Origin: Clostridia bacterium
Lineage (GTDB): Bacteria > Bacillota > Clostridia > Peptostreptococcales > JAAYPU01
Reading direction: 5' to 3'
DNA length: 64,000 bases
Assembly: GCA_016278615.1 (NCBI GenBank)
Contig: JADQBM010000041.1
Location: 6,630-70,629, forward strand
The position numbers and the translations under genes were made by a program. Under the pieces are notes generated by a model that was not told the origin of the DNA, did no database searches, and worked only from the letters and a program-made list of their open reading frames with translations. Positions 1-64,000 of this stretch are shown piece after piece. Position 1 is the first letter of the stretch, and the number at the start of each line of letters is the position of its first letter.

Positions 1-97
1 GAATGTCCCCGACTGTTTGAGGAATGTCCCCGACTGTTTGAGGAATGTCCCCGACTGTTTGAGGAATGTCCCCGACAGATTGAGGAATGTCCCCATG
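1..97. repeat. 21-bp tandem repeat array
   Basis: Direct tandem copies of a 21-bp unit beginning GAATGTCCCCGAC run from the left edge. There are three identical copies, one variant copy (64-84) and a partial fifth. The array may extend beyond the window. There are no spacers, so it is not a CRISPR. A related GGGGACATTCCTC string in the other orientation occurs near 13665, so the core is dispersed. An open reading frame through it only translates the repeat and is not a gene. Confidence 0.85.
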
Positions 98-136
98 GAA
101 AAGGCAGGTGATTTTTATTCACCTGCCTTTGATATA
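98..136. terminator. Hairpin terminator downstream of the stress-protein gene
   Basis: AAAGGCAGGTG and CACCTGCCTTT form an 11-bp stem around an AT-rich loop, with A/T-rich flanks. It lies just beyond the stop of the minus-strand universal stress protein gene and is a plausible terminator for it. Confidence 0.6.
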
Positions 137-163
137 TGTATCCCTAAGGAATTAAACACTATA

Positions 164-619
164 TTATTGTATCACCAATATTGGCTTCGTTGTGAGATGT
201 AAAACCTTGTTGGTTACGCTTCCAAGATAGAGTCTTTGCTTAAGAGAACCCATACCATTAGAACCCATTATAATAATATCAAGATCATTGTCGTTTGCAT
301 AATCCGCTATTGCTCTGGCTATATTTCCTGTGGGTTCATTCACCATAACTGTTTCAACTTGATTTGGCATATCGCTGAAAGTTTTCTTGGATTCTTCCAA
401 CAATTTATTTGATTTCTCTTGTGCCTCCTCCATTAACTCAGGCCAATCCAACACAGCTTCTATACTTGCATAGCGCAAATTTGCAACAGTGGATTCCATA
501 TTCATAATATTTAACAAAATCACTTGGCTATCATCAAATGCTCCAGCAAATTCTTTTGCCTTCATTAATGCTCTTTCAGAATATTCGGAGCCGTCAATAG
601 GAACTAAGATTTTTTTCAA
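164..619 (-). CDS. Universal stress protein (UspA family)
   Basis: Single-domain cytoplasmic UspA protein of 151 aa, the usual family length. The N-terminus has the first beta strand followed by DGSEYSERAL (residues 9-18). The C-terminal MGSNGMGSLKQRLYLGSVT (about 118-136) is close to the ATP-binding G-2X-G-9X-G(S/T) signature, with one extra residue in the second gap, so an ATP-binding type is likely. The family helps cells survive stress, but the individual role cannot be told from sequence. The start is ATG with a GGAGGAG-like site upstream. It stands alone between a terminator and the potassium channel gene. Confidence 0.9.
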   Translation of the reverse strand: MKKILVPIDGSEYSERALMKAKEFAGAFDDSQVILLNIMNMESTVANLRYASIEAVLDWPELMEEAQEKSNKLLEESKKTFSDMPNQVETVMVNEPTGNIARAIADYANDNDLDIIIMGSNGMGSLKQRLYLGSVTNKVLHLTTKPILVIQ

Positions 620-727
620 AGATATCTCCTCCTCATTTTTTATTTTTATTTACCCACTTTTAGTATTAACAAAACATTTATAATTTAATTTTACTTCTAA
701 TATATAGACTGTCAACGGGAATGAAGC

Positions 728-1498
728 TTATCTTTTATGAACAATGTAATCAATATATCTATTCACTTCTTCAATTTCACTTTTTTCTAAATAAGAGACA
801 TCAATTTTTTCTTTAGATTCTGTTTTGGGTTTCTTTTTTTTGTGTATGAAGTATGCCGTTATTGTCCCAATATAAATCCCTATTAATGTTGTGCCCATTA
901 TCATAACGATTGATGCAATAATGCGTCCTGATGTGGTTAATGGAACAATATCTCCATATCCTACTGCTATTGCAGTTACAATACTCCACCATAATGCATC
1001 TCCAAAACTATCAACGATAGGATTGTTCTCTACACAAAAAAAGCCTACTGCACCTAAAATGATCGTTGCAAATGTCAGTAAAATAATATAAACATAGCCA
1101 TTTGTTTTGAAAAAAATACTGAGTTTCCATTTGAGTTTATTTGCAAAAGCAAATAGTCTTATAAGCTTAATAATTCTAAATGCTTCCGTTGTCTGAAAGA
1201 ATCTTACAACGCCAATAAATCTAAAAGCCCTAAATAAAGAATTAAAAGGAATAATTGCGATTAAATCAAATATATGTTTTCTTATATATAATTTTTTATT
1301 GTCTGCTAAATACAGCCTTGAAAAATAATCTATTGCGAGAATGGCTAATATAACATTCTCCATAAGTAATAATTGAGGGGATGCCATAATTGAAACCTTA
1401 CCTATTAAATCCAAAAAGGCGAGGGTTACTGCCAAAAGAACTAAAATAGCAATACATATTTCATAGGCCGTTCTAATTTTTTTTATATTTTTTATCAT
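728..1498 (-). CDS. Voltage-gated-type potassium channel
   Basis: 256-aa integral membrane protein with the layout of a six-TM K+ channel subunit. Hydrophobic segments lie near 15-35 and 45-65. A basic S4-like stretch (RAFRFIGVVRFF, then IIKLIRLFAF) follows, and then two TM segments flank a pore loop with the selectivity filter AVGYGD near residue 180. The C-terminus is short, charged and lysine-rich, with no RCK/TrkA-N domain. It probably forms a tetrameric K+ channel in the plasma membrane. The gene is monocistronic as far as can be seen. Confidence 0.88.
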   Translation of the reverse strand: MIKNIKKIRTAYEICIAILVLLAVTLAFLDLIGKVSIMASPQLLLMENVILAILAIDYFSRLYLADNKKLYIRKHIFDLIAIIPFNSLFRAFRFIGVVRFFQTTEAFRIIKLIRLFAFANKLKWKLSIFFKTNGYVYIILLTFATIILGAVGFFCVENNPIVDSFGDALWWSIVTAIAVGYGDIVPLTTSGRIIASIVMIMGTTLIGIYIGTITAYFIHKKKKPKTESKEKIDVSYLEKSEIEEVNRYIDYIVHKR

Positions 1499-1575
1499 TT
1501 TGCAGTTGTTGAGCGAACCTCCTTTGCATTATAAGAAAATGGATCATACACGCTTATAATGAAATATTTTCTTCA

Positions 1576-2529
1576 TTATTTATTATGTCCAATTTTCTTT
1601 AAATCCATCTCCTCCAAAGCCAGTTCTGTTGCTGAATAAGGATCCATATCCTTTGTCATTACTTTCTCAACAAGGCGGTTCATTTTTTTTTCATTTTCTG
1701 ACGAATCAAAAATACTGTCAATGACTTTCTGATAAATTAAATCCATGACTTCGTGTTTTAAATTTTGGGCCCTTCTTTTTTGAAGATTTCTAGTTTGTTG
1801 CAAGTAGTTTTTGTGCTCTTTTACAATCTCAAGTAATTTATCTATGTTTTTATTCTCAATAGCTACAATCTTTTCTACAGGTGGCCGCCAATCAAGGTTG
1901 CCATAATCCAACATCATTTCTATTTCAAGCTTAGTCCTTTGAGCACCCTCTCTGTCCGCCTTATTTATGACGAAAATATCTCCAATTTCCATAACACCTG
2001 CTTTCAAAGCTTGAATGTCATCCCCCGACCCAGGCATTAGCACCATCACTGTGGTATCTACATTTCTGACAATATCAATTTCAGATTGACCGACGCCTAC
2101 CGTTTCTATGAAAATATAATCTACCTCATATATTTCCAATATTCTAACAGCAGTTTTCACTGCCTTTGTCAGCCCTCCCAGATGCCCTCTCGTAGCCATG
2201 CTTCTAATAAAAACCCCTGGGTCTGTGCTTAAGTCATTCATTCTTATTCTGTCTCCCAAGATAGCGCCCCCCGTAAATGGGCTTGTGGGATCAACAAGGA
2301 TAATCCCTACAGATTTGCCTTCTTTTCTTAATGCCTTTACCAGCTTATCCGTTAGGGTACTTTTCCCCGTTCCTGGTGGGCCTGTAATTCCAATCACATG
2401 AGCATGTCCCGTTTTATAGTAAAGTTTCTTAATAACTTCAATCACTTTCGGATCATGGCTTTCAGCCATGGTTATGAGCCTTGCAACTGCTCTCTTATCC
2501 TTATTTAATAATCTCTCAATTAAATCCAT
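1576..2529 (-). CDS. meaB: MeaB/ArgK-type P-loop GTPase, mutase chaperone
   Basis: G3E-type GTPase that in characterised members guards and reloads cobalamin-dependent acyl-CoA mutases. Visible motifs are Walker A GPPGTGKST, the switch region DPTSPFTGGAILGDRIRM, ETVGVGQSEIDI, and NKAD for guanine recognition. I chose the ATG at 2529 (317 aa, MDLIERLL...) over an upstream ATG. The family starts there, and GAGGTG sits at normal spacing. It then begins 5 bases after the stop of the upstream cobalamin-binding domain gene, so the two are co-transcribed. Confidence 0.92.
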   Translation of the reverse strand: MDLIERLLNKDKRAVARLITMAESHDPKVIEVIKKLYYKTGHAHVIGITGPPGTGKSTLTDKLVKALRKEGKSVGIILVDPTSPFTGGAILGDRIRMNDLSTDPGVFIRSMATRGHLGGLTKAVKTAVRILEIYEVDYIFIETVGVGQSEIDIVRNVDTTVMVLMPGSGDDIQALKAGVMEIGDIFVINKADREGAQRTKLEIEMMLDYGNLDWRPPVEKIVAIENKNIDKLLEIVKEHKNYLQQTRNLQKRRAQNLKHEVMDLIYQKVIDSIFDSSENEKKMNRLVEKVMTKDMDPYSATELALEEMDLKKIGHNK

Positions 2530-2534
2530 ATATT

Positions 2535-2939
2535 TCACCTCAAGACATGACGACAATTTTCTTTAATATACTCAATGGCAATGGATGTTGGCGTTCCTGA
2601 TGTAAAAATTTCTGAAATGCCTTGTTCTTTCAAACGAGGAATATCTTCATTTGGGATAACGCCACCACCGATAACTAGCATATCTTCTATTTCCTCTTCT
2701 TTTAGCAAGCGAACTACTCTGGGTAGCAAAGTATTATGTGCCCCAGATAATATGCTTATGGCCAGAACATCTACATCTTCTTGAATGGCAGCATTAACTA
2801 TTTGTTCAGGCGTCTGTCTCAATCCCGTATATATCACTTCCATACCGGCATCTCTAAAGGCTCTCGCCATTACCTTTGCCCCTCTATCATGTCCATCCAG
2901 CCCTGGCTTTGCAACTAACACTCGAATAGGTCTATCCAT
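2535..2939 (-). CDS. Methylmalonyl-CoA mutase-type cobalamin-binding subunit
   Basis: Stand-alone B12-binding domain of about 134 aa, matching the C-terminal domain of methylmalonyl-CoA and related mutases. The DGHDRG motif (DxHxxG, lower axial His) is near residue 14. SILSGAHN and VIGGGVIP follow, as in the Rossmann-like B12 fold. I place the start at ATG 2939, six bases after GAGGTG; an in-frame ATG (2942) and GTG (2948) lie just upstream. It is operonic with meaB. No large mutase subunit is encoded nearby in this window, so the partner must be elsewhere, and the acyl-CoA substrate is unknown. Confidence 0.85.
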
Positions 2940-2959
2940 CATTTTCACCTCACAATCAA

Positions 2960-3270
2960 TAAATTAAAATTAAGAGTTAAGAGTTAAGAATTAAGAATTA
3001 ATGTAAATTTTGCCCCAGGCTAAATTATCCTTAAATCATAAATCCTAAATCCTAAATCTTGAAGCCCTAGCTCAAATCTTTGATTTGATGTGCAGGTCTC
3101 ATACAAGTGGAACTTTCTAATCTATGATTAGTTAAAGTTGCCATTCGCTCCGTGGAAACTCTCCAATCTTTGAAGCCCTAGTCAGAATCTATGATTCTGA
3201 GACAGGTCTCATACAGAAATTCTAAAATCTTTGATTTTCTAGAATTTTTCAGTTGATTGGTTAAGAGTTT
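2960..3270. repeat. Structured intergenic repeat region
   Basis: About 300 bases without a gene. It starts with short tandem words (AATTAAGAGTTAAGAGTTAAG, 2969-2998, and TCCTAAATCCTAAATC near 3045). Two diverged copies of a unit containing TGAAGCCCTAG...CAGGTCTCATACA follow (about 3059-3110 and 3170-3220). Each has small inverted repeats inside, for example CAAATCTTTGATTTG, CAGAATCTATGATTCTG and AGAAATTCTAAAATC...TTCTAGAATT. No coding potential is evident. Confidence 0.6.
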
Positions 3271-3287
3271 TTCAGTTAAATCCTAAA

Positions 3288-3335
3288 TTTGAATCTGAAT
3301 CCATACTACTTAAGTAGTATGGATTCAGATTCAAA
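3288..3335. repeat. 48-bp perfect palindrome
   Basis: The 24-base left half (3288-3311, beginning TTTGAATCTGAATCC) is the exact reverse complement of the right half (3312-3335), centred on CTTAAG with no spacer. It lies about 75 bases upstream of the arginase-family gene. It could extrude as a cruciform, act as a double-strand hairpin terminator or an operator, or be a palindromic mobile repeat. No T-run follows it. Confidence 0.9.
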
Positions 3336-3408
3336 CTACTACCAGGGTGTGTTTCAATATTCATAAAATTCAGTTAAGATACTTAAAACAAGTAAAGGAG
3401 GTTTAAAT

Positions 3409-4299
3409 ATGAGTGTATATTGGGCAGAGTTAGCGGCAGATGATTTTAAAAAAGCAGATGTAATTATTAAAGGTATTCCTTTTGATGGTGCAGCAAGCGT
3501 AGGAAAAGGGGCATGTCAAGCCCCGGATAAGTTAAGACAATTATCAAAAGTGCTACCGGCTGTTAGCGAAGAAGGTATCGTATTTAAAAACAAGTTTTTT
3601 GTTAAAGATGAAGGGGATTTTGAAGTTGATTTAAACTGGGAGAGATACTATCAATTTATAGAAGAAGAGACAGGAAAGTTATTAAAGCATAATAAATTCT
3701 GTCTGTTTTTAGGTGGAGATCATTCAACCACAATCCCCTTAGAAATTGCTTTCTTAAATCATTATGCAGGTAAAAAGGTAGGGGTTATTCATTTTGATTC
3801 TCACAGTGACATTTTAGATGAATACGAAGGACACAAGTGGTCTCATGCATGTACCCAAAGAAGAGCCATAGAAAATGAAAACCTTAAGGATGACGGATTG
3901 TCATTGATAGGCATTCGTTCATGGGAATCAGATGAAATTGAGTACTTAGCAGAACATCCTGAAATCAAAGTGATTCCAGCGGCTAAGGTCTATGAAAAAG
4001 GCATTGCATATGTCATGGAACAGTTAAAAGAAAGATATCAGGATTTTGATGCAATATACCTCTCAATAGACATTGATGTATTAGACCCGGCTTATGCACC
4101 AGGAACCGGCACACCAGAATGCGGGGGGCTCACCACAAGAGAAATGATGCAAATGATAAAGTTTATGATAAAAGAATTACCTATTAAGGCCATGGATATT
4201 GTAGAAGTATCCCCAGCGCTAGATTCATCAGATATTACATCTTGGGCAGCATTAAAAATGATATATGAAGCGTTTGGCCAGCTGTATTTAAAAAAATAA
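3409..4299 (+). CDS. Arginase/agmatinase-family ureohydrolase
   Basis: 296-aa binuclear manganese hydrolase of the ureohydrolase superfamily. Metal ligands are visible: GGDHS (His105), DSHSD (Asp130, His132, Asp134; the usual DAHxD with Ser for Ala) and SIDIDVLDP (Asp221, Asp223), followed by APGTGTPECGG. The last motif and the length fit agmatinase-type members, but arginase, guanidinobutyrase or formimidoylglutamase activity cannot be excluded. AAAGGAGG precedes the ATG. An NhaC-type antiporter follows 40 bases downstream in the same direction, so an operon is likely. Confidence 0.88.
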   Translation: MSVYWAELAADDFKKADVIIKGIPFDGAASVGKGACQAPDKLRQLSKVLPAVSEEGIVFKNKFFVKDEGDFEVDLNWERYYQFIEEETGKLLKHNKFCLFLGGDHSTTIPLEIAFLNHYAGKKVGVIHFDSHSDILDEYEGHKWSHACTQRRAIENENLKDDGLSLIGIRSWESDEIEYLAEHPEIKVIPAAKVYEKGIAYVMEQLKERYQDFDAIYLSIDIDVLDPAYAPGTGTPECGGLTTREMMQMIKFMIKELPIKAMDIVEVSPALDSSDITSWAALKMIYEAFGQLYLKK

Positions 4300-4339
4300 G
4301 GGGTGGGATTAGAGAAAATAATTTTAAGGAGGATTTATG

Positions 4340-5719
4340 ATGGACGGAGCTTACGGAATCTTATCAATTTTACCTTTGATTATTATGTTAGGACTCGTAA
4401 TATGGACAAAAAGAATATTTGAGTCAATATTAGTTGCAATTGGTTTTGCTTTAATCATCCAATATGGCTTCAGTGTCGATGTTATATATGCATTCGAAGA
4501 AAAACTTTACGGCATGCTGGCAAGTGAAGTATACCCATGGATTTTAATTATTTTAATACTATTTGGTGCTTTAATTAAACTATTAGTTGAATCTGGTGGT
4601 ACTTTAGGATTTGCTAAATATGCTAAAAAAGTTGTTAAATCTGGGAAAAGCAGTCTCATAGTCACTTGGTTTTTAGGAATTTTAATATTTGTTGATGATT
4701 ATTTAAACAACTTAACCATTGGTGCTGCCATGAGAGGGATAACCGATGAACATAAGGTGCCAAGAGAAATGACAGCTATGGCCATCAATGCAACAGGTGC
4801 TCCAGTATGTGTATTAATACCTTTCTCAACTTGGGCAGTATTTATTTATGGATTATTGCTGGAAGTTGGTGTAGCTGAGGGTGGACTTATAACGGAATAT
4901 TCAAAACTGATACCTTTTATTTTCTTTGCAATTGTTATGGTAGGTATGGTGCCACTTATGGCATTAGGTATTATTCCTAAATTTGGACCTTTGAAAAAAG
5001 CTTATGAAAGAGTTGAAAAAACTGGGAGCACTTTCCCAGAGGAGTTAACGGACACAATCGGTGTTGAATTTGCTGAAACTCAAGCAAGAATAAAAGAAAA
5101 AGGCGAGCCAAAGTTATACGACTTTTTAATTCCTATATTGGCTGTTATTTTACTTGTCATAACAACTGAAGAGATCATGTATGGGTTATTCCTTGCATTG
5201 GCAATATGTTTTGTACTTTATATTCCAAGAAAAAAAATGAAGGTTAGCGAATTCTTCGACAATTTCTTTGAAGGAGCAAAAGATATGCTATTCATAGCTA
5301 TTTTTGTTATGATGGCATTTATATTTGTAGAAGTCGTAGAAGAACTTGGTTTATCTGAGTATGTGATCACTACAGTAGAACCGTACTTAAACGGAGCTTT
5401 TCTTCCAGTATTAGCCTTTATAATAGTTGCCGTATTAGCTTTCTTTGGAATAGATTTTTGGGGCATCATGATATTAATGTTCCCAATCGTAGCCCCATTG
5501 GCACAAGCTTCAGATGTAAATGTTTATTTAGCATTAGGAGCCGTTGTTTCAGGGGCTGTATTTGGTGGTATGTCATGCTTCTTCTCAGAGCAAATGTTAA
5601 TGAGCTCAACATCCTGTCAAATCAGGCCTACTGATCAAGCAGTTTGTCTGTTACCTTATGCTTTAGTCGCTTGTGTTGTAACTGCTATATTGTATCTAAT
5701 ATTTGGTTTTATACTTTAA
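4340..5719 (+). CDS. NhaC-family Na+/H+ antiporter-like transporter
   Basis: About 459 aa with 11-12 hydrophobic segments. FVDDYLNNLTIGAAMRGITD and GAPVCVLIPFSTWAVF match the conserved core of the NhaC/IT-superfamily antiporters. Members exchange Na+ for H+ or for an organic solute. Here the coupling to an arginase-family gene leaves open a role in amino-acid or product exchange. Two adjacent ATGs exist (4337 and 4340). AAGGAGG ends at 4332, which favours the second. A strong hairpin with a T-run ends the transcript. Confidence 0.85.
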   Translation: MDGAYGILSILPLIIMLGLVIWTKRIFESILVAIGFALIIQYGFSVDVIYAFEEKLYGMLASEVYPWILIILILFGALIKLLVESGGTLGFAKYAKKVVKSGKSSLIVTWFLGILIFVDDYLNNLTIGAAMRGITDEHKVPREMTAMAINATGAPVCVLIPFSTWAVFIYGLLLEVGVAEGGLITEYSKLIPFIFFAIVMVGMVPLMALGIIPKFGPLKKAYERVEKTGSTFPEELTDTIGVEFAETQARIKEKGEPKLYDFLIPILAVILLVITTEEIMYGLFLALAICFVLYIPRKKMKVSEFFDNFFEGAKDMLFIAIFVMMAFIFVEVVEELGLSEYVITTVEPYLNGAFLPVLAFIIVAVLAFFGIDFWGIMILMFPIVAPLAQASDVNVYLALGAVVSGAVFGGMSCFFSEQMLMSSTSCQIRPTDQAVCLLPYALVACVVTAILYLIFGFIL

Positions 5720-5736
5720 TACTTAAACTCATTTCT

Positions 5737-5768
5737 GAGATAGCCTGTATATGGCTATCTCTTTTTTT
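5737..5768 (+). terminator. Rho-independent terminator
   Basis: GAGATAGCC and GGCTATCTC pair in a 9-bp stem followed by a run of seven T. It lies 18 bases after the antiporter stop and closes the arginase-antiporter unit. Confidence 0.85.
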
Positions 5769-5868
5769 GCAGATAAGATGAAATGACGCGGTTGCAATTG
5801 AAAAGGATTCGTTTTAAAATGAGATAACGAATTATTTAACCAGAAGGGGATAAAAAGGAGAAAAAGCG

Positions 5869-7044
5869 ATGCTCGTATGGATTGAGAATGGTGAAGTTTA
5901 TGCACCGGAGTATTTGGGGAAACAAGACATATTGATAGCGGGGAATAAGATTGAATGCATTTCAAAAAATATTGACATTCAAATTGATGAGAGTCTGATA
6001 AAAAGGATCAACGCAGAAGGGAAAATCGTTGTGCCTGGGTTTATAGATTCTCATGTACATATCATTGGAGGCGGTGGCGAAGGCGGGTTTAAGACCCGAA
6101 CACCTGAAATACAGTTATCGGAGCTGACGCGTTATGGGATTACTACTGTAATAGGGTGCTTAGGAACAGATGGAACTACAAGAGGCTTAGCCAGTTTGTT
6201 AGCTAAAGCAAGGGCATTAGAGGAAGAGGGCATTACGGCCTATATTTATACAGGCTCATATGAGGTGCCTTGCGTTACCTTAACTGGGAACATAAGAGAA
6301 GATATAATACTCATTGACAAGGTCATAGGAGCTGGCGAAATTGCTATTTCAGATATAAGGTCCTCACAACCCACTTCAGATGAAATCAAAAGAATTGTTG
6401 CCGATGCAAGGACAGGGGGCATTTTATCTGGCAAATCAGGAATTACCCTATTTCATTTGGGTGATGGAAAAAGAGCCATTGACTTTTTAAAAGACATACG
6501 AGACCATACAGAAATACCGGTGACACAAATGATTCCAACCCATGCTAATAGAAATCAAGAACTATTTAAGGAAATCATAGAGTATGGGAAACAAGGCGGT
6601 CTTGCAGATTTCACCACCACAACAACGGAACAGTATTTAGAAGAAGGGGAAACCAAGTGCAGCATTGCTTTAAAAATTATGTTAAAAGCCGGTGTTCCTA
6701 TAGAAAACATTACTTTTAGTTCAGATGGACAAGGGAGTCTTTCTCTTTATGACAAAGAAGGCAATTATATAGGCTGTGATATAGGAAAACCTGCAACCTT
6801 ATTTGCTGAAGTCAAAGATGCCATTATGGAGGAAGGCATACCCCTTGAAGAGGCCATTAAAGTCATAACATCCAACCCCGCAGACATATTAAAACTGCCA
6901 CACAAAGGATATCTAAGAAAAGACTACGATGCCGACTTGGTGATTATGGACAAAAATAAACTTGAAGTGGAAACAGTCATTGCAAAAGGGGTTGTGATGG
7001 TTGAAGGGAAAGAAGTATTGGTAAAGGGTTTTTTTGAGAAATAG
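5869..7044 (+). CDS. iadA: Isoaspartyl (beta-aspartyl) dipeptidase
   Basis: 391-aa zinc-dependent amidohydrolase-superfamily enzyme that splits beta-Asp-X dipeptides arising from protein ageing or cyanophycin breakdown. The N-terminal metal motif is DSHVHIIGGGGEGG (about 61-74), then GITTVIGCLGTDG. IPTHANRN and SSDGQGSL supply later metal and catalytic residues. The length matches the family. AAAGGAG precedes the ATG. A separate upstream terminator indicates its own transcription unit. Its proximity to an arginase-family gene would suit use of beta-Asp-Arg, but that is inference. Confidence 0.92.
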   Translation: MLVWIENGEVYAPEYLGKQDILIAGNKIECISKNIDIQIDESLIKRINAEGKIVVPGFIDSHVHIIGGGGEGGFKTRTPEIQLSELTRYGITTVIGCLGTDGTTRGLASLLAKARALEEEGITAYIYTGSYEVPCVTLTGNIREDIILIDKVIGAGEIAISDIRSSQPTSDEIKRIVADARTGGILSGKSGITLFHLGDGKRAIDFLKDIRDHTEIPVTQMIPTHANRNQELFKEIIEYGKQGGLADFTTTTTEQYLEEGETKCSIALKIMLKAGVPIENITFSSDGQGSLSLYDKEGNYIGCDIGKPATLFAEVKDAIMEEGIPLEEAIKVITSNPADILKLPHKGYLRKDYDADLVIMDKNKLEVETVIAKGVVMVEGKEVLVKGFFEK

Positions 7045-7104
7045 ACATATTAGAAAAAATTTCTATTGATTTATAACAGATTTCGTTTATAATAGTAATG
7101 TAGT

Positions 7105-7180
7105 GGGCGATTAACTCAGCTGGTAGAGTGCCATCTCGACAAGGTGGAAGTCGTTGGTTCGAGCCCAATATTGCCCACCA
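7105..7180 (+). tRNA. tRNA-Val (anticodon GAC)
   Basis: A full cloverleaf can be drawn. The acceptor GGGCGAT pairs with ATTGCCC, the anticodon stem is CCATC/GGTGG, the T arm is GTTGG-TTCGAGC-CCAAT, and CCA is encoded at the 3' end. The anticodon loop reads TCGACAA, giving GAC for valine. Position 33 is C instead of the nearly universal T, which is unusual. The identity rests on the anticodon. Confidence 0.88.
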
Positions 7181-7273
7181 TTATTCTTCAATTTAGAAAT
7201 AAGAATGAATAATGAATAATTAAGGATAAAATTTTGCGAAAGCAAAATTTTTGCATCTAAGCTCAAATATTTT

Positions 7274-7349
7274 GGGGCATTAGCTCAGTGGATAGAGTCG
7301 CTGACTTCGAATCAGTTGGTCGGGAGTTCGAATCTCTCATGCCTCGCCA
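7274..7349 (+). tRNA. tRNA-Arg (anticodon TCG)
   Basis: The acceptor GGGGCAT pairs with ATGCCTC, the anticodon stem is GCTGA/TCAGT with loop CTTCGAA (anticodon TCG), the T arm is GGGAG-TTCGAAT-CTCTC, and CCA is encoded. Its 3' half from the anticodon loop onward is repeated at 13496-13542 and partly at 13743-13765 and 15660-15705. It has therefore served repeatedly as an integration target and is the left attachment site of the neighbouring element. Confidence 0.95.
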
Positions 7350-7350
7350 A
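7304..7350 (+). repeat. attL: 3' end of tRNA-Arg
   Basis: The segment ACTTCGAATCAGTTGG through GCCAA within tRNA-Arg is shared with attR at 13496-13542, apart from two changes in the T stem. It is the inferred recombination core of the element. Confidence 0.85.
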
Positions 7351-7354
7351 ATAA

Positions 7355-7392
7355 GAAAAACCTTGCAATTACTAAGTTGCAGGGTTTTTTCT
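7355..7392 (+). terminator. Terminator after tRNA-Arg
   Basis: AAAAACCTTGCAA and TTGCAGGGTTTTT pair (one G-T) with a T-run. It ends tRNA transcription and, being inside the left end of the inserted element, was probably brought in by it. Confidence 0.8.
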
Positions 7393-7430
7393 TTACTGCT
7401 AATTATTCAAAAACTTGTGAGGTTAAACAC

Positions 7431-8357
7431 TCACTTTTTCATGAACCTATCCATGTTAGAAACGTTGGATTTACTGATGATGACCTGATTTGCAAGGTGT
7501 AAATATCTTCGAGTAGTATTAGTATCACTATGACCTAAAATGGTCATCAATTTAAATAAATCGACCGTGCCATATTGCTGATAAGAATTGATACAATAAT
7601 TGGTTGCAAAGTTATGGCGAAGCTTATGAGGACTTATATTTAACCCAGTTTTTTTATTAATACGATAGAATATCATCTTTACTGAATCCATGGTCACACG
7701 GTCTCGATACTGGTTAATAAATAAGATGTCAGCATCTTTATTTGGTAAAGGACGAAGGTTAATATATCTCATAAGATATTTTTTAGTATAATAACCGATA
7801 GGCACTAATCGTTCTTTATCGCCTTTGCCATGTACTTTAATGAAGTTGTTTCGGAAGTCTATATCAGAATAATTTATTTGTATAACTTCATTTAGCCGTA
7901 ATCCAGAATCAAGAAAGAGAGCAATTATTGAACGGTTGCGAAATTGTAGCCATGTACGACTTCCAATAGTATCGAAAATATCGTTTATTTCATCATTACT
8001 ATATATCTTCACAAGCTTCTTAGACTGTTTAGGAAGCTTCACTTTTTTCTTAATATTAGATACAAAATCTTCATCTTCAAGATAGGAAATAAAGACTTTT
8101 AAATCCCTTAGATATGTACCTATAGAAGCCTTACTCAATTTAGTATCATATTTAATAAAATTGCTTTCTTTTATCTTATTAAACAAATGAGTTGAGTAAT
8201 CGTTTACTACAGAGATATTTAGATCCCCAGTATCAATATCACCAATAAAATTAATAAATCTGTTAACATTACGGTCATAGTTTTCAATAGTTTTTTCGCT
8301 AAGACCTTTAAGTTTACATTGACCGATAAACATATCTAAACATTTAGAGAGAACCAT
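7431..8357 (-). CDS. Tyrosine site-specific recombinase (integrase)
   Basis: 308-aa XerC/phage-type integrase. An N-terminal SAM-like core-binding domain (about 1-100) is followed by the catalytic domain with the full set of residues: Arg154 (SGLRLNEV), Lys178 (HGKGDKER), His244 and Arg247 (HKLRH), His276 (GHSDTNTT) and nucleophile Tyr285 (RRYLH). It should integrate and excise the element at the tRNA-Arg 3' end, which lies about 80 bases beyond its stop. It starts one base after the stop of the upstream rep gene, indicating translational coupling. Confidence 0.95.
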   Translation of the reverse strand: MVLSKCLDMFIGQCKLKGLSEKTIENYDRNVNRFINFIGDIDTGDLNISVVNDYSTHLFNKIKESNFIKYDTKLSKASIGTYLRDLKVFISYLEDEDFVSNIKKKVKLPKQSKKLVKIYSNDEINDIFDTIGSRTWLQFRNRSIIALFLDSGLRLNEVIQINYSDIDFRNNFIKVHGKGDKERLVPIGYYTKKYLMRYINLRPLPNKDADILFINQYRDRVTMDSVKMIFYRINKKTGLNISPHKLRHNFATNYCINSYQQYGTVDLFKLMTILGHSDTNTTRRYLHLANQVIISKSNVSNMDRFMKK

Positions 8358-8358
8358 A

Positions 8359-9327
8359 TCAACACCATCCTAATTGCATTAATTCGTATTCTATAGATAA
8401 AGCATCATACCCCTTTAAAACATGATAAGGGAAGAAGGCTTTTGTTTTTTTCCAATCATCTTTCCAGTAGATAGACTTCATGCTTTTAAAAGCCATAGCC
8501 ACAAAAGAAGTAAGTAATTCTTTAAATTTTGATTTAATTTCATAAGTATTCACTTCAATATCACCAACAAATTCATTGCTATATTCAAAGTTATCTTTAT
8601 GAAATTCTTGTAATGTTGACAGAAATTCTTTATACACTCCATTATCAATATTTAATTTATATACAGATGGTTTATTAAGACCCCTGCTACAGAAATACCT
8701 TTTGTTATTAAGTAACCCCTTATCTTTATATAGCTGATAATTTGATTCACCCTGAGAATTACTTTTAGAAATATATTTGCATACGTATTTAGCAAAATTA
8801 TCTATTTGGGAAGTATCTTTTATAGATTCGACAAATACAAACCCTTGATTCCAAATATCAGATAATACAGATTGTTCAATATAAGGAAGATTGAAATATA
8901 AGACATGATAATGAATAGCCCCACGCTTTTGAAATTCGGGGATACAAATATATTTTAAGACATTCCTATTTATTTTATAAAGATAGTACGATAAACGCTT
9001 ATTAAAGTCAGTAAATTCTTTATTAGCTTCTTTTATATTTTGTATATTATCAGCAAAAGTCAGTGTCCAAAATTTCGGTCTTTGAATTGAACCATAATAA
9101 TCTAATGTATCAATATTACAAGCAACTATATCAAAAACCTTTTTACGAGCACGGATAGAAGAACGAAGAAAATTATCTAATGCTTTCTCACTACTTCCTT
9201 TTTTTATACCAATTTTATTTCCTTGCTTCTCTTGATAATTAAAAAGTTTAGTTTGAGAATAACGCTTTATAGAAACAGATTCACCGGAGATTTTTAACTC
9301 TAAATTGTAGCTCATTAGACCTAACAT
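8359..9327 (-). CDS. HUH-type rolling-circle replication initiator (Rep)
   Basis: About 322 aa. FWTLTFAD near residue 90 looks like Rep motif 1. AIHYHVLYF near 141-149 is the HUH metal-binding motif, and AKYVCKYISK near 182-191 is a motif 3 with the candidate nicking tyrosines. This is the order found in rolling-circle Rep proteins of small plasmids and filamentous phages. It probably nicks an origin in the non-coding segment just upstream. I chose the ATG at 9327 because AAAGG lies about 9 bases before it, while the alternative at 9336 abuts the ribosome site. It is coupled to the integrase. Confidence 0.8.
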   Translation of the reverse strand: MLGLMSYNLELKISGESVSIKRYSQTKLFNYQEKQGNKIGIKKGSSEKALDNFLRSSIRARKKVFDIVACNIDTLDYYGSIQRPKFWTLTFADNIQNIKEANKEFTDFNKRLSYYLYKINRNVLKYICIPEFQKRGAIHYHVLYFNLPYIEQSVLSDIWNQGFVFVESIKDTSQIDNFAKYVCKYISKSNSQGESNYQLYKDKGLLNNKRYFCSRGLNKPSVYKLNIDNGVYKEFLSTLQEFHKDNFEYSNEFVGDIEVNTYEIKSKFKELLTSFVAMAFKSMKSIYWKDDWKKTKAFFPYHVLKGYDALSIEYELMQLGWC

Positions 9328-9336
9328 AATACACAT

Positions 9337-9706
9337 CCTTTCTTTATCTATTTTTTTAATATCCCCTTAATCGCATTAAGTGTAATAATAGTCGAGTGAA
9401 GTGTTCCGAGCCTTTGGCTCGAAAATGGGGAAGTATCCCCAAACCCCACAGCTGCCGCCTTCCAAGAGGCAATTTTCCAAATTACCTCTTTCCAGTTGCC
9501 CGACCTTAAAACAACATACAATTAAGGTTTCTTCATTTTTTTAAAAATTAGTGCTAATGCAGTACTATATATCTCTATATGATACTATAATTACAGTATA
9601 TGGTAGCACAAACTATTTGTCAATAATAATATAGAATTATTTAGCACCACTAATTTTTATATTGATATTCTAGTTAATAAATGATACTGTTATAGTATAA
9701 AAAAAG
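9337..9706. promoter_or_regulatory. Hairpin-rich control region, candidate replication origin
   Basis: A 370-base gap between divergent rep and regulator genes. It holds clustered hairpins (GAGCCTTTGGCTC, GGGGAAGTATCCCC and GCCGCCTTCCAAGAGGC near 9407-9475), conspicuously GC-rich in an AT-rich element. Further right, AAAAATTAGTGCTAA (about 9542) has an inverted partner TTAGCACCACTAATTTTT (about 9640). These could be a double-strand origin and operators for the neighbouring ribbon-helix-helix protein. The assignment is inference from position and structure. Confidence 0.5.
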
Positions 9707-9719
9707 GATGGTGAATATA

Positions 9720-10010
9720 ATGAAAGATAATAAGGAAGGTAAAGAAAATAAGATTTCTTTAAACTTAAGGCTAAATGAAAAATTACATAAGGAATTAAAG
9801 ATGATATCTAATAGAGAAATGCGCTCATTAAATAGCCAAATCGAGTATTTTGTTTTAATGGGAATTTTAGAATATAAAGGATTCCGTGAAGTAATAGAAA
9901 AAGGACTATTGGACGAAAATGAGACATATTATGATGTACTCGATTGGAATGAAGATGAATATAATAATTATCTGATGATTAAGGATCATCTTGAGAGAAA
10001 TGGCAAATAG
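9720..10010 (+). CDS. Ribbon-helix-helix (Arc/CopG-like) regulator
   Basis: 96-aa protein. The N-terminal part KISLNLRLNEKLHKELKMIS followed by LNSQIEYFVLMGI fits the beta-alpha-alpha ribbon-helix-helix DNA-binding fold; the C-terminal half is acidic. I prefer the ATG at 9720 since AAAAAGG directly touches the ATG at 9708. Standing opposite rep, it is a likely copy-number or transcription repressor of the element. The promoter is probably around TGATACTGTTATAGTATAA (9681-9699). Confidence 0.7.
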   Translation: MKDNKEGKENKISLNLRLNEKLHKELKMISNREMRSLNSQIEYFVLMGILEYKGFREVIEKGLLDENETYYDVLDWNEDEYNNYLMIKDHLERNGK

Positions 10011-10061
10011 AATTTATTAATAAATAAGTTAATAATTAAATAAACACAAATAAGCAGTAAC

Positions 10062-10089
10062 AAAGGACGTTTTAAAACGTCCTTTATTT
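10062..10089 (+). terminator. Terminator after the regulator
   Basis: A perfect 24-base palindrome (AAAGGACGTTTT and its complement) ends in TTTATTTATT, 51 bases past the regulator stop. It separates the regulator from the cargo genes. Confidence 0.75.
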
Positions 10090-10242
10090 ATTGCTCATTT
10101 TTTCCTATTTATATAATTTGTGATATAATTAAATTGGCATATTTTGTAATAATGTATAAAACCCCATATTTATAGAGAGAGTCCAATGCGAGAAATGCTT
10201 AAAAAAGTTTATACAATTGTATAATAAGGAGTCAAGAAAAAC

Positions 10243-11424
10243 ATGATCGTTTCTGATGATTTCGTTAAGTGGAAAGAGAAAGAAAATATTGTGCCAATAG
10301 ATATTCCAGAAAAAAATGAATACATTTGGGCACTAATGAACATTGAACATAGTTGGACAGGTAGAATGGATGTACAGATAGCAAATACTTTCATAATGGA
10401 ATCAGTTCAATTAATATGCAATGCTATAGTTCTTTTTGAACAAGGTTATTTTGATTGTGCTTATTATTCTCTCCGCCAATCAATTGAAGTTTCAACTACG
10501 ATTATATATTTATCGGATATACCTGAAGAATTAAGAGAAGAAAAGCTCAAAGCATGGAAGCGAACTAAAGATTTTCCTATGCAAGGACAAATGTTAAACT
10601 ATTTAAAAGAGAAAGGATATATATTCTCTGACTTAAAAGAAAAATTATCTGATTATTTTTCTCAACTCTCAAAACATAGTAAGCAACTTAATAAAATAGT
10701 TCATAAGCAAGGGCTAAAATATTTTTACTTATCACGAAATCATCCAATGAATAAAAAAGAAGAGCTAACGAATTTTTATTTATCTGAATTTAAGACTTAT
10801 ATAGAGATATGCATTGGATCTGTTGCAATAATGCGGTTAGCTATCGACCCATATCCCATACTTCTCATGGACCCAGAGATTTATCATCGTTCTTTTGATT
10901 CAATGACAGATGCATATACTGAAGAATTCGTAGAAAAGTATATTGGCAATCAAGTTTTATCGAAATATAAGAAAACAGATTTTTATATTTCTTATTATGA
11001 ACAACATATGCAAGAAGAAAAAAAGCATCCATGTGTTTCAGATGTAGTAAAGCTTAAATATATCGATAAAGAACAGATGGATTTAATAATTAGCCAAATA
11101 CATCTCGTGAGCAGTCCTGATCGTTGTGCTGTAATGCTTACATCATGGTGTGAAAAGATTGCAAAGACTTATTGCTACGGAGGATGGATGCCTTATTATA
11201 CCAATACGAAAACGAATAGAAAAGCTACGTCATGGAGTGGTATGGATTTTAAAGCTTTTTCAGAAAATGATAAAAAATACAATCAGCTATATGATGAGGC
11301 ATTTATTTCTGTATTTAATATTCAGGGCGAAGATTTTTTTATTGAGCATAACGAAATATTAACGGAATCCGAGATTAAAAAAATAAATAATAATATCGCA
11401 ACAATGAATTTAGAAAATAAATAA
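10243..11424 (+). CDS. Cargo protein 1, unknown; helical, HEPN-reminiscent
   Basis: I do not recognise this 393-aa protein with confidence. There is no signal peptide or TM segment. The part around residues 50-85 (ANTFIMESVQLICNAIVLFE and then GYFDCAYYSLRQSIEVSTT) resembles the helical face of HEPN-like domains in phage-defence and toxin proteins, and NKIVHKQG lies near 150. A canonical Rx4-6H RNase motif is not clear. The C-terminal half has no visible motif. AAGGAG precedes the ATG. The next gene starts 14 bases after the stop, so they form one operon inside a mobile element; defence or an element-specific role is inference. Confidence 0.7.
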   Translation: MIVSDDFVKWKEKENIVPIDIPEKNEYIWALMNIEHSWTGRMDVQIANTFIMESVQLICNAIVLFEQGYFDCAYYSLRQSIEVSTTIIYLSDIPEELREEKLKAWKRTKDFPMQGQMLNYLKEKGYIFSDLKEKLSDYFSQLSKHSKQLNKIVHKQGLKYFYLSRNHPMNKKEELTNFYLSEFKTYIEICIGSVAIMRLAIDPYPILLMDPEIYHRSFDSMTDAYTEEFVEKYIGNQVLSKYKKTDFYISYYEQHMQEEKKHPCVSDVVKLKYIDKEQMDLIISQIHLVSSPDRCAVMLTSWCEKIAKTYCYGGWMPYYTNTKTNRKATSWSGMDFKAFSENDKKYNQLYDEAFISVFNIQGEDFFIEHNEILTESEIKKINNNIATMNLENK

Positions 11425-11437
11425 AGGAGAAAAAATA

Positions 11438-12460
11438 ATGAAAAATGATCTGATTAAGATTATTGATCAATTTGGATCAATATTAACAAAACACGAATAC
11501 AATCAATATATTCCAAAATTAAGAGATTTCTTAGTAAAGTATATTATTGAAAACAAATCTCATGTTTCAAGTGTAGAGGAATTATTCAAATATGAATTTA
11601 CTAAGGTTGATATTATTCTATGTACAGAATACTACATCATCAATAATGACAATGTAAAAAGCAAATCTGCTATTGATGATTTTTTAATAGCAGTAAATAG
11701 GATCTTTGATGAAATAATTAATAATCGTTATCCTAACCAAAACTTAATAACGATAAGACCTTTTACCAATTTAAATAAAGATGTTGAAAATGGGTTGCTC
11801 AATAAAGGGATAATTCTTGAAGAAAGAAAAGCCAATCCTCCAATAAATGAAAATCACTATAATTTCATATTAGAATATATGAAGAATGATAAAAAAAGTA
11901 AAAAGTTAAAAACTCAACAAGTTTATATTATATTCAAACTTTTATTACTTTACGGATTCAGTTTTGATAGAATAATTAATTTATATAAAGAAAACTACAA
12001 TTCAGAAACTAGAACGTTAGAAATAGTATATAATATGAATCCAAAAAGAAGCTTTATTCTTGAATTACCATACTCATTAAACAATGAAATATCGAATTAT
12101 ACTAATTCCCTTAATAATAAAAATTATAGTGACAACCATATGTTTATAACAAGAACTGGCAATCCTATAACACATGCATTTTTAAATGAATATATTACCG
12201 ACATTAAACAAGCATATTTTTCTATTAATAAGCTAGAAATAAATACAGAGAATCCTTTTACGCCTACAGGATTTGCAAAATATGCTGTTATTAATATGAT
12301 TCTGGACGGTGTTAATCAATCAGTGATATCAGATTTAACAGGATTTATGCAAGATATGTATTCAGATTGTCAATATATAGTAAACGAAAAGAAATTATCG
12401 AATCGTAATAGATACATTAATCAAATGATTCGAGGTATTTCTACTTATGATGATATATAA
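11438..12460 (+). CDS. Cargo protein 2: tyrosine-recombinase fold lacking catalytic residues
   Basis: 340 aa. Residues 160-320 follow the pattern of an integrase catalytic domain. FKLLLLYGFSFDRIINL stands where integrases have LLxTGLRxxEL, PFTPTGFAKYAVINMIL stands for SPHxLRHxFA, and VISDLTGFMQDMYSDCQYIV stands for the LGHxxxxTTxxYxH block. By that alignment the catalytic Arg is Ser175, the HxLRH residues are Thr277, Ala280 and Lys281, and the later His is Phe303. Only Tyr313 remains. It probably binds DNA or is structural and does not recombine. A strong ribosome site (AAAGGAG) and operon position argue it is functional. Confidence 0.7.
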   Translation: MKNDLIKIIDQFGSILTKHEYNQYIPKLRDFLVKYIIENKSHVSSVEELFKYEFTKVDIILCTEYYIINNDNVKSKSAIDDFLIAVNRIFDEIINNRYPNQNLITIRPFTNLNKDVENGLLNKGIILEERKANPPINENHYNFILEYMKNDKKSKKLKTQQVYIIFKLLLLYGFSFDRIINLYKENYNSETRTLEIVYNMNPKRSFILELPYSLNNEISNYTNSLNNKNYSDNHMFITRTGNPITHAFLNEYITDIKQAYFSINKLEINTENPFTPTGFAKYAVINMILDGVNQSVISDLTGFMQDMYSDCQYIVNEKKLSNRNRYINQMIRGISTYDDI

Positions 12461-12591
12461 AAAGTAATTATATAATAGAATAAACAATATATTTCTTATC
12501 AAAAATTTCTAAATAAAAATGTAAACATCAATATATATAAATTACAAATATCATTGGCTTCATTAAACAAAAGATAAAGGGGAGATAAATT

Positions 12592-13401
12592 TTGAATACA
12601 CAGAAAGATGATAAAATAGTAAACAGAGAGAGTTGGGCTAAAATTATTTTATCTGGAATTGTTATTATAACAATCATATATAAAATATTAAATAATACAA
12701 TTAATGTTCAAATATCAAACTTAGATGTATCAGATTTTCTTTCAATAATGCTTGCTTTTTTTGCTATTAGTCTTTCAGTATTATTCTATTTCAAAGCTAC
12801 AGAGACAAGCAATACTTTCTATAATAATACTTATAATTTTACGAAAACAATAGGTGAAGTTTTAGGAAGGATGGAATCTGGATTTGGAGAAAAGCTTAAA
12901 CATATAGAAGACTATACAAGTACTAATTTTAAAAATCAAGAAAATACAAAAAAAGAAATAGAACAAGAAGAAAGGCAACTTCAAAAAGCTGAAAAAGAGA
13001 AAACAAAACTTATAGAAGATTTAGCTAATAAAGCAAAATTAGAAAAACAGGAAAAGAATCAATTTATAACAAAATTAATCCATAAAGATCAAGAAATATC
13101 TGTGTTAAGAGAAGAAATCCACAATTTAAGAAATAAATATAATTCAAACAGCTTATTAGATGTAGATAGCAATACATATAATAAAATTAGGAACTTCATG
13201 AACAAAGCATTAACACTTGAAGATATGATTAAATTAGGAGGAGGTTACAAAAATATCTCATTGAAAGAATTGAATGATATTATGTTAAAATTTCCTAATG
13301 AATATATAGAGATAATGAGACACAATGGAATAATTACAGTAGATGGAAAAATTACTGATAAAGGATTAGAATTCATGAAAAGAGTTACTAAAATTAGATG
13401 A
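12592..13401 (+). CDS. Cargo protein 3: membrane-anchored coiled-coil protein
   Basis: 269 aa, not recognised. Two N-terminal TM segments (about 17-37 and 48-68) leave a short loop outside. A long charged coiled coil (about 95-195, rich in E, K and Q) follows, then a compact C-terminal domain (about 200-269) with LEDMIKLGGGYKNISLKELN and a closing GIITVDGKITDKGLEFMKR that looks like a winged-helix end. The start is TTG after AAAGGGGAG. It lies 131 bases after cargo gene 2, in the same direction and just inside attR. The topology would suit a sensor or membrane effector; that is inference. Confidence 0.7.
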   Translation: MNTQKDDKIVNRESWAKIILSGIVIITIIYKILNNTINVQISNLDVSDFLSIMLAFFAISLSVLFYFKATETSNTFYNNTYNFTKTIGEVLGRMESGFGEKLKHIEDYTSTNFKNQENTKKEIEQEERQLQKAEKEKTKLIEDLANKAKLEKQEKNQFITKLIHKDQEISVLREEIHNLRNKYNSNSLLDVDSNTYNKIRNFMNKALTLEDMIKLGGGYKNISLKELNDIMLKFPNEYIEIMRHNGIITVDGKITDKGLEFMKRVTKIR

Positions 13402-13495
13402 TACGATTATCATCAAACAATAACGAATAATTAACATCATAATCATACGCACCCTTAGATAATATTAACGATAACATCCAAAGAAATATATCGTA

Positions 13496-13542
13496 ACTTC
13501 GAATCAGTTGGTCGGGGGTTCGAATCCCTCATGCCTCGCCAA
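13496..13542 (+). repeat. attR: copy of the tRNA-Arg 3' end
   Basis: A copy of tRNA-Arg from the anticodon loop to CCA. It differs from attL only at two positions that form a base pair in the T stem (A-T at the tRNA, G-C here). It lacks the 5' half, so it is not a tRNA gene. It marks the right end of the element. Confidence 0.9.
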
Positions 13543-13543
13543 A

Positions 13544-13584
13544 AAATAGAAAACGTCAATAAACTTGGCGTTTTCTATTTTTTT
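13544..13584 (+). terminator. Terminator behind attR
   Basis: AATAGAAAACGTC and GGCGTTTTCTATT pair, followed by a T-run. It is placed like the terminator behind the intact tRNA-Arg and may be the original tRNA terminator or that of an older insertion. Confidence 0.8.
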
Positions 13585-13595
13585 GTTTAGATATA

Positions 13596-13623
13596 GATTC
13601 GAACTCTCGACCAACTGATTCTT
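13596..13623 (-). repeat. Inverted fragment of the tRNA-Arg 3' half
   Basis: GATTCGAACTCTCGACCAAC continuing to TGATTCTT is the reverse complement of tRNA-Arg from the anticodon stem to the T loop, with two mismatches to attR. With attR and the terminator between them it forms a long inverted repeat. A more diverged counterpart lies at 17596-17625 behind another terminator. Confidence 0.75.
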
Positions 13624-14369
13624 CCTCTGTGGGGGATGTACCGAAGGACCAATTGGTCAGATCCCGGGGACATTCCTCAAAGAGTAGGCCGTCTTGCAGA
13701 GGTGTGTCCCCTTTCCTTTGATGAGCAAAGCGACGGGAGGTAGTTCGAATCTCTCATGCCTCGCCCGTTGAGATCCACAATAACAACCGAGTGCTGCTAT
13801 AGAAAAGAAAACTCCTATTGAATAACTGAAAAAAACTTAATTATTCCTTTGCAATCAAAGAGGAGGTTAAGGTTAAGTTTAGAAAGAACCTGCAAGAAAA
13901 AAATTTAGAAATATAAAGAGATTTAGAAACATAATGGAAGGTATGATAAAAAACGGAAAAATATCGTATTATGATTTGCTCATTGGAATTAAGAATATCA
14001 TTTAAAAAATAAGCTAAAATTTTAAATAAAGAGCGTGCTAACTAAAATTATTAAAATAGATTTAAACTAAGTAGTAAATAAAATGTTATTATTAAAAGAA
14101 TGAGTTCATTTTTTTAATAACAAGTAAACAAAACTAGAATTATGAAGATGTATTTAAATAAAAAGCAAATGAAACAAGTGTTATTTAAAAAAATAGACTT
14201 AAATTTTAATAAAGAGTGTGTTAAACTTAAATTATTGAAATAGATTTTAATAAGAGATAAAAAAAATATATTGTTTTTAAAAATAAGCTAAAATTTTACC
14301 AATGGAACAAAGTAAAATAATGAGCAATGTTAAAAAAATAAGTAGAAAAACAAAGAGGAGATTTACAAT
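13624..14369. other. Non-coding remnant region with att relic and AT-rich repeats
   Basis: About 750 bases without a convincing gene. A partial tRNA-Arg 3' copy (AGTTCGAATCTCTCATGCC..., 13743-13765) lies in it, preceded by GGGGACATTCCTC near 13666, related to the array at position 1. From 14000 to 14310 diverged direct repeats of about 65 bases occur (TAAGCTAAAATTTTA...AAAGAGCGTGCTAA and TAGACTTAAATTTTAATAAAGAGTGTG). A short reading frame at 13932-14003 is too weak to call. It reads as scar tissue from earlier insertions. Confidence 0.6.
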
Positions 14370-15533
14370 ATGCAAAATTCTAATAGAGCAGGTACATATA
14401 TAAAGCAGCAACATGATTACAGTGCATTTATTCCAAAACCACTTCCCGTTGATCCGCCACTGGTTTTTGATGCTGAAATGATAACATTATTATCTAAAGC
14501 AGATAGACAATTAGGAAGATTAGATGGAATTACACAAATACTACCTAATCCTGATTTATTTGTAGCTATGTATGTTAGAAAAGAAGCAGTTTTAAGCTCT
14601 CAAATTGAAGGCACTCAAGCATCCTTGATTGATGTTTTGCAAGAAGAGGAAGAGAAAATAGATGTTAATAAAAGTGTTGAAGAAGTAGTAAATTATGTAA
14701 AGTCTATAAATTATGGGTTGAAAAGATTAAATGATTTACCATTATGTTTACGATTAATAAAAGAAATACATGAAATACTTCTTCAAGATGGACGGGGGAG
14801 CGAAAGGAATCCTGGGAAATTTCGGAGATCTCAAAATTGGATAGGACCTGCAGGATGTACGTTATCGACAGCAACCTTTGTGCCACCACCAGTACACGAA
14901 ATGAAAATTGCAATGGGAGACTTAGAGATGTTTATCCATAAGGATGATGATATACCTCCTTTAATTAAAATTGGAATGGTTCATGCCCAATTTGAGACTA
15001 TCCATCCATTTTTAGATGGTAATGGTAGAATGGGTAGGCTTATAATAACATTTTGGTTATGTCAACAGGAAATATTGTCACAGCCCTTACTATATTTAAG
15101 TTACTACTTTAAAAAAAATAGAACTGAGTATTATGATAGACTCATGGAGATTAGAACTAAGGGAAAATGGGAAGAATGGGTCAAGTTCTTTTTAAAGGGA
15201 ATAAGTGAAGTATCAGTTGAGTCAATAAATACAGCAAAAGCTATACTAACTATGAAGGATGAATATAACGATACTATAAATAGAACTGTCAAAAACCCTT
15301 CTAATGGCTTAAAGTTATTAGAAATAATTTTTGAACGTCCTATAGTGACAATCACTAAAGTATCAGAATTACTCAATATATCTTATCCCACAGCTAATTC
15401 ATTAATAGGAGAGTTTTGTAATTTAGGCATATTAACTCCTTATGATAATGTAAGAAGAAATAAGAAATATTACTTCAAGAAATTTATTGATATATTACAA
15501 GTTGGAACAGAGTTATCTCTAAAGTCACTTTAG
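14370..15533 (+). CDS. Fic-family protein (predicted AMP-transferase)
   Basis: 387 aa. The Fic motif HPFLDGNGRMGR (212-223) has the catalytic His212 and the phosphate-binding GNGR. An inhibitory (S/T)xxxE(G/N) motif, SSQIEG, is at 76-81 on the N-terminal side, giving a class II, self-inhibited Fic protein. A C-terminal winged helix follows (about 300-370, SELLNISYPTANSLIGE). Such proteins transfer AMP or another nucleotide moiety to a target hydroxyl. AGAGGAG precedes the ATG. It is the only gene of its small att-bounded unit. Confidence 0.92.
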   Translation: MQNSNRAGTYIKQQHDYSAFIPKPLPVDPPLVFDAEMITLLSKADRQLGRLDGITQILPNPDLFVAMYVRKEAVLSSQIEGTQASLIDVLQEEEEKIDVNKSVEEVVNYVKSINYGLKRLNDLPLCLRLIKEIHEILLQDGRGSERNPGKFRRSQNWIGPAGCTLSTATFVPPPVHEMKIAMGDLEMFIHKDDDIPPLIKIGMVHAQFETIHPFLDGNGRMGRLIITFWLCQQEILSQPLLYLSYYFKKNRTEYYDRLMEIRTKGKWEEWVKFFLKGISEVSVESINTAKAILTMKDEYNDTINRTVKNPSNGLKLLEIIFERPIVTITKVSELLNISYPTANSLIGEFCNLGILTPYDNVRRNKKYYFKKFIDILQVGTELSLKSL

Positions 15534-15659
15534 TAATATAAGTGGTTCTAAAACAAAAATGGAACACAAAACTGGTAGTCCGGAGGTTACTTAGCAAAAC
15601 AACATAATTATAAACACACTAAATAATATTAACGATAAACCACAAATAAATATATCGTA

Positions 15660-15705
15660 ACTTCAAATCAGTTGGTAGGTAGTTCAAATCTCTCATGCCT
15701 CGCCA
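15660..15705 (+). repeat. Third copy of the tRNA-Arg 3' end
   Basis: ACTTCAAATCAGTTGGTAGG through CATGCCTCGCCAA repeats the tRNA-Arg 3' half with several changes. It is again followed by AAAA and a terminator, and marks the right end of the fic unit. Confidence 0.85.
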
Positions 15706-15743
15706 AAAAAAGACATCAGGTTGATAGACCTGGTGTCTTTTTT
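15705..15743 (+). terminator. Terminator, copy 1 of a duplicated terminator
   Basis: AAAGACATCAGGTTGAT and its partner ACCTGGTGTCTTTTTT form a stem with a T-run. A near-identical terminator lies at 17548-17581, so the 1.8 kb between them is flanked by direct repeats. It can also terminate the convergent MerR-type gene. Confidence 0.8.
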
Positions 15744-15754
15744 GATTTACACAT

Positions 15755-16990
15755 TTACCGTACTTTTTTAGCATAATAACCATGGACTTCTATCGTCTCC
15801 CCAATTACATTTTGAGGAAAATCTAATTCATTCGGGGTTGTTTCGCCTATGGATTTCTCTTCAACTATTTCTACACCCATTGAGGACCATTGAAACTTCA
15901 AACCGCCAAAAGTCATTTTCTCTGGCATAAAGTCCGGATGATTCTTTTTAAAATTTCGAATGCTTTTTGCTGCTTTAACATACGTATTGAAAATCCCAAT
16001 CACTTCACCTGATTTTTTGAGAAACGGAGCAATATTTTCAGTAGAAAATGTGTTATAGGTAAAGAGAGAGTTAACAGTTGAGTAATCATCGATATATAGA
16101 TCAATCGTTGCACTTTTTATGGGAAGGCATGAAGGTTTTCCAACTATAAAGGCAATATTATAATTCCAGGAGGATAGATATTTTTTTAATTTAGCAATTC
16201 TTTTTAGAGATGGATCGAAAATAATATATAAATTATCCTTTCCTAGTTTTTCTATATATTCAAGTAAAAAATTAAAAGCAAATGGACCAGTCATGATAAA
16301 CTTATTACCATCCATCTGATTAATAATTTGGTTGTACATCCATATATATGTTTTGACTATTAACTTTCTATACTTTGGGCTTAATTGATCTTTCACAGCC
16401 ATTATTGATTCGATGTTCTCAAAAGCTTTGAAGGGAGTTTCTTCTACAAAATCCTCACAAAGGATAACACCATCTACAATAGTAGAGGTGTAACCGCATT
16501 CACATGATAAATTCCCCTTTTTTATGCTGCCGTTTGAAAACGTTGCGGATTCTATTTTTAGAGGCACTTGACAGCTTGGGCAATAAAGAAGCGGAATCAT
16601 TAAAAAAGGAACTCCTTCATCGGGTGTTTCATCGCTTCTTATAACTGGGATATCTTCTATTTCCTTTTCTATATCATGGATAATTTTTGTTAGATTGTTT
16701 TTTTCATCTATCAATAATTTTCTCTTTTTATTTAGAAGATCTAAACATACTTCAATAATTACCTCATCTTTAAAACGAGAGGTTTTTTCCATAAAGAATA
16801 AAAGTTGAATTTCTTCTAAAGAAAAATAATATTTTTTATATTTCAAAATTTTTTCTATATCAGAAATGCATTCTTTATCAAACTCATATTGGCCCCCTAT
16901 TTTATTAGGAATCAGCAGCCCATTATTAATATAGAATCTTATAGTACTAATATTTAAATTGAATTTTCTTGCAAGCGTACCGATTTTCAT
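15755..16990 (-). CDS. MerR-type regulator fused to zinc ribbon and methyltransferase-like domain
   Basis: About 411 aa from the ATG at 16990, chosen because GAGAGGTAG sits at correct spacing and the MerR domain starts there (MKIGTLARKFNLNISTIRFY). A winged HTH (1-70) and a helical dimerisation stretch (70-120) lead to a zinc ribbon CPSC...CECGY (about 147-178). A roughly 200-aa part with FIMTGPFAFNFLLEYIEKLG and DLYIDDYSTVNSL follows, reminiscent of a class I SAM methyltransferase, but a clear GxGxG is absent. MerR proteins usually sense a ligand through the C-terminal part; here this would be a degenerate enzyme domain. Confidence 0.75.
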   Translation of the reverse strand: MKIGTLARKFNLNISTIRFYINNGLLIPNKIGGQYEFDKECISDIEKILKYKKYYFSLEEIQLLFFMEKTSRFKDEVIIEVCLDLLNKKRKLLIDEKNNLTKIIHDIEKEIEDIPVIRSDETPDEGVPFLMIPLLYCPSCQVPLKIESATFSNGSIKKGNLSCECGYTSTIVDGVILCEDFVEETPFKAFENIESIMAVKDQLSPKYRKLIVKTYIWMYNQIINQMDGNKFIMTGPFAFNFLLEYIEKLGKDNLYIIFDPSLKRIAKLKKYLSSWNYNIAFIVGKPSCLPIKSATIDLYIDDYSTVNSLFTYNTFSTENIAPFLKKSGEVIGIFNTYVKAAKSIRNFKKNHPDFMPEKMTFGGLKFQWSSMGVEIVEEKSIGETTPNELDFPQNVIGETIEVHGYYAKKVR

Positions 16991-17029
16991 TGGGCTACCT
17001 CTCTCAGACATCGTTCCAATTATATTCCC

Positions 17030-17058
17030 AGTATATGTTAAGCAAGTTTTTAAGTCAA
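17030..17058 (-). promoter_or_regulatory. Promoter of the MerR-type gene
   Basis: On the minus strand TTGACT (17058-17053) and TATACT (17035-17030) are separated by 17 bases, a good sigma-A promoter about 40 bases upstream of the start. Confidence 0.7.
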
Positions 17059-17066
17059 TCTTGATT

Positions 17067-17090
17067 AAAGGTGAACTTAGGTTCACCTTT
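17067..17090. promoter_or_regulatory. Dyad AAAGGTGAAC-TTAG-GTTCACCTTT
   Basis: A 10-bp perfect inverted repeat around TTAG lies 8 bases upstream of the -35 box of the MerR-type gene. It could be an operator in this divergent region. On the plus strand it also looks like a hairpin with a T-run, though no plus-strand gene feeds into it. Confidence 0.5.
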
Positions 17091-17185
17091 TTTTAATTTA
17101 GTGGATTGTAATAAAGATAGGTTTACCCTTTAAAATGAAATCAAAGATAAAGCCGATACAGCTATTTTAGAAAGGAGTTGTAAAC

Positions 17186-17530
17186 ATGAGACTTATTATA
17201 ACAAACAATAAGAAAGTGGCATCTTATTTTCAAGGAAAGGAAGAGATTATTAAGGTAGACTCAGACTTTCAAGTATTCGATGAGGGAATGAAAACTATAT
17301 CCAAAGGGGGTAGACTATTACACGACCCTTCTAAAGGATCTGGCTACTACAGGAGTCTATTATTCATGATGGACGGTGACGATATACCAGCAGAAGGAAG
17401 CATTGAAATGTTAAATAAATGCAACAATAAGATAGCTAATCATCAAGACAAATCTGCCGGTAACAAAGAATCGATTTTTGCAGGTATTCTTCAAAACCGT
17501 GACTTAAATCTCATTAAAACAGTATACTAA
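17186..17530 (+). CDS. GrdX-like protein
   Basis: 114 aa. MRLIITNNKKVASYF at the N-terminus and the middle SKGGRLLHDPSKGSGYYRSLLF resemble GrdX. That is a small protein of unknown function usually encoded with glycine, sarcosine or betaine reductase genes in Stickland fermenters; its typical middle is GHKLLTHPLSGS...PYKS. No reductase genes are nearby. GAAAGGAG precedes the ATG. The gene is divergent from the MerR-type regulator, which may control it. The assignment is from recalled family pattern, so moderate. Confidence 0.55.
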   Translation: MRLIITNNKKVASYFQGKEEIIKVDSDFQVFDEGMKTISKGGRLLHDPSKGSGYYRSLLFMMDGDDIPAEGSIEMLNKCNNKIANHQDKSAGNKESIFAGILQNRDLNLIKTVY

Positions 17531-17547
17531 TATTACAAAAAGCTACA

Positions 17548-17581
17548 AGACATCAGGTTGATTGACCTGATGTCTTTTTTT
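17548..17581 (+). terminator. Terminator, copy 2
   Basis: AGACATCAGGT and ACCTGATGTCT pair with a T-run. It is nearly the same as the terminator at 15705-15743. A degenerate inverted tRNA-Arg fragment (17596-17625) follows. Confidence 0.85.
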
Positions 17582-17595
17582 GATTTGATAGTATA

Positions 17596-17625
17596 GATTC
17601 CAACGGCCAGTCAACTGATTCTTCC
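17596..17625 (-). repeat. Degenerate inverted tRNA-Arg fragment
   Basis: GATTCCAACGGCCAGTCAAC followed by TGATTCTTCC parallels the inverted fragment at 13596-13623, including a G-run shortly after. It is a likely relic of the same integration history. Confidence 0.55.
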
Positions 17626-17643
17626 GCTTGGGGGGCATGCATC

Positions 17644-17916
17644 TCATTTTACAGCTTTTATTACTCTAATTTCCAAATCTTGCTTTTCAATCTTATCGGA
17701 CAATTGATCAAATTTTTGATCATGTTCTTGAAGCTTCTCATATACCGCTTGATAGCCCTCAAGAGCAGTTTCAACTTTGGGCTTAAGATCATTTTCTATT
17801 TTAGTAACTTGATTGCCCACGGTTCTTACTTCACTTTTTAAATCATTTATATCTATTTTAATTTCTTGAAATTCACTATACATTTTTTCTATAAGTTCAA
17901 ATGTTTTATCTTCCAT
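17644..17916 (-). CDS. Small coiled-coil protein, unknown function
   Basis: 90 aa, almost entirely heptad-like (IKIDINDLKSEVRTVGNQVTKIE..., then KVETALEGYQAVYEKLQEHD). I recall similar short coiled-coil proteins as common in Clostridia, without a known role. AAGGAG precedes the ATG. The stop lies close to the tRNA-fragment relic, so the 3' end may have been trimmed by rearrangement. Confidence 0.7.
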   Translation of the reverse strand: MEDKTFELIEKMYSEFQEIKIDINDLKSEVRTVGNQVTKIENDLKPKVETALEGYQAVYEKLQEHDQKFDQLSDKIEKQDLEIRVIKAVK

Positions 17917-18006
17917 AGAAATACACTCCTTTTTTAGATATTATACCATAATAAATAATGAATCAAATCAATATTTTAACAAGTCAATCTTTTAAGGAAA
18001 ACATTT

Positions 18007-18035
18007 GGGGACGGTGACTTTTTCCACAATGGAGA
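18007..18035 (+). repeat. GGGGACGGTGACTTTTTCC-type dispersed repeat
   Basis: One member of a repeat family seen here also at 19640-19875, 23978-24050 and, in a GGACGGTTC form, near 39945, 56418 and 57262. It is intergenic, upstream of the carboxypeptidase-like gene. Confidence 0.6.
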
Positions 18036-18119
18036 GTAAGCGAAACATAAATGTATGTTTTTGCTTAATAGTCAATATACTAATTATTATATTGTATTGT
18101 AAAGTAAGGAGATGTTAAC

Positions 18120-19319
18120 TTGAAGAAGTATCTATTGATTTTAATATTATTTCTGACTCTTGGAGTACCGGTTATGTCCTTTTCATCTGAACCTATAAAA
18201 GTCATTGTAAATGGTGAGGAAATACAACTTCCTTTACCGATTATAATTCAGGAAGAAGTCACTTTAGTATCTGTCAGGAGTATCTTTGAGGCTTTTGGGG
18301 CCCAAGTATTATGGAATGATTCAGACCAATCTATTGTTGTGAAAAAAGATCAAAAGTGTATCTATTTACAAGTTAATAGCAGGAACGCTATAATTGGCGA
18401 AAAAGAAATTTTACTGGATGCGCCTATTAAAATAGTAAATGGAAACGCAATCATGCCATTAAACTTAATCAGTGAAGTGTTTCCGGTCAAAGTTGAAATA
18501 GATGATGTTAATCATATTATAAAAATTAATAACACTCCTTACGGATTATTATTAACCGCGAAATCTAATATCTTAGTAGAATCAAAATCTGGTCTCATCT
18601 TATTGGAGCATAATCAACATGAAAAATTAAAGGTAGGGAATATAGGTAAGATTATGAATCTCCTTTTGATTTTTGAAGCAATAGAAAATAAGACAATATC
18701 ACTGGAGGATATTGTAACGGTTAGTCAACAGGCTGCCGCTACTGGTGGTTCTCAAATTTTTCTTGAAACTGGAGAAAAGCAATCTGTAGAAACCCTTATA
18801 AAATCAATTGTCATGATAGGAGCTAATGATTCTGCAGTGGCCATGGCTGAATATATAGCAGGTAGTGAGGCAGAGTTTATTGATTTAATGAATAAAAAAG
18901 CGCGTTCCTTAGGAATGAAAGATACTTTTTTTACGAACGTGATAGGTTTAGATGAAGAAAAGCAATTCACATCAGCATATGATGTAGCGATTATGGTAAG
19001 GCAATTAATTATGAAGCACCCCCAAATACTTGAATTTACTTCTAAAGAAAAAGAAACAATTATTCGAAAGACAAAACAGACAGAACAACTTCCTTTAGAC
19101 TTATGGAATCATAATAAACTATTGAAATGCTATCCAGGTACAACAGGATTAATATCTGGCTATACTGCTCAAGCAAAGCAATGTTTCGTGGGTACCGCTA
19201 AAAGGGACGGCTCGCAGTTGATCGCAGTCACATTTGGAGTTTCAGAGAGTACAACTCGATATGAAGAAACAATGGCTTTGTTGGATTATGGGTTTAAAAA
19301 TTTCAAGGTTCTTCAATAA
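18120..19319 (+). CDS. DD-carboxypeptidase homologue with degenerate active site
   Basis: 399 aa, exported: signal peptide at 1-22, copper-amine-oxidase-N-type stalk domain (about 25-137), then a DacF/PBP5-type S11 peptidase domain. All three catalytic motifs are altered. SxxK is NIGK (174-177), SxN is GAN (234-236) and KTG is ISG (345-347), while flanking residues (NDSAVAMAEYI, GYTAQAK) are well kept. It is probably a non-catalytic cell-wall protein. The start is TTG after AAGGAG. No frameshift is present, which speaks for selection to keep the fold. Confidence 0.85.
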   Translation: MKKYLLILILFLTLGVPVMSFSSEPIKVIVNGEEIQLPLPIIIQEEVTLVSVRSIFEAFGAQVLWNDSDQSIVVKKDQKCIYLQVNSRNAIIGEKEILLDAPIKIVNGNAIMPLNLISEVFPVKVEIDDVNHIIKINNTPYGLLLTAKSNILVESKSGLILLEHNQHEKLKVGNIGKIMNLLLIFEAIENKTISLEDIVTVSQQAAATGGSQIFLETGEKQSVETLIKSIVMIGANDSAVAMAEYIAGSEAEFIDLMNKKARSLGMKDTFFTNVIGLDEEKQFTSAYDVAIMVRQLIMKHPQILEFTSKEKETIIRKTKQTEQLPLDLWNHNKLLKCYPGTTGLISGYTAQAKQCFVGTAKRDGSQLIAVTFGVSESTTRYEETMALLDYGFKNFKVLQ

Positions 19320-19469
19320 TTGCTTACTTATTTGCTCTATTAAAATACATTTATTTTTATCCGGTAAAAGCTGTGCCTTATAGTCACTAAATACATCAAG
19401 CGTAGGATGAAATAAATATCCTAAAACGAGTCATACTATTATTGAACTAATAATCAAGGAGGAAAGCAT

Positions 19470-19619
19470 ATGAAGAATAATGAAAAACAGAACAAAAAAC
19501 ACTTAAGTGAAAAGAACAAAAATGCTAATAGTAATGAATGCCCAGTGAAGGATAAGGACGGCAACTGCCTTGTGCCAGGCGTCTATAGCGATTCCGAGCC
19601 AATTGGTGGCGGAGGCTGA
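19470..19619 (+). CDS. 49-aa small protein, unknown
   Basis: A short ORF with an excellent ribosome site (AAGGAGG, 7 bases before ATG). The N-terminal half is lysine/asparagine-rich. The C-terminal half is NECPVKDKDGNCLVPGVY followed by SDSEPIGGGG and the stop. Two Cys are nine residues apart, and the tail is four Gly. There is no TM or export signal. The precursor-like split (charged leader, Cys/Gly-rich core) is suggestive of a small modified or secreted peptide, but no maturation gene is adjacent. A repeat element begins right after it. Confidence 0.5.
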   Translation: MKNNEKQNKKHLSEKNKNANSNECPVKDKDGNCLVPGVYSDSEPIGGGG

Positions 19620-19635
19620 TTTAAAACGATGTAAA

Positions 19636-19880
19636 CATTTAGGGACGGTGACTATTTCCACCATGTAAGAAGTCGAAAAAAGCTTTTGAATATTTCTATA
19701 GAACAAATCAAAAATGGGATGGGTAAAAGCTAATTGACGGGCGCAACGTGAAAATAGTTACTGTCCCTATTTGGTCCTTTTTCCATTTTTTTCTGATATA
19801 ATGACTATATAAAACGTGATAGGTGAGCGCTAATTATGACGGCGCAACGTGCATATAGTCACCGTCTCTATTTCCAAGAA
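19636..19880. repeat. Cluster of GGGACGGTGAC-type repeats
   Basis: One copy reads forward (AGGGACGGTGACTATTTCC, 19641) and two read in reverse, near 19757 and 19857. Each reverse copy is preceded by a shared GGCGCAACGTG flank, so a segment of about 100 bases is duplicated. The cluster fills the gap before the M20 carbamoylase gene. Confidence 0.7.
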
Positions 19881-19891
19881 AGGCAGATAAT

Positions 19892-21073
19892 ATGAAGATT
19901 AATAAAGAAAGATTGAAAAAACATTTAATGAAACTGGGTTCTATTGGTTATACAGAAGGACAAGGGATAACCAGACAAGCCTTTACACCAACCTATGAGG
20001 AAGCAAAGAAATATGTAAGAAACCTTATGGAAAACATAGGGCTTAAGGTCTACGAGGATTCAGTAGGTAACTTGTTTGGAAAGTTAGAAGGAAAAGGCAA
20101 GAAAAAATCCATCATCATGGGGTCACACATTGATAGTGTTCCAAATGGGGGCATTTTTGATGGGAGCCTGGGCGTATTAGGGGCAATAGAATGCATACAG
20201 ACTCTTATGGAAAATAACCATACCACTCAATATGATCTGGAAGTAGCTGCTTTCATCGGAGAAGAAGGCACAGAGGTGGGCGGAACCTTTGGTAGCAAGT
20301 GCTTTACAGGAGAAGTTAGCTTTCAGGAGAAAGATATAGCTTATCTTGAAACAGTGGGAATATCTAAAGAAGATATAAGGTCAGCAAAAAGAAGTCCTAA
20401 AACAGTGAAACACTATTTAGAATTGCATATAGAACAAGGAAACATCCTTGATACAGAAGGGTTATCCATTGGCATCGTAAAAGGCATTGTGGGTATCGCC
20501 CAATATAAAGCAGAAGTAAAGGGAAAAGCCAATCATGCAGGGACGACCCCTATGCACTTAAGGGATGATGCCCTGGTTAAGGCAAGCAAAGTCATTAATC
20601 AAATAAATGAAATTGTAAATCAATTAGGGGCTCCGTTAGTGGGTACTGTGGGGCATATTCAAGCTCATCCAGGTGCTATTAATGTTATTCCGGGAAAAGT
20701 AGACTTTACCATAGAGTTAAGAGATGTGAGTAAAGAACGGGTAGAAACAGCCATGAATTTAGTTAAAGAATCTTGTAAAGATTTGAACTTGTCTATTGAA
20801 AAACTTGAATACGAATGGGAAGTTAATCTAGATCAAGACATTCAAAGTGAAATAGAAAAGGCGTGTAAGGATTTAGGGTACAATTATAAATTTATGTATA
20901 GTGGCGCAGGACATGATGCCAATCCTCTTTCAAAAATAGCGTCTACAGGAATGATCTTTGTACCAAGCAAAAATGGAATAAGTCATGCCCCTGGCGAGTG
21001 GACTGAATGGGAGGATATAGATAAAGGAGTCAATACCCTCCTTCTTACCCTGCTTCATTTAGATAAAGAATAA
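19892..21073 (+). CDS. M20 hydantoinase/carbamoylase-family amidase
   Basis: 393-aa dinuclear zinc amidohydrolase related to N-carbamoyl-L-amino-acid hydrolase, ureidoglycine hydrolase and allantoate amidohydrolase. Metal ligands are visible: MGSHIDSVPNGGIFDG (His/Asp), GEEGTEVGG (Glu), LELHIEQG (His) and SGAGHDAN. The dimerisation-domain NHAGTTPM and the late ISHAPGEWT complete the family pattern. It releases ammonia/CO2 or an acid from an N-substituted amino acid; the substrate is not predictable. It stands alone. Confidence 0.88.
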   Translation: MKINKERLKKHLMKLGSIGYTEGQGITRQAFTPTYEEAKKYVRNLMENIGLKVYEDSVGNLFGKLEGKGKKKSIIMGSHIDSVPNGGIFDGSLGVLGAIECIQTLMENNHTTQYDLEVAAFIGEEGTEVGGTFGSKCFTGEVSFQEKDIAYLETVGISKEDIRSAKRSPKTVKHYLELHIEQGNILDTEGLSIGIVKGIVGIAQYKAEVKGKANHAGTTPMHLRDDALVKASKVINQINEIVNQLGAPLVGTVGHIQAHPGAINVIPGKVDFTIELRDVSKERVETAMNLVKESCKDLNLSIEKLEYEWEVNLDQDIQSEIEKACKDLGYNYKFMYSGAGHDANPLSKIASTGMIFVPSKNGISHAPGEWTEWEDIDKGVNTLLLTLLHLDKE

Positions 21074-21084
21074 AACCTGGAACC

Positions 21085-21273
21085 TCAGTCTCCCTCATTC
21101 GTCATTTCTTCTAACCTCATTTTGTTCCTATCCGAAGTATTATACATTTCTTCAATAATCTCTTCAAGCTGAATCAATTTTGTATATTGAACCGTTTGCT
21201 GATAATTTGAATATAACAAACTAAAAAGTAAAAATAATAATGTTAATGCACTTACGGCTACTAACTTCTTCAA
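21085..21273 (-). CDS. Small single-TM protein
   Basis: 62 aa from a TTG start, selected because GAGGTG lies 6 bases upstream; a longer ATG frame lacks a site. One TM helix (about 3-21) is followed by an amphipathic acidic tail (KLIQLEEIIEEMYNTSDRNK). The function is unknown. Confidence 0.5.
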   Translation of the reverse strand: MKKLVAVSALTLLFLLFSLLYSNYQQTVQYTKLIQLEEIIEEMYNTSDRNKMRLEEMTNEGD

Positions 21274-21430
21274 GATTATCACCTCGATCTTGTATTCCTT
21301 AAACACTCTGTGAAATAGGCCTATTGAGATTCTTCCCAATTAAGTTTCAATATATGCCTTAAATATAGTTGAAAGATGAAGGATGAAAGATGAGAGTTGA
21401 GCTTGAATAGAATGTTAAGGGGGCTCATAA

Positions 21431-21877
21431 ATGGAGAAAAGAGAACAAAATATAGATTTCTATCAAAAGATAAGAAAGAAATTGGTCAATTGGTATGATT
21501 CGCCCGAGGGTAAGAAGTTTAAATTTACAGAATTTTTACTTGCTGCACCGGATCTCTTTTACTTACTCTGTAAACTTTCTTTTGATCCTCATGTGCCATC
21601 TAAGGAAAAAGCAAAGATTGCAGCAGCCATTGCCTATTTCGTTTCGCCCGTTGATATGATTCCAGAGATCATATTAGGACCCATTGGGTATTCTGATGAT
21701 ATCGTGGTTGCTGCTTATGCACTTAATTCAATTATTAATCACGTGGACAAATCTATAGTAGAAAAGCATTGGGTTGGGAATCAAGACATTCTTGTCTTAA
21801 TACAAGAAATTTTAAAGATAGCAACGGATTTAGTGGGAATGAAAAAATTTGATAAGATAAAAAACCTTTTAAAATGA
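21431..21877 (+). CDS. YkvA/DUF1232-family protein
   Basis: 148 aa. The DUF1232 signature AAAIAYFVSPVDMIPEIILG with GYSDDIVVAAYAL is at about 68-100, in a weakly hydrophobic setting. The family is widespread in bacteria and has no settled function. AGGGGG precedes the ATG. A lipoprotein gene follows after 92 bases. Confidence 0.85.
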   Translation: MEKREQNIDFYQKIRKKLVNWYDSPEGKKFKFTEFLLAAPDLFYLLCKLSFDPHVPSKEKAKIAAAIAYFVSPVDMIPEIILGPIGYSDDIVVAAYALNSIINHVDKSIVEKHWVGNQDILVLIQEILKIATDLVGMKKFDKIKNLLK

Positions 21878-21969
21878 ATAAAAAATTTAAAAAAACTTGT
21901 AAAATATGGAACAAAAAGATACCTCTAAGGGTCAATTAATATGTATAAATAAACGATGGAGGTAAATAT

Positions 21970-22365
21970 ATGAAAAAAATGTATTTGTTGTTAGCTGTTT
22001 TTCTTGTCTGGGCTACTATTTTTACAGGATGTGCTGATGATTCTCAAACAGATTTAATCGATGAAAGTAACATTGAGGATAACGTTCAAGAAGAAGACGA
22101 TCCAGCAGAAAATAATCAAGAAGAGGATCAGAATGAAGAGATGAAGACCGATTCAGGGAGCTTCCAGGGGCAAGCGGATAGTAATTTTATAGAAATTAAA
22201 ATCAGTGGCGTTCCTGATGAGATAGGTATTAAAACGTTTATGTTGTCTGATGAGATAAAAGAAAAGTTTGGACAATTAGCGCTTCAGTTAGACGAAGAAA
22301 TCAGATTTAATTACTATGAGAATGAAAACCAGCAACTTGTAATTGTAGAGATTGAAAAAATGTAA
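21970..22365 (+). CDS. Lipoprotein, unknown
   Basis: 131 aa. A signal peptide ends in the lipobox IFTGC (Cys at about 20). A very acidic, asparagine/glutamate-rich linker (about 25-70) comes next, then a small C-terminal domain of about 60 aa (FIEIKISGVPDEIGIKTF...). It is anchored on the outer face of the membrane. GGAGGT precedes the ATG. Confidence 0.75.
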   Translation: MKKMYLLLAVFLVWATIFTGCADDSQTDLIDESNIEDNVQEEDDPAENNQEEDQNEEMKTDSGSFQGQADSNFIEIKISGVPDEIGIKTFMLSDEIKEKFGQLALQLDEEIRFNYYENENQQLVIVEIEKM

Positions 22366-22391
22366 CAATCAAACAAGAAGGTGAACGGATA

Positions 22392-23066
22392 CTAAATATC
22401 TTCAATTTGCCAGTCAATAGATTCCTTGCCAATTGACGCAAGGAATTTATTGGCCTTAGAAAAAGGCTTGCTTCCAAAGAAACCTCTATGTGCGGAAAGT
22501 GGGCTTGGATGAACAGATTTTATTATATAATGCCTTGAATTATTTATTATGGACAACTTAGACTGGGCATTGCTTCCCCATAATATGAAAACCATTGGGT
22601 CTTCTCTATCATTTAACAAACGAATTATTTCATCAGTAAAGTGTGCCCACCCGACATTTTTATGGGAGTTTGCTTGACCTTCTTCAACGGTTAATACAGT
22701 GTTAAGAAGCATAACCCCTTGGTCAGTCCATTTCTTTAGGTGGCCGTTATTGGGGATATAACAGCCTAAATCGCTATTAAGTTCTTTATAAATATTCTTA
22801 AGCGATGGAGGCGCTGGCACACCAGGTTTTACAGAAAAACTTAAGCCGTGTGCCTGATTAGGACCATGGTATGGATCTTGACCTAATATAACAACTTTTA
22901 CATCCTTGTAATCTGTATAGTGCAAAGCGTTAAATATATCATACATATTTGGATATATACTTTTCTGGCGATATTCATTTCTTAAAAACTTTCTTAATTC
23001 TAAGTAGTAACCCTTTTTAAATTCACTTTCTAACAACCTGTTCCAATCGTTTTTTAATATTTTCAT
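22392..23066 (-). CDS. ung: Uracil-DNA glycosylase, family 1
   Basis: 224 aa, the usual length. Motif A GQDPYHG (catalytic Asp) is near 62, [16 protein letters not shown] is near 119, [11 protein letters not shown] is near 155, and [21 protein letters not shown] contains the catalytic His and DNA-intercalating loop. It removes uracil from DNA to start base excision repair. It is convergent with the lipoprotein gene. Confidence 0.97.
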
Positions 23067-23169
23067 ATCATCACCCTAATAAATTATATCATAAAAACCT
23101 GCAACGCTTGGATTGTTTGTTATAATGTTAGTATTAATTAAATGAGTTGTTGAGAGGTGTAAAGGATAG

Positions 23170-24027
23170 ATGTCTAACAAAAATCAGGACAAAGAAAATG
23201 ATGATTTTATGGAAGAAGAACCTATTGAAGAAGGGTTTGAAGAGGCGTATATTGACCACGAGTACGTTGAAGAAGAGGATATTGAAGAAGAGTATATTGA
23301 AGAAGAGTATATTGAAGATTATAAAAGTCGAAAGATAATAAGAATAGTAGCGGCGATAACTGTTTTATGTGTTCTATTTTTAATCGCTACACCATTATTT
23401 ACAAATCTAAACTTGCCTTCTCTGGATTTTTTAAAGGAATCCTCTGAATTAACCCAGGAGGCGCATGTAAAAAAATTACAAGAATCCATCACGACGATTA
23501 CCGTTGGGAATCGGAAGGGAACAGGGTTTAATATTGATGAAAATGGCTTAATTGTTACCAATGCCCATGTTGTAAAGGATGCAAAAAATGTGTGGGTAAG
23601 TTTTTATAAAGGAAAAGAATTTAAAGGGGAGGTTTGGAAATTATACCCCCATATAGACCTCGCTTTAATAAAAATAGAAGGTAAGGCGTTGCCTAAACTG
23701 GAATTAGCACAAAATACAGAAGTTAAACATGGCGATGAAGTATTAATAATTGGAAACCCTTTAGATTATACGGGAGTCGCCAATAAGGGATTGATCTATG
23801 GCATGTCAAAAGTAATGGGAATAGACGAACCTATTTTGCTAATCGATGGGCCAGTCAATAAAGGTAACAGTGGCAGTCCTGTAATAAATAAAAAAGGAGA
23901 GGTAATAGGCGTAATATTTGCGACTATTAATAGTGACAAAACAGAGGAAAAAAAACTTGGAGCCGCAATACCAATCTATGGGGACGGTGACTTACTGTAC
24001 ATTGGAAGTGGAGAACTTTTGTTGTAA
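23170..24027 (+). CDS. Membrane-anchored trypsin-like serine protease with repeat-altered C-terminus
   Basis: 285 aa. A very acidic cytoplasmic N-terminus (EEE-rich, with in-frame YIEEE repeats at 35-50) precedes one TM helix (about 56-78) and an HtrA-like protease domain outside: His133 (TNAHVV), Asp163 (HIDLALIKI) and Ser235 (GNSGSP). There is no PDZ domain. From residue 271 the reading frame runs through a GGGGACGGTGACTTA repeat element, giving GDGDLLYIGSGELLL as a foreign-looking tail. The original end has probably been replaced. The catalytic triad is intact. Confidence 0.88.
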   Translation: MSNKNQDKENDDFMEEEPIEEGFEEAYIDHEYVEEEDIEEEYIEEEYIEDYKSRKIIRIVAAITVLCVLFLIATPLFTNLNLPSLDFLKESSELTQEAHVKKLQESITTITVGNRKGTGFNIDENGLIVTNAHVVKDAKNVWVSFYKGKEFKGEVWKLYPHIDLALIKIEGKALPKLELAQNTEVKHGDEVLIIGNPLDYTGVANKGLIYGMSKVMGIDEPILLIDGPVNKGNSGSPVINKKGEVIGVIFATINSDKTEEKKLGAAIPIYGDGDLLYIGSGELLL

Positions 24028-24052
24028 ATATTTAAAGGCCGTCCCTCATAGT
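23978..24052. repeat. GGGACGG-type repeat overlapping the protease 3' end
   Basis: GGGGACGGTGACTTACTG at 23980 has an inverted partner GGCCGTCCCTC near 24040. It lies across the stop codon of the protease gene and may also serve as a hairpin between the convergent genes. Confidence 0.6.
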
Positions 24053-24065
24053 AGTAATCAGTTAT

Positions 24066-25295
24066 TTAGAGCGATGTACTGGGATATTTTCCATCATGAA
24101 CAATTTCTGCATAGCGCTGGGGATCTGTGTCACCTTCTGTACTGAAGCAAAGAATGATAGAATGTTCATCTATTTTTAGTTTTTCCTTCACATCTTTTAG
24201 TTCTTCTCGTTCTAATAACAAAGTCAATAAGCCCAAGCCAACGGCACCTGATTCTCCGGATATGATTTTTTCATCTTTTCCTATGGGATTTCCTAATATC
24301 CTCATGCCTCTTGCCGTTACATAGTCTGGACAAGAGACATATCCCTTAGCAAAATCTCTTAAGATTTCCCAAGTCATTGGGTTTGGTTCTCCACACGCTA
24401 AACCTGCCATGATGGTATTTAATTCTCCAGTAACAAAATGTGCTTTTCCATCGTCTGCTAAGGCGGATTTGTAAATACAAGCTGCATCTTCGGGTTCCAC
24501 AATAACGGCTATGGGGCATTCATCCTTAAAAACATTTGCATAGTAACCCAAGATACTGCCGGCGGAAGCCCCCACTCCTGCTTGTAAAAAAACATGTGTA
24601 GGTCTCTTAACCCCATCCAGATGCATTTGTTCCAAAGCTTCATCTGCCATGGTTGCATAGCCCTGAGTAATCCATAAAGGAATATCTTCATAGCCTTCCC
24701 ATGAGGTATCTTGAATCACCTGCCAGCCATTCTTTTCTGCTTTTTCTTTGACAAGTCGAACAGATTCATCGTAATTTAAATTCGTAATAAATGCTTGAGC
24801 GCCCACCTCTTGAATGGCTTTAAGCCTGGTTAAAGAAGACCCTTTTGGCATATATACAACAGATTTACAGCCCAATTTACTGGCTGCCCATGCAACACCT
24901 TTTCCGTGATTTCCATCTGTTGCAGTTGCAAATACCATGTCTTTTATTTTTTCTTTTACTTCAGGCGTATTGAAATAATCAAAACTTGCAAGTTTAACAT
25001 CAATATTTAATTTTTTACATAAGAATCTTGCAATTGCATAGGTTCCACCTAAGGCTTTAAATGCATTTAGCCCGAATCTATAGGATTCATCTTTAACATA
25101 TATTTTATGAACCCCTAGCTTCTTTGCAAGAGTATTAAGTGAGACTAATGGGGTGACCTTATATTCGTCCATGGATAAATGAAAGTTCTTTACACATTTC
25201 ACTTCTTTGTCACTCAAGAAGTCGGGGTAAGTGGGATTAGTTATTTCTTCTTTCAAAATAAAGCTTATTTCATGTTTGTTTATAACACTTTTCAT
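24066..25295 (-). CDS. dpaL: Diaminopropionate ammonia-lyase
   Basis: About 409 aa, PLP fold-type II. The PLP lysine lies in YRFGLNAFKALGGTYA (Lys near 80). TATDGNHGKGVAW and GVGASAGSILGYY form the phosphate-binding region. The sequence and length match DpaL/YgeX, which converts 2,3-diaminopropionate (either enantiomer) to pyruvate and two ammonia, feeding amino-acid catabolism. The start is the ATG at 25295, 7 bases after AAGGAGG; the GTG before it is too close. It is divergent from the SorC-type regulator. Confidence 0.92.
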   Translation of the reverse strand: MKSVINKHEISFILKEEITNPTYPDFLSDKEVKCVKNFHLSMDEYKVTPLVSLNTLAKKLGVHKIYVKDESYRFGLNAFKALGGTYAIARFLCKKLNIDVKLASFDYFNTPEVKEKIKDMVFATATDGNHGKGVAWAASKLGCKSVVYMPKGSSLTRLKAIQEVGAQAFITNLNYDESVRLVKEKAEKNGWQVIQDTSWEGYEDIPLWITQGYATMADEALEQMHLDGVKRPTHVFLQAGVGASAGSILGYYANVFKDECPIAVIVEPEDAACIYKSALADDGKAHFVTGELNTIMAGLACGEPNPMTWEILRDFAKGYVSCPDYVTARGMRILGNPIGKDEKIISGESGAVGLGLLTLLLEREELKDVKEKLKIDEHSIILCFSTEGDTDPQRYAEIVHDGKYPSTSL

Positions 25296-25566
25296 CACGA
25301 CACCTCCTTGTGTTTATTATCTATTTATTATTTTATCATAAAAATTCCAGTGAATTGGTCAGACCATAAAGTATTTTTTATAACTTCTCAATGAAAAAGC
25401 ACCTTTGACAAATGCACTGAGCAAATCCAGGAACTGTCCTTCATAGTTTTGAAATTAATTTCATCTACCAAATCGTTTACAGAAAAACAATTTTATGATA
25501 TTATCAAATTGAACATAATTTCAAACAATGAACAAAAGTCCAAATTTATTTTGTAGCGAGGTAATC

Positions 25567-26505
25567 ATGAGTATTACGGATAATACAAGGATAATTGTTA
25601 AAGTCTGCAAGCTTTATTATGAAGAGAATCGGAGCCAGAAAGAAATATCTGGAATATTAGGTATTTCAAGGCCACAAATTAGCAGAATCTTGTCTTATGC
25701 CAAGAGCAATGACATTGTTTCAGTTAAGATAAATAACCCGTTTGCTTTAGAAACCCAGTTAGAAAAAGCAATGCTGAATAAATATCCTTTAAAGGATGCG
25801 GTGATTGTCAATACAAATGGATTAACTGAGCAAAACGCCCTAGAAGAATTAGGGAAGCAAGCAAGCAATCAATTGGACGCCTATATTCCAGATGGCAGTC
25901 TTGTTGGTGTTATGAGTGGAAAAACCATAAGTGCAGCGGCAAAATCTTTAAAATTGATGGAACGAAAAGAGATAGAGTTTATTCCGTTAATAGGAGGAAT
26001 TGGCTCAGATGGCGCCGAATGGTATGCCAATGTCATTGCACAAAATTTTGCAGAAAGAGCCGGTGGGAAATACTATTTACTTAATGCACCGATCATTGTT
26101 AAGTCAAAAAATGCAAAGGAAATTTTGATGCGAGAACCACATATTGGAGATATTATAGAAAAAGCAAAAAAATGTGATGTGGCCATTGTGGGAATAGGTG
26201 AAATAAGTAAAAACTCCACAACTGTTCAAGCAGGAGGTATTTCAATGGAGGACATACAACATTTGAAGGAATCAGATGTGGTGGCTTCTATTTGCAGCTC
26301 ATATGTGGATAAAATGGGAAAAATTGTAGAAAGTGATATTACAGAACGCTCAATAGGTGTTAAGCTCGAAGAGTTGAATCAATGCAAAACAATTATTGCC
26401 ATGGCAATGGGAAAAGGCAAAATAGAAGCAATTAAATCGGTACTAATAGGCGGGTTCATAGACGTTTTCATAACGAATATTGAAACTGCTAATGAAATAA
26501 TTTAA
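25567..26505 (+). CDS. SorC/DeoR-type sugar-responsive regulator
   Basis: 312 aa from the ATG at 25567 (GAGGTA upstream, and the HTH begins at once). The N-terminal HTH is QKEISGILGISRPQISRILSYAK (about 22-44). A SorC-type effector domain of the phosphosugar-isomerase fold (about 60-310) holds GVMSGKTISAAAKSL and PLIGGIGS. It very likely controls the downstream transporter-kinase operon in response to a phosphorylated sugar. Confidence 0.88.
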   Translation: MSITDNTRIIVKVCKLYYEENRSQKEISGILGISRPQISRILSYAKSNDIVSVKINNPFALETQLEKAMLNKYPLKDAVIVNTNGLTEQNALEELGKQASNQLDAYIPDGSLVGVMSGKTISAAAKSLKLMERKEIEFIPLIGGIGSDGAEWYANVIAQNFAERAGGKYYLLNAPIIVKSKNAKEILMREPHIGDIIEKAKKCDVAIVGIGEISKNSTTVQAGGISMEDIQHLKESDVVASICSSYVDKMGKIVESDITERSIGVKLEELNQCKTIIAMAMGKGKIEAIKSVLIGGFIDVFITNIETANEII

Positions 26506-26530
26506 AAAACTATGAGGGGGATTTAAAAAC

Positions 26531-27466
26531 ATGAAAAAAACATTATTCGTATTATTGCTTTCGATGGTTATGATTCTTTCCTTTACAGCTTGTGGTTCAG
26601 ACCAGGTTGAAGGAGATTCAGAAGCTGAAGATTCAAAACAAGTATCTATTCTAACACCTTATTTATCTTCAGTAACTACCAATGAAATGGTTGAAACCAT
26701 GAAGGGTGGTATGGAAGAAAAAGGCTGGGTTGTAAATGTTGTGGACACAAAAGGTGATTTTGCCCAATTAGCCAGCCGTATGGAAGACGTTGTTTCTTCA
26801 CAAGCGGATGCCATCGTATTGGTTAGTACAGATCCAAATCAGGTAAAAACACAAATTGAAAAAGCAGCTGAAGCAAATATTCCGGTATTTGGATGTGATA
26901 GTGGATTCATTGATGGCATGACAGTCAATGCAACTAGTGATAACGCTGCAATGTCAGAAATGATAACACAGTACTTATTTGATGCCATGGGAGGAAAAGG
27001 CAAGCTTGTTGTTCTTTCGCATCGTCCTCATCCTGGTGTCCTTTTGAGAACAGAAACTCTGGATGCCATGTTAAAGGAATATCCGGAAATCCAGGTTGTT
27101 ACAGAGCAGCATGTGGAGGTCCCTGGACCCATTGAAAATTCCAGAAAAGTTATGGAAAGCTTAATTTTAGCAAATAGCGAACCAGGTTCCATTACCGCTG
27201 TATGGTGTGGATGGGATGAACCAGCCATTGGGGTATCTCAAGCCCTTGCGGATGCAGGTAGAAACGAAGTTCTTGTTACAGGCATAGATGGTAACAGTCA
27301 AGCGGTCGAAATGATTCAGTCAGATTCAACATTAAAAGCTACCGTTGCACAGAATTTCACTGGCATGGCAGAGATTGTAATAACAGAAATTGAAAAGAGT
27401 TTTAATGGAGAAGAAATTGAAACAGGTAATCAATATGCACCTGCAAACTTAATTACCAAAGAGTAA
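26531..27466 (+). CDS. Ribose-type ABC transporter substrate-binding lipoprotein
   Basis: 311 aa. The signal peptide ends in SFTAC (lipobox). The periplasmic-binding fold has the type I pattern (VSILTPYLSSVTTNEMVETMKGG, then DAIVLVSTDPNQVKTQIEKA, AANIPVFGCDSG-like and VTGIDGNSQAVEMI). It delivers a monosaccharide or related ligand to the ABC complex encoded downstream. AGGGGG precedes the ATG; 26 bases separate it from the regulator. Confidence 0.9.
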   Translation: MKKTLFVLLLSMVMILSFTACGSDQVEGDSEAEDSKQVSILTPYLSSVTTNEMVETMKGGMEEKGWVVNVVDTKGDFAQLASRMEDVVSSQADAIVLVSTDPNQVKTQIEKAAEANIPVFGCDSGFIDGMTVNATSDNAAMSEMITQYLFDAMGGKGKLVVLSHRPHPGVLLRTETLDAMLKEYPEIQVVTEQHVEVPGPIENSRKVMESLILANSEPGSITAVWCGWDEPAIGVSQALADAGRNEVLVTGIDGNSQAVEMIQSDSTLKATVAQNFTGMAEIVITEIEKSFNGEEIETGNQYAPANLITKE

Positions 27467-27498
27467 CACCAAAGCCTTTCTACAAGGAGTGATATTAA

Positions 27499-29007
27499 AT
27501 GCTATTGAAAACCCAAGGTTTGTGTAAGCAATTTGGCAATATGTATGCATTAAAAGATATTGCTATGGACATTGCGACTGGGGAAATTCATGGACTTGTA
27601 GGAGAGAACGGTGCGGGAAAATCCACACTCATAAAGATTTTAACAGGTGTTTATACTCTGGACAGTGGTGAGATTTACTGGGAAGGCCAAAAAGCTTTCA
27701 TCAGTAATCCAAAACAGAGCAGAAATTTAGGCATTAATGTTATTCATCAGGATAGACATTTGATTCCTTCTTTTAATGGAGTAGAGAATATTTATCTTGG
27801 ATTAGAGTATGAAATCAATAGTGGTGTGGCCATTAATTGGGATAAAATGAAGGAAAAAGTGAATAATGTTATGGAGGAACTGGGTATTTCAGTTCCTCTA
27901 AATATACCTGCATCTTCATTAACCCCACCCCAACGAACTCTTCTTGAAATTATAAGGGCAATGATGACACAATGTAAGCTTCTAATATTAGATGAGCCTA
28001 CAGCGTCCCTTACAGATAAAGAAACAGAAATACTGTTTAAAACAATATTAAGACTTCAGGAAAAAGGCACATCTATTTTATATGTGACCCATCGAATGGA
28101 TGAAATATTTAGATTGACCAATAGAATCACTGTGTTTAAAAATGGTCAGAATGTAGGGACAGTCCTTACTAGTGAAACAGATAAAGAAAGAATCATCTCA
28201 ATGATGACAGACAATTGGAAAAGAGAAGGGGTAAAAGCCAATAAAAAAGTTTTGGGAGAAGTCATGCTTTCCGTAAAAGACATGGCATCCAAGGATCGGT
28301 CTGTTTTGGAGGCTTCCTTTGAGGTAAAGGCTGGAGAAATTCTTGGCATATTTGGGCTTGGAGGAAGTGGTCGAACAGAGATGTTGGAATGTATCTATGG
28401 CTATCGACCAACGATAAAAGGTGTTGTAAAACTTCATGGGACAGAGCTGGTATCCAGGAGTCCTTGGAATTCAATAAAAGAGGGAATGGTTCTTATTTGT
28501 GAAGATCGAAGAGGTATGGCACTGGTTGGCAGTCTTTCTGTGAAGCAAAATGTTGTGCTGTCCACCATAAACAACTACTCGAGAATGGGAATCGTCGATG
28601 AATCAAAGGAGATACAAGATACAAAAGATAAAATTACGGCACTATCCATTAAAACAACTGGTTATAATCAGCAAGTTCTTCAACTATCAGGTGGGAATCA
28701 ACAGAAAGTGGTTTTTGCAAAGGCCTTAATGTCGAATCCTAAAGTAATCCTATGTGATGAACCTACCCAAGCCGTTGATGTTAAGACCAGAGCGGAAATT
28801 CATAAGCTCTTACAAGAAAAGGCTGACGAAGGCAACGCTGTGGTATTTGTGTCATCAGACTTGAAAGAAGTATTAGAAATTGCAGATTCTGTACAGGTAA
28901 TGGCTGCTGGACGTACCAAAGAATGTTTTGAGAACATAGATCTAACCGCAGAACAAATCCTCAAATGCTGTTATGCAGGAGAATTAGACAGAGAGGTGAA
29001 GGATTAA
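27499..29007 (+). CDS. Sugar ABC transporter ATP-binding protein (RbsA-like)
   Basis: 502 aa with two ABC domains. The first has Walker A GENGAGKST, Walker B LLILDEPTASLTD and a signature region reading SSLTPPQRTLLEIIRA (degenerate LSGGQ). The second has the unusual P-loop GLGGSGRTE and a good signature LSGGNQQKV. This asymmetry is typical of RbsA/MglA ATPases. It is cytoplasmic, powering sugar uptake. The stop TAA overlaps the ATG of the permease (TAATG). Confidence 0.93.
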   Translation: MLLKTQGLCKQFGNMYALKDIAMDIATGEIHGLVGENGAGKSTLIKILTGVYTLDSGEIYWEGQKAFISNPKQSRNLGINVIHQDRHLIPSFNGVENIYLGLEYEINSGVAINWDKMKEKVNNVMEELGISVPLNIPASSLTPPQRTLLEIIRAMMTQCKLLILDEPTASLTDKETEILFKTILRLQEKGTSILYVTHRMDEIFRLTNRITVFKNGQNVGTVLTSETDKERIISMMTDNWKREGVKANKKVLGEVMLSVKDMASKDRSVLEASFEVKAGEILGIFGLGGSGRTEMLECIYGYRPTIKGVVKLHGTELVSRSPWNSIKEGMVLICEDRRGMALVGSLSVKQNVVLSTINNYSRMGIVDESKEIQDTKDKITALSIKTTGYNQQVLQLSGGNQQKVVFAKALMSNPKVILCDEPTQAVDVKTRAEIHKLLQEKADEGNAVVFVSSDLKEVLEIADSVQVMAAGRTKECFENIDLTAEQILKCCYAGELDREVKD

Positions 29008-29951
29008 TGGGAAGAATAAAATATATCGGTATTTTAAAAGCTTATGGAACGGTATTAGCCGGTATTGTCATTATAATTATTTTTAGTTTATTAAGACCCG
29101 ATTCATTTGCAACCATGTCAAATTTCATCAACATCACACGTCAAATATCATTATTGGTGGTGATATCTTTAGGGGCTACTTTGGTCATGTCCATAGAAGA
29201 ATTTGATCTTTCTATTGGCGCAATGGCAAGCTTAGGAGGCGTTTTAGCAGCTACATTTGCTGTATATGGATTGCCTATTTGGCTATGCTTTATTTTGCCA
29301 GTGATAATATGCCTCATGATTGGTTTTTTAAACGGTTATATTGTAACAAAGTTTAAAGTCTTATCTTTTATTACCACATTAGCAATGGGAACGATTATTG
29401 GAGGATTTACTTTTTGGTTTACAGGCGGTGCAACTGTATTTGAAAAAATACCTGAGAGCTTTAGATATGTTGGCTCAAAGATAATCATGAGCATACCATT
29501 GCTATCCGTCATCATGATCATATTTACAGTAACATTTTGGTTTGTTATGAGACACACGGTCTTTGGAAGAAAGCTATATGCCATCGGTGGAAATGAATCC
29601 GCTTCTGAAGTTTCCGGGATTAACGTAAAGCTAAATAAAAATGTGGCCTTTGCAATTTGTGGGGCTATGGCAGCAATGGCGGGAGTACTCATGGCGTCAA
29701 GATTAGGCTCTGCTCATCCAACGGGTGGGGACGGGTTTTTTCTACAGGCCTATGCAGCAGTATTCTTAGGAAGAACTGTATTTATGGAAGGGGTACCCAA
29801 TATCTTAGGGACTTTTTTTGGAGCAGCAATCCTGGGCGTACTGGCTAACGGGTTAACTATTTTGCAAGTACCTACCTTTATGCAGGATGTTCTAACAGGC
29901 GCCATAATAATAATAGCAGTCATTGTACAGAAGTTAGGGGATTCAAAATGA
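29007..29951 (+). CDS. Sugar ABC transporter permease (RbsC-like)
   Basis: 314 aa from the ATG at 29007, which overlaps the ATPase stop and follows GAGGTGAAGG. About eight to nine TM helices, with FDLSIGAMASLGGVLAATF near 75 and GRKLYAIGGNESASEVSGIN near 195, the family's conserved cytoplasmic loop. It forms the channel of the importer. Its stop overlaps the next start by ATGA. Confidence 0.93.
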   Translation: MGRIKYIGILKAYGTVLAGIVIIIIFSLLRPDSFATMSNFINITRQISLLVVISLGATLVMSIEEFDLSIGAMASLGGVLAATFAVYGLPIWLCFILPVIICLMIGFLNGYIVTKFKVLSFITTLAMGTIIGGFTFWFTGGATVFEKIPESFRYVGSKIIMSIPLLSVIMIIFTVTFWFVMRHTVFGRKLYAIGGNESASEVSGINVKLNKNVAFAICGAMAAMAGVLMASRLGSAHPTGGDGFFLQAYAAVFLGRTVFMEGVPNILGTFFGAAILGVLANGLTILQVPTFMQDVLTGAIIIIAVIVQKLGDSK

Positions 29952-30703
29952 ATGACATAAAATGTGTTAAAAATAGTGAAAAAACAGGAGAACTTATAGG
30001 CTTTTTTGTAGCAGGATATCCCGATACAGAAAGCTTTTTAGATATCATTTCAGAAAGTGGAAAATGTGGGATTGATATTTTTGAGATTGGCTTTCCCAGT
30101 TTCAATCCCTATGCAGACGGTGAAGTCATTAAAAATGCGCATGCTGCAGTAAATGCTGGCGTAAGTAAGGATATAGAGTATTGGCGTAGGATAAGAAAAG
30201 CAACAAATAAACCCATATGGGTTATGGCCTATAAAAAGGACTTTATTGAACCCCAAATATATAAGGATTTCGCCAAAGAAGGTTTGATCGATGCGCTGAT
30301 CACTCCCGATTGCACACAGGAAGAAAGAAAACGAATAAGTGAAGAGCTTTGCCATTTTGGGATCCGTGTACTGGGTTTTGTGAACCCTGATATGAAGATA
30401 GAAGAATGGAAGGATTGCTTTGAGAATTTCAAGTATGTCTATACACAGCTTTATTCAGGACCCACTGGAATGTACGTAGATTCCCCACAATATCAAGAGC
30501 TACTGGAATTTTTATTAAACTATAAAGAGGTACAATCATTTGCAGGGTTTGGAATTAAGACACCTGAAATGGCACAAACATTAATAGAAAAAGGATTTGC
30601 CGGTGTCATAATAGGTACCGCCATGGTTGAAAGACTTAATAGTTCCAGCGAAGAACTTTATAAATTTATTACTGAAATGAAAAGAGTTATTAAGGGTGGG
30701 TGA
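29948..30703 (+). CDS. TrpA-fold (tryptophan synthase alpha-like) enzyme in a sugar operon
   Basis: 251-aa TIM-barrel protein. GFFVAGYPDTESFLDII and FEIGFPSFNPYADGEVIKNA match the TrpA core, and the catalytic Glu and Asp equivalents are kept (Glu46, Asp57). The phosphate-binding end FAGFGIKTPEMAQ and GVIIGTAMVERL is also TrpA-like. No trpB or other trp genes are nearby. Translational coupling to an ABC permease and a kinase suggests a retro-aldol step on a phosphorylated sugar. The substrate is unknown; a true tryptophan role is unlikely. Confidence 0.8.
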   Translation: MNDIKCVKNSEKTGELIGFFVAGYPDTESFLDIISESGKCGIDIFEIGFPSFNPYADGEVIKNAHAAVNAGVSKDIEYWRRIRKATNKPIWVMAYKKDFIEPQIYKDFAKEGLIDALITPDCTQEERKRISEELCHFGIRVLGFVNPDMKIEEWKDCFENFKYVYTQLYSGPTGMYVDSPQYQELLEFLLNYKEVQSFAGFGIKTPEMAQTLIEKGFAGVIIGTAMVERLNSSSEELYKFITEMKRVIKGG

Positions 30704-30707
30704 AAAC

Positions 30708-32186
30708 ATGAAATATGTAGCTACTTTTGACATTGGAACAACAGCAGTTAAAGGCGTTTTAGTATCGACTGAAAAGAAAGCAGTCTTTTCTCTTAGTGTC
30801 CCCATTGAAACGATCATGGATCAAGATGTTAAAGAGCAGTGTCCTATTGACTGGTATCATGCATTTTGTAGCATTTCAAAGGAGTTTTTATCCAATGGGG
30901 TTCAAGCTCAAGATATAATAGGGATCATCATGAGTGGTCAAATGCAGGACCTTATTACGGTGGATAAGAGTGGCAAGCCAATAATGAATGCCATTCTTTA
31001 TTCTGATGGCAGAGCACATGAAGAGGCAGATGACATTATAAGTCAGATTGGTTTGGAAACCATTGTAGATAGTACCGGAAATTTCTTTGAGGGCTCTATG
31101 CCTTTTGCAAAATTATTATGGTTAAAAAGAAATCATCCAGATAAATATAGTCAAATATATAAAATTCTCATTAGTTCAAAGGATTATTGTGTTTCAAGAT
31201 TGACAAATCAATATGTGACAGATGCAACATCTGCTTCAACAGCAGGATTAATGGATATTAAGAGCAAGGCGTGGAACGTAAATTGGATGAAACCCCTTCA
31301 GTTAGATGCTAATCAACTTCCGGATATTAAATATGCTCAGGATCTGGCAGGAACTGTTACAAAGGAAGCTTCTTTAGAAAGTGGTTATGCAGAGGGGACC
31401 CTTGTATATACAGGTGCTGGAGATGCAGGGGCTACTACACTTGCAAGTGGCATTTCAAAAGAAGGCGAGTATAATATTAATATAGGAACTTCAGGATGGA
31501 TTGCATGCATGAGTAACCAGGCACTGAATCGTAGAGGCGTATTCAATTTGGCTGCAATGCCTAAAGATAAATACATTAATGTGGTTCCTTTTTTAAATGC
31601 AGGAGGCGTTCACAAATGGATTAGTAAAACCCTAACCCCAGTAAATGAACAGGATAATAAATATGAGTACATAGGTAAACTTCTAAATGAAAGCCAATGT
31701 GGGAGTCATGATCTTTTATTTCTACCCTATCTCTTAGGAGAACGGTTTCCTGTTATGGATGTGGATGTCAGGGGTTGCTACATAGGAGTTTCTGCTAAAA
31801 CAACAAAAAATGATTTAGCAAGAGCTGCCTTAGAAGGCGTTGCGTTTTCCATAAAACAAGGATTAGAAACCATGATAAAAGAAGCGATTCGAGTGACCTT
31901 AATTGGTGGCGGGGCACAAGTGACACTTTGGTGTCAAACTTTGTCAGATGTATTGGGACAGAAGATTTATGTATCCGCAGATGCCGAATATATGCCAGCC
32001 ATATCCATTGCAGCTTCAGTATTTATATCACAAGGTTTGGAAAAAAGCTATGAGGACTTTATTTCAAAGTTAATAGAAAATAATGACTTCATCTCTTACG
32101 AGCCTATTATTAATAATGTGGAAATTCTAAAAAAACAATATGATAAATATATTGGCATATACCCACAAGTTAAAAGTTTGTTTTAG
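30708..32186 (+). CDS. FGGY-family carbohydrate kinase (xylulokinase-like)
   Basis: 492 aa from the ATG at 30708 (GGGTGGG before it). The N-terminal phosphate motif is FDIGTTAVKGVLVS. GIIMSGQMQDLITVD and ILYSDGRAHEEAD follow. The second domain has GAGDAGATTLASG, INIGTSGW and ALEGVAFSIKQGLE, and the ATP site VTLIGGGAQVTLWCQ. It phosphorylates a sugar or polyol, probably the ligand imported by the adjacent ABC system. It is the last gene of the operon. Confidence 0.9.
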   Translation: MKYVATFDIGTTAVKGVLVSTEKKAVFSLSVPIETIMDQDVKEQCPIDWYHAFCSISKEFLSNGVQAQDIIGIIMSGQMQDLITVDKSGKPIMNAILYSDGRAHEEADDIISQIGLETIVDSTGNFFEGSMPFAKLLWLKRNHPDKYSQIYKILISSKDYCVSRLTNQYVTDATSASTAGLMDIKSKAWNVNWMKPLQLDANQLPDIKYAQDLAGTVTKEASLESGYAEGTLVYTGAGDAGATTLASGISKEGEYNINIGTSGWIACMSNQALNRRGVFNLAAMPKDKYINVVPFLNAGGVHKWISKTLTPVNEQDNKYEYIGKLLNESQCGSHDLLFLPYLLGERFPVMDVDVRGCYIGVSAKTTKNDLARAALEGVAFSIKQGLETMIKEAIRVTLIGGGAQVTLWCQTLSDVLGQKIYVSADAEYMPAISIAASVFISQGLEKSYEDFISKLIENNDFISYEPIINNVEILKKQYDKYIGIYPQVKSLF

Positions 32187-32335
32187 CAATCTCTCAATTA
32201 GGCAGGAAGAAATTACATTCCACATTAATCGCTATTTGCTAACAATACATAAGGAATACATGTTAGAATTGTTTCAAAGATAGTTCTGACAATTCAGATA
32301 TCTAAAGTGTAGTGTATGTGAAGGGTGTAATCATA

Positions 32336-33439
32336 ATGAAATGGAAGACATATTTTAAATATGCACTAATCATACTTCTCCCAGTAGGATTCTTGCTGAA
32401 TTATATTTCATCTTTAAACAGAGAAATGACACAGCAAGTCTACTCTAATTTTTTCTATAAAGGAATCTATAAATCCATAAGTAGCATTATAGGTTATATT
32501 CCTGTATCAGTGGCGGAGATTTTATTGATACTTGTTGTGTTGGTTTTTGCTTATCATATAGTAAAAACATCTGTGAAATTCGTGAAAAGCAAATCTTTAA
32601 GAATTTCAATTGTGAAAACTGCTTTCATCGATATATTTGCATTAGCAGGTGTGACTTATTTTGCTTTTGTTATAATGTGGGGTATGAATTATAATCGTCC
32701 CCCCATATCGGAGTTGTTTGAGCTGGAAATAATACCTGCTTCTATAGAAGAATTAACCCAGCTCAGTTCAAGCCTAATTGACGAGATGAATGAGTTGCGA
32801 AATCTGGTACAAGAAGATGAAAGTGGCGTTATGTATCCGAAAAATGGATATAAAGGGGCTATTGAACGCGCTGTATATGGATTTGAAGCGGCTGAAAAAG
32901 TATATCCTCAGATGGGTACAATGTATGGAAAACCAAAACCAATACTTCTGTCCAAATGGATGTCGCATACTGGCATATGGGGAATATATGCACCTTTTAC
33001 TTTTGAAGCCAATATAAATACAAATATTCCAGCCCCTTTATTGACCGCAACTATTAGCCATGAAATGGCGCATGGGTTGGGCTTTGCTAGGGAAGAAGAA
33101 GCAAATTACATCGCATATCTCACATCCAAAATGCATCCAGATATTGACTTTAACTATTCTGGAATGCTTTTCGCCTTTATTCATTCCATGAATGAGTTGT
33201 ATCTTTATGATTCTGATACTTATAACACATTGATTCTAAAATTAAATGATGGCGTCATCAGAGACATGCAAGCAATCAGGAGTTTCAATCAATCCTATGA
33301 TGGGAATGTAAAGCAAGCATTTTCTGATTCTAATGATATGTATTTAAAGGCAAACCGACAAAAAGAAGGAGAAAGAAGCTATAGAAGAGTAGTGGATCTT
33401 CTGATAGCTGAGTACAGAAAACAAAGTACTGACAGGTGA
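32336..33439 (+). CDS. DUF3810-type membrane protein with HExxH motif
   Basis: About 367 aa. There are three TM helices in the first 120 residues and a large extracytoplasmic domain with ATISHEMAHGLGFAREEEAN (HEMAH, then a downstream Glu), a likely zinc metalloprotease site near 245. YIAYLTSKMHP follows. Family proteins have no assigned substrate. I chose the ATG at 32336; AAGGGTG lies upstream. It is followed directly by a tandem repeat. Confidence 0.8.
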   Translation: MKWKTYFKYALIILLPVGFLLNYISSLNREMTQQVYSNFFYKGIYKSISSIIGYIPVSVAEILLILVVLVFAYHIVKTSVKFVKSKSLRISIVKTAFIDIFALAGVTYFAFVIMWGMNYNRPPISELFELEIIPASIEELTQLSSSLIDEMNELRNLVQEDESGVMYPKNGYKGAIERAVYGFEAAEKVYPQMGTMYGKPKPILLSKWMSHTGIWGIYAPFTFEANINTNIPAPLLTATISHEMAHGLGFAREEEANYIAYLTSKMHPDIDFNYSGMLFAFIHSMNELYLYDSDTYNTLILKLNDGVIRDMQAIRSFNQSYDGNVKQAFSDSNDMYLKANRQKEGERSYRRVVDLLIAEYRKQSTDR

Positions 33440-33573
33440 ATGTAGGGACAACCCTTGCGGTTGTCCTTAAAACATGTAGGGACGACCCTTGCGGTTGTCC
33501 TTAAAACATGTAGGGACGACCCTTGCGGTTGTCCTTAAAACATGTAGGGATGACCCTTGCGGTTGTCCTTAAA
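33440..33573. repeat. Four tandem 34-bp repeats with internal hairpin
   Basis: Units start at 33440, 33474, 33508 and 33542, each ATGTAGGGAC(A/G)ACCC followed by TTGCGGTTGTCCTTAAAAC. Each contains a GACAACC/GGTTGTC stem; in the variant copies a G-T pair keeps the stem in RNA. They share GTAGGG with solitary elements at 37266, 37329 and 63376. They are intergenic between convergent genes and may act as a terminator array. Confidence 0.9.
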
Positions 33574-33617
33574 GAAAGCAAATGAAGGATTATGCATTAA
33601 AATCCTTCATTTCATAT

Positions 33618-35033
33618 TTAAATTAATTTCTTGATATCAAAATTATCTTCAAGCAAAACCCAGTTTTGAGGATATGGGTATCCCAGTGCCCAGTAACTGA
33701 TGCCTCTTAAGCCATAGACTTTAACCGCGTCAAATTTTGCTTGAGCGCTTCGGGCATCCTCAAACCAAACTTCATGTAGCCGTCCGGTTTCATCCCGATA
33801 TCTAAAATATGGAGACTGAGAAGTGGGGTCATATTGGATAACGGTTCCGTAATAGGCGGCTCTTCTGATGGCTTCCTGTGGGCTAAAAGTTTCTGCTTCC
33901 TGCCCAGGAACAAAGGGGAGCAGCCAATCTCTGGCATAAATTTGAAAGCCAAGAAAAATTTTATCCCTTGGGATCACTGAAACCGCATAATCCAAAACCC
34001 GACGTATTTCATTAATAGGTGAAATGGCTTGTGGGGGACCTTTTCGATAGCCCCATTCATAAGTCATAAGAACAACAAAATCTAAAATTCTCCCATGAGC
34101 TTCATAATCATGTGCTGTATATAACAATCCTTGCTGCTCGGCGCTGATTTTTGGAGCTAAAGCACTTGAGACGAAGTAACCTTCCTCGTGTAAAACTTCT
34201 ACTGCACGGGCTAAGAATTCGTTATAGAGTTCACGGTCATCAGGAAGCACATTCTCGAAGTCAATATTCAGACCTTGGTAACCTTTTTCTCTCATGGTTT
34301 CAAGGATGTTGGACAATAGATTTCTCTGTATCTCAGGAGAAGACAGAATCATATGAGCCAGGTTTCCACCTCTTTCGGTGACAGTGAAGTTGGTGATGGA
34401 CATCATGGGAACCACATCATTATCATAGGCTGTACTTATGGCAGGAGAATCATCGATGGGTACGAGAGTGCCATTTTCTCTGATAAGATAGGCAAAAGGT
34501 GACATATAGGTCAAGTGCTGCCCAACGGATTCGATTATGGGCACAGCTTCTTCCTCCAAAAAATAAATATAACCGTTAACTTCAACAGAAGGTCGATCTT
34601 TTCTAGGAATCACCAATACAGTGCCAGGGTAAATAAGATAAGGGTTTTCAATTTCATTGATATTCATAAGGGTATTCAATGAGACACCGTACTTCTGGGA
34701 AATTTTCCATAGTGTATCATTGGACTGAACAATATAGCGAGGGGCAGGGACATATAAGTTTAGACCGGGGTATATGTAATTTGGGTTCGTTAGGTTATTG
34801 GTAGATGCAAGGATTTGTATAGTTGTATTGAATTTTTCTGCTATTTTCCATAGCGTATCATTGGGTTGAACGGTATAAATGATATCTTCGGTGGGAATCA
34901 CCAATGCCTGGCCTATAACCAATTGATTGGGGTTCGGCAATTCATTGACTCTGACAATTTCATTAACAGGTACGCGATAAGAAGATGCTATTTGCCAAAG
35001 AACTTCTCCGGGTTTTACAACATGAATCAGCAC
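33618..35033 (-). CDS. LysM-GH18 spore-type cell-wall hydrolase
   Basis: 471 aa. Three LysM modules (about 2-48, 50-95 and 97-143, each with PGEVLWQIASSY- or NDTLWKIAxKF-like sequence) bind peptidoglycan. A GH18 chitinase-like domain (about 150-471) with the catalytic strand GLNIDFENV near 252 and VVLMTYEWGY follows. This is the SleL/YaaH architecture, an N-acetylglucosaminidase acting on spore cortex during germination. There is no signal peptide, as in that group. The start is GTG with AAAGGAGG upstream. Confidence 0.9.
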   Translation of the reverse strand: MLIHVVKPGEVLWQIASSYRVPVNEIVRVNELPNPNQLVIGQALVIPTEDIIYTVQPNDTLWKIAEKFNTTIQILASTNNLTNPNYIYPGLNLYVPAPRYIVQSNDTLWKISQKYGVSLNTLMNINEIENPYLIYPGTVLVIPRKDRPSVEVNGYIYFLEEEAVPIIESVGQHLTYMSPFAYLIRENGTLVPIDDSPAISTAYDNDVVPMMSITNFTVTERGGNLAHMILSSPEIQRNLLSNILETMREKGYQGLNIDFENVLPDDRELYNEFLARAVEVLHEEGYFVSSALAPKISAEQQGLLYTAHDYEAHGRILDFVVLMTYEWGYRKGPPQAISPINEIRRVLDYAVSVIPRDKIFLGFQIYARDWLLPFVPGQEAETFSPQEAIRRAAYYGTVIQYDPTSQSPYFRYRDETGRLHEVWFEDARSAQAKFDAVKVYGLRGISYWALGYPYPQNWVLLEDNFDIKKLI

Positions 35034-35274
35034 GCTTAAAACCTCCTTTCCAAAACTATGATATAATCATTATATGAATAACCTAATAGGAAATGAACTG
35101 AGAGGGAAATTTATTTATAAATATGCAATGGAATCATTCATTTGTATGGAAAAATGGGACAAGATATGATATATTAAAAGAATTGATTAATAATAAATAA
35201 AATACATAATATTTAGATGTGAAAGAAAAAATGATATTAACAGTACATCTAAGATGAAAGAGAAGGAGAAAAGT

Positions 35275-36432
35275 ATGAGCGAAGAAAACTCAATGAACGA
35301 ATACATGGATCAAGTAAATGACTCCATGAAAGAAATATTCGAAGGAGACGTTATTGAAGGTACGGTTATATCAAAAAAAGAGGAAGAAATAATCGTAAAC
35401 ACTGGGCGATTTTCCGATGGTATTATACCCAAGGAAGAGCTTGATACGGACCAAGATAGCATTCAGGTAGGGGATGTTATATCTGTTTATGTTCTGAATC
35501 CTCATGATAAAGAAGGTAATGTTATATTGTCCCCAAAAAGAGCCACAGAAGTTGTAGCTTGGGAAGAATTAGAGAAAGCTTTTAACGAAAAAGAAGAGCT
35601 TCAGGTAAAAGTAACCAGTGTAACAAAAGGTGGCGTGGTCGCTTTTTATAAAAATATACGCTGTTTTATTCCTGGGTCGCTTCTATCCTATAGATACGTA
35701 GAAAATATGAAGGATTATATTGATAAAGAAATAATCGTCAAAGTAGAGGATTTTGATAAAGAGAAAAAGCGCGTGGTCCTTTCACGTAAAGCCATTGAAA
35801 CAGAAGAACGCGATAAATTAAGAAAATCTCTATTCCAAGAGATTAAAGTGGGTAAAAAATACAAAGGCACTGTCATAAAGTTAATGAACTATGGTGCATT
35901 TATTGATATTGGAGGCGTAGAAGGGCTTGCACATATCAGTGATCTTGCTTGGAACCGCGTGAATCATCCTTCTGAAGTTGTTTCTGAAGGGGATGAAGTT
36001 GAAGTTTATGTCATGAATTTTGATCCTGAGAAGGAGAAAATCGGATTAGGGCTTAAAAAAATTGAAGACGATCCTTGGAACAGCATTACAACCCGTTATC
36101 AGGTTGATGATATTGTTGAAGGAAGGATTGTAAGACTTACGGATTTCGGAGCTTTTGTGGAGATTGAAAAAGGGATTGAAGGATTGGTTCACGTTTCGGA
36201 AATATCTTCTGAGCATGTGACTAAGCCCTCAGATGTTTTAAAAACCGGAGAAAAGATAGAGGTCAAAATTCTTAAAATTGATGACGAAAATAAGAAGTTA
36301 AGTCTGAGTATAAAAGAAGTTGAAGGACAGCAGATGGCTCAAGACTTGGATATAAATAATGATAACCAAGACGAAGGAACAACTTTAGGTGATATTGTAG
36401 GCGATAAATTCAAAGATTTCTTTAAAAAATAA
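35275..36432 (+). CDS. S1-domain RNA-binding protein (ribosomal protein S1 homologue)
   Basis: 385 aa from the ATG at 35275 (AAGGAG 6 bases upstream). Four S1 repeats are at about 25-95, 105-170, 190-260 and 275-345. The last two are the best conserved (VIKLMNYGAFIDIGGVEGLAHISDLAW and RIVRLTDFGAFVEIEKGIEGLVHVSEIS). It is shorter than six-domain S1 of Gram-negatives, as usual in Firmicutes. It binds mRNA and probably assists translation or RNA turnover. Confidence 0.9.
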   Translation: MSEENSMNEYMDQVNDSMKEIFEGDVIEGTVISKKEEEIIVNTGRFSDGIIPKEELDTDQDSIQVGDVISVYVLNPHDKEGNVILSPKRATEVVAWEELEKAFNEKEELQVKVTSVTKGGVVAFYKNIRCFIPGSLLSYRYVENMKDYIDKEIIVKVEDFDKEKKRVVLSRKAIETEERDKLRKSLFQEIKVGKKYKGTVIKLMNYGAFIDIGGVEGLAHISDLAWNRVNHPSEVVSEGDEVEVYVMNFDPEKEKIGLGLKKIEDDPWNSITTRYQVDDIVEGRIVRLTDFGAFVEIEKGIEGLVHVSEISSEHVTKPSDVLKTGEKIEVKILKIDDENKKLSLSIKEVEGQQMAQDLDINNDNQDEGTTLGDIVGDKFKDFFKK

Positions 36433-36578
36433 AAATCAGAGATAATATAAATTGTGAAGTAAATCCCTTAGTTCTGAAATTGTTGGTTGGTATTGAAGAC
36501 TATCAATAAAGATTTAAGGGATTCTTTTTTAGGTTTCTCAGTTTAAAGAGTTTTTACATTTAATAAGGGAGTTTGATT

Positions 36579-37250
36579 ATGAGTAGAGTAGGAGAAAAGA
36601 TTCAAAATTCAAGAATAAAATCGGGTATGAGTCAAAAGGCATTGGGTAGAAAGTTAGGAGTTTCCGAAGGCTTCATTAATGAAGTTGAAATGGGAAAAAA
36701 AGTAATCTCTCATGATATCATGGATAAAATATCTAAGATCCTTGGTAAGAACCTTGATGATATGGTGATGTCCTTCGAGGAAGAGACTTTTGAAAAAGAT
36801 CCCCATTTAGATCAGCCTGCTAAATATAAAGACAATGCAAAAGTTAACGAAGTATGGACCCATGCTTTGGGGTCTGTTTTAAAAGCTGTACCCATCTATA
36901 AATACAACCTCAAAGAGGTCATAGGAACAAGAGATTTGCCGGTTAAATCTAATAAAATAGAAGGATATGCCCAGGATAAAGTGTTTTATATACAAATAGA
37001 AGATGACGATATGATTGGATTTAGAATCGCAAAAGGTGATATGGCATTTTGTCATACGACGCAGGAGATCACTAATAGTGCCATATATCTTGTGGAATAT
37101 GGAAAAGGTCCAGTCATAAGACAAACAAAAAGGTTAGATGCTGGCAAAGTATTGCTTATTAGCTCAAAAGGCAACACCATAACTGAGACAATAGAAATAA
37201 AGAATCTTAAAATTCTGGCTAAATTAGATAAAATCGAGATAGAGGTATAA
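36579..37250 (+). CDS. XRE-family regulator with S24-like C-terminal domain
   Basis: 223 aa. HTH_3 domain at about 4-58 (SQKALGRKLGVSEGFINEVEMGKK). The C-terminal part (about 120-200, IGFRIAKGDMAFCHTTQ and IYLVEYGKGPVIRQTKRL) has the LexA/S24 beta fold pattern. The GDSM-like serine motif is replaced by DDDMIGF, so self-cleavage is unlikely. It probably senses a ligand or partner. The ATG at 36579 follows AGGGAG. Confidence 0.75.
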   Translation: MSRVGEKIQNSRIKSGMSQKALGRKLGVSEGFINEVEMGKKVISHDIMDKISKILGKNLDDMVMSFEEETFEKDPHLDQPAKYKDNAKVNEVWTHALGSVLKAVPIYKYNLKEVIGTRDLPVKSNKIEGYAQDKVFYIQIEDDDMIGFRIAKGDMAFCHTTQEITNSAIYLVEYGKGPVIRQTKRLDAGKVLLISSKGNTITETIEIKNLKILAKLDKIEIEV

Positions 37251-37263
37251 GTATAAGCAAAGT

Positions 37264-37360
37264 TATGTAGGGGCTGGTCTTGCACCTGCCCGTTAAGTGT
37301 AAGTTTAAGTGTAAGTAAAATAGAATTGTAGGGATGGGTCTAGTGCCCGTCCATACCTTT
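37264..37360. repeat. Two GTAGGG-type palindromic repeats
   Basis: TGTAGGGGCTGGTCTTGCACCTGCCC (abbreviated by position, 37266-37291) and a TGTAGGGATGGGTCTAGTGC copy at 37329 are each GC-rich with inverted ends. A further member is at 63376. They are intergenic repeats scattered over the chromosome. Confidence 0.6.
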
Positions 37361-37459
37361 TGAATTATGCAAATATTATTATTTATAGAAAAATATGTAA
37401 ATAAATAGAAATTTGTGTTATAATAAATAGAATCTTCATATAAGGAGGGAGAGAAAAGA

Positions 37460-37681
37460 ATGAGTGATTTTAAATATGAAGTGAAAGAGGCATATGGTGT
37501 TTTATCGGAAACCCCTAAGGGGTGGACCAAAGAATTCAGGAGTATTAGCTGGAATGGCCGTGAGCCAAAGTTGGATATAAGAGAATGGGCACCAAATGAT
37601 GAGACCATGGCTAAAGGCATCACCTTAACCAACGAAGAAGCTAAAAAATTAAAAGATCTTTTAAATCAAATAGAACTATAA
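37460..37681 (+). CDS. PC4/YdbC-like ssDNA-binding protein
   Basis: 73 aa. FKYEVKEAYGVLSETPKGWTKE, LDIREWAPNDETMAKGITLT and the final helix EEAKKLKDLLNQIE match the YdbC family. This is the bacterial PC4-like fold, a dimer that binds single-stranded nucleic acid. AAGGAGG precedes the ATG. A hairpin at 37694-37717 follows. Confidence 0.85.
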   Translation: MSDFKYEVKEAYGVLSETPKGWTKEFRSISWNGREPKLDIREWAPNDETMAKGITLTNEEAKKLKDLLNQIEL

Positions 37682-37693
37682 TATTTTTAAAGA

Positions 37694-37717
37694 AGCCTCT
37701 TCATATTTGAAGAGGCT
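37694..37717. terminator. Hairpin after the PC4-like gene
   Basis: AGCCTCTTCA and TGAAGAGGCT pair over a four-base loop, with weak T-richness on the right. Confidence 0.55.
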
Positions 37718-37809
37718 ATCAATTCCTTAAAATGAACTAAATCATCTCAATTTAAAACTCCCTTTAAATCGATAAACATTCACATGAGGATACTATGAAA
37801 ATGATTTTT

Positions 37810-37917
37810 TTAGTATCTTCCGTATCCATATCCATAGTTGCAGAATAGGACAACTAACAATAGAAAGAAGAATAACAGACTGTCATTTCCTCCCCAAAGG
37901 CCATATCCGTCAGCCAT
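37810..37917 (-). CDS. YjcZ-family sporulation mini-protein (copy 1)
   Basis: 35 aa: a short head MADGYGLWGGND, one TM helix of leucine, phenylalanine and valine, then CNYGYGYGRY. This is the pattern of the tiny YjcZ/SscA-type proteins found in spore formers. GGGAGG lies 8 bases before the ATG. It pairs with a paralogue at 39050-39175. Confidence 0.8.
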   Translation of the reverse strand: MADGYGLWGGNDSLLFFFLLLVVLFCNYGYGYGRY

Positions 37918-37994
37918 TAATCTAACCTCCCTAAATCATAGAATATATTTTTTTCTTTGGCATAGTTCATATTATGTTGGGAAGGTCATTTATG

Positions 37995-38780
37995 TTAAAG
38001 AAGTTTTTTATTCTTAACATAAATATGCTTAATGTTGCTGGTGCCGGAATCCCTTTGATCAATTTGGAATTGATCGATGGCTTTAATAAGAAGTGTTAAC
38101 TTTGTAAAGCCATAATTTCTGGGGTCGAAGTCAGGCTGTTTTTTTATGATTAAATTACCAACATCTGCTAGAAAAGCCCATCCATCTTCATCAGCTACAT
38201 CCGTTATAGAAGAAGAAATTAATTTAATCATTTCATTTCCAATGTTAATAATTCCTGTCTTAGTATCTTTTGGAGGAGTGCTCCCTTTAATAGAAGGTAC
38301 CTTATCCTTTGCTTCTTTTTCAGTAGACTCTTTTTCCGATGAAGCAATTATTTCGATATATGTAAACTTATCGCATGCCACAATAAACGGATGTGGTGTC
38401 TTTCTCTCTCCAAAACCGTATACTTTCATTCCCGCTTCTCTAAGACGAATAACCAGTCTTGTAAAATCACTATCGCTGGAAATGATACAAAAACCTTCTA
38501 CTCTTTCTGAATACAATATATCCATAGCATCAATAATCATAGCAGAATCAGATGAATTTTTCCCCCGCGTATAGCTATATTGTTGAATGGGCGTAATGGC
38601 ATTTTCCAACAAAATATTTTTCCAGCCCTTGCTTGCGGTTTTTGTCCAATCGCCGTAAATTCGTTTTATTGTGGGCGTACCGTATTTGGCCAGCTCCGCC
38701 ATGATACCCTTAATGTTGCTATGGGGGACATTTTCGGCGTCTATTAATACTGCAAGCCTTAAATCTTGTTTTCCTACCAT
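37995..38780 (-). CDS. NYN-domain (LabA-like) protein with LOTUS/OST-HTH domain
   Basis: 261 aa from the ATG at 38780 (AGGAGG 7 bases upstream). The N-terminal NYN PIN-like nuclease domain has LAVLIDAENVPHSN, GKNSSDSAMIIDAMDI and ISSDSDFTRLV, with the acidic metal ligands. The C-terminal OST-HTH domain (about 180-255, YGFTKLTLLIKAI) binds RNA in relatives. This is a predicted ribonuclease or RNA-binding protein of the cytoplasm. Confidence 0.88.
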   Translation of the reverse strand: MVGKQDLRLAVLIDAENVPHSNIKGIMAELAKYGTPTIKRIYGDWTKTASKGWKNILLENAITPIQQYSYTRGKNSSDSAMIIDAMDILYSERVEGFCIISSDSDFTRLVIRLREAGMKVYGFGERKTPHPFIVACDKFTYIEIIASSEKESTEKEAKDKVPSIKGSTPPKDTKTGIINIGNEMIKLISSSITDVADEDGWAFLADVGNLIIKKQPDFDPRNYGFTKLTLLIKAIDQFQIDQRDSGTSNIKHIYVKNKKLL

Positions 38781-38945
38781 ATTTTCTCCTCCTAATTTCT
38801 GATATAACAAATTAGTATTATGTTCTATAAATTAGCAAAAACACCTTTAATATTCTATATTATACCACATCTCATGAGATTATAAACCAGATGCCTGTTT
38901 TCCGGAGTATGGTTTAATCATTTCGTTATATTGCCTATAAAAGTA

Positions 38946-38970
38946 ATATTGCAGGCAAAGCCTGCAATAT
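38946..38970. repeat. Perfect stem-loop
   Basis: ATATTGCAGGC and GCCTGCAATAT pair over AAA. It is intergenic between the NYN gene and the second YjcZ gene. There is no T-run. Confidence 0.55.
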
Positions 38971-39049
38971 CATGAGTTTCCAACTGTTAAGTGTTAAAAT
39001 CTTTTAATTTCATTATTTTGTGTATTTATCAATTTCAACTTTTCTTAAG

Positions 39050-39175
39050 CTAACACTTAGGTCCGTAATCAATGCCACCAATACCGCCGATGCCACAATT
39101 ACAGAATAGTACAACTAATAATAGGAAGAAAAACAATAGACTGCTATTATCTCCCCAGCCAAATCCGTCAGCCAT
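39050..39175 (-). CDS. YjcZ-family sporulation mini-protein (copy 2)
   Basis: 41 aa: head MADGFGWGDNSS, a TM helix near-identical to copy 1, then CNCGIGGIGG and a short tail ending in Cys. AGGAGG precedes the ATG. It is a paralogue of the gene at 37810-37917; the shared 5' and TM codons indicate a local duplication around the NYN gene. Confidence 0.8.
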   Translation of the reverse strand: MADGFGWGDNSSLLFFFLLLVVLFCNCGIGGIGGIDYGPKC

Positions 39176-39381
39176 TTAATCTACCTCCTAAAGTATTAAA
39201 TATGGTTATCAGAGGACAATAGACTCCTCTATTTATCATTGGCATAGTATATAGTATGATATATATCAAATATTTGTTAATTTCTATTTCACAATCATTA
39301 AGTCGTTTTTTTTAATACGTTAAGATCTAAACTTGTAATAAAACCTTCTTCTTATTCATAAAAAGAATAAGGGGTGATTTT

Positions 39382-39930
39382 ATGACGAAAATTAAAAAAA
39401 GCAAAAAACTGCTAAAAATTTCAGCAGTTATAGTTTTAGTTATCTCACTTGGATTGAACGCTTTTAGTTTTAAGCAGAATATAGAACTCGCTGATAAATA
39501 TGATGCACTCATGTGTATCACAAGCGAATTGGATAGTACCAATACAATTTCATTTATCACTTCAATAAATGTTAATAGATATGAAGATGTAGAAATATTT
39601 GATATTAGTCAAGGAGAAGTTGTTAAGAAGGTCCAGTCCAATGAGACAATTCAAAATGAAGTAACCAATTATCTAAAGAACATAGAAGGGAAGTATGAAA
39701 AAGCAAAGCCTTTTCCAAGTAACGGAAAAGTCATCAAAGTTCCTTTGCATCCAGAAATAAAGGTGGAAAATCAATGGCTTTTAGATGAAGACATCAAAAA
39801 AGTAGATAAAGTATTCATCATATTTCCGGAAGAAGAGAATCCATTTATGTTGGTCTTGAATAATGAAAACATGCCAGTTTTTTATGAATTCTCAGGCAAT
39901 ACAGAAGTCCTCTTGCAACAGTTGCAATAA
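39382..39930 (+). CDS. Exported or membrane-anchored protein, unknown
   Basis: 182 aa. A lysine-rich start and one hydrophobic segment (about 10-28) form a signal anchor, followed by an extracytoplasmic domain rich in charged residues (YEDVEIFDISQGEVVKKV, VDKVFIIFPEEENPFMLVL). I see no family match. AGGGGTG precedes the ATG. Confidence 0.65.
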   Translation: MTKIKKSKKLLKISAVIVLVISLGLNAFSFKQNIELADKYDALMCITSELDSTNTISFITSINVNRYEDVEIFDISQGEVVKKVQSNETIQNEVTNYLKNIEGKYEKAKPFPSNGKVIKVPLHPEIKVENQWLLDEDIKKVDKVFIIFPEEENPFMLVLNNENMPVFYEFSGNTEVLLQQLQ

Positions 39931-39944
39931 ACGATAGAAACGAT

Positions 39945-40005
39945 AGGGACGGTTCTTTTTGTTTCATCTCAAAACAAGATGAAGGAAACAAAAAGAATCG
40001 TCCCT
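39945..40005. terminator. Long inverted repeat between convergent genes
   Basis: AGGGACGGTTCTTTTTGTTTC is mirrored by GAAACAAAAAGAATCGTCCCT with one mismatch, around an inner ATCTC/GATGA-type loop. It is a member of the GGGACGG repeat family and probably a bidirectional terminator here. Confidence 0.8.
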
Positions 40006-40012
40006 TCTGTTT

Positions 40013-41392
40013 TTATAACTGGTGTTTTTCCATTTTTCGTTTTAAGGTGAATCGGCTGATGCCTAATACCTCAGATGCTTTGGTTTGATTCCATCCTGTC
40101 TGTTCTAAAGCATGCGTAATATATTCTTTTTCAATATGATCTATCTTTTCTTCCAGTGAAATTTCTTCAAAATTAACATTTTTTATTTCTTCTGGTATTT
40201 TGATTATTTCTTTTTTCAATTTATGTTTTTGCATCTCCGGTGGAAAATTGTTTAATCGGATACAATCATCATCAGTTAGTATTACAATTCTTTCGATAAC
40301 ATTCTTTAATTCTCTTATATTGCCGGGCCAATGGTAATCAAGCATCCTAGCCTCAGCAACTGTATCAAATCCTTTTATAGTTTTGTTAAAGGCTTTATTA
40401 AACTTTGCAAGAAAGAATTGGGCAATAAGTAAAATATCATTTTCTCTTTCTCTTAGAGGAGGTAAATCTATGGGGATGACATTGATACGATAATAAAGGT
40501 CTTCGCGGAACTCTTTGTTTTTTACGGCTTGCTCTAAATCCTTGTTGGTTGCAGCGATAATTCTAATATCTACTTCGATGTCCTCTAAGCCCCCGATTCT
40601 TCTCAACTTTCTTTCCTCAAGAAATCGGAGAAGTTTGGCCTGTAAGTCCATTGGGAACTCGCCTAATTCATCTAGGAAAACAGTACCGCCATCAGCAATC
40701 TCAAATAATCCCTTTTTCTTGGAAGCAGCCCCTGTAAAAGCGCTTTTTTCAAACCCAAAAAGTTCACTTTCCACTAAATTTTCAGGAATAGCGCTACAAT
40801 TGATTTTAACCAATGGGGAGTCCTTCCGTATACTGTTTTTATGAACGGCTTCTGCCACCAATTCTTTTCCAGTACCAGTTTCGCCTCGAATGAGAATGGT
40901 AGCATGGTCATTTTTCGATAGCTTATTAATTTGAGTAAAAACTTCTTTCATTTTACTGGAATTACCAATCATATCTCTGGTGACACATTCCTTTTGCTGT
41001 TCAAGAAGAAAGATTTTGTTCCGCATCTTGAGATTTTTAAAGGCTCTATCCAGAACAATCTTGATTTGGTCTAATTCAAAAGGTTTATTAATATAATCAA
41101 AAGCTCCTCTTTTTATGGCCAAGACAGCACTTTTAATATCGCTGTAAGCTGTCATGACGATGACTTCAATTTCATTGTCCATTGATTTGATATCTTCTAT
41201 TAAATCAATTCCGTTATCATTCCCCAACTTCATATCTGTTAAGACAACATGAGGCTTAAAAGATTGAGTTTTCTTTAAAGCACTTTCTGAAGTCTGCGCA
41301 CTGGCTGTTTCATAACCGATATCTCTTAACCCAGCTTCTAAAGATTTACATATCATGATTTCATCGTCAATAATCAACACTTTAATTTTCAT
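40013..41392 (-). CDS. NtrC-family sigma-54-dependent response regulator
   Basis: About 459 aa from the ATG at 41392 (GGAGGAG upstream). The receiver domain (1-120) has LIIDDE, phospho-acceptor LTDMKLG and the Lys in INKPF. The AAA+ domain (about 140-370) has GETGTGKE and Walker B GGTVFLDELGE. The sigma-54 contact loop reads SAFTGA instead of GAFTGA. A C-terminal Fis-type HTH (ASEVLGISRFTLKRKMEK) follows. The start overlaps the sensor-kinase stop. It likely activates the -24/-12 promoter at 44950. Confidence 0.95.
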   Translation of the reverse strand: MKIKVLIIDDEIMICKSLEAGLRDIGYETASAQTSESALKKTQSFKPHVVLTDMKLGNDNGIDLIEDIKSMDNEIEVIVMTAYSDIKSAVLAIKRGAFDYINKPFELDQIKIVLDRAFKNLKMRNKIFLLEQQKECVTRDMIGNSSKMKEVFTQINKLSKNDHATILIRGETGTGKELVAEAVHKNSIRKDSPLVKINCSAIPENLVESELFGFEKSAFTGAASKKKGLFEIADGGTVFLDELGEFPMDLQAKLLRFLEERKLRRIGGLEDIEVDIRIIAATNKDLEQAVKNKEFREDLYYRINVIPIDLPPLRERENDILLIAQFFLAKFNKAFNKTIKGFDTVAEARMLDYHWPGNIRELKNVIERIVILTDDDCIRLNNFPPEMQKHKLKKEIIKIPEEIKNVNFEEISLEEKIDHIEKEYITHALEQTGWNQTKASEVLGISRFTLKRKMEKHQL

Positions 41393-43139
41393 TTTTCTCC
41401 TCCGTATATAAGGGTAAAAAGATCTTGAATTTAGTTCCAATATCTTTAATGCTTCCTATTTCCAATTTTCCGCCATTTTCTTCTACTAGTTTGGATACAA
41501 CGGATAAACCCAATCCAGTTCCTTTCGCTTTTGTTGTATAGAAAGGATCAAAGATTCTTTCTATGGTATATTCATCCATTCCACTTCCATCGTCTTCAAA
41601 AATTATGGAAATAAAAGGAAATTTTTCTATAAAAATATTTTTTATTTCGATCTTCAAATGACCATGAAGCGCCATTGAGTCTATTGAATTTGTAATGATG
41701 TTAATAAAAATTTGTTCCACTTGCCCTTTATCCACATAACCAAACGGTTGAGCTCCTTCAGAATCCATATTAATGATAATTTGCTTTCTGTTAAATCCTT
41801 CTTTGGTCAAATCCAAAGATCTTTTTAAAATATCGACAACATTGGCTTTGTCCCGATAAGAGTTCTTTGGTTTAGAAAAATCTAAGAGCTCCGTTACCAA
41901 ATTGTTAATTCTATCTATTTCATAAGTGATACCATCGATTAGTTCTAAGCTTGAATGATCCGTACCACTGGGAATTCTATTTTTTATAACCTGAATACTT
42001 GTTTTGATTCCTGTAAGGGGGTTTCTGATTTCATGAGCTAAGCCTGCGGCAAATTGACCAACAGAGGTCAACCGGTCAACCCTTACAAGATTATTTTCCA
42101 ATGTTTTTCTTCTTGTAATATCATTAAAGCTGCAAATGGCGCCATTTATTTTTCCATCTTCCATTTTTAGCAATGAAGTACTTACGTCGAAATAAATAAT
42201 TCTGCCTTTCAGTACAGTGGACAAGGAAATCATGGTATTGATGTTCTTTTTCTCGTTAATGGTCTTAATAATTTGCTTGTTAAGTTGCTCATAGATATCA
42301 CTATGGTTCCCATAATGATTAAATATTGTTTCGCCAACGGCATTAATGGAAATCAGTTTTCCATTCTTGTCTGTGGACATAATACCAATGTAAATATTTT
42401 TCAATATATCTTCGTTATATTTCTTCATTTCAATCAATTTTTTTGCGCTTGTATTTAATTGATCAATCATATGATTGAAAGAACTGGCCAAGACACCTAT
42501 TTCATCACTGCGATTGATATCAATTTTCTCCTTAAGATTGTCTAATTCAATTCTTTTACAGATATCCGCGAACTTTTTAATAGGCTTTGAGATACTGTGG
42601 GCTATAAAAATAATGGCTTGCATAGAAATGACCAGAGAAATAACCGCGACTAATAATATATATTTCTGTATTCTCAGGAGTTCATTCGAAAAAATAGTCT
42701 TATCAATTCCTAAGACAAAGGACCAATTCCATTTTTCATAAGTATCGTGTATAAATAACAAATGATTTTGATTTCGATTATAAATGTGACCAGAGTCTGC
42801 GGATACAATCTGTTTCAATTGATCTAATTCAAAATTCATATTATTGAAAACGCTATTTTCTCCCTCTAAAATAACCATATTTTCTTTATTGATGCTATAA
42901 AAATATGTCTTGGCTTCCGATTTTCCTTCCTCTAATGTAACAATTCCTTGTTCCACTTTTTCATTAATGGTATCCATATAAGCTAAAGATTCTCTCAAAG
43001 AAGCTTCTAAATGATTGATTTTATCATTTAATAACAATTGATAACCATTCCAATAAGAAATAATACCCATTATGATGATGGGAAGAATTGTCAGAAACAT
43101 AAAAGGAATTAATATTTTATTTTCGATATCTAATTTCAT
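41382..43139 (-). CDS. Membrane sensor histidine kinase
   Basis: 585 aa. TM1 (about 8-28) and TM2 (about 155-180) flank an extracytoplasmic sensor domain. HAMP (about 180-235), a PAS-like domain (about 245-350) and HisKA with GLAHEIRNPLTGIK (phospho-His) follow, then HATPase with NIITNSIDSM, FEDDGSGMDE and GTGLGLSVV. It partners the response regulator that overlaps its 3' end. Its start overlaps the symporter stop by ATGA, suggesting sensing tied to the transported solute. Confidence 0.95.
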   Translation of the reverse strand: MKLDIENKILIPFMFLTILPIIIMGIISYWNGYQLLLNDKINHLEASLRESLAYMDTINEKVEQGIVTLEEGKSEAKTYFYSINKENMVILEGENSVFNNMNFELDQLKQIVSADSGHIYNRNQNHLLFIHDTYEKWNWSFVLGIDKTIFSNELLRIQKYILLVAVISLVISMQAIIFIAHSISKPIKKFADICKRIELDNLKEKIDINRSDEIGVLASSFNHMIDQLNTSAKKLIEMKKYNEDILKNIYIGIMSTDKNGKLISINAVGETIFNHYGNHSDIYEQLNKQIIKTINEKKNINTMISLSTVLKGRIIYFDVSTSLLKMEDGKINGAICSFNDITRRKTLENNLVRVDRLTSVGQFAAGLAHEIRNPLTGIKTSIQVIKNRIPSGTDHSSLELIDGITYEIDRINNLVTELLDFSKPKNSYRDKANVVDILKRSLDLTKEGFNRKQIIINMDSEGAQPFGYVDKGQVEQIFINIITNSIDSMALHGHLKIEIKNIFIEKFPFISIIFEDDGSGMDEYTIERIFDPFYTTKAKGTGLGLSVVSKLVEENGGKLEIGSIKDIGTKFKIFLPLYTEEKNEN

Positions 43140-44599
43140 GATGCATCACCTGTTTTCTTATAAGTTGCCTTGCTAACCAGGTAAAACAGAAGACAAGAGA
43201 TAATTAAACCTGGAAAAACAGGATGCAGGATCATACTATAAGCACCGGTGACTTCTAATATATAAAAAATAGCTATGGTAAGGATGCCCCCGATAGAGGA
43301 AAAAATAGCTCCATCTTTTGTAGCTTTTTTCCAATAGAGACCCCCGTAAAGAGGAAACAAAAAGGAGACAGCAAATACACTCCACACATAGCTCCCATAA
43401 ATCAGTAGTATCTCAGGGGGCTTGATAGATAATAACAAGGAAATGGTTCCTGCTATAAAGATAGTAATCCGACTGATGCCTAAAAACTTTTCATCTGATA
43501 TTTGTTTTTGACTAAGGTTGATATAAATATCATAACTAAAACTACTTGCCAGAATCAAAAGTTCAGAATTTGCAGTGGATATAGCGGCTGCAATGATGCT
43601 GATAAAAACAAGGCCGCTGAGGTTTAAAGCCATTTTGCTGTTGATGATATAGGGCAAGACTTCGTCTACAGAATTAATTGAGCTAATTTCTGGAACGAGA
43701 ACCCGAGAACCGATACCAATGATCATCAGGCCCACATATAAAATACCTAGAATAATGGCAGATAGACAGACCATTTGAATACCAGTCTTCCTATCTTTTG
43801 TTGCAGTAATTCGTATAATGTACTGGGGATTGGCTGCTGTGCCCAGCCCCCAAGCAAGCCCCGTGGTAATAATCATGAGAGGGCTGAATAAATTATTTGC
43901 AGAAGGATCTAACAAAGCCCCTTGAGTAATGTTGTATTTTGGAGAGACCTTGGACATAATGGCAGCTGCTTTTTCATGCATCAATGTGATGCCGCCGATA
44001 TCATTAATAATAAAAAACGCTGCTAAAAAAATGCCCGCTGCTAATAAGATAAAATTTAAGGTGTCCGTTTTGGACACGGAAAACAACCCACCGAAGCTGG
44101 TATAGACAACAAATAGATAAATCAATAAGATGGCAATATTATAATCTATATCTAAAAGCGTTGAGACAACAATCCCGAAACCTTTTATTTGTATGATGAT
44201 ATATAAAATGTAGCAGATGACAATAATAAGCCCTGTAAATGCTTGATAGCCCTTACTGTTATAACGGATTTTGAAGTATTCAGGAATGGTAACAATATTG
44301 TATTCTTTTATCCGATAAGCGATAAATACCAAACAAGATGCCCCTAAGAGCCAGCCCACTACGGAATATAAAATAGTAGAGTAGCCATAGGCATAGACAG
44401 AGCCTGTGACACCTTGCATGGAGACTGCACTAAACCAAGTTGCTGTGAAGGTAAAAACACCTGTAAATAATCCCAAACTGTTTCCTGCAACACAAAAGTC
44501 TCTTGCATTATTTGTTTTTTTGAACCCATTTTTACCCCAAAATAAAAATACAATGGTGTAAATGGTAAAACAAAGCATGTACATAATGATTTTATTCAT
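43136..44599 (-). CDS. Na+/solute symporter (SSS family)
   Basis: 487 aa, about 13 TM helices. The core FTFTATWFSAVSMQGVTGSVY, GLAWGLGTAANPQYIIR and ISIIAAAISTANSELLILASSFSYDIY are typical of SSS (PutP/PanF-like) carriers. It imports an organic solute with Na+; the substrate is unknown. It sits between a small accessory protein and a two-component system, all coupled by overlapping start and stop codons. Related systems (CbrA) fuse such a carrier to a kinase. Confidence 0.92.
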   Translation of the reverse strand: MNKIIMYMLCFTIYTIVFLFWGKNGFKKTNNARDFCVAGNSLGLFTGVFTFTATWFSAVSMQGVTGSVYAYGYSTILYSVVGWLLGASCLVFIAYRIKEYNIVTIPEYFKIRYNSKGYQAFTGLIIVICYILYIIIQIKGFGIVVSTLLDIDYNIAILLIYLFVVYTSFGGLFSVSKTDTLNFILLAAGIFLAAFFIINDIGGITLMHEKAAAIMSKVSPKYNITQGALLDPSANNLFSPLMIITTGLAWGLGTAANPQYIIRITATKDRKTGIQMVCLSAIILGILYVGLMIIGIGSRVLVPEISSINSVDEVLPYIINSKMALNLSGLVFISIIAAAISTANSELLILASSFSYDIYINLSQKQISDEKFLGISRITIFIAGTISLLLSIKPPEILLIYGSYVWSVFAVSFLFPLYGGLYWKKATKDGAIFSSIGGILTIAIFYILEVTGAYSMILHPVFPGLIISCLLFYLVSKATYKKTGDAS

Positions 44600-44730
44600 T
44601 GCTTTTTATCCTCCAAATACTTAAGAATAAGTGCAATAATGGTAGGAAGAAACATAGATAAAACAAATAATCCTCCGACAATAATCAAAGTATTTAGAGG
44701 AAGTCCCATGATTAAAATGTTCACTTTCAT
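44596..44730 (-). CDS. Symporter small accessory protein
   Basis: 44-aa single-TM protein (MKVNILIMGLPLNTL..., ending KYLEDKKQ). Its TGA overlaps the symporter ATG (ATGA), so the two are translated together. Tiny membrane partners are known for SSS carriers, and this gene fits by size and place. AAGGAATGG precedes the ATG. Confidence 0.75.
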   Translation of the reverse strand: MKVNILIMGLPLNTLIIVGGLFVLSMFLPTIIALILKYLEDKKQ

Positions 44731-44949
44731 ATAACCATTCCTTTTATAAATATTTACCCAATATTATACTACACTTTCTTTGTTTTTCCCTTATTTAATT
44801 CATATATTTACATACTTCTATATTTACCCATGAGCAATTTTGAACACTTGTATCAAAAGCGCTCTTTTATTATGTTCATAATCGCTCAACAGAGAATGAA
44901 TTAGAAACAAATGATTCATAAATCGTTAAAATTCAACGCTTTGAGAGGC

Positions 44950-44964
44950 TGGCACTATTTTTGC
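44950..44964 (+). promoter_or_regulatory. Sigma-54 (-24/-12) promoter
   Basis: TGGCAC-TATTT-TTGC matches the sigma-54 consensus exactly, about 40 bases upstream of the permease start. A possible activator site is the inverted pair ATGAAT...ATTCAT around 44895-44920. The activator is probably the NtrC-type regulator encoded in the divergent operon. Confidence 0.85.
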
Positions 44965-45003
44965 TCATATAGAAGATGAAATTATTTTATAGGAGGGTTT
45001 ATT

Positions 45004-46395
45004 ATGGCTATGAAAAGAGAATATGGTAAAGAACAACCGTATATTCCAGCAGGACCTTTTAAAATCCGTTTTCCTTTCATTCATTATCGTTTTGAATTCG
45101 CGGATTATTTTCAAGGACTCTTAATGTGTGCAGTTTGTTTAGGGGCTATTCCAATGCTACAAGAATACTTAGGAATGCCTTTTGAAGTAGCAATGGCAAT
45201 CGTTGTATTAAATGGCGCATTGTATTGCTTGCATACTTTCTTAGGAGATCCAGTTGTTCCCGGTTGGGTAACACCAGCGATTCCATTGTTGATGATTCAT
45301 GTAAGTCAATTTGAAATGGGACCAGAAAGGGTTCAGGCACTCATCGCATTTGAATTAACTTTAGGTATTCTAGCAATATTTTTAGGGATAACTGGCTTTG
45401 GCAAAAAAATTGTTTCCATCGTACCCAGTGCCATGCAATCAGGAATCATTTTAGGATCTGGATTTGCAGCTGTAATGGTTATTTTTAAAGCTGGCGCAAG
45501 ATTTGATAGCTTTCCAATATCCATAACAGTTTGTATCGGTATCGGATTCTATTTACTTTTCTCTACACATTTTAAAAGCATACGAGATAAGAATAAAGTG
45601 CTTAAAGTTATATCCAGTTTAGGTATTTTACCCGTTATCGTATTAGCTGTTATTATCGCACCCTTGGTGGGCGAGGTGCCTTGGCCACAAATAGAGTGGG
45701 GAATCACAAAACCTGCTTTTGGGGTCTTATGGAGTGAGTGGACAATCTTCGGAGCCATTCCATTTCCACCACTTGGCATGTTCATTGCTGGATTACCCAT
45801 GGTAATATCCGCCTATATCGTATTATTTGGAGACATGATTCAATCGCGTGCTTTAATTGAGGACGCAGAAACATTTAGAGGAGACGAACATATTGATTAC
45901 AACTCCAATCGTTCTCATTTAGTATTTGGACTTAGAAATATGATCATGTCCATAGTCGGACCGGATATCACCATGTGCGGACCTTTGTGGGCAGCTATGC
46001 AGGTTGTCGTTTGCGAGCGCTATAAACAAGGAAGAAAAGCGATGGATTCATTATTTGGTGGTGCAGCTTCCTTTAGATTTGGGACCTTTACCGGCTATTT
46101 AATTCTTCCAATCGTTACACTGGTTCAACCCATATTAGGCATCGCTTTAGCATCTACTATGTTGATTCAGGGGTATGTATCTGTACGAGTGGGTGTTATG
46201 AAGGCCAGAACCTTTAACGACTTAGGTATTGCAGGCGTTATGGGCGCAGTACTTGCTACCCGTGGAGCAGCATGGGGTCTGGGAACAGGTATTGTTTTAT
46301 GCCTATTGATTAACATTTTCCACAAACCACAACATGATATCTATATTTTTGAAGGAAAAAAAGAAATCGAAGATGCTGAAGAAAAAACTGCTTAA
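45004..46395 (+). CDS. Multi-TM permease, NCS2-like
   Basis: 463 aa, about 12 hydrophobic segments, with VPSAMQSGIILGSGFAAVM and VVPGWVTPAIPLLMIH reminiscent of the NCS2/SulP fold. It could belong to the DUF3360 group; I cannot name the substrate. AGGAGG precedes the ATG. It is driven by the sigma-54 promoter and divergent from the symporter/two-component operon, so it probably handles the same or a related solute. A small Cys-rich gene follows. Confidence 0.75.
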   Translation: MAMKREYGKEQPYIPAGPFKIRFPFIHYRFEFADYFQGLLMCAVCLGAIPMLQEYLGMPFEVAMAIVVLNGALYCLHTFLGDPVVPGWVTPAIPLLMIHVSQFEMGPERVQALIAFELTLGILAIFLGITGFGKKIVSIVPSAMQSGIILGSGFAAVMVIFKAGARFDSFPISITVCIGIGFYLLFSTHFKSIRDKNKVLKVISSLGILPVIVLAVIIAPLVGEVPWPQIEWGITKPAFGVLWSEWTIFGAIPFPPLGMFIAGLPMVISAYIVLFGDMIQSRALIEDAETFRGDEHIDYNSNRSHLVFGLRNMIMSIVGPDITMCGPLWAAMQVVVCERYKQGRKAMDSLFGGAASFRFGTFTGYLILPIVTLVQPILGIALASTMLIQGYVSVRVGVMKARTFNDLGIAGVMGAVLATRGAAWGLGTGIVLCLLINIFHKPQHDIYIFEGKKEIEDAEEKTA

Positions 46396-46427
46396 TACAG
46401 TATCTTAGAATAATCAGGAGGCATATT

Positions 46428-46760
46428 TTGAAACTAGTTATGGATAAGGGCGTAAAAGAATACTTAGAAAAACATCAAGCTGCTTGTCTTGTCATTGATA
46501 TGATACAAGATGAAACCAGTAGCGGATGCTGCTGTGGCATAACAAAAAAGTATTATACGCCATATGTTCGGATAAGCTCTAATAAAGACAACATGAGTAA
46601 GGAATATGTTGAATATGAAGAAGACGGAATAACTGTTTTCATTGTTAAAAAAGCCTTGACGCAAGTTCAAGGCGATGATGACATGGTAAATATTTATTTA
46701 GAAAAAGTGCTTTTTAGTAAGAAATTAAATGTAAATGGTATTAAAGCAGTAGTTGACTAA
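46428..46760 (+). CDS. Small CC-motif protein (CC/Se-family-like)
   Basis: 110 aa with a TTG start 6 bases after AGGAGG. A three-cysteine run is in SSGCCCGITKKYY (about 31-43). The size and CC motif recall the CC/Se-motif (seleno)protein family, in which one Cys may be selenocysteine; here the codons are all Cys (TGC TGC TGT). It is cytoplasmic, with unknown function. It is co-transcribed with the upstream permease and followed by a strong terminator. Confidence 0.6.
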   Translation: MKLVMDKGVKEYLEKHQAACLVIDMIQDETSSGCCCGITKKYYTPYVRISSNKDNMSKEYVEYEEDGITVFIVKKALTQVQGDDDMVNIYLEKVLFSKKLNVNGIKAVVD

Positions 46761-46803
46761 TGACATCAAAGCCCTTAATGTTTTAGACTTTGTCTGAAAC
46801 TCT

Positions 46804-46834
46804 TGCACCTCTAATTTTTAGAGGTGCATTTTTT
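46804..46834 (+). terminator. Rho-independent terminator
   Basis: TGCACCTCTAA and TTAGAGGTGCA form an 11-bp stem followed by six T. It ends the sigma-54 operon. Confidence 0.88.
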
Positions 46835-46976
46835 AAAAGTGTGCCCAGCCACTTTTTTTTTAAAGACTAACAAAAAAAATGAGATGAAAAAGTTGCCATT
46901 TCAAAAAGACAATGCTATAATTAGAAAAGACAATTTGATATACTTAAGTATATCGAAATAATATCGGAGGATGCAT

Positions 46977-48347
46977 GTGTTAAAGAGAATTCCAAGTGCT
47001 TACGTTCTTTTATTCTATATTATTATTGTTCTAGGTATAGCATCTTATTTCATTCCTGCTGGTACTTTCGAAAGACAAATTGATTCCAGCACGGGGATTA
47101 GCTATGTCGTTATTGATAGTTATGAGGAGATTGAAAAAAATCCAGTGTCAATTTTCGATATATTCAAAGCGATTCCTAAAGGGATGATGGAGTCAAGCGA
47201 CATTATTATTTTTGTTCTAATTATTGGAGGTTGCTTTGGAGTAATTCAGGCCACAGGAACTACTGATGCCTTTTTTGGAAGTTTGGTTCGTAAATACGAA
47301 GGTAATGAGAAAATGCTGATAATCATTATAATGTCGGTTTTCTCGCTAGCAGGAGGGATGCTGGGTACAGCAGAAGAGGCGTTGCCATTTTATCCTCTGA
47401 TGATTTCGCTGTCTTTAACGATTGGATATGATAAAATAACAGGTGTTGCCATGTTGCTTCTGGGTACAGGAGCTGGATTTGCGGCGGGTTTTTTAAATCC
47501 ATTTACAACAGGTATTTCACAGCACATATCTGAACTACCCCTTTTTTCGGGTATTGGTTTAAGAATTATTGCACATATTGTTTTTCTGTCAACCTCGATT
47601 ATATATGTCTTGATGCATACGAATAAAATCGATAAGGGTAATAAAGATAATTTGAGAGAACAGGATCATTTTGTTGACATAAAAAAAATGCCAGATTTGA
47701 ATCAACGACAAAAAAGAGTTATAGTAATAGTGATTATATTATTTGTATTTATGTGTGCAGGGATTTTTAAATATCAATTTCAAATGTTGGAAATTGCTAC
47801 TACTTTTTTCATTATGGCAATCATCAGTGGCTTGATTGGCGGGTTGAAGCCGGGAAGGATATCGTCAGAATTTGTTAAAGGCGCATCCCATTTGGCTTAT
47901 GGTGCATTGATTATTGGATTTGCTAGGGGCGTAACTGTCATTATGACCGATGCCAATATCATGGATACGATTATCAACACGCTATCAAAAGCGATAGAGG
48001 GATTTAATCCATTGGCAAGTGTCATAGGAATGCTTTTTTTGCATGTTATTTTAAGTGTGTTTATCTCGTCAGGTAGCGGGCAGGCAGCTGCAACCATGCC
48101 GATAATGAAAACACTAGCAGACATAACTGGCATCACAAGGCAATCAGGGGTCCTTGCTTTCCAGTTTGGAGATGGATTGACCAATATAATTAACCCTACA
48201 TCGGGATATATGATTGCCGCGTTGGCTTTGGCAGACATTGAATGGAAAGATTGGGCAAAATGGTTTGCACCCCTTTATATAATCTGGCTTATAGAAGGGA
48301 TTGCTATTTTGATTATTTCAATTATAATTAATTATGGACCTTTTTAA
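46977..48347 (+). CDS. YfcC-family membrane transporter (copy 1)
   Basis: 456 aa from a GTG start (GGAGG ends 6 bases before; the ATG at 46971 is too close). About 12 TM helices. YFIPAGTFERQ, the motif GGMLGTAEEALPFYPLMISL and SSGSGQAAATMPIMKTLADI are typical of YfcC/arginine-ornithine-exchanger-like C4-dicarboxylate-fold carriers. The substrate is probably an amino acid or peptide. It is paralogous to 50180-51586. An ArsR gene follows. Confidence 0.85.
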   Translation: MLKRIPSAYVLLFYIIIVLGIASYFIPAGTFERQIDSSTGISYVVIDSYEEIEKNPVSIFDIFKAIPKGMMESSDIIIFVLIIGGCFGVIQATGTTDAFFGSLVRKYEGNEKMLIIIIMSVFSLAGGMLGTAEEALPFYPLMISLSLTIGYDKITGVAMLLLGTGAGFAAGFLNPFTTGISQHISELPLFSGIGLRIIAHIVFLSTSIIYVLMHTNKIDKGNKDNLREQDHFVDIKKMPDLNQRQKRVIVIVIILFVFMCAGIFKYQFQMLEIATTFFIMAIISGLIGGLKPGRISSEFVKGASHLAYGALIIGFARGVTVIMTDANIMDTIINTLSKAIEGFNPLASVIGMLFLHVILSVFISSGSGQAAATMPIMKTLADITGITRQSGVLAFQFGDGLTNIINPTSGYMIAALALADIEWKDWAKWFAPLYIIWLIEGIAILIISIIINYGPF

Positions 48348-48370
48348 AAATTTACTTCGGGTGGGAATAT

Positions 48371-48664
48371 ATGTCAGGTTTAAATCAAAACGCAATAGAC
48401 CTTGAGGTGATTAAGGCTTTAGGGGATGAAACAAGATTGGAAATCTTAGAGATTATTGGTAAGAAAGAATTGAATGCAACTGAGATTAGTGATAAATGCA
48501 TTCTTTCGAGGCCAACGATTTCACATCACCTTCAAATACTTAAACGAGCAAGTATTCTCGAAGCGAGAAAAGAAGGAAAAGAAATCTATTATTCGGTCAA
48601 TATGAACACATTGAAAGAGGTATCACGATCGTTTTTAGGATTTGTTAATCTCGGTTTCTTTTGA
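48371..48664 (+). CDS. ArsR-family transcriptional regulator
   Basis: 97 aa, a single winged-HTH domain: ALGDETRLEILEII, NATEISDKCILSRPTISHHLQILKRAS (recognition helix) and KEGKEIYYSVN (wing). There are no CxCxxC metal-binding residues in the helix, so a metal sensor of the ArsR/SmtB type is not indicated. It lies 23 bases behind a YfcC gene, which it may regulate. Confidence 0.9.
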   Translation: MSGLNQNAIDLEVIKALGDETRLEILEIIGKKELNATEISDKCILSRPTISHHLQILKRASILEARKEGKEIYYSVNMNTLKEVSRSFLGFVNLGFF

Positions 48665-48979
48665 GGGATGATGTAATTAATTATTTTTGAAAAATGCGAT
48701 GATAATATTAAACATATCAACATATAGTGTTGCAATATTCTGGTACTCAGGACAAACGGATGGAGATATCGTACAAATAATAAAGAGACAGCAGTTTAAA
48801 GGAATCAACATGTCGAAATGATTAAACATATAAACGTAATGTTGAGAAAAGTATGGAAAGGAGTGATTGCTTGAACATAATTGAGAGTTAAAAAAGATAT
48901 TGTATTTAATCGTTGGAGGTGAGAAAAAAGGATATAAGAAAATTATGTAGGACAGAGAAAAATGATAAGGAGTCAAAAT
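48665..48979. other. Gap without a recognised gene
   Basis: About 315 bases between the ArsR and M20 genes. I see no credible reading frame, RNA gene or strong hairpin. Two unproductive ribosome-site-like stretches (GGAAAGGAGTGATTG near 48857 and TTGGAGGTGAG near 48913) have no ORF after them and may be relics. Confidence 0.4.
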
Positions 48980-50158
48980 ATGGAAATCACGGGTTTTATC
49001 AGTGAAAGAGAGATTATTGACATCGCAGTAAGTCTTATCACAGCGGAAGGACACAAGGATGTTGTGGACAGGGAATCCAAGGTGGTTCAATACATCAAGA
49101 ATCTGCTGGAAAATGAAAATATCATTGTTGAAACAAAAGAGATAGAAACGAACCGCTGTAATGTATATGGCAGTATAGAAGGTGATGAAAAAGAGGTTCA
49201 TTTGATGTTCAATGGTCATACAGATACAATACCAGCTTTTGATATGAATTATGAACCCTTCAAACCATTCATAGAAAACGGGATACTCTATGGAAGAGGC
49301 TCTGCTGATATGAAAGGTGGCATCGCAGCAATGCTAGGAGCATTACTGGCAATAAAAAGACAAGGAATAAAGTTGAGAAGGACTGTGATGTTCGCAGGTG
49401 TCATTGACGAGGAAGAATGCTCTAAAGGAACAGAACAGATGATTAAAGATCAGATCTATGCAGATTACGTCGTAATTGGGGAACCGACTAGCCTAAGAGT
49501 ATGCACAGCCCACAAAGGTATGGAGTGGATTCAAGTGAGGTTTAAAGGACAGTCAACCCACGGAAGTCGACCACATGAAGGGAAAAGTGCGATTTACATG
49601 GCATCGGAATTTTGTAAATTAATTTATGAAGAACTGGAGCCGGAAATACTAAAAAAAGAGTTTGATCTCTTGGGCAATGGAACCATTAATGTTGGAAAAA
49701 TTTCAGGCGGAAATGACCCGAACATAGTACCGGATAACTGTATTGTGCAAATTGATAGAAGGTGGCTTCCCAATGAAACGTTGGAATCGGTTTATCAAGA
49801 AATAGAAAAAAAAGCGATTTTAGCGGCTAAAAAGTTTGGAGGAACTTATGAAATCTCTGCAATGAGAGACTTTACAGCATCCATGGGCAATGCACCACAC
49901 AATATTGATGCTAAAAACGAAATCGTCTTGAACGCCTTGCAGATTTCAGCAGATGTGACAGGAGAAAATCAACCACCCAGAGATTTTCCGGCTTGGAGTG
50001 ATGCAGGCCTCATAAGCAATCATACGAATGCGAAATGTATTATTTTAGGACCAGGCAATATAACCCAAGCTCATGCAAATGACGAATTTTGTGCAATTGA
50101 CGAAATTATGAAGGCATCGGAAATATATTTTCAGTTGATAAAAAAAATATGTATGTAA
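48980..50158 (+). CDS. M20 peptidase, ArgE/DapE type
   Basis: 392 aa from the ATG at 48980 (AAGGAG 7 bases upstream). The metal ligands are FNGHTDTIPA (His, Asp), YGRGSADMKGG (Asp) and GVIDEEECSKG (Glu-Glu), with a late LGPGNITQAHANDE (His). The dimerisation domain has KGQSTHGSRPHEG. It is a zinc deacylase or dipeptidase; acetylornithine, succinyl-diaminopimelate or another N-acyl substrate are possible. It sits between two YfcC carriers, which may import its substrate. Confidence 0.87.
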   Translation: MEITGFISEREIIDIAVSLITAEGHKDVVDRESKVVQYIKNLLENENIIVETKEIETNRCNVYGSIEGDEKEVHLMFNGHTDTIPAFDMNYEPFKPFIENGILYGRGSADMKGGIAAMLGALLAIKRQGIKLRRTVMFAGVIDEEECSKGTEQMIKDQIYADYVVIGEPTSLRVCTAHKGMEWIQVRFKGQSTHGSRPHEGKSAIYMASEFCKLIYEELEPEILKKEFDLLGNGTINVGKISGGNDPNIVPDNCIVQIDRRWLPNETLESVYQEIEKKAILAAKKFGGTYEISAMRDFTASMGNAPHNIDAKNEIVLNALQISADVTGENQPPRDFPAWSDAGLISNHTNAKCIILGPGNITQAHANDEFCAIDEIMKASEIYFQLIKKICM

Positions 50159-50179
50159 CCAGGTGAAAGGAGTATATAA

Positions 50180-51586
50180 ATGGAAAAGTTGAAGGATAAG
50201 AAAAGATTTCGGGTACCCCACACGTATGTACTATTATTTTTAGTGGTTGTATTAATCGCTGTACTGACCTACTTTATTCCTGCAGGAGAATTTGACCGTG
50301 CTGAGGACCCTGCGACAGGAAGGATTTTTGTAGTTGCTGATAGCTATCACGCTGTTGACAACAGTCCTGCTGGTTTTTTCGATATTTTTACCGCAATACC
50401 AAAGGGAATGGAAAAGTCAGGTTACATAATTTTCTTCGTACTGTTGATCGGCGGGTCTTTTGGAATACTGCAATCGACAGGTGCTATTGATGCAGGCATC
50501 GGGCACATCGTAAAGCGTATGAAAGGGAAGGAAAAACTAATTATTCCGATACTGATGATAGTATTCTCCTTAGCAGGAGCAATATTGGGTGCAGCAGAAG
50601 AACTGCTTCCGTTTTATCCCATTGTAATATCATTAGCGCTCGCCTTGGGGTTTGATACCATAACGGGAACATCGATCGTGTTGTTGGGTGCAGGAGCCGG
50701 GTTTGCAGGTGCATTCTTAAACCCCTTTACTGTAGGAATAGCCCAAGGCATTGCCGGACTACCACTGTTTTCTGGAATATCATATCGTCTTGTAGCATAC
50801 GTCATCCTTCTTTTGGGAGCGATCATTTATGTATATAGATATGCAAGTAAAGTGCAGAAAAATCCTACCTCAAGTCTGACTTATGAAGAAGATAAGCTTA
50901 AGCATGAAGAATTTGCTTTGGGCGAAATTGCGGAATTTACAGGTAGACACAAACTGGTTCTATCAGTCTTTGCCATAGGATTGGTCATTTTAACCTTTGG
51001 TGTTGTAAAGCTCGGATTCTATATCACTGAGCTAGCCGCAATGTTTCTGATCATGGGGATTTTATCAGGTATAGTAGGCGGTTTGAAAGTTGATAAGATT
51101 GCAGAAGAATTTGTAAAAGGTGCACAAGGATTGGTGTATGGAGCTCTTATTATTGGATTGGCAACCTCGATTATGGTCGTAATGCAAGAAGGAAAAATTA
51201 TGGATACGATTATTTTCAGTGCAGCCAGCCTACTTCAAGGTCTTCCACCTGCATTGGGTGGCGTAGGAATGTTTGTTGCACAATCCTTCATCAACTTTGT
51301 AATTCCTTCCGGAAGCGGTCAAGCAGCAGCTTCTATGCCGATTATGGCCCCGATGGCGGATCTGATAGGCATCTCTAGGCAATCTGCAGTTTTAGCTTTC
51401 CAATTTGGAGACGGATTTTCTAATGTAATCAATCCAACCTCAGGATATTTCATGGCGGCGATTGCTATTGGGGGAATTAAATGGGAGAAATGGTTCAAGT
51501 TCATGTGGCCCTTATTCCTAATCTGGTCAGTTCTAGGAGCAATACTTGTGGCTGTGTCAGTTATGATTGATTATGGCCCATTCTAA
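50180..51586 (+). CDS. YfcC-family membrane transporter (copy 2)
   Basis: 468 aa, a paralogue of 46977-48347 with the same landmarks: YFIPAGEFDRAEDPATG, AGAILGAAEELLPFYPIVIS and PSGSGQAAASMPIMAPMADLIG. It lies 21 bases after the M20 peptidase, so uptake and hydrolysis of an N-acyl amino acid or dipeptide in one operon is likely. GAAAGGAG precedes the ATG. Confidence 0.87.
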   Translation: MEKLKDKKRFRVPHTYVLLFLVVVLIAVLTYFIPAGEFDRAEDPATGRIFVVADSYHAVDNSPAGFFDIFTAIPKGMEKSGYIIFFVLLIGGSFGILQSTGAIDAGIGHIVKRMKGKEKLIIPILMIVFSLAGAILGAAEELLPFYPIVISLALALGFDTITGTSIVLLGAGAGFAGAFLNPFTVGIAQGIAGLPLFSGISYRLVAYVILLLGAIIYVYRYASKVQKNPTSSLTYEEDKLKHEEFALGEIAEFTGRHKLVLSVFAIGLVILTFGVVKLGFYITELAAMFLIMGILSGIVGGLKVDKIAEEFVKGAQGLVYGALIIGLATSIMVVMQEGKIMDTIIFSAASLLQGLPPALGGVGMFVAQSFINFVIPSGSGQAAASMPIMAPMADLIGISRQSAVLAFQFGDGFSNVINPTSGYFMAAIAIGGIKWEKWFKFMWPLFLIWSVLGAILVAVSVMIDYGPF

Positions 51587-51655
51587 AACATTAATTATGT
51601 GATAATACTGATATATATGTTATAAGTCGCTCAACCATGCGGCTCTGAACCCAGA

Positions 51656-51695
51656 ATAATGCCATTAGGATGAGAAAGATTCTGATGGTATTTTC
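51656..51695 (+). terminator. Hairpin terminator
   Basis: AATGCCATTAGGA pairs imperfectly with TCTGATGGTATT, followed by TTTT. It lies 70 bases after the transporter stop. Confidence 0.5.
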
Positions 51696-51785
51696 TGAGG
51701 TTAGTTGGAAGAGAAGATATATTTGTTAATTACATCTTAAGCTTTTCTGGTTTAAGGGGACATAAATGATATGGGAGGGGATGCT

Positions 51786-51992
51786 TTGGAGAAAAAAGAT
51801 TTTAGTATTGGCTCCCATGTGGAACAATCAAAAATCATGGGATTACCCAAATACATTGAGCAAATAGAAGGAAGAATAATTGAAGAGGTTTTTACCACTC
51901 ATGAAGGAAACGTTTCTAAGACGGCTAAAGCATTAGGTTTGAAACGCCAAACTTTACAGCATAAATTAAAGAAAATTTCAAAGGTATTTTAG
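51786..51992 (+). CDS. Stand-alone Fis-type HTH protein
   Basis: About 68 aa from a TTG start behind GGGAGGGG. LPKYIEQIEGRIIEEVFTTH followed by GNVSKTAKALGLKRQTLQHK is the linker and Fis-type HTH that normally ends RocR-like sigma-54 activators. The sensor and AAA+ domains are absent, and the upstream 190 bases contain no trace I can read. It is either a domain-only regulator or the remnant of a deleted activator. Confidence 0.65.
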   Translation: MEKKDFSIGSHVEQSKIMGLPKYIEQIEGRIIEEVFTTHEGNVSKTAKALGLKRQTLQHKLKKISKVF

Positions 51993-52135
51993 GAAATAAC
52001 TTTTAATTCTAGAAAATATAAAATATTTGCAATTAAGTGCAAAGGTTTCTATGTTTAAAATTTGATATAATAATTGTCCAATCAAGTTACAGTTGGAAAT
52101 CTCAATAAAATATTACAAAGTGTTAGGAGAGTATT

Positions 52136-53182
52136 ATGGAAAACGTAAAAGTAATTATTTGGGGACTTGGTGCTATGGGTGGCGGTATGGCAGACATGCT
52201 ACTAAAGAAAAAAGGCGTTGATATTGTAGGGGTCGTAGGTAGAGGTGACAAGATTGGTAAAAGCATGTATGACTTCATTGAAACACCTAGAGGAGACAGA
52301 CCAGATGTGATCATCGGTTCCCCAGAAATTGTTATCAAAGAAAAATGTGCTGACGTTGTTTTAACCTGTACCGATTCTTTTGCTAAGACGGCATTTGATC
52401 GACTGAAGTTTTGCTTGGACAAAAAGATTAATGTTGTGTCTAGCGCGGAAGAAATGGCATATCCACAAGCACAAAATCCAAAAATAGCAGCCCAACTGGA
52501 TGAAATCGCAAAGGCAAACGGTGTATCCATTATCGGCACTGGTATTAATCCAGGGCTTATTATGGATTTGTTGGTGATAACCATGACTGGTTGTTGTGAG
52601 TCCGTAGATACTATTTTAGCAAGACGTGTCAATAGCCTTTCACCTTTTGGACCTGCAGTTATGGAAGAACAAGGTATCGGTATTTCTGAAGAGGAGTTTA
52701 AAACAAAGCATTTGTCTGGACACGTTGGATTCCCTGAATCCATTAGAATGATAGGCGATGCTATAGGGTGGAATATAGATAAGATTACCCAATCCATGGA
52801 TCCTATTGTTACGGATGTAGATAGAAAATCCAAGTATGGTTTTACAAAAGCAGGCCATGTAGCGGGTGTTGCTATGAAAGGTTTAGGTTATGTGAATGGT
52901 GTGCCTAAAATTGAAATGGATCATCCACAACAGATTGAACCAGAAAAAGTTGGAGTTCAGACTGGAGATTATGTGATTATCAAAGGGGTACCAAATATTC
53001 ATATGGTAAACACACCCGAGGTACCAGGGGGTATTGGAACCATCGCTATGTGTGTTAATATGATTCCTAATATCATTAATGCAAGACCAGGCTTACACAC
53101 CATGATTACCCTTCCAGTACCCAGAGCTATCATGGGAGACATGCGAACACTCATTAGTGAGGAAGCCAAAATAGTTAAATAG
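52136..53182 (+). CDS. ord: 2,4-diaminopentanoate dehydrogenase
   Basis: 348 aa, Rossmann NAD(P)-binding start IWGLGAMGGGMADML (about 7-21), then ISSAEEMAYP-like VVSSAEEMAYPQAQ and GINPGLIMDLLV. The sequence and gene order (before ortA and ortB) fit Ord of the oxidative ornithine pathway. It oxidises and deaminates (2R,4S)-2,4-diaminopentanoate to 2-amino-4-oxopentanoate. The promoter is probably the TTGATATAATAAT region near 52062. It is the first gene of the operon. Confidence 0.93.
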   Translation: MENVKVIIWGLGAMGGGMADMLLKKKGVDIVGVVGRGDKIGKSMYDFIETPRGDRPDVIIGSPEIVIKEKCADVVLTCTDSFAKTAFDRLKFCLDKKINVVSSAEEMAYPQAQNPKIAAQLDEIAKANGVSIIGTGINPGLIMDLLVITMTGCCESVDTILARRVNSLSPFGPAVMEEQGIGISEEEFKTKHLSGHVGFPESIRMIGDAIGWNIDKITQSMDPIVTDVDRKSKYGFTKAGHVAGVAMKGLGYVNGVPKIEMDHPQQIEPEKVGVQTGDYVIIKGVPNIHMVNTPEVPGGIGTIAMCVNMIPNIINARPGLHTMITLPVPRAIMGDMRTLISEEAKIVK

Positions 53183-53209
53183 GTTATTTTATTAAACAGG
53201 AGGATTGAT

Positions 53210-53512
53210 ATGATAAAAAAAGATACATGGGTCCTTATTCATAAAACTATTTTAGAACCCAATCAACGTGCACCACAGGTGCCCGAGGATACTAAAAAAG
53301 TTCCTCTAGAAATGTGGGTGAAAGGCTATTTGCAAAAAGACACCCCAGAAGGTGAGATGGTGGAAATCAAAACCAGAACGGGACGTATGGAAACCGGAAT
53401 CCTCATTGAGGCAAACCCCTATTATAAACATGACTTTGGTGTTTTTGTTCCAGAACTTCAGGTTATCAGTGAGCAGGTGAGAGAAATCTTGTTTGGGGGT
53501 GATGAGAAATGA
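53210..53512 (+). CDS. ortA: 2-amino-4-oxopentanoate thiolase, alpha subunit
   Basis: 100 aa, the usual size of OrtA. It opens WVLIHKTILEPNQRAPQVPEDT, with TRTGRMETGILIEANPYYKHDFG at about 62-84. With OrtB it splits 2-amino-4-oxopentanoate with CoA into acetyl-CoA and alanine. AGGAGG precedes the ATG; the stop overlaps ortB by ATGA. Confidence 0.93.
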   Translation: MIKKDTWVLIHKTILEPNQRAPQVPEDTKKVPLEMWVKGYLQKDTPEGEMVEIKTRTGRMETGILIEANPYYKHDFGVFVPELQVISEQVREILFGGDEK

Positions 53513-54921
53513 AAAAGCCCAATAATTATGCTTCGGTTATGGCTCGTAAGGGAGATATAATGAAAGAATCCGTAGGCATCGACTACTCCAAATTTGAGAG
53601 TGGTTCAATTGCCTTTGACTATGAGAAATTAATGAGAGAGACAGGTTATACCCTTGAAGAAATGCAAAAAATACAGCACGGAACGCATGTAGGAAATACC
53701 CCTATTATCGAGTTACGCAACATTACCTCACTGGCACGTAGATTAGCAAAACCTGGATACGGCGCTCGCATATTTATCAAAGACGAGGCCTGTAACCCTT
53801 CAGGTAGTTTTAAAGCGAGACGTGCGGCCAATTCGGTTTATCATGCTAAAAGGTTGGGCTATAAAGGCGTTATTACAGCCACCAGTGGAAATTACGGTGC
53901 TGCTGTAGCCTCCCAAGCTGCTATGGTGGGGCTTAAATGCATTGTGGTACAGGAATGTTATGATTCAAAAGGGTTAGGACAACCAGAAATCGTTGAAAAG
54001 GCAAGGGCCTGCGAAGCATTGGGTGCTGAAGTGGTTCAATTGTCTGTAGGGCCGGAATTGTTTTATAAATTTCTTTTGCTTCTTGAAGAGACGGGATATT
54101 TTAATGCTTCTCTTTATACGCCTTTTGGCATTGCAGGGGTTGAAACTCTTGGGTATGAGATCTCCATGCAGTTTAGAGAAAAATTTGGAAAAGACCCAGA
54201 TGTAGTGGTTTGCACTAATGCAGGCGGAGGCAATTTAACAGGTACTGCAAGGGGTTTAGAAAAAGCGGGAGCAAATCCAGTTATCATTGGCGCGTCTGTT
54301 GACCTTTCAGGCCTGCATATGGCATCTGACACTCAATTTAATAAAAAATCTTTTACCACGGGGCATACTGGCTTCGGTGTTCCTTTCTCCACGTATCCTG
54401 ATCGGTCTGATGTACCCCGTTCCGCTGCAAGACCTTTGCGATATATGGATCGATATGTTACGGTAAATCAGGGCTCGGTCTTTTATATCACAGAAGCTCT
54501 AGCAAGTTTGGAAGGCTTGGAAAAGGGACCTGCTGGCAACACATCATTGGCAGCTGCCTTTGCTTTGGCACAGGAACTGCCAGAGAATAAAATGATAATT
54601 GTTCAGGAAACGGAGTATACAGGTGCTGGAAAACACATTCAGCCCCAGTTGTCATTTGCAAGGTCTAACGGTATTGACATTTACTTTGGAGATCCCATGG
54701 GAGAAATTCCAGGGAAATCCATTGTGCTTCCTGCTCATCCTTCCTTAATACGAGTAAAAGAAGTAGATATAGAAAAAATGCGTCAATCCCTTATTAAAAC
54801 AGCTGTCAAAAACTATCAAATCATTCCTACAGAGGAAGATATTGTTTTTTTAGCAGATGAAACCAAGACTGATACCGAATTTGTCAAGAAAGTTTTGAAA
54901 AGAGGGTGTCTGGTAAAGTAG
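53509..54921 (+). CDS. ortB: 2-amino-4-oxopentanoate thiolase, beta subunit
   Basis: 470 aa, PLP fold-type II protein related to threonine synthase. The PLP lysine is Lys102 in NPSGSFKARRAANS. ATSGNYGAAVASQAA and TNAGGGNLTG form the phosphate cup. It is coupled to ortA by a 4-base overlap. In known clusters oraS and oraE (ornithine aminomutase) follow; here a strong ribosome site and a 19-codon frame follow and then a convergent gene, so the rest of the pathway is missing at this locus. Confidence 0.93.
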   Translation: MKKPNNYASVMARKGDIMKESVGIDYSKFESGSIAFDYEKLMRETGYTLEEMQKIQHGTHVGNTPIIELRNITSLARRLAKPGYGARIFIKDEACNPSGSFKARRAANSVYHAKRLGYKGVITATSGNYGAAVASQAAMVGLKCIVVQECYDSKGLGQPEIVEKARACEALGAEVVQLSVGPELFYKFLLLLEETGYFNASLYTPFGIAGVETLGYEISMQFREKFGKDPDVVVCTNAGGGNLTGTARGLEKAGANPVIIGASVDLSGLHMASDTQFNKKSFTTGHTGFGVPFSTYPDRSDVPRSAARPLRYMDRYVTVNQGSVFYITEALASLEGLEKGPAGNTSLAAAFALAQELPENKMIIVQETEYTGAGKHIQPQLSFARSNGIDIYFGDPMGEIPGKSIVLPAHPSLIRVKEVDIEKMRQSLIKTAVKNYQIIPTEEDIVFLADETKTDTEFVKKVLKRGCLVK

Positions 54922-55003
54922 GTTTTATAATAAACATTGGAGTATTCAGAAAAAAGATGTGTTCCCCTTGTGGTAAACAGTTCAAATAATAGATTGTTTT
55001 TAC

Positions 55004-55081
55004 AAGGAGGAGCATATTTTTATGGGATGTTTTAAGGCTTTTTTATACATACCTTTTGGTGAAAACGATGTTAATCTTTAG
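55004..55081 (+). other. Ribosome site with a 19-codon frame behind ortB
   Basis: AAGGAGGAG at 55004-55012 precedes ATG 55022 and a frame reading MGCFKAFLYIPFGENDVNL. It overlaps the 3' end of the convergent alr gene. A stem formed by CCTTGT...ACAAGG arms lies just upstream. It may be a tiny gene or the leftover start of a deleted operon gene. I cannot decide. Confidence 0.35.
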
Positions 55082-56225
55082 AAGTATTTGAACTGACATA
55101 AACTCGAGGCACTCGTTGCCCGATGCGACAGACAATCTCATAATTGATGGTACTGGTTTTCTCTGCGATTTCATCGGCCAAAATTTTCTTATTCCCTTGG
55201 GTCCCAATTAGCACCACTTCATCATAGAGTTGGACGTTTGGAATATCCGTTACATCAATCATACATTGGTCCATGCAGATATTGCCTACTATTGGGGCAT
55301 ATTCACCTTTGACAATAACGCGACCATTTCCGGATAAAGAGCGGGGATAACCATCTGCATATCCAATGGGAAGAGTGGCAATAAAGCTTTCTCTTTCGGT
55401 TATGAATTTTCTGCCATAACTGATGGAATAGCCAGCAGGCACTTTTTTAATAAACAGAATATTAGCTTTCAAACTCATGGATGGTTTTAAGTTGATAAGG
55501 TTTTTATTCACTTTATTTGAAGGGTAGCATCCATAAAGAATAATACCAGGACGTACTGCATCAAAATGGGCGCCCGGCAATTCCAAAAGAGCTGCGCTGT
55601 TGGCATGGGTCTTAAAAGAAATAGGCACACCAGCCTTCTCCAAATCTTCGTAAAAATTCTCAAAAATTTTAAGTTGACCATAGGAATAGGCTTTATCGGA
55701 TTCATCAGCTGTAGCAAAATGTGAAAAGATACCTTTTATCCGAATGTTAGGCAGTTCTAGTATAGCTTTAATCTCCTTAAGGCTTTCAGCGGTTGGCATC
55801 AGGCCTATTCGGCCCATGCCAGTTTCTACAGCGATAAGTATTTCCACCTCTTTGTTTGCAGTTACAGCTAAGTCGGATAATTGCAAGGCTTCAGTAGATG
55901 AAGCCATGATTGGTGTTAAGTTATAGCGGAGGAGTTCCTCTAGATATATGCTTGGTGTTAGACCTAACATAAGGATAGGGCAAGTAATGTCTGCGCTCCG
56001 TAAAGTAATAGCTTCACTTATAGTGGCAACCGCCAAGGAAGAAACGCCATTCTCAAGGAGAACTCGAGACACGGGAACGGCGCCGTGGCCGTAAGCGTCT
56101 GCTTTAACGACACCAATAACTTCCGTTGTTGTTTTATCTACTAGCTTAAAAATGGAAGTAATGTTGTGTTTAATACAATTCAAATCAATTTCTGCCCAAA
56201 CGGGCCGAAGGGCTTCTCTAAACAT
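55071..56225 (-). CDS. alr: Alanine racemase
   Basis: 384 aa, fold-type III PLP enzyme. The PLP lysine is Lys41 in VVKADAYGHGA; the second base is the Tyr in SISYGRKF near 270; the middle has GMGRIGLMP and the C-terminal domain GNICMDQCMIDVT. It makes D-Ala for the wall, or converts D-Ala to L-Ala for catabolism. It is convergent with ord-ortAB, whose thiolase yields D-alanine according to the described reaction, so a catabolic role is possible. Confidence 0.95.
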   Translation of the reverse strand: MFREALRPVWAEIDLNCIKHNITSIFKLVDKTTTEVIGVVKADAYGHGAVPVSRVLLENGVSSLAVATISEAITLRSADITCPILMLGLTPSIYLEELLRYNLTPIMASSTEALQLSDLAVTANKEVEILIAVETGMGRIGLMPTAESLKEIKAILELPNIRIKGIFSHFATADESDKAYSYGQLKIFENFYEDLEKAGVPISFKTHANSAALLELPGAHFDAVRPGIILYGCYPSNKVNKNLINLKPSMSLKANILFIKKVPAGYSISYGRKFITERESFIATLPIGYADGYPRSLSGNGRVIVKGEYAPIVGNICMDQCMIDVTDIPNVQLYDEVVLIGTQGNKKILADEIAEKTSTINYEIVCRIGQRVPRVYVSSNTSKD

Positions 56226-56449
56226 GTAGATTTTATTCCTTTCTGGAGTTGAGCAGCATTCAATTTTTTGGCTAAAAATCCTCTAATGATTGGATTAGAG
56301 TTTGATATAATATAATTATATGTACTTTCTTTGATGCTGACAAGAATGCAAAATAATGGGCGCTGATAAGCGAAAGCGAATGGGGTTTGACAAAGAAAGG
56401 GGCAAGTGTAAACAAAAGGGACGGTTCTTTTTGTTTCAAAGAACAAAAA

Positions 56450-56484
56450 AATAATCCAAAAAGAACAGTTCTTTTTGGATTATT
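56450..56484. terminator. Near-perfect palindrome at the end of an XRE gene
   Basis: AATAATCCAAAAAGAAC and its exact complement are separated by one A. It overlaps the stop of the XRE gene and serves as a probable terminator. A GGGACGGTTCTTTTTG repeat copy adjoins it at about 56418. Confidence 0.8.
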
Positions 56485-56866
56485 TACGATTTCTTTTCTT
56501 TGCCTGTTCAAAACCGAATTTTATAGCATCCATGAGGATCTCGATGGCCTGTGGAGAAGCCGGTTGCCCCTCAATTTTCAATTCTTTATCTTTTTCTAAT
56601 TTATCTAATAAAGTAATGATATCTATTTCAATATCTTTTTTTTGATTCTCTAAGAGGGTGCCATCCCTTTGGTCCGTACGATCCAGTAAATAGTCCAAAG
56701 AAACATGAAAATATTGAGCCGTTTCTCTGAGCAAATTATAATCCGGTGTCCGTTTATTAACCTCATAATGGGCATAAGTTCCTCGGGGCACGCCTAAAAT
56801 ATCCGCTATTTCCTTTTGGGTTAAATCTTTTTCATTTCTTAATTTCTTTAGTTTTTCTCCCAGCAT
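56480..56866 (-). CDS. XRE-family transcriptional regulator
   Basis: 128 aa. HTH_3 domain at about 4-60 ([28 protein letters not shown]), a short linker DRTDQRDG, then an acidic helical C-terminus. It resembles phage-type or SinR-like repressors. Several TTGCAA motifs upstream (56894, 56934), such as GTTGCAAATCGC and GTTGCAAAAG, could be operators. It is divergent from a small coiled-coil gene. Confidence 0.88.
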
Positions 56867-57088
56867 TTTTCACACCTCATGGCAAAATTATACTGTTGCA
56901 AATCGCTACATACAATATTTTCTCCAAAAAGTTGCAAAAGTATATTGACAGCTTCATTACGCGACATTATGATAGAAGTAACTTCCATTATATGGAATAA
57001 ATTGATATTGATTCTATTAAGAGATCAAAATTAAGGAAGCTATATAAATAAAAACTTAAAAAACTAAATGGGAATAGGGGGGATTAGA

Positions 57089-57253
57089 ATGAAGCAGAGT
57101 GAAAAAATAAGGCTGCTTGAAGAAAAGGTGATAGAGTTAGAAGAATCAATCAAAGTATTGATGAGTTTAAACCTGGAGCAGTTGCAGACCGTTGTATTTC
57201 AATTAGACCGAGTGGAAAAGAATTTAAGCAAGTTGCTTTGTAAACAAATGTAA
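57089..57253 (+). CDS. Small coiled-coil protein
   Basis: 54 aa from the ATG at 57089 (AGGGGGG upstream): KIRLLEEKVIELEESIKVLM is a clear leucine-zipper-like helix, then QLDRVEKNLSKLLC. It is divergent from the XRE gene and possibly its partner. The function is unknown. Confidence 0.6.
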   Translation: MKQSEKIRLLEEKVIELEESIKVLMSLNLEQLQTVVFQLDRVEKNLSKLLCKQM

Positions 57254-57257
57254 GACC

Positions 57258-57328
57258 ATTGGAGACGGTTCATTTTGGTTTAGAATCTCCAAGCCTCAAT
57301 CTAAAAGGGCCGTCTCAAAATGTTTTTT
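57258..57328. repeat. GGACGG-type inverted repeat, probable terminator
   Basis: GGAGACGGTTCATTTTGG and AAAAGGGCCGTCTCAAAATG form a stem of the GGGACGG repeat family, followed by TTTTTTATT. It lies behind the coiled-coil gene. Confidence 0.6.
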
Positions 57329-57329
57329 A

Positions 57330-57387
57330 TTGACACATTATGGAAACAAATGTATACTTAAAACAGACCGACGTGTCGGTCTGTTTT
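57330..57387 (+). promoter_or_regulatory. TetR-gene promoter and operator
   Basis: TTGACA (57330) and TATACT (57353) are spaced by 17 bases. Immediately after, 57360-57387 is a 13-2-13 palindrome (AAAACAGACCGAC-GT-GTCGGTCTGTTTT) with the ACCGAC core typical of TetR operators. Binding there would block transcription, indicating autorepression. Confidence 0.85.
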
Positions 57388-57417
57388 GAATAATGGCATG
57401 AGGAAAGGATTGATCTA

Positions 57418-58008
57418 ATGAATACAAGAGAGAGAATACTTACCCATTCTTTTAATTTATTTATGAAAAAAGGATATACACAAGTCAATATAAGTCACAT
57501 TTTGCAAGATCTGAACTTATCACGAGGCGGCTTTTACTATCATTTTCATAATAAGGAAGAAGTCTTAAAAGAAGTCATTGAAAAATATTACATAGATCAA
57601 TTGAATTATTTAACAGGGATTGTTGAATCGGCAAAGAATTTTCAAGACATTATAAAAGGAATAGAAAAGTTAGCCATTAGACAAATGGATATTTTCTTAA
57701 ATACTCAAGAAGAAAGGCCCAATCACTATTACCTTATGTTTGAGGCCATGAAGCTTTTTCCAGAAATGAAAGAAACCATCTCGCGATGGTATGTAGAATC
57801 CATTAAGGAGCTGAAACTTTTTATTGAAAAATGTGTTCAATCAGGCGAAATCAAAGAAGACGTAGAGCCTTCTATGTTATCTTTGCAAATTATTACACAA
57901 GTAGAAGGGCTTTTCTTGATGAGCTATTTTGTGGACAAAAATATCAGCCAAGAAGAGGTATTCCTTGTATTTGATAAAATTTATAACAATATAAAATATG
58001 TCAATTAA
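57418..58008 (+). CDS. TetR/AcrR-family regulator
   Basis: 196 aa. The N-terminal HTH is TRERILTHSFNLFMKKGYTQVN with INISHILQDLNLSRGGFYYHFHNKEEVL (about 3-50). The C-terminal helices form the ligand-binding domain. A palindromic operator lies over its own promoter. No efflux or enzyme gene is directly linked, so other targets are unknown. GAGGAAAGG precedes the ATG. Confidence 0.93.
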   Translation: MNTRERILTHSFNLFMKKGYTQVNISHILQDLNLSRGGFYYHFHNKEEVLKEVIEKYYIDQLNYLTGIVESAKNFQDIIKGIEKLAIRQMDIFLNTQEERPNHYYLMFEAMKLFPEMKETISRWYVESIKELKLFIEKCVQSGEIKEDVEPSMLSLQIITQVEGLFLMSYFVDKNISQEEVFLVFDKIYNNIKYVN

Positions 58009-58151
58009 TCATTCCATTAAAGATCCTTGAAAATCACAAAAGCAGTTCGCTTTTTTGTGATACTTTTTATTATAAGGTTCATATTCCTTATGGCGAAGCC
58101 AGATTATGCAAAAAAAGTGTATGTCCTAAGGCCCTAAAAATTTTTTAGGAC

Positions 58152-58166
58152 TGGCATAGGAATTGC
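58152..58166 (+). promoter_or_regulatory. Sigma-54 (-24/-12) promoter
   Basis: TGGCAT-AGGAA-TTGC, one base off consensus, lies 64 bases upstream of the M20 amidohydrolase. A candidate activator site upstream is TCCTAA...TTAGGA (58123-58149). Confidence 0.75.
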
Positions 58167-58229
58167 ACTATTTATATATAGTATTAGAGTCATAATGATG
58201 TTTCTAAAGAAATGGTTCGGAGGTAGAGT

Positions 58230-59396
58230 ATGAAAGAAACAATCAAAAAAAAGATCTCAGAGAAATTAGCTGAATTAGAAAAAATCAATCAATACTTATT
58301 CGATTTTCCTGAAGAAGGTTACCAAGAATATAAGGCTTCAAAGATTCTAAGGGAAACTTTGATGAACAACGGATTCGAAGTGGAAAAGGGTGCTTACGGA
58401 ATTGAAACGGCTTTTAAAGGGGTCTATAATAGTGGTAAAAAAGGACCAACCGTAGCTTTTTTGTGTGAATACGATGCTTTACCTGATATTGGACATGGGT
58501 GTGGCCATAACCTCATCGCTTCTGTGGGAGTAGGTGCCGCGTTGGGGTTGAAATCGGTAATTGACGATACAGGCGGAACTATTGTGGTTTTAGGCACACC
58601 TGCTGAAGAAACAAGCGGTGCAAAGGTAGAAATGGTGCGACAGGGTGCTTTTGATGACATATCTTTTGTTATGATGGCACATCCCAGTGCCCTTTCAGAA
58701 GAAAGCGGCACATCATTAGCATTAAATGCCATTGAATTTGACTATCGTGGTAAGCCCGCTCATGCGGCCCACAGTCCCCATAAAGGCATCAATGCTTTGG
58801 ATAGCGTGATTTTTCTTTTTAATGGGATTAATGCTCTTAGGCAACATGTGCCCAGTAGTATACGGATGCATGGCATTATTACTAACGGAGGTGCGGCTGC
58901 CAATATCGTCCCAGAACACGCCGTCGCCCAATTTTATGTAAGAGCACCTAAAAAAGAACTCCGAGATGAAGTCACTGAAAAAGTCATTGCCATAGCAGAA
59001 GGCGCAGCAAAAATGGCGGGTTCAAAGATGACTTACAAGTATTATGAAGAACCCTATGATGATCTTAGAACCAACCAAACACTTTCTAAAGTTTTCAATC
59101 TTAATCTCCTGGACCTTGGAGAAGCACAAATATTTCAAAATGCATCTTCGCGTGGCTCCTTAGATATTGGAAATGTTAGCCAAGTAGTGCCCACCATTCA
59201 TCCGTGGATTGGGATGGGGGATGAAACATTGGTCCCACATACCAGAGAATTTGCAGAACACACCCTTACACAAAAGGGAAAGGAAGCTTTATACAAAGGG
59301 GCGTGTGCCTTGGCAATGACGGCGTATGATGTTATTGTTTCAAAGGACCTTCAAAATGAGATTCACGAAGAATTTGAGCAAAAGATAAAAAGTTAA
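58230..59396 (+). CDS. M20 amidohydrolase (AbgB-like)
   Basis: 388 aa. CEYDALPDIGHGCGHNLIA (metal ligands), GTPAEETSGAKVEM (Glu pair), MMAHP and the dimerisation GKPAHAAHSPHKGINALD match p-aminobenzoyl-glutamate-hydrolase-like M20D proteins. It cleaves an N-acyl or peptide bond of a small substrate. CGGAGGT precedes the ATG. The sigma-54 promoter ties it to an activator, perhaps the NtrC-type regulator at 40013-41392. Confidence 0.88.
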   Translation: MKETIKKKISEKLAELEKINQYLFDFPEEGYQEYKASKILRETLMNNGFEVEKGAYGIETAFKGVYNSGKKGPTVAFLCEYDALPDIGHGCGHNLIASVGVGAALGLKSVIDDTGGTIVVLGTPAEETSGAKVEMVRQGAFDDISFVMMAHPSALSEESGTSLALNAIEFDYRGKPAHAAHSPHKGINALDSVIFLFNGINALRQHVPSSIRMHGIITNGGAAANIVPEHAVAQFYVRAPKKELRDEVTEKVIAIAEGAAKMAGSKMTYKYYEEPYDDLRTNQTLSKVFNLNLLDLGEAQIFQNASSRGSLDIGNVSQVVPTIHPWIGMGDETLVPHTREFAEHTLTQKGKEALYKGACALAMTAYDVIVSKDLQNEIHEEFEQKIKS

Positions 59397-59410
59397 AAGC
59401 AAAAACTTAC

Positions 59411-59444
59411 AAAAAGGCCTTTGAAAGACTCAAAGGTCTTTTTT
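59411..59444. terminator. Bidirectional terminator
   Basis: AAAAAGGCCTTTGA and TCAAAGGTCTTTTTT pair with a T-run, 15 bases past the amidohydrolase stop and at the end of a small convergent ORF. Confidence 0.8.
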
Positions 59445-59640
59445 AACTTTTAAATAAAAAATCCAAATACATATGACTGTATTCTGATAGTTTGCCAAAG
59501 TCCATCTCTTGGTAAATATGTTCGGATATGTGGAGAATCGTAAGGAAACATTCAAATATTTCTGGATATTCCGCCTGTAAATAGGTTAAAACCAGAAGGG
59601 AAAAATGCATAAACTCAGAAGGAAAAATTAACTTCTTCAT
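59443..59640 (-). CDS. Small hypothetical protein
   Basis: 65 aa, mostly helical with aromatic residues (FMHFSLLVLTYLQAEYPEIF, SEHIYQEMDFGKLSEYSHMY). There is no known motif. A GGGGG stretch lies about 13 bases upstream, farther than ideal. It may be real given the shared terminator. Confidence 0.4.
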   Translation of the reverse strand: MKKLIFPSEFMHFSLLVLTYLQAEYPEIFECFLTILHISEHIYQEMDFGKLSEYSHMYLDFLFKS

Positions 59641-60001
59641 TTCAATAAAGCCCCCTTTTATCTATAAATATAATACTCGAATTCAGTAAAAGTGTTCATT
59701 GGCTGCATCTTTTTTTATTTCTGATAAAGTAAGCGATATGCTTAGGAGATAGTGCTTTACTGGAAGAAAGAAGAAATAGAAGAATGAAGAATAAAAAAGC
59801 ATGACACACACAAATACTGGAAGAATATTAATAATAGTTTCTTTCTGTTAAGTTTGTTATAGAATGGTTAATAAAACAAGGAAGCTTTAAACATAGAAGC
59901 ATATATTTTAAGCTTATTTTAACGTTATTTTAATTTTGGAAGTATTCTTGTTGTAGTATAATAAAATAAAATGTCTTTGAATAGCGAGAGGAGGTCGTCC
60001 T
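59641..60001. other. Gap before the V-ATPase operon
   Basis: About 360 bases, AT-rich, with no gene. The right end holds the likely operon promoter: TTCTTG near 59946 and TAGTATAAT near 59956, too close for a clean pair, so the -35 is uncertain. GAGGAGG at 59990 is the ribosome site of the first gene. Confidence 0.45.
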
Positions 60002-60316
60002 GTGGACCATATTATAAAAAAAATAATAGAAATCGACTCCAAAGCTTCTAATTTAAGAGAATTAAAGGGCAAGCTAAAAATAGATATTCAAAAAGAATTG
60101 GTGGAGAAAAAGGAAAAACTCAGAGAAGAAACCATTAAAGAAGCAACAAAAGATGGAAATGAAATTGTTGAGAGATTCAAAGCAGAGGCAGAAGATGAAG
60201 CAGAAAAAATCAACAAAGAAACAAAAGATTTATGCGAGGAACTGGAGAATCATTATCAGAAAATGAAAGATGCCTTTTGCGAAGATATGTTTGTAAAAAT
60301 GATTAAATTAGAATAA
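60002..60316 (+). CDS. V-type ATPase peripheral-stalk subunit H/G (AhaH-like)
   Basis: 104 aa from a GTG start 7 bases after GAGGAGG. It is almost all charged coiled coil (KGKLKIDIQKELVEKKEKLREE, then AEAEDEAEKINKETKDLCEE), as in the stalk subunit that holds the V1 head against subunit I. It is the first gene of the V-ATPase operon. Its identity rests on position and coiled-coil character. Confidence 0.75.
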   Translation: MDHIIKKIIEIDSKASNLRELKGKLKIDIQKELVEKKEKLREETIKEATKDGNEIVERFKAEAEDEAEKINKETKDLCEELENHYQKMKDAFCEDMFVKMIKLE

Positions 60317-60331
60317 TCGGGAAGTGATCCT

Positions 60332-61378
60332 ATGCCTAATATTAAAAAATATGCAGCCGTTAACACCAAGATAAGGTATCTTGAAGGGCAACTCTTATCT
60401 GCTGAAGATTATGAGGAACTACTCAACAAAGAACGTGTTGAAGATATCCTGCTTTTTCTTAAAAACAAAGAAGAATATGCGGAAGTTTTAAAGGACATAG
60501 ATGAGCAAAGTGGTGATTTGGCAGAATTTGAATTGTTATTGCTAAAAAACATTGCGAGACATTATGAACAGCTTCTTTTGTACTTTTCTGGAACCTACAA
60601 AAAATTTATTAAGTCTTTTCTAATCCGGTTTGAGATTTCTGATCTTAAGCTCCTTATAAAAACGGCCATCAAAGGGGAGGCTTTCCATTCCGTTGGTCAT
60701 TCCTTGATCTCCTTTACGAAACATTCAACGGTGGATTTTAATAAGCTTTTGCAATCCAAATCCTTGGAAGATTTAATTGAGAATATGGAAAATACACCCT
60801 ATTACAATTTGCTAAAACCTTTTCTGGAGGAAAGTACAGATCGTCAATTGTTTTATATGGAGATGTCTTTAGATCAATATTATTTTAGAAAAATTACAAG
60901 TTTTATTCCAAAGCTTGACTCTGAAGATAGAAAAGTATTTAAAAAATTTTTTGGAACATATGTTGATCTCTTTAATCTACAATGGATTTATAGAGCTAAA
61001 AAGTTATTTAGTATTTCCCCTGAAGAAATATTCAACTATTCATTACCCGGAGGCTATCGATTTAATGAAGACAGCATAAAAGAATTAAGCTATCTCAATA
61101 CGGATAATGAGTTTATTGATCGAATACTCAAAAGCGACTACTTTTTCATGGTAGACAACATAGATACCCGAGAAATATATATGGAAAGAAGAACCAAGAG
61201 GTTTCTGTATTTTCTACTTCTAGATTATAAGAAAAAAGAACAGTTCAATATTATGGAATTTGTTATATATCTTCATTTATTAGAGTTCGAGATGAGAGAT
61301 ATTATCTCCATTATTGAAGCCCATAAATATGGATATACCGTTGAACACAGCAAGCAATTTCTTATACGAAAAGTATAG
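60332..61378 (+). CDS. ntpC: V-type ATPase subunit C (AC39/d type)
   Basis: 348 aa, helical. The N-terminus YAAVNTKIRYLEGQLLSAEDYEELL and three repeated helical modules fit the subunit that couples the central stalk to the membrane ring. It comes 15 bases after the stalk gene and 11 bases before subunit I. In many operons subunit C comes after I, K and E; here it precedes I. Confidence 0.88.
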   Translation: MPNIKKYAAVNTKIRYLEGQLLSAEDYEELLNKERVEDILLFLKNKEEYAEVLKDIDEQSGDLAEFELLLLKNIARHYEQLLLYFSGTYKKFIKSFLIRFEISDLKLLIKTAIKGEAFHSVGHSLISFTKHSTVDFNKLLQSKSLEDLIENMENTPYYNLLKPFLEESTDRQLFYMEMSLDQYYFRKITSFIPKLDSEDRKVFKKFFGTYVDLFNLQWIYRAKKLFSISPEEIFNYSLPGGYRFNEDSIKELSYLNTDNEFIDRILKSDYFFMVDNIDTREIYMERRTKRFLYFLLLDYKKKEQFNIMEFVIYLHLLEFEMRDIISIIEAHKYGYTVEHSKQFLIRKV

Positions 61379-61389
61379 GGGGGATAGAT

Positions 61390-63351
61390 ATGTCTGTTGA
61401 AAGAATGAATATGCTTAATCTTGTAGCACCGCTTGAATATGTAGATGACTTAGTAAAAGAGATGGTTTTATTTGGGAAATTGCATGTTGTCAACGCAATG
61501 GTTGAAATTGATGACAGTAATTTTATTCTTGCTGTAGAAGAAGAGAACATCGAAGAAATAGCGGAAATGTCCATGATCCATTCCTATAAAGAACAGCAAA
61601 ACTTGAAGACCTTTAAATATCAACTGGAAAACTTGATGACTTTTTTTGATATCTCCAAAGAAATCAGATCCAATTACTTATCTGAGCATTACGCGTTTAA
61701 GAAAACCATTGAATCCATTGATGAAATATTTTTAGAAGTGGATAGGTTTCAAAAAGATATGAATGGAAAGAAGCAAGAGCTCAGTCAATTAGAAAACATT
61801 CAAAATTGCTTAAAAATGATGACTGAGGTGGATATTGATTTAAGAACATTAAATGATATGGCATTTTTTAACTACGAAATAGGGATTCTGTCTAAAGAAG
61901 GCCGTGAAAAAATTCGAAAGAATTATGAAAATATTCCTGCCATCGTCCTTCATATAGGTAAGGATGAAAAGGATGAGATTTATCTTATCATTTCTCTTAA
62001 AGAATTTGAGTTAGAGACAGACAGAATCTTAAGATCACTCAATTTCAGAAAACTAGCAACTCCTAAGAACTGTGCAGGAAAGCCCCCAGAAATAGAGTCG
62101 TTATTTGAAGAACAGGCTAAAGTTTTAAAGGCAGAAATCGCTCAAATGGAAGCGTGCAAAGAAGAATTCAAGAATAAGTATTATATGGATATAGCAAAAG
62201 CCTTTTCTCAAAATGAAATGGAAGAGGCAAAAACCATTATTAAAAATAATATCGCCAGCACAGACAATTTCTTTTATTTGTCTGGATGGGTGCCACAAAA
62301 AGAAAAAGAACAGCTAACCCATAGACTTGAGGCCTATAATGAGGAAGTCATCTTAGTCTTTAAAGATACCAAGGAGGTCTACAACTATATCACGCCACCA
62401 ACGAAGCTTACAAATCCTAAAATATTTAGCCCATTTGAGCCGTTGATTAAGATGTATGGGATACCCTCTTATGGGGAAGTGGATCCCACCTTATTTCTGA
62501 GCTTGACGTACATGTTTCTTTTTGGAGCCATGTTTGGAGATGTGGGGCAAGGCTTTGTGATATTTTGTATGGGACTCCTTGCAACAAAGAAAATGGGAAG
62601 TCCAGCCTATGGACAGATATTTATGAGATTAGGTGTTAGCTCCATCTTCTTTGGATTTTTATATGGAAGCTTATTTGGACTCGAGCATGTATTGCCCGCT
62701 TTATTCTTAAGACCAATGGAAAATATCAATACCATGTTATATAGCTCTATAATCGTGGGCGCAGTATTTCTCTTTTTTAGCTTTGCTATTGGCATAATCA
62801 ACGCAGCCAAGAGAAAAGATCTTAAAGAAGGTATTTTTGGGCGAAATGGTGTGTGTGGATTTGTTTTCTTTTTAGGGTTGTTGATGCTCTTAGCCTCAGC
62901 CGTAAACATAGAAATCATTCCCATTAGGTTTATTATTCCAATCATGAGTCTTTGTATTGTGCTCATTGTCGTTAGAGAGCCGTTGACACACCTATTGCTT
63001 AATAAAAGACCCCTCCATGATGAACCTGCTTCAAGCTACTATACGGAAAGTGTCTTTGAGGGGCTTGAAACCATTATTGGTATTTTAAGCAATACCATTT
63101 CCTTTATAAGGGTAGGTGCTTTTGCCTTAAACCATGTGGGTCTTTTTATGGCATTTCATACAATGGCTGAAATGGCCAACAGCAGTGCCGCAGGCATTTT
63201 CATATATATATTAGGAAATATCGTTGTAATTGGATTAGAGGGATTAATCGTGTTTATTCAAGGCCTCCGACTTGAGTATTATGAGATGTTTGGCAAATAC
63301 TTTGTTGGTGAAGGCATTGAGTATCATCCTGTGGCGTTGAGTTGCAACTAA
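61390..63351 (+). CDS. ntpI: V-type ATPase membrane subunit I
   Basis: 653 aa. A cytoplasmic N-terminal half with long coiled coils (about 1-340) anchors the peripheral stalks. The C-terminal half has 7-8 TM helices, with SLTYMFLFGAMFGDVGQG near 372 and FIRVGAFALNHVGLFMAFH near 575. The Arg in FIRVGAFALNH is the probable partner of the ring carboxylate. It forms the ion channel with subunit K. GGGGGG precedes the ATG. Confidence 0.95.
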   Translation: MSVERMNMLNLVAPLEYVDDLVKEMVLFGKLHVVNAMVEIDDSNFILAVEEENIEEIAEMSMIHSYKEQQNLKTFKYQLENLMTFFDISKEIRSNYLSEHYAFKKTIESIDEIFLEVDRFQKDMNGKKQELSQLENIQNCLKMMTEVDIDLRTLNDMAFFNYEIGILSKEGREKIRKNYENIPAIVLHIGKDEKDEIYLIISLKEFELETDRILRSLNFRKLATPKNCAGKPPEIESLFEEQAKVLKAEIAQMEACKEEFKNKYYMDIAKAFSQNEMEEAKTIIKNNIASTDNFFYLSGWVPQKEKEQLTHRLEAYNEEVILVFKDTKEVYNYITPPTKLTNPKIFSPFEPLIKMYGIPSYGEVDPTLFLSLTYMFLFGAMFGDVGQGFVIFCMGLLATKKMGSPAYGQIFMRLGVSSIFFGFLYGSLFGLEHVLPALFLRPMENINTMLYSSIIVGAVFLFFSFAIGIINAAKRKDLKEGIFGRNGVCGFVFFLGLLMLLASAVNIEIIPIRFIIPIMSLCIVLIVVREPLTHLLLNKRPLHDEPASSYYTESVFEGLETIIGILSNTISFIRVGAFALNHVGLFMAFHTMAEMANSSAAGIFIYILGNIVVIGLEGLIVFIQGLRLEYYEMFGKYFVGEGIEYHPVALSCN

Positions 63352-63372
63352 AACAGGTGACAGGTGACAGGA

Positions 63373-63475
63373 GTTGTAGGGGCGGGTCCCGTGCCCGCCC
63401 GTAACAGATAACAGATAAGAGATAACAGATAACAGATGAGATAAGAGATAAGAGATAAGAAATAAGAGTTAAGGA
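63373..63475. repeat. GTAGGG palindrome and octamer tandem repeats
   Basis: TGTAGGGGCGGGTCCCGTGC through GCCC (63376-63402) is a GC-rich inverted repeat of the GTAGGG family. It is followed by about nine degenerate copies of AGATAA(C/G)A-like words up to 63470. Together they separate subunits I and K of one operon by 300 bases. Inverted AATTGTCAATTATCAATTG words follow near 63550. Confidence 0.7.
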
Positions 63476-63652
63476 TGATTTTGTACCAAAATCTTCTGTT
63501 TAAATTAAAAGGTAGAAATTTTCCTGAAAGCAAAATTTGTGACCATAATTGTCAATTATCAATTGTCAATTATCAATTGATTAAAGCCTCGAACTACGAA
63601 CTACGAACCAATTTTATAGAGAGAATCCAAAGATAGAAAGAAGGAAAAAAAG

Positions 63653-64000
63653 ATGAAAATTGTATTGATTTCAGTTATGTTGTTGGTATTGGCTACGATT
63701 GGAGCAGGTGTGTATTTGATGAACAAAGAAACATCTACTAAGAAAATTAAAAAAATCTTAGGGGTTAATCTGGCGGTTTATATTCCTGTGATGTTAATTG
63801 CAATGACCTTTGCCATACCGGAAATTATTTATGCAGTAAATGAAGGTCAAGCTGGAGGCGCATCGGGTCTGGGCTTTATTGCAGTGGCGTTAAGTACGGG
63901 TTTGGCCGCAATTGGTGCAGGCTATGCAGTAGGTACAGTAGGTTCTGCAGCTTTAGGTGCCGTATCTGAAGATCCAAAGATCTTAGGAAAAACCCTTATT
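63653..64000 (+). CDS. ntpK: V-type ATPase proteolipid subunit K (partial)
   Basis: The first 116 codons, open at the window edge. An N-terminal TM segment (about 3-22), a basic linker (NKETSTKKIKKIL) and a second TM (about 38-57) come first. The glycine-rich ring helix LSTGLAAIGAGYAVGTVGSA with GAVSEDPKILGKTLI, the conserved loop between the ring helices, follows. It forms the c-ring rotating with ion flow. AGAAGGA precedes the ATG. Confidence 0.9.
   Translation, partial: MKIVLISVMLLVLATIGAGVYLMNKETSTKKIKKILGVNLAVYIPVMLIAMTFAIPEIIYAVNEGQAGGASGLGFIAVALSTGLAAIGAGYAVGTVGSAALGAVSEDPKILGKTLI

Follow-up and report, generated by a model that had tools for sequence, protein, structure and literature searches.

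What can a recombinase-like protein contribute to the mobile element that carries it when the residues with which such enzymes cut DNA are gone? The question is posed by a gene in the window, by which we mean the whole stretch of 64,000 nucleotides that was analysed (contig JADQBM010000041.1 of a Clostridia bacterium, positions 6,630 to 70,629). There, a small integrated element is flanked on both sides by the 3' part of a tRNA-Arg gene, the two copies lying 6.2 kb apart; its features are as follows.

7304..7351, plus strand: attL, the 3' part of tRNA-Arg(tcg)
7431..8357, minus strand: the element's tyrosine integrase, of active type, with R, K, H, R, H and Y all present
8359..9336, minus strand: rolling-circle replication initiator of the ORF2/G2P type
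9708..10010, plus strand: small regulator of the Arc/ribbon-helix-helix type
10210..10223, no strand: perfect 14-bp palindrome TATACAATTGTATA, just 5' of the first ATG of the cargo operon
10243..11424, plus strand: 393-aa protein with a weak DUF5677 match (E 3e-4, under the cut-off)
11438..12460, plus strand: catalytically dead tyrosine-recombinase homologue of 340 aa, characterised by ORF call, Pfam, AlphaFold, Foldseek, profile alignment and tree
12592..13401, plus strand: 269-aa protein with N-terminal hydrophobic segments and a coiled coil, 131 bp downstream of the dead recombinase
13496..13543, plus strand: attR, a second tRNA-Arg 3' part, with no further copy in the genome

The cargo of the element thus consists of three genes, encoding the 393-aa protein, the 340-aa dead recombinase and the 269-aa membrane/coiled-coil protein, in the last of which a weak wHTH-PRTase_assc match was found (E 6e-4). 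By their spacing, the DUF5677-like gene and the dead recombinase share an operon. They were rejected as an obligate pair: the best DUF5677-like homologue from outside has no dead recombinase adjoining it. A homologue of the DUF5677-like cargo protein, 46% identical, is encoded on a 2.7-Mb replicon of Paenibacillus cellulosilyticus (L117, 5001-6143), with no dead recombinase nearby. The element's replication initiator is about 30% identical to the initiators of small phages with single-stranded DNA genomes (Microviridae-like and Spiroplasma phages), which is unusual beside a tyrosine integrase and cargo genes. Just beyond attR, the att core recurs in inverted orientation and a partial tRNA-Arg end is present for a third time (13595-13621 and 13721-13777), both probably left behind by previous insertions at this tRNA gene; a gene for a Fic/DOC protein with Fic_N and a winged helix (14370-15533) also lies there. 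Rfam returned nothing at its gathering score except two tRNAs.

The protein at 11438-12460 is real and is homologous to the tyrosine recombinases (YRs). Its reading frame runs uninterrupted for 340 codons, starts 13 bp past the stop of the preceding gene and has AAGGAG immediately 5' of its ATG, in keeping with the intact frame and strong ribosome site described by the first-pass annotation. That annotation's assignment to the tyrosine recombinases also stands. PF00589 matches residues 138-304 weakly (E 5e-4, under the curated cut-off) and is found in six of eight relatives, at best with an E of 1.4e-8. Profile-profile alignment to active YRs gave 98% probability (E 8e-13), and 98.5% (E 2e-15) for the 15-member family; the family profile also matched the solved structures of XerC-like 4a8e (E 5e-8) and XerA (E 4e-5). 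A helical, core-binding-like domain occupies residues 1 to about 125 and a catalytic-like domain extends from about 138 to 340. The AlphaFold model, made with eight sequences, has a mean pLDDT of 84 and a pTM of 0.60, with uncertainty at residues 320-334; the solved structures that it matched best in Foldseek were Tn1549 Int (E 5e-8), XerA, Cre, XerH and lambda Int. Because these are all YRs, the objection foreseen earlier, a fold unlike that of the recombinase catalytic domain, is not upheld: the protein shares both fold and detectable homology with the active enzymes of PF00589.

What it does not share is their active site. We mapped the catalytic columns by alignment to the element's own integrase and over the 15 family members. 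In place of R-K-H-R-(H/W)-Y the protein has Ser175 for the first Arg, Asn199 for the Lys between strands beta2 and beta3, Thr277 for the second His, Ala280 for the second Arg, Phe303 for the third His and Gln312 for the nucleophile. The losses of Arg, Lys and His reported at first pass are therefore borne out; the statement that the Tyr was kept is not. A gap-free count from the conserved Gly302 places Gln312 at the nucleophile position, and the 14 relatives have D, N, E, K, R, I or G in place of the adjacent Tyr313, which is one residue off. The second His, the second Arg and the Tyr are found in no member of the family, and the first Arg in only one of the 15. In most of the second, divergent subfamily (below) the hairpin that bears the Lys is itself shortened. 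The nucleophile column was placed by sequence alignment, at a point in the chain where the AlphaFold model starts to lose confidence, and the call of inactivity is independent of it because the second Arg and second His are absent everywhere. Judged from its sequence, the dead recombinase is catalytically inactive, with all of the strand-cutting residues gone. Three basic residues, K167, K281 and R325, are retained in 13-14 of the 15 members.

A search for homologues with the same substitutions, as had been proposed, yielded 14 intact relatives and one interrupted copy from Clostridia, Paenibacillus and other Firmicutes, and none of the intact ones has the second His, the second Arg or the Tyr. 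Full-length relatives with 38-57% identity occur in Paenibacillus (two intact, one split), Acetoanaerobium, Fusibacter, Terrisporobacter and two uncultured Clostridia, and a further one from the same class has 40% identity. The second subfamily, at about 20-27% identity, occurs in other Firmicutes; its profile matches the window protein with an E of 3e-19, so the link between the two subfamilies is firm. A match at L005 was discarded as spurious, its reading frame looking unrelated. The family is rare and patchy, with a handful of members per several hundred genomes; tblastn and pattern scans found no relatives in phages, plasmids or IMG/VR contigs, and Pfam, NCBIfam, PHROGs and PADLOC, as searched, hold no model of its own for it. 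The Paenibacillus thalictri copy is interrupted by IS3-type transposase genes (L045, 6197-8633). Two members from Clostridia carry C-terminal extensions, one long and helical (L083, 6414-7730) and the other zinc-finger-like with a CxxC...CxxC pattern (L084, 6527-7726).

These two members were omitted from our second tree because of their long branches, leaving 13 family members with 24 active-type sequences. The family and the active-type sequences fall on two sides of one branch with support of 100/100, despite a wrong-frame row (L020_3) that both trees took in and that appears in the second as a long branch on the active-type side. The sister of the window protein is the copy from Paenibacillus arenosi (99/99), which belongs to a different class, and this relationship points to horizontal transfer in the history of the window protein. 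The element's own integrase falls among the active YRs, so the dead recombinase did not arise by a recent duplication of its neighbour. In the closest pair (L039-L040) dN/dS is about 0.23 (dN 0.145, dS 0.62), the remaining pairs being saturated, a value that indicates purifying selection on the family and a maintained function. A single clade apart from the active YRs, together with purifying selection, makes this an old, functional, non-catalytic family rather than a decayed copy of the element's integrase. The YR fold, the conservation of the family and the low dN/dS lend good support to the earlier suggestion that a recombinase had been repurposed as a non-catalytic protein.

Two inactivated YRs of known function bear on the question of what that purpose might be. 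MrpR (YopR; PDB 8A0A) is the master repressor of the Bacillus prophage SPbeta; it has a YR fold with the Arg and His lost, binds operators and represses without recombination, and it keeps Lys169 and Tyr304 (PMC10516654). The dead family resembles it in having a two-domain YR fold of similar length (340 aa against 325), in the loss of the catalytic Arg and His and in its near-neutral charge, but differs in that it has no Tyr. As a candidate relative of MrpR it was rejected: the family profile lies closer to active YRs (98.5%, E 2e-15, as above) than to MrpR (51%, E 2e-4), and the window's subfamily alone matches the MrpR profile at just 2%. Moreover, the relatives of MrpR live in large phages, whereas phage records yielded no member of the dead family. 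MrpR and the dead family appear to have been inactivated in parallel. In SPbeta-like phages the MrpR genes come after a yopQ gene (L093, 7875-10258; L094-L096), and two phage records label relatives of YopQ as DndB-like proteins of DNA sulfur modification.

The other case is TnsF of Tn6022, a protein whose YR domain has lost its activity; it targets a gene and brings in a transposition complex, and it combines zinc fingers at the N terminus with two core-binding domains and only part of a catalytic domain, working with TniQ as its partner (PMC10293859). TnsF and the dead family are alike in being derived from dead YRs, and TnsF acts by DNA binding and protein recruitment. In contrast, the dead recombinase has 340 aa with one helical and one catalytic-like domain, it lacks zinc fingers, a second core-binding domain and TniQ, and there are no Tn7-like genes around it. 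YRs of the XerA/XerC and Tn1549 types have the same fold and are closest by profile and Foldseek, but the residues with which they cut are absent from the dead family. By analogy, MrpR and TnsF would be closest to it in mode of action.

The protein has stayed intact across many Firmicutes without cutting residues and therefore probably holds DNA rather than cutting it. Since MrpR and TnsF show that dead YRs can have roles of their own, we take a sequence-specific DNA-binding regulator of linked cargo to be the most likely function of the dead recombinase, on the strength of analogy and with some reserve. The family would have kept the two-domain, DNA-clamping fold of the YRs and given up the strand-cutting chemistry; with its core-binding and catalytic-like domains the protein would hold an operator close to its own operon and thereby control how the linked cargo is expressed, much as MrpR acts in SPbeta. 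Operon position speaks for such a role, since a same-strand neighbour lies within about 20 bp in the window and at L042, L043, L046, L051, L083 and L084. That it binds DNA, that an operator is its target and that it represses rather than activates are points that we infer. The palindrome TATACAATTGTATA at 10210-10223 is a candidate operator (0.06 matches would be expected in the window with one mismatch allowed), and the Arc-like regulator could equally be its user; it occurs in none of the homologous loci. Two observations count against a regulator. The flanks of the homologues hold no shared DNA motif or flanking repeats that might form a binding site, though each regulator could have a distinct operator of its own, and the median pI of the dead family is 6.9, with a mean charge near zero, a low value for a protein that binds DNA. 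The corresponding medians are 6.5 for the MrpR family and 9.0 for active YRs, however, and the likeness to MrpR, which binds DNA and represses (PMC10516654), speaks for a regulator.

The first-pass annotation had also proposed a DNA-binding regulator, or a decoy, acting on the element's own att sites. The regulator survives, through its likeness to MrpR and TnsF, as our best guess; the att sites do not. A decoy or competitor at those sites, or an integration directionality factor, would suit an element with an active-type integrase and clear attL and attR, but such a protein should accompany a YR integrase, and one was found in the fetched flanks of only two of the 15 loci. This weakens the proposal, and the protein is neither derived from the element's integrase, from which the tree separates it, nor like known excisionases in size and fold, so that we regard such a role as improbable. 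Still less probable is an enzyme with a substitute nucleophile: Cys311, and no Tyr, is the invariant residue there, adjoining the nucleophile column in all 15 members, yet YR phosphoryl transfer is not expected to work without the second His and second Arg, missing from every member, and the first Arg, missing from 14 of them. The loss of every catalytic residue might also be the mark of a functionless integrase pseudogene in decay, a reading that we consider nearly negligible in view of the intact frames at 38-57% identity across Clostridia and Paenibacillus, the conserved non-catalytic residues and a dN/dS well under 1.

Two alternatives that preserve a non-catalytic function deserve more weight. 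YR protomers contact one another through their C-terminal region, and the most conserved stretches of the dead family include NRY(I/V)N, which sits there, as well as an N-terminal QYxPKLRDY. With the neutral charge of the family, this would suit a stand-alone adaptor in which the fold serves as a scaffold for protein-protein contacts alone, DNA contact being gone. We think this unlikely: K167, K281 and R325 are retained, and the MrpR family has an equal charge, yet MrpR binds DNA (PMC10516654). The main rival is a targeting or structure-sensing subunit of anti-phage or conflict systems, one that binds a DNA feature of phages or of recombination and recruits or activates an adjoining effector. 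The neighbours of the family vary from locus to locus, and conflict genes lie within about three genes of the dead recombinase at six of the 15 loci.

L038: two genes after PDC-S56
L046: inside a type I restriction operon
L050: preceded by an HNH nuclease and followed by a PDC-S06 ATPase
L052: in a MoxR-vWA operon
L082: before a type I-C RT-Toprim retron
L084: overlapping an HNH nuclease

This count has no matched control, the one tried around active YRs being dominated by a single housekeeping operon, and the proximity is therefore suggestive only. To our knowledge, type I restriction systems and retrons function without a dead-recombinase protein. A single common partner was sought by comparing all neighbours against all, and only the HNH genes of L050 and L084 proved homologous (E 1e-8); none of the partners is met twice in the subfamily to which the window protein belongs, and the neighbours at L040, L042 and L043 are ordinary. 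TnsF provides a precedent for a dead YR as a target selector (PMC10293859). We regard a targeting subunit as possible, and as clearly less probable than a regulator of linked cargo. The variety of partners would suit a re-used regulator module and, equally, a subunit for recruitment or targeting.

Few dead YRs are known to act as DNA-binding proteins, MrpR and TnsF among them, and the authors of the MrpR study considered that the recruitment of YRs to such roles is probably more widespread than had been thought (PMC10516654). The family described here is a new and unnamed one of this recently recognised kind; it is separate from MrpR, has been inactivated further, the Tyr being lost too, and is present in several groups of Firmicutes. 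Weak 'integrase' matches in genomic islands may accordingly be regulators or parts of defence systems. There is a modest chance that this widespread and ancient family supplies anti-phage systems of unrelated kinds (type I restriction, HNH nucleases, a retron, MoxR-vWA) with a plug-in subunit for DNA recognition; if true, this would be a role not known for the YR fold. In either event, the family offers small, testable proteins with which to study the functions of the YR fold without its chemistry.
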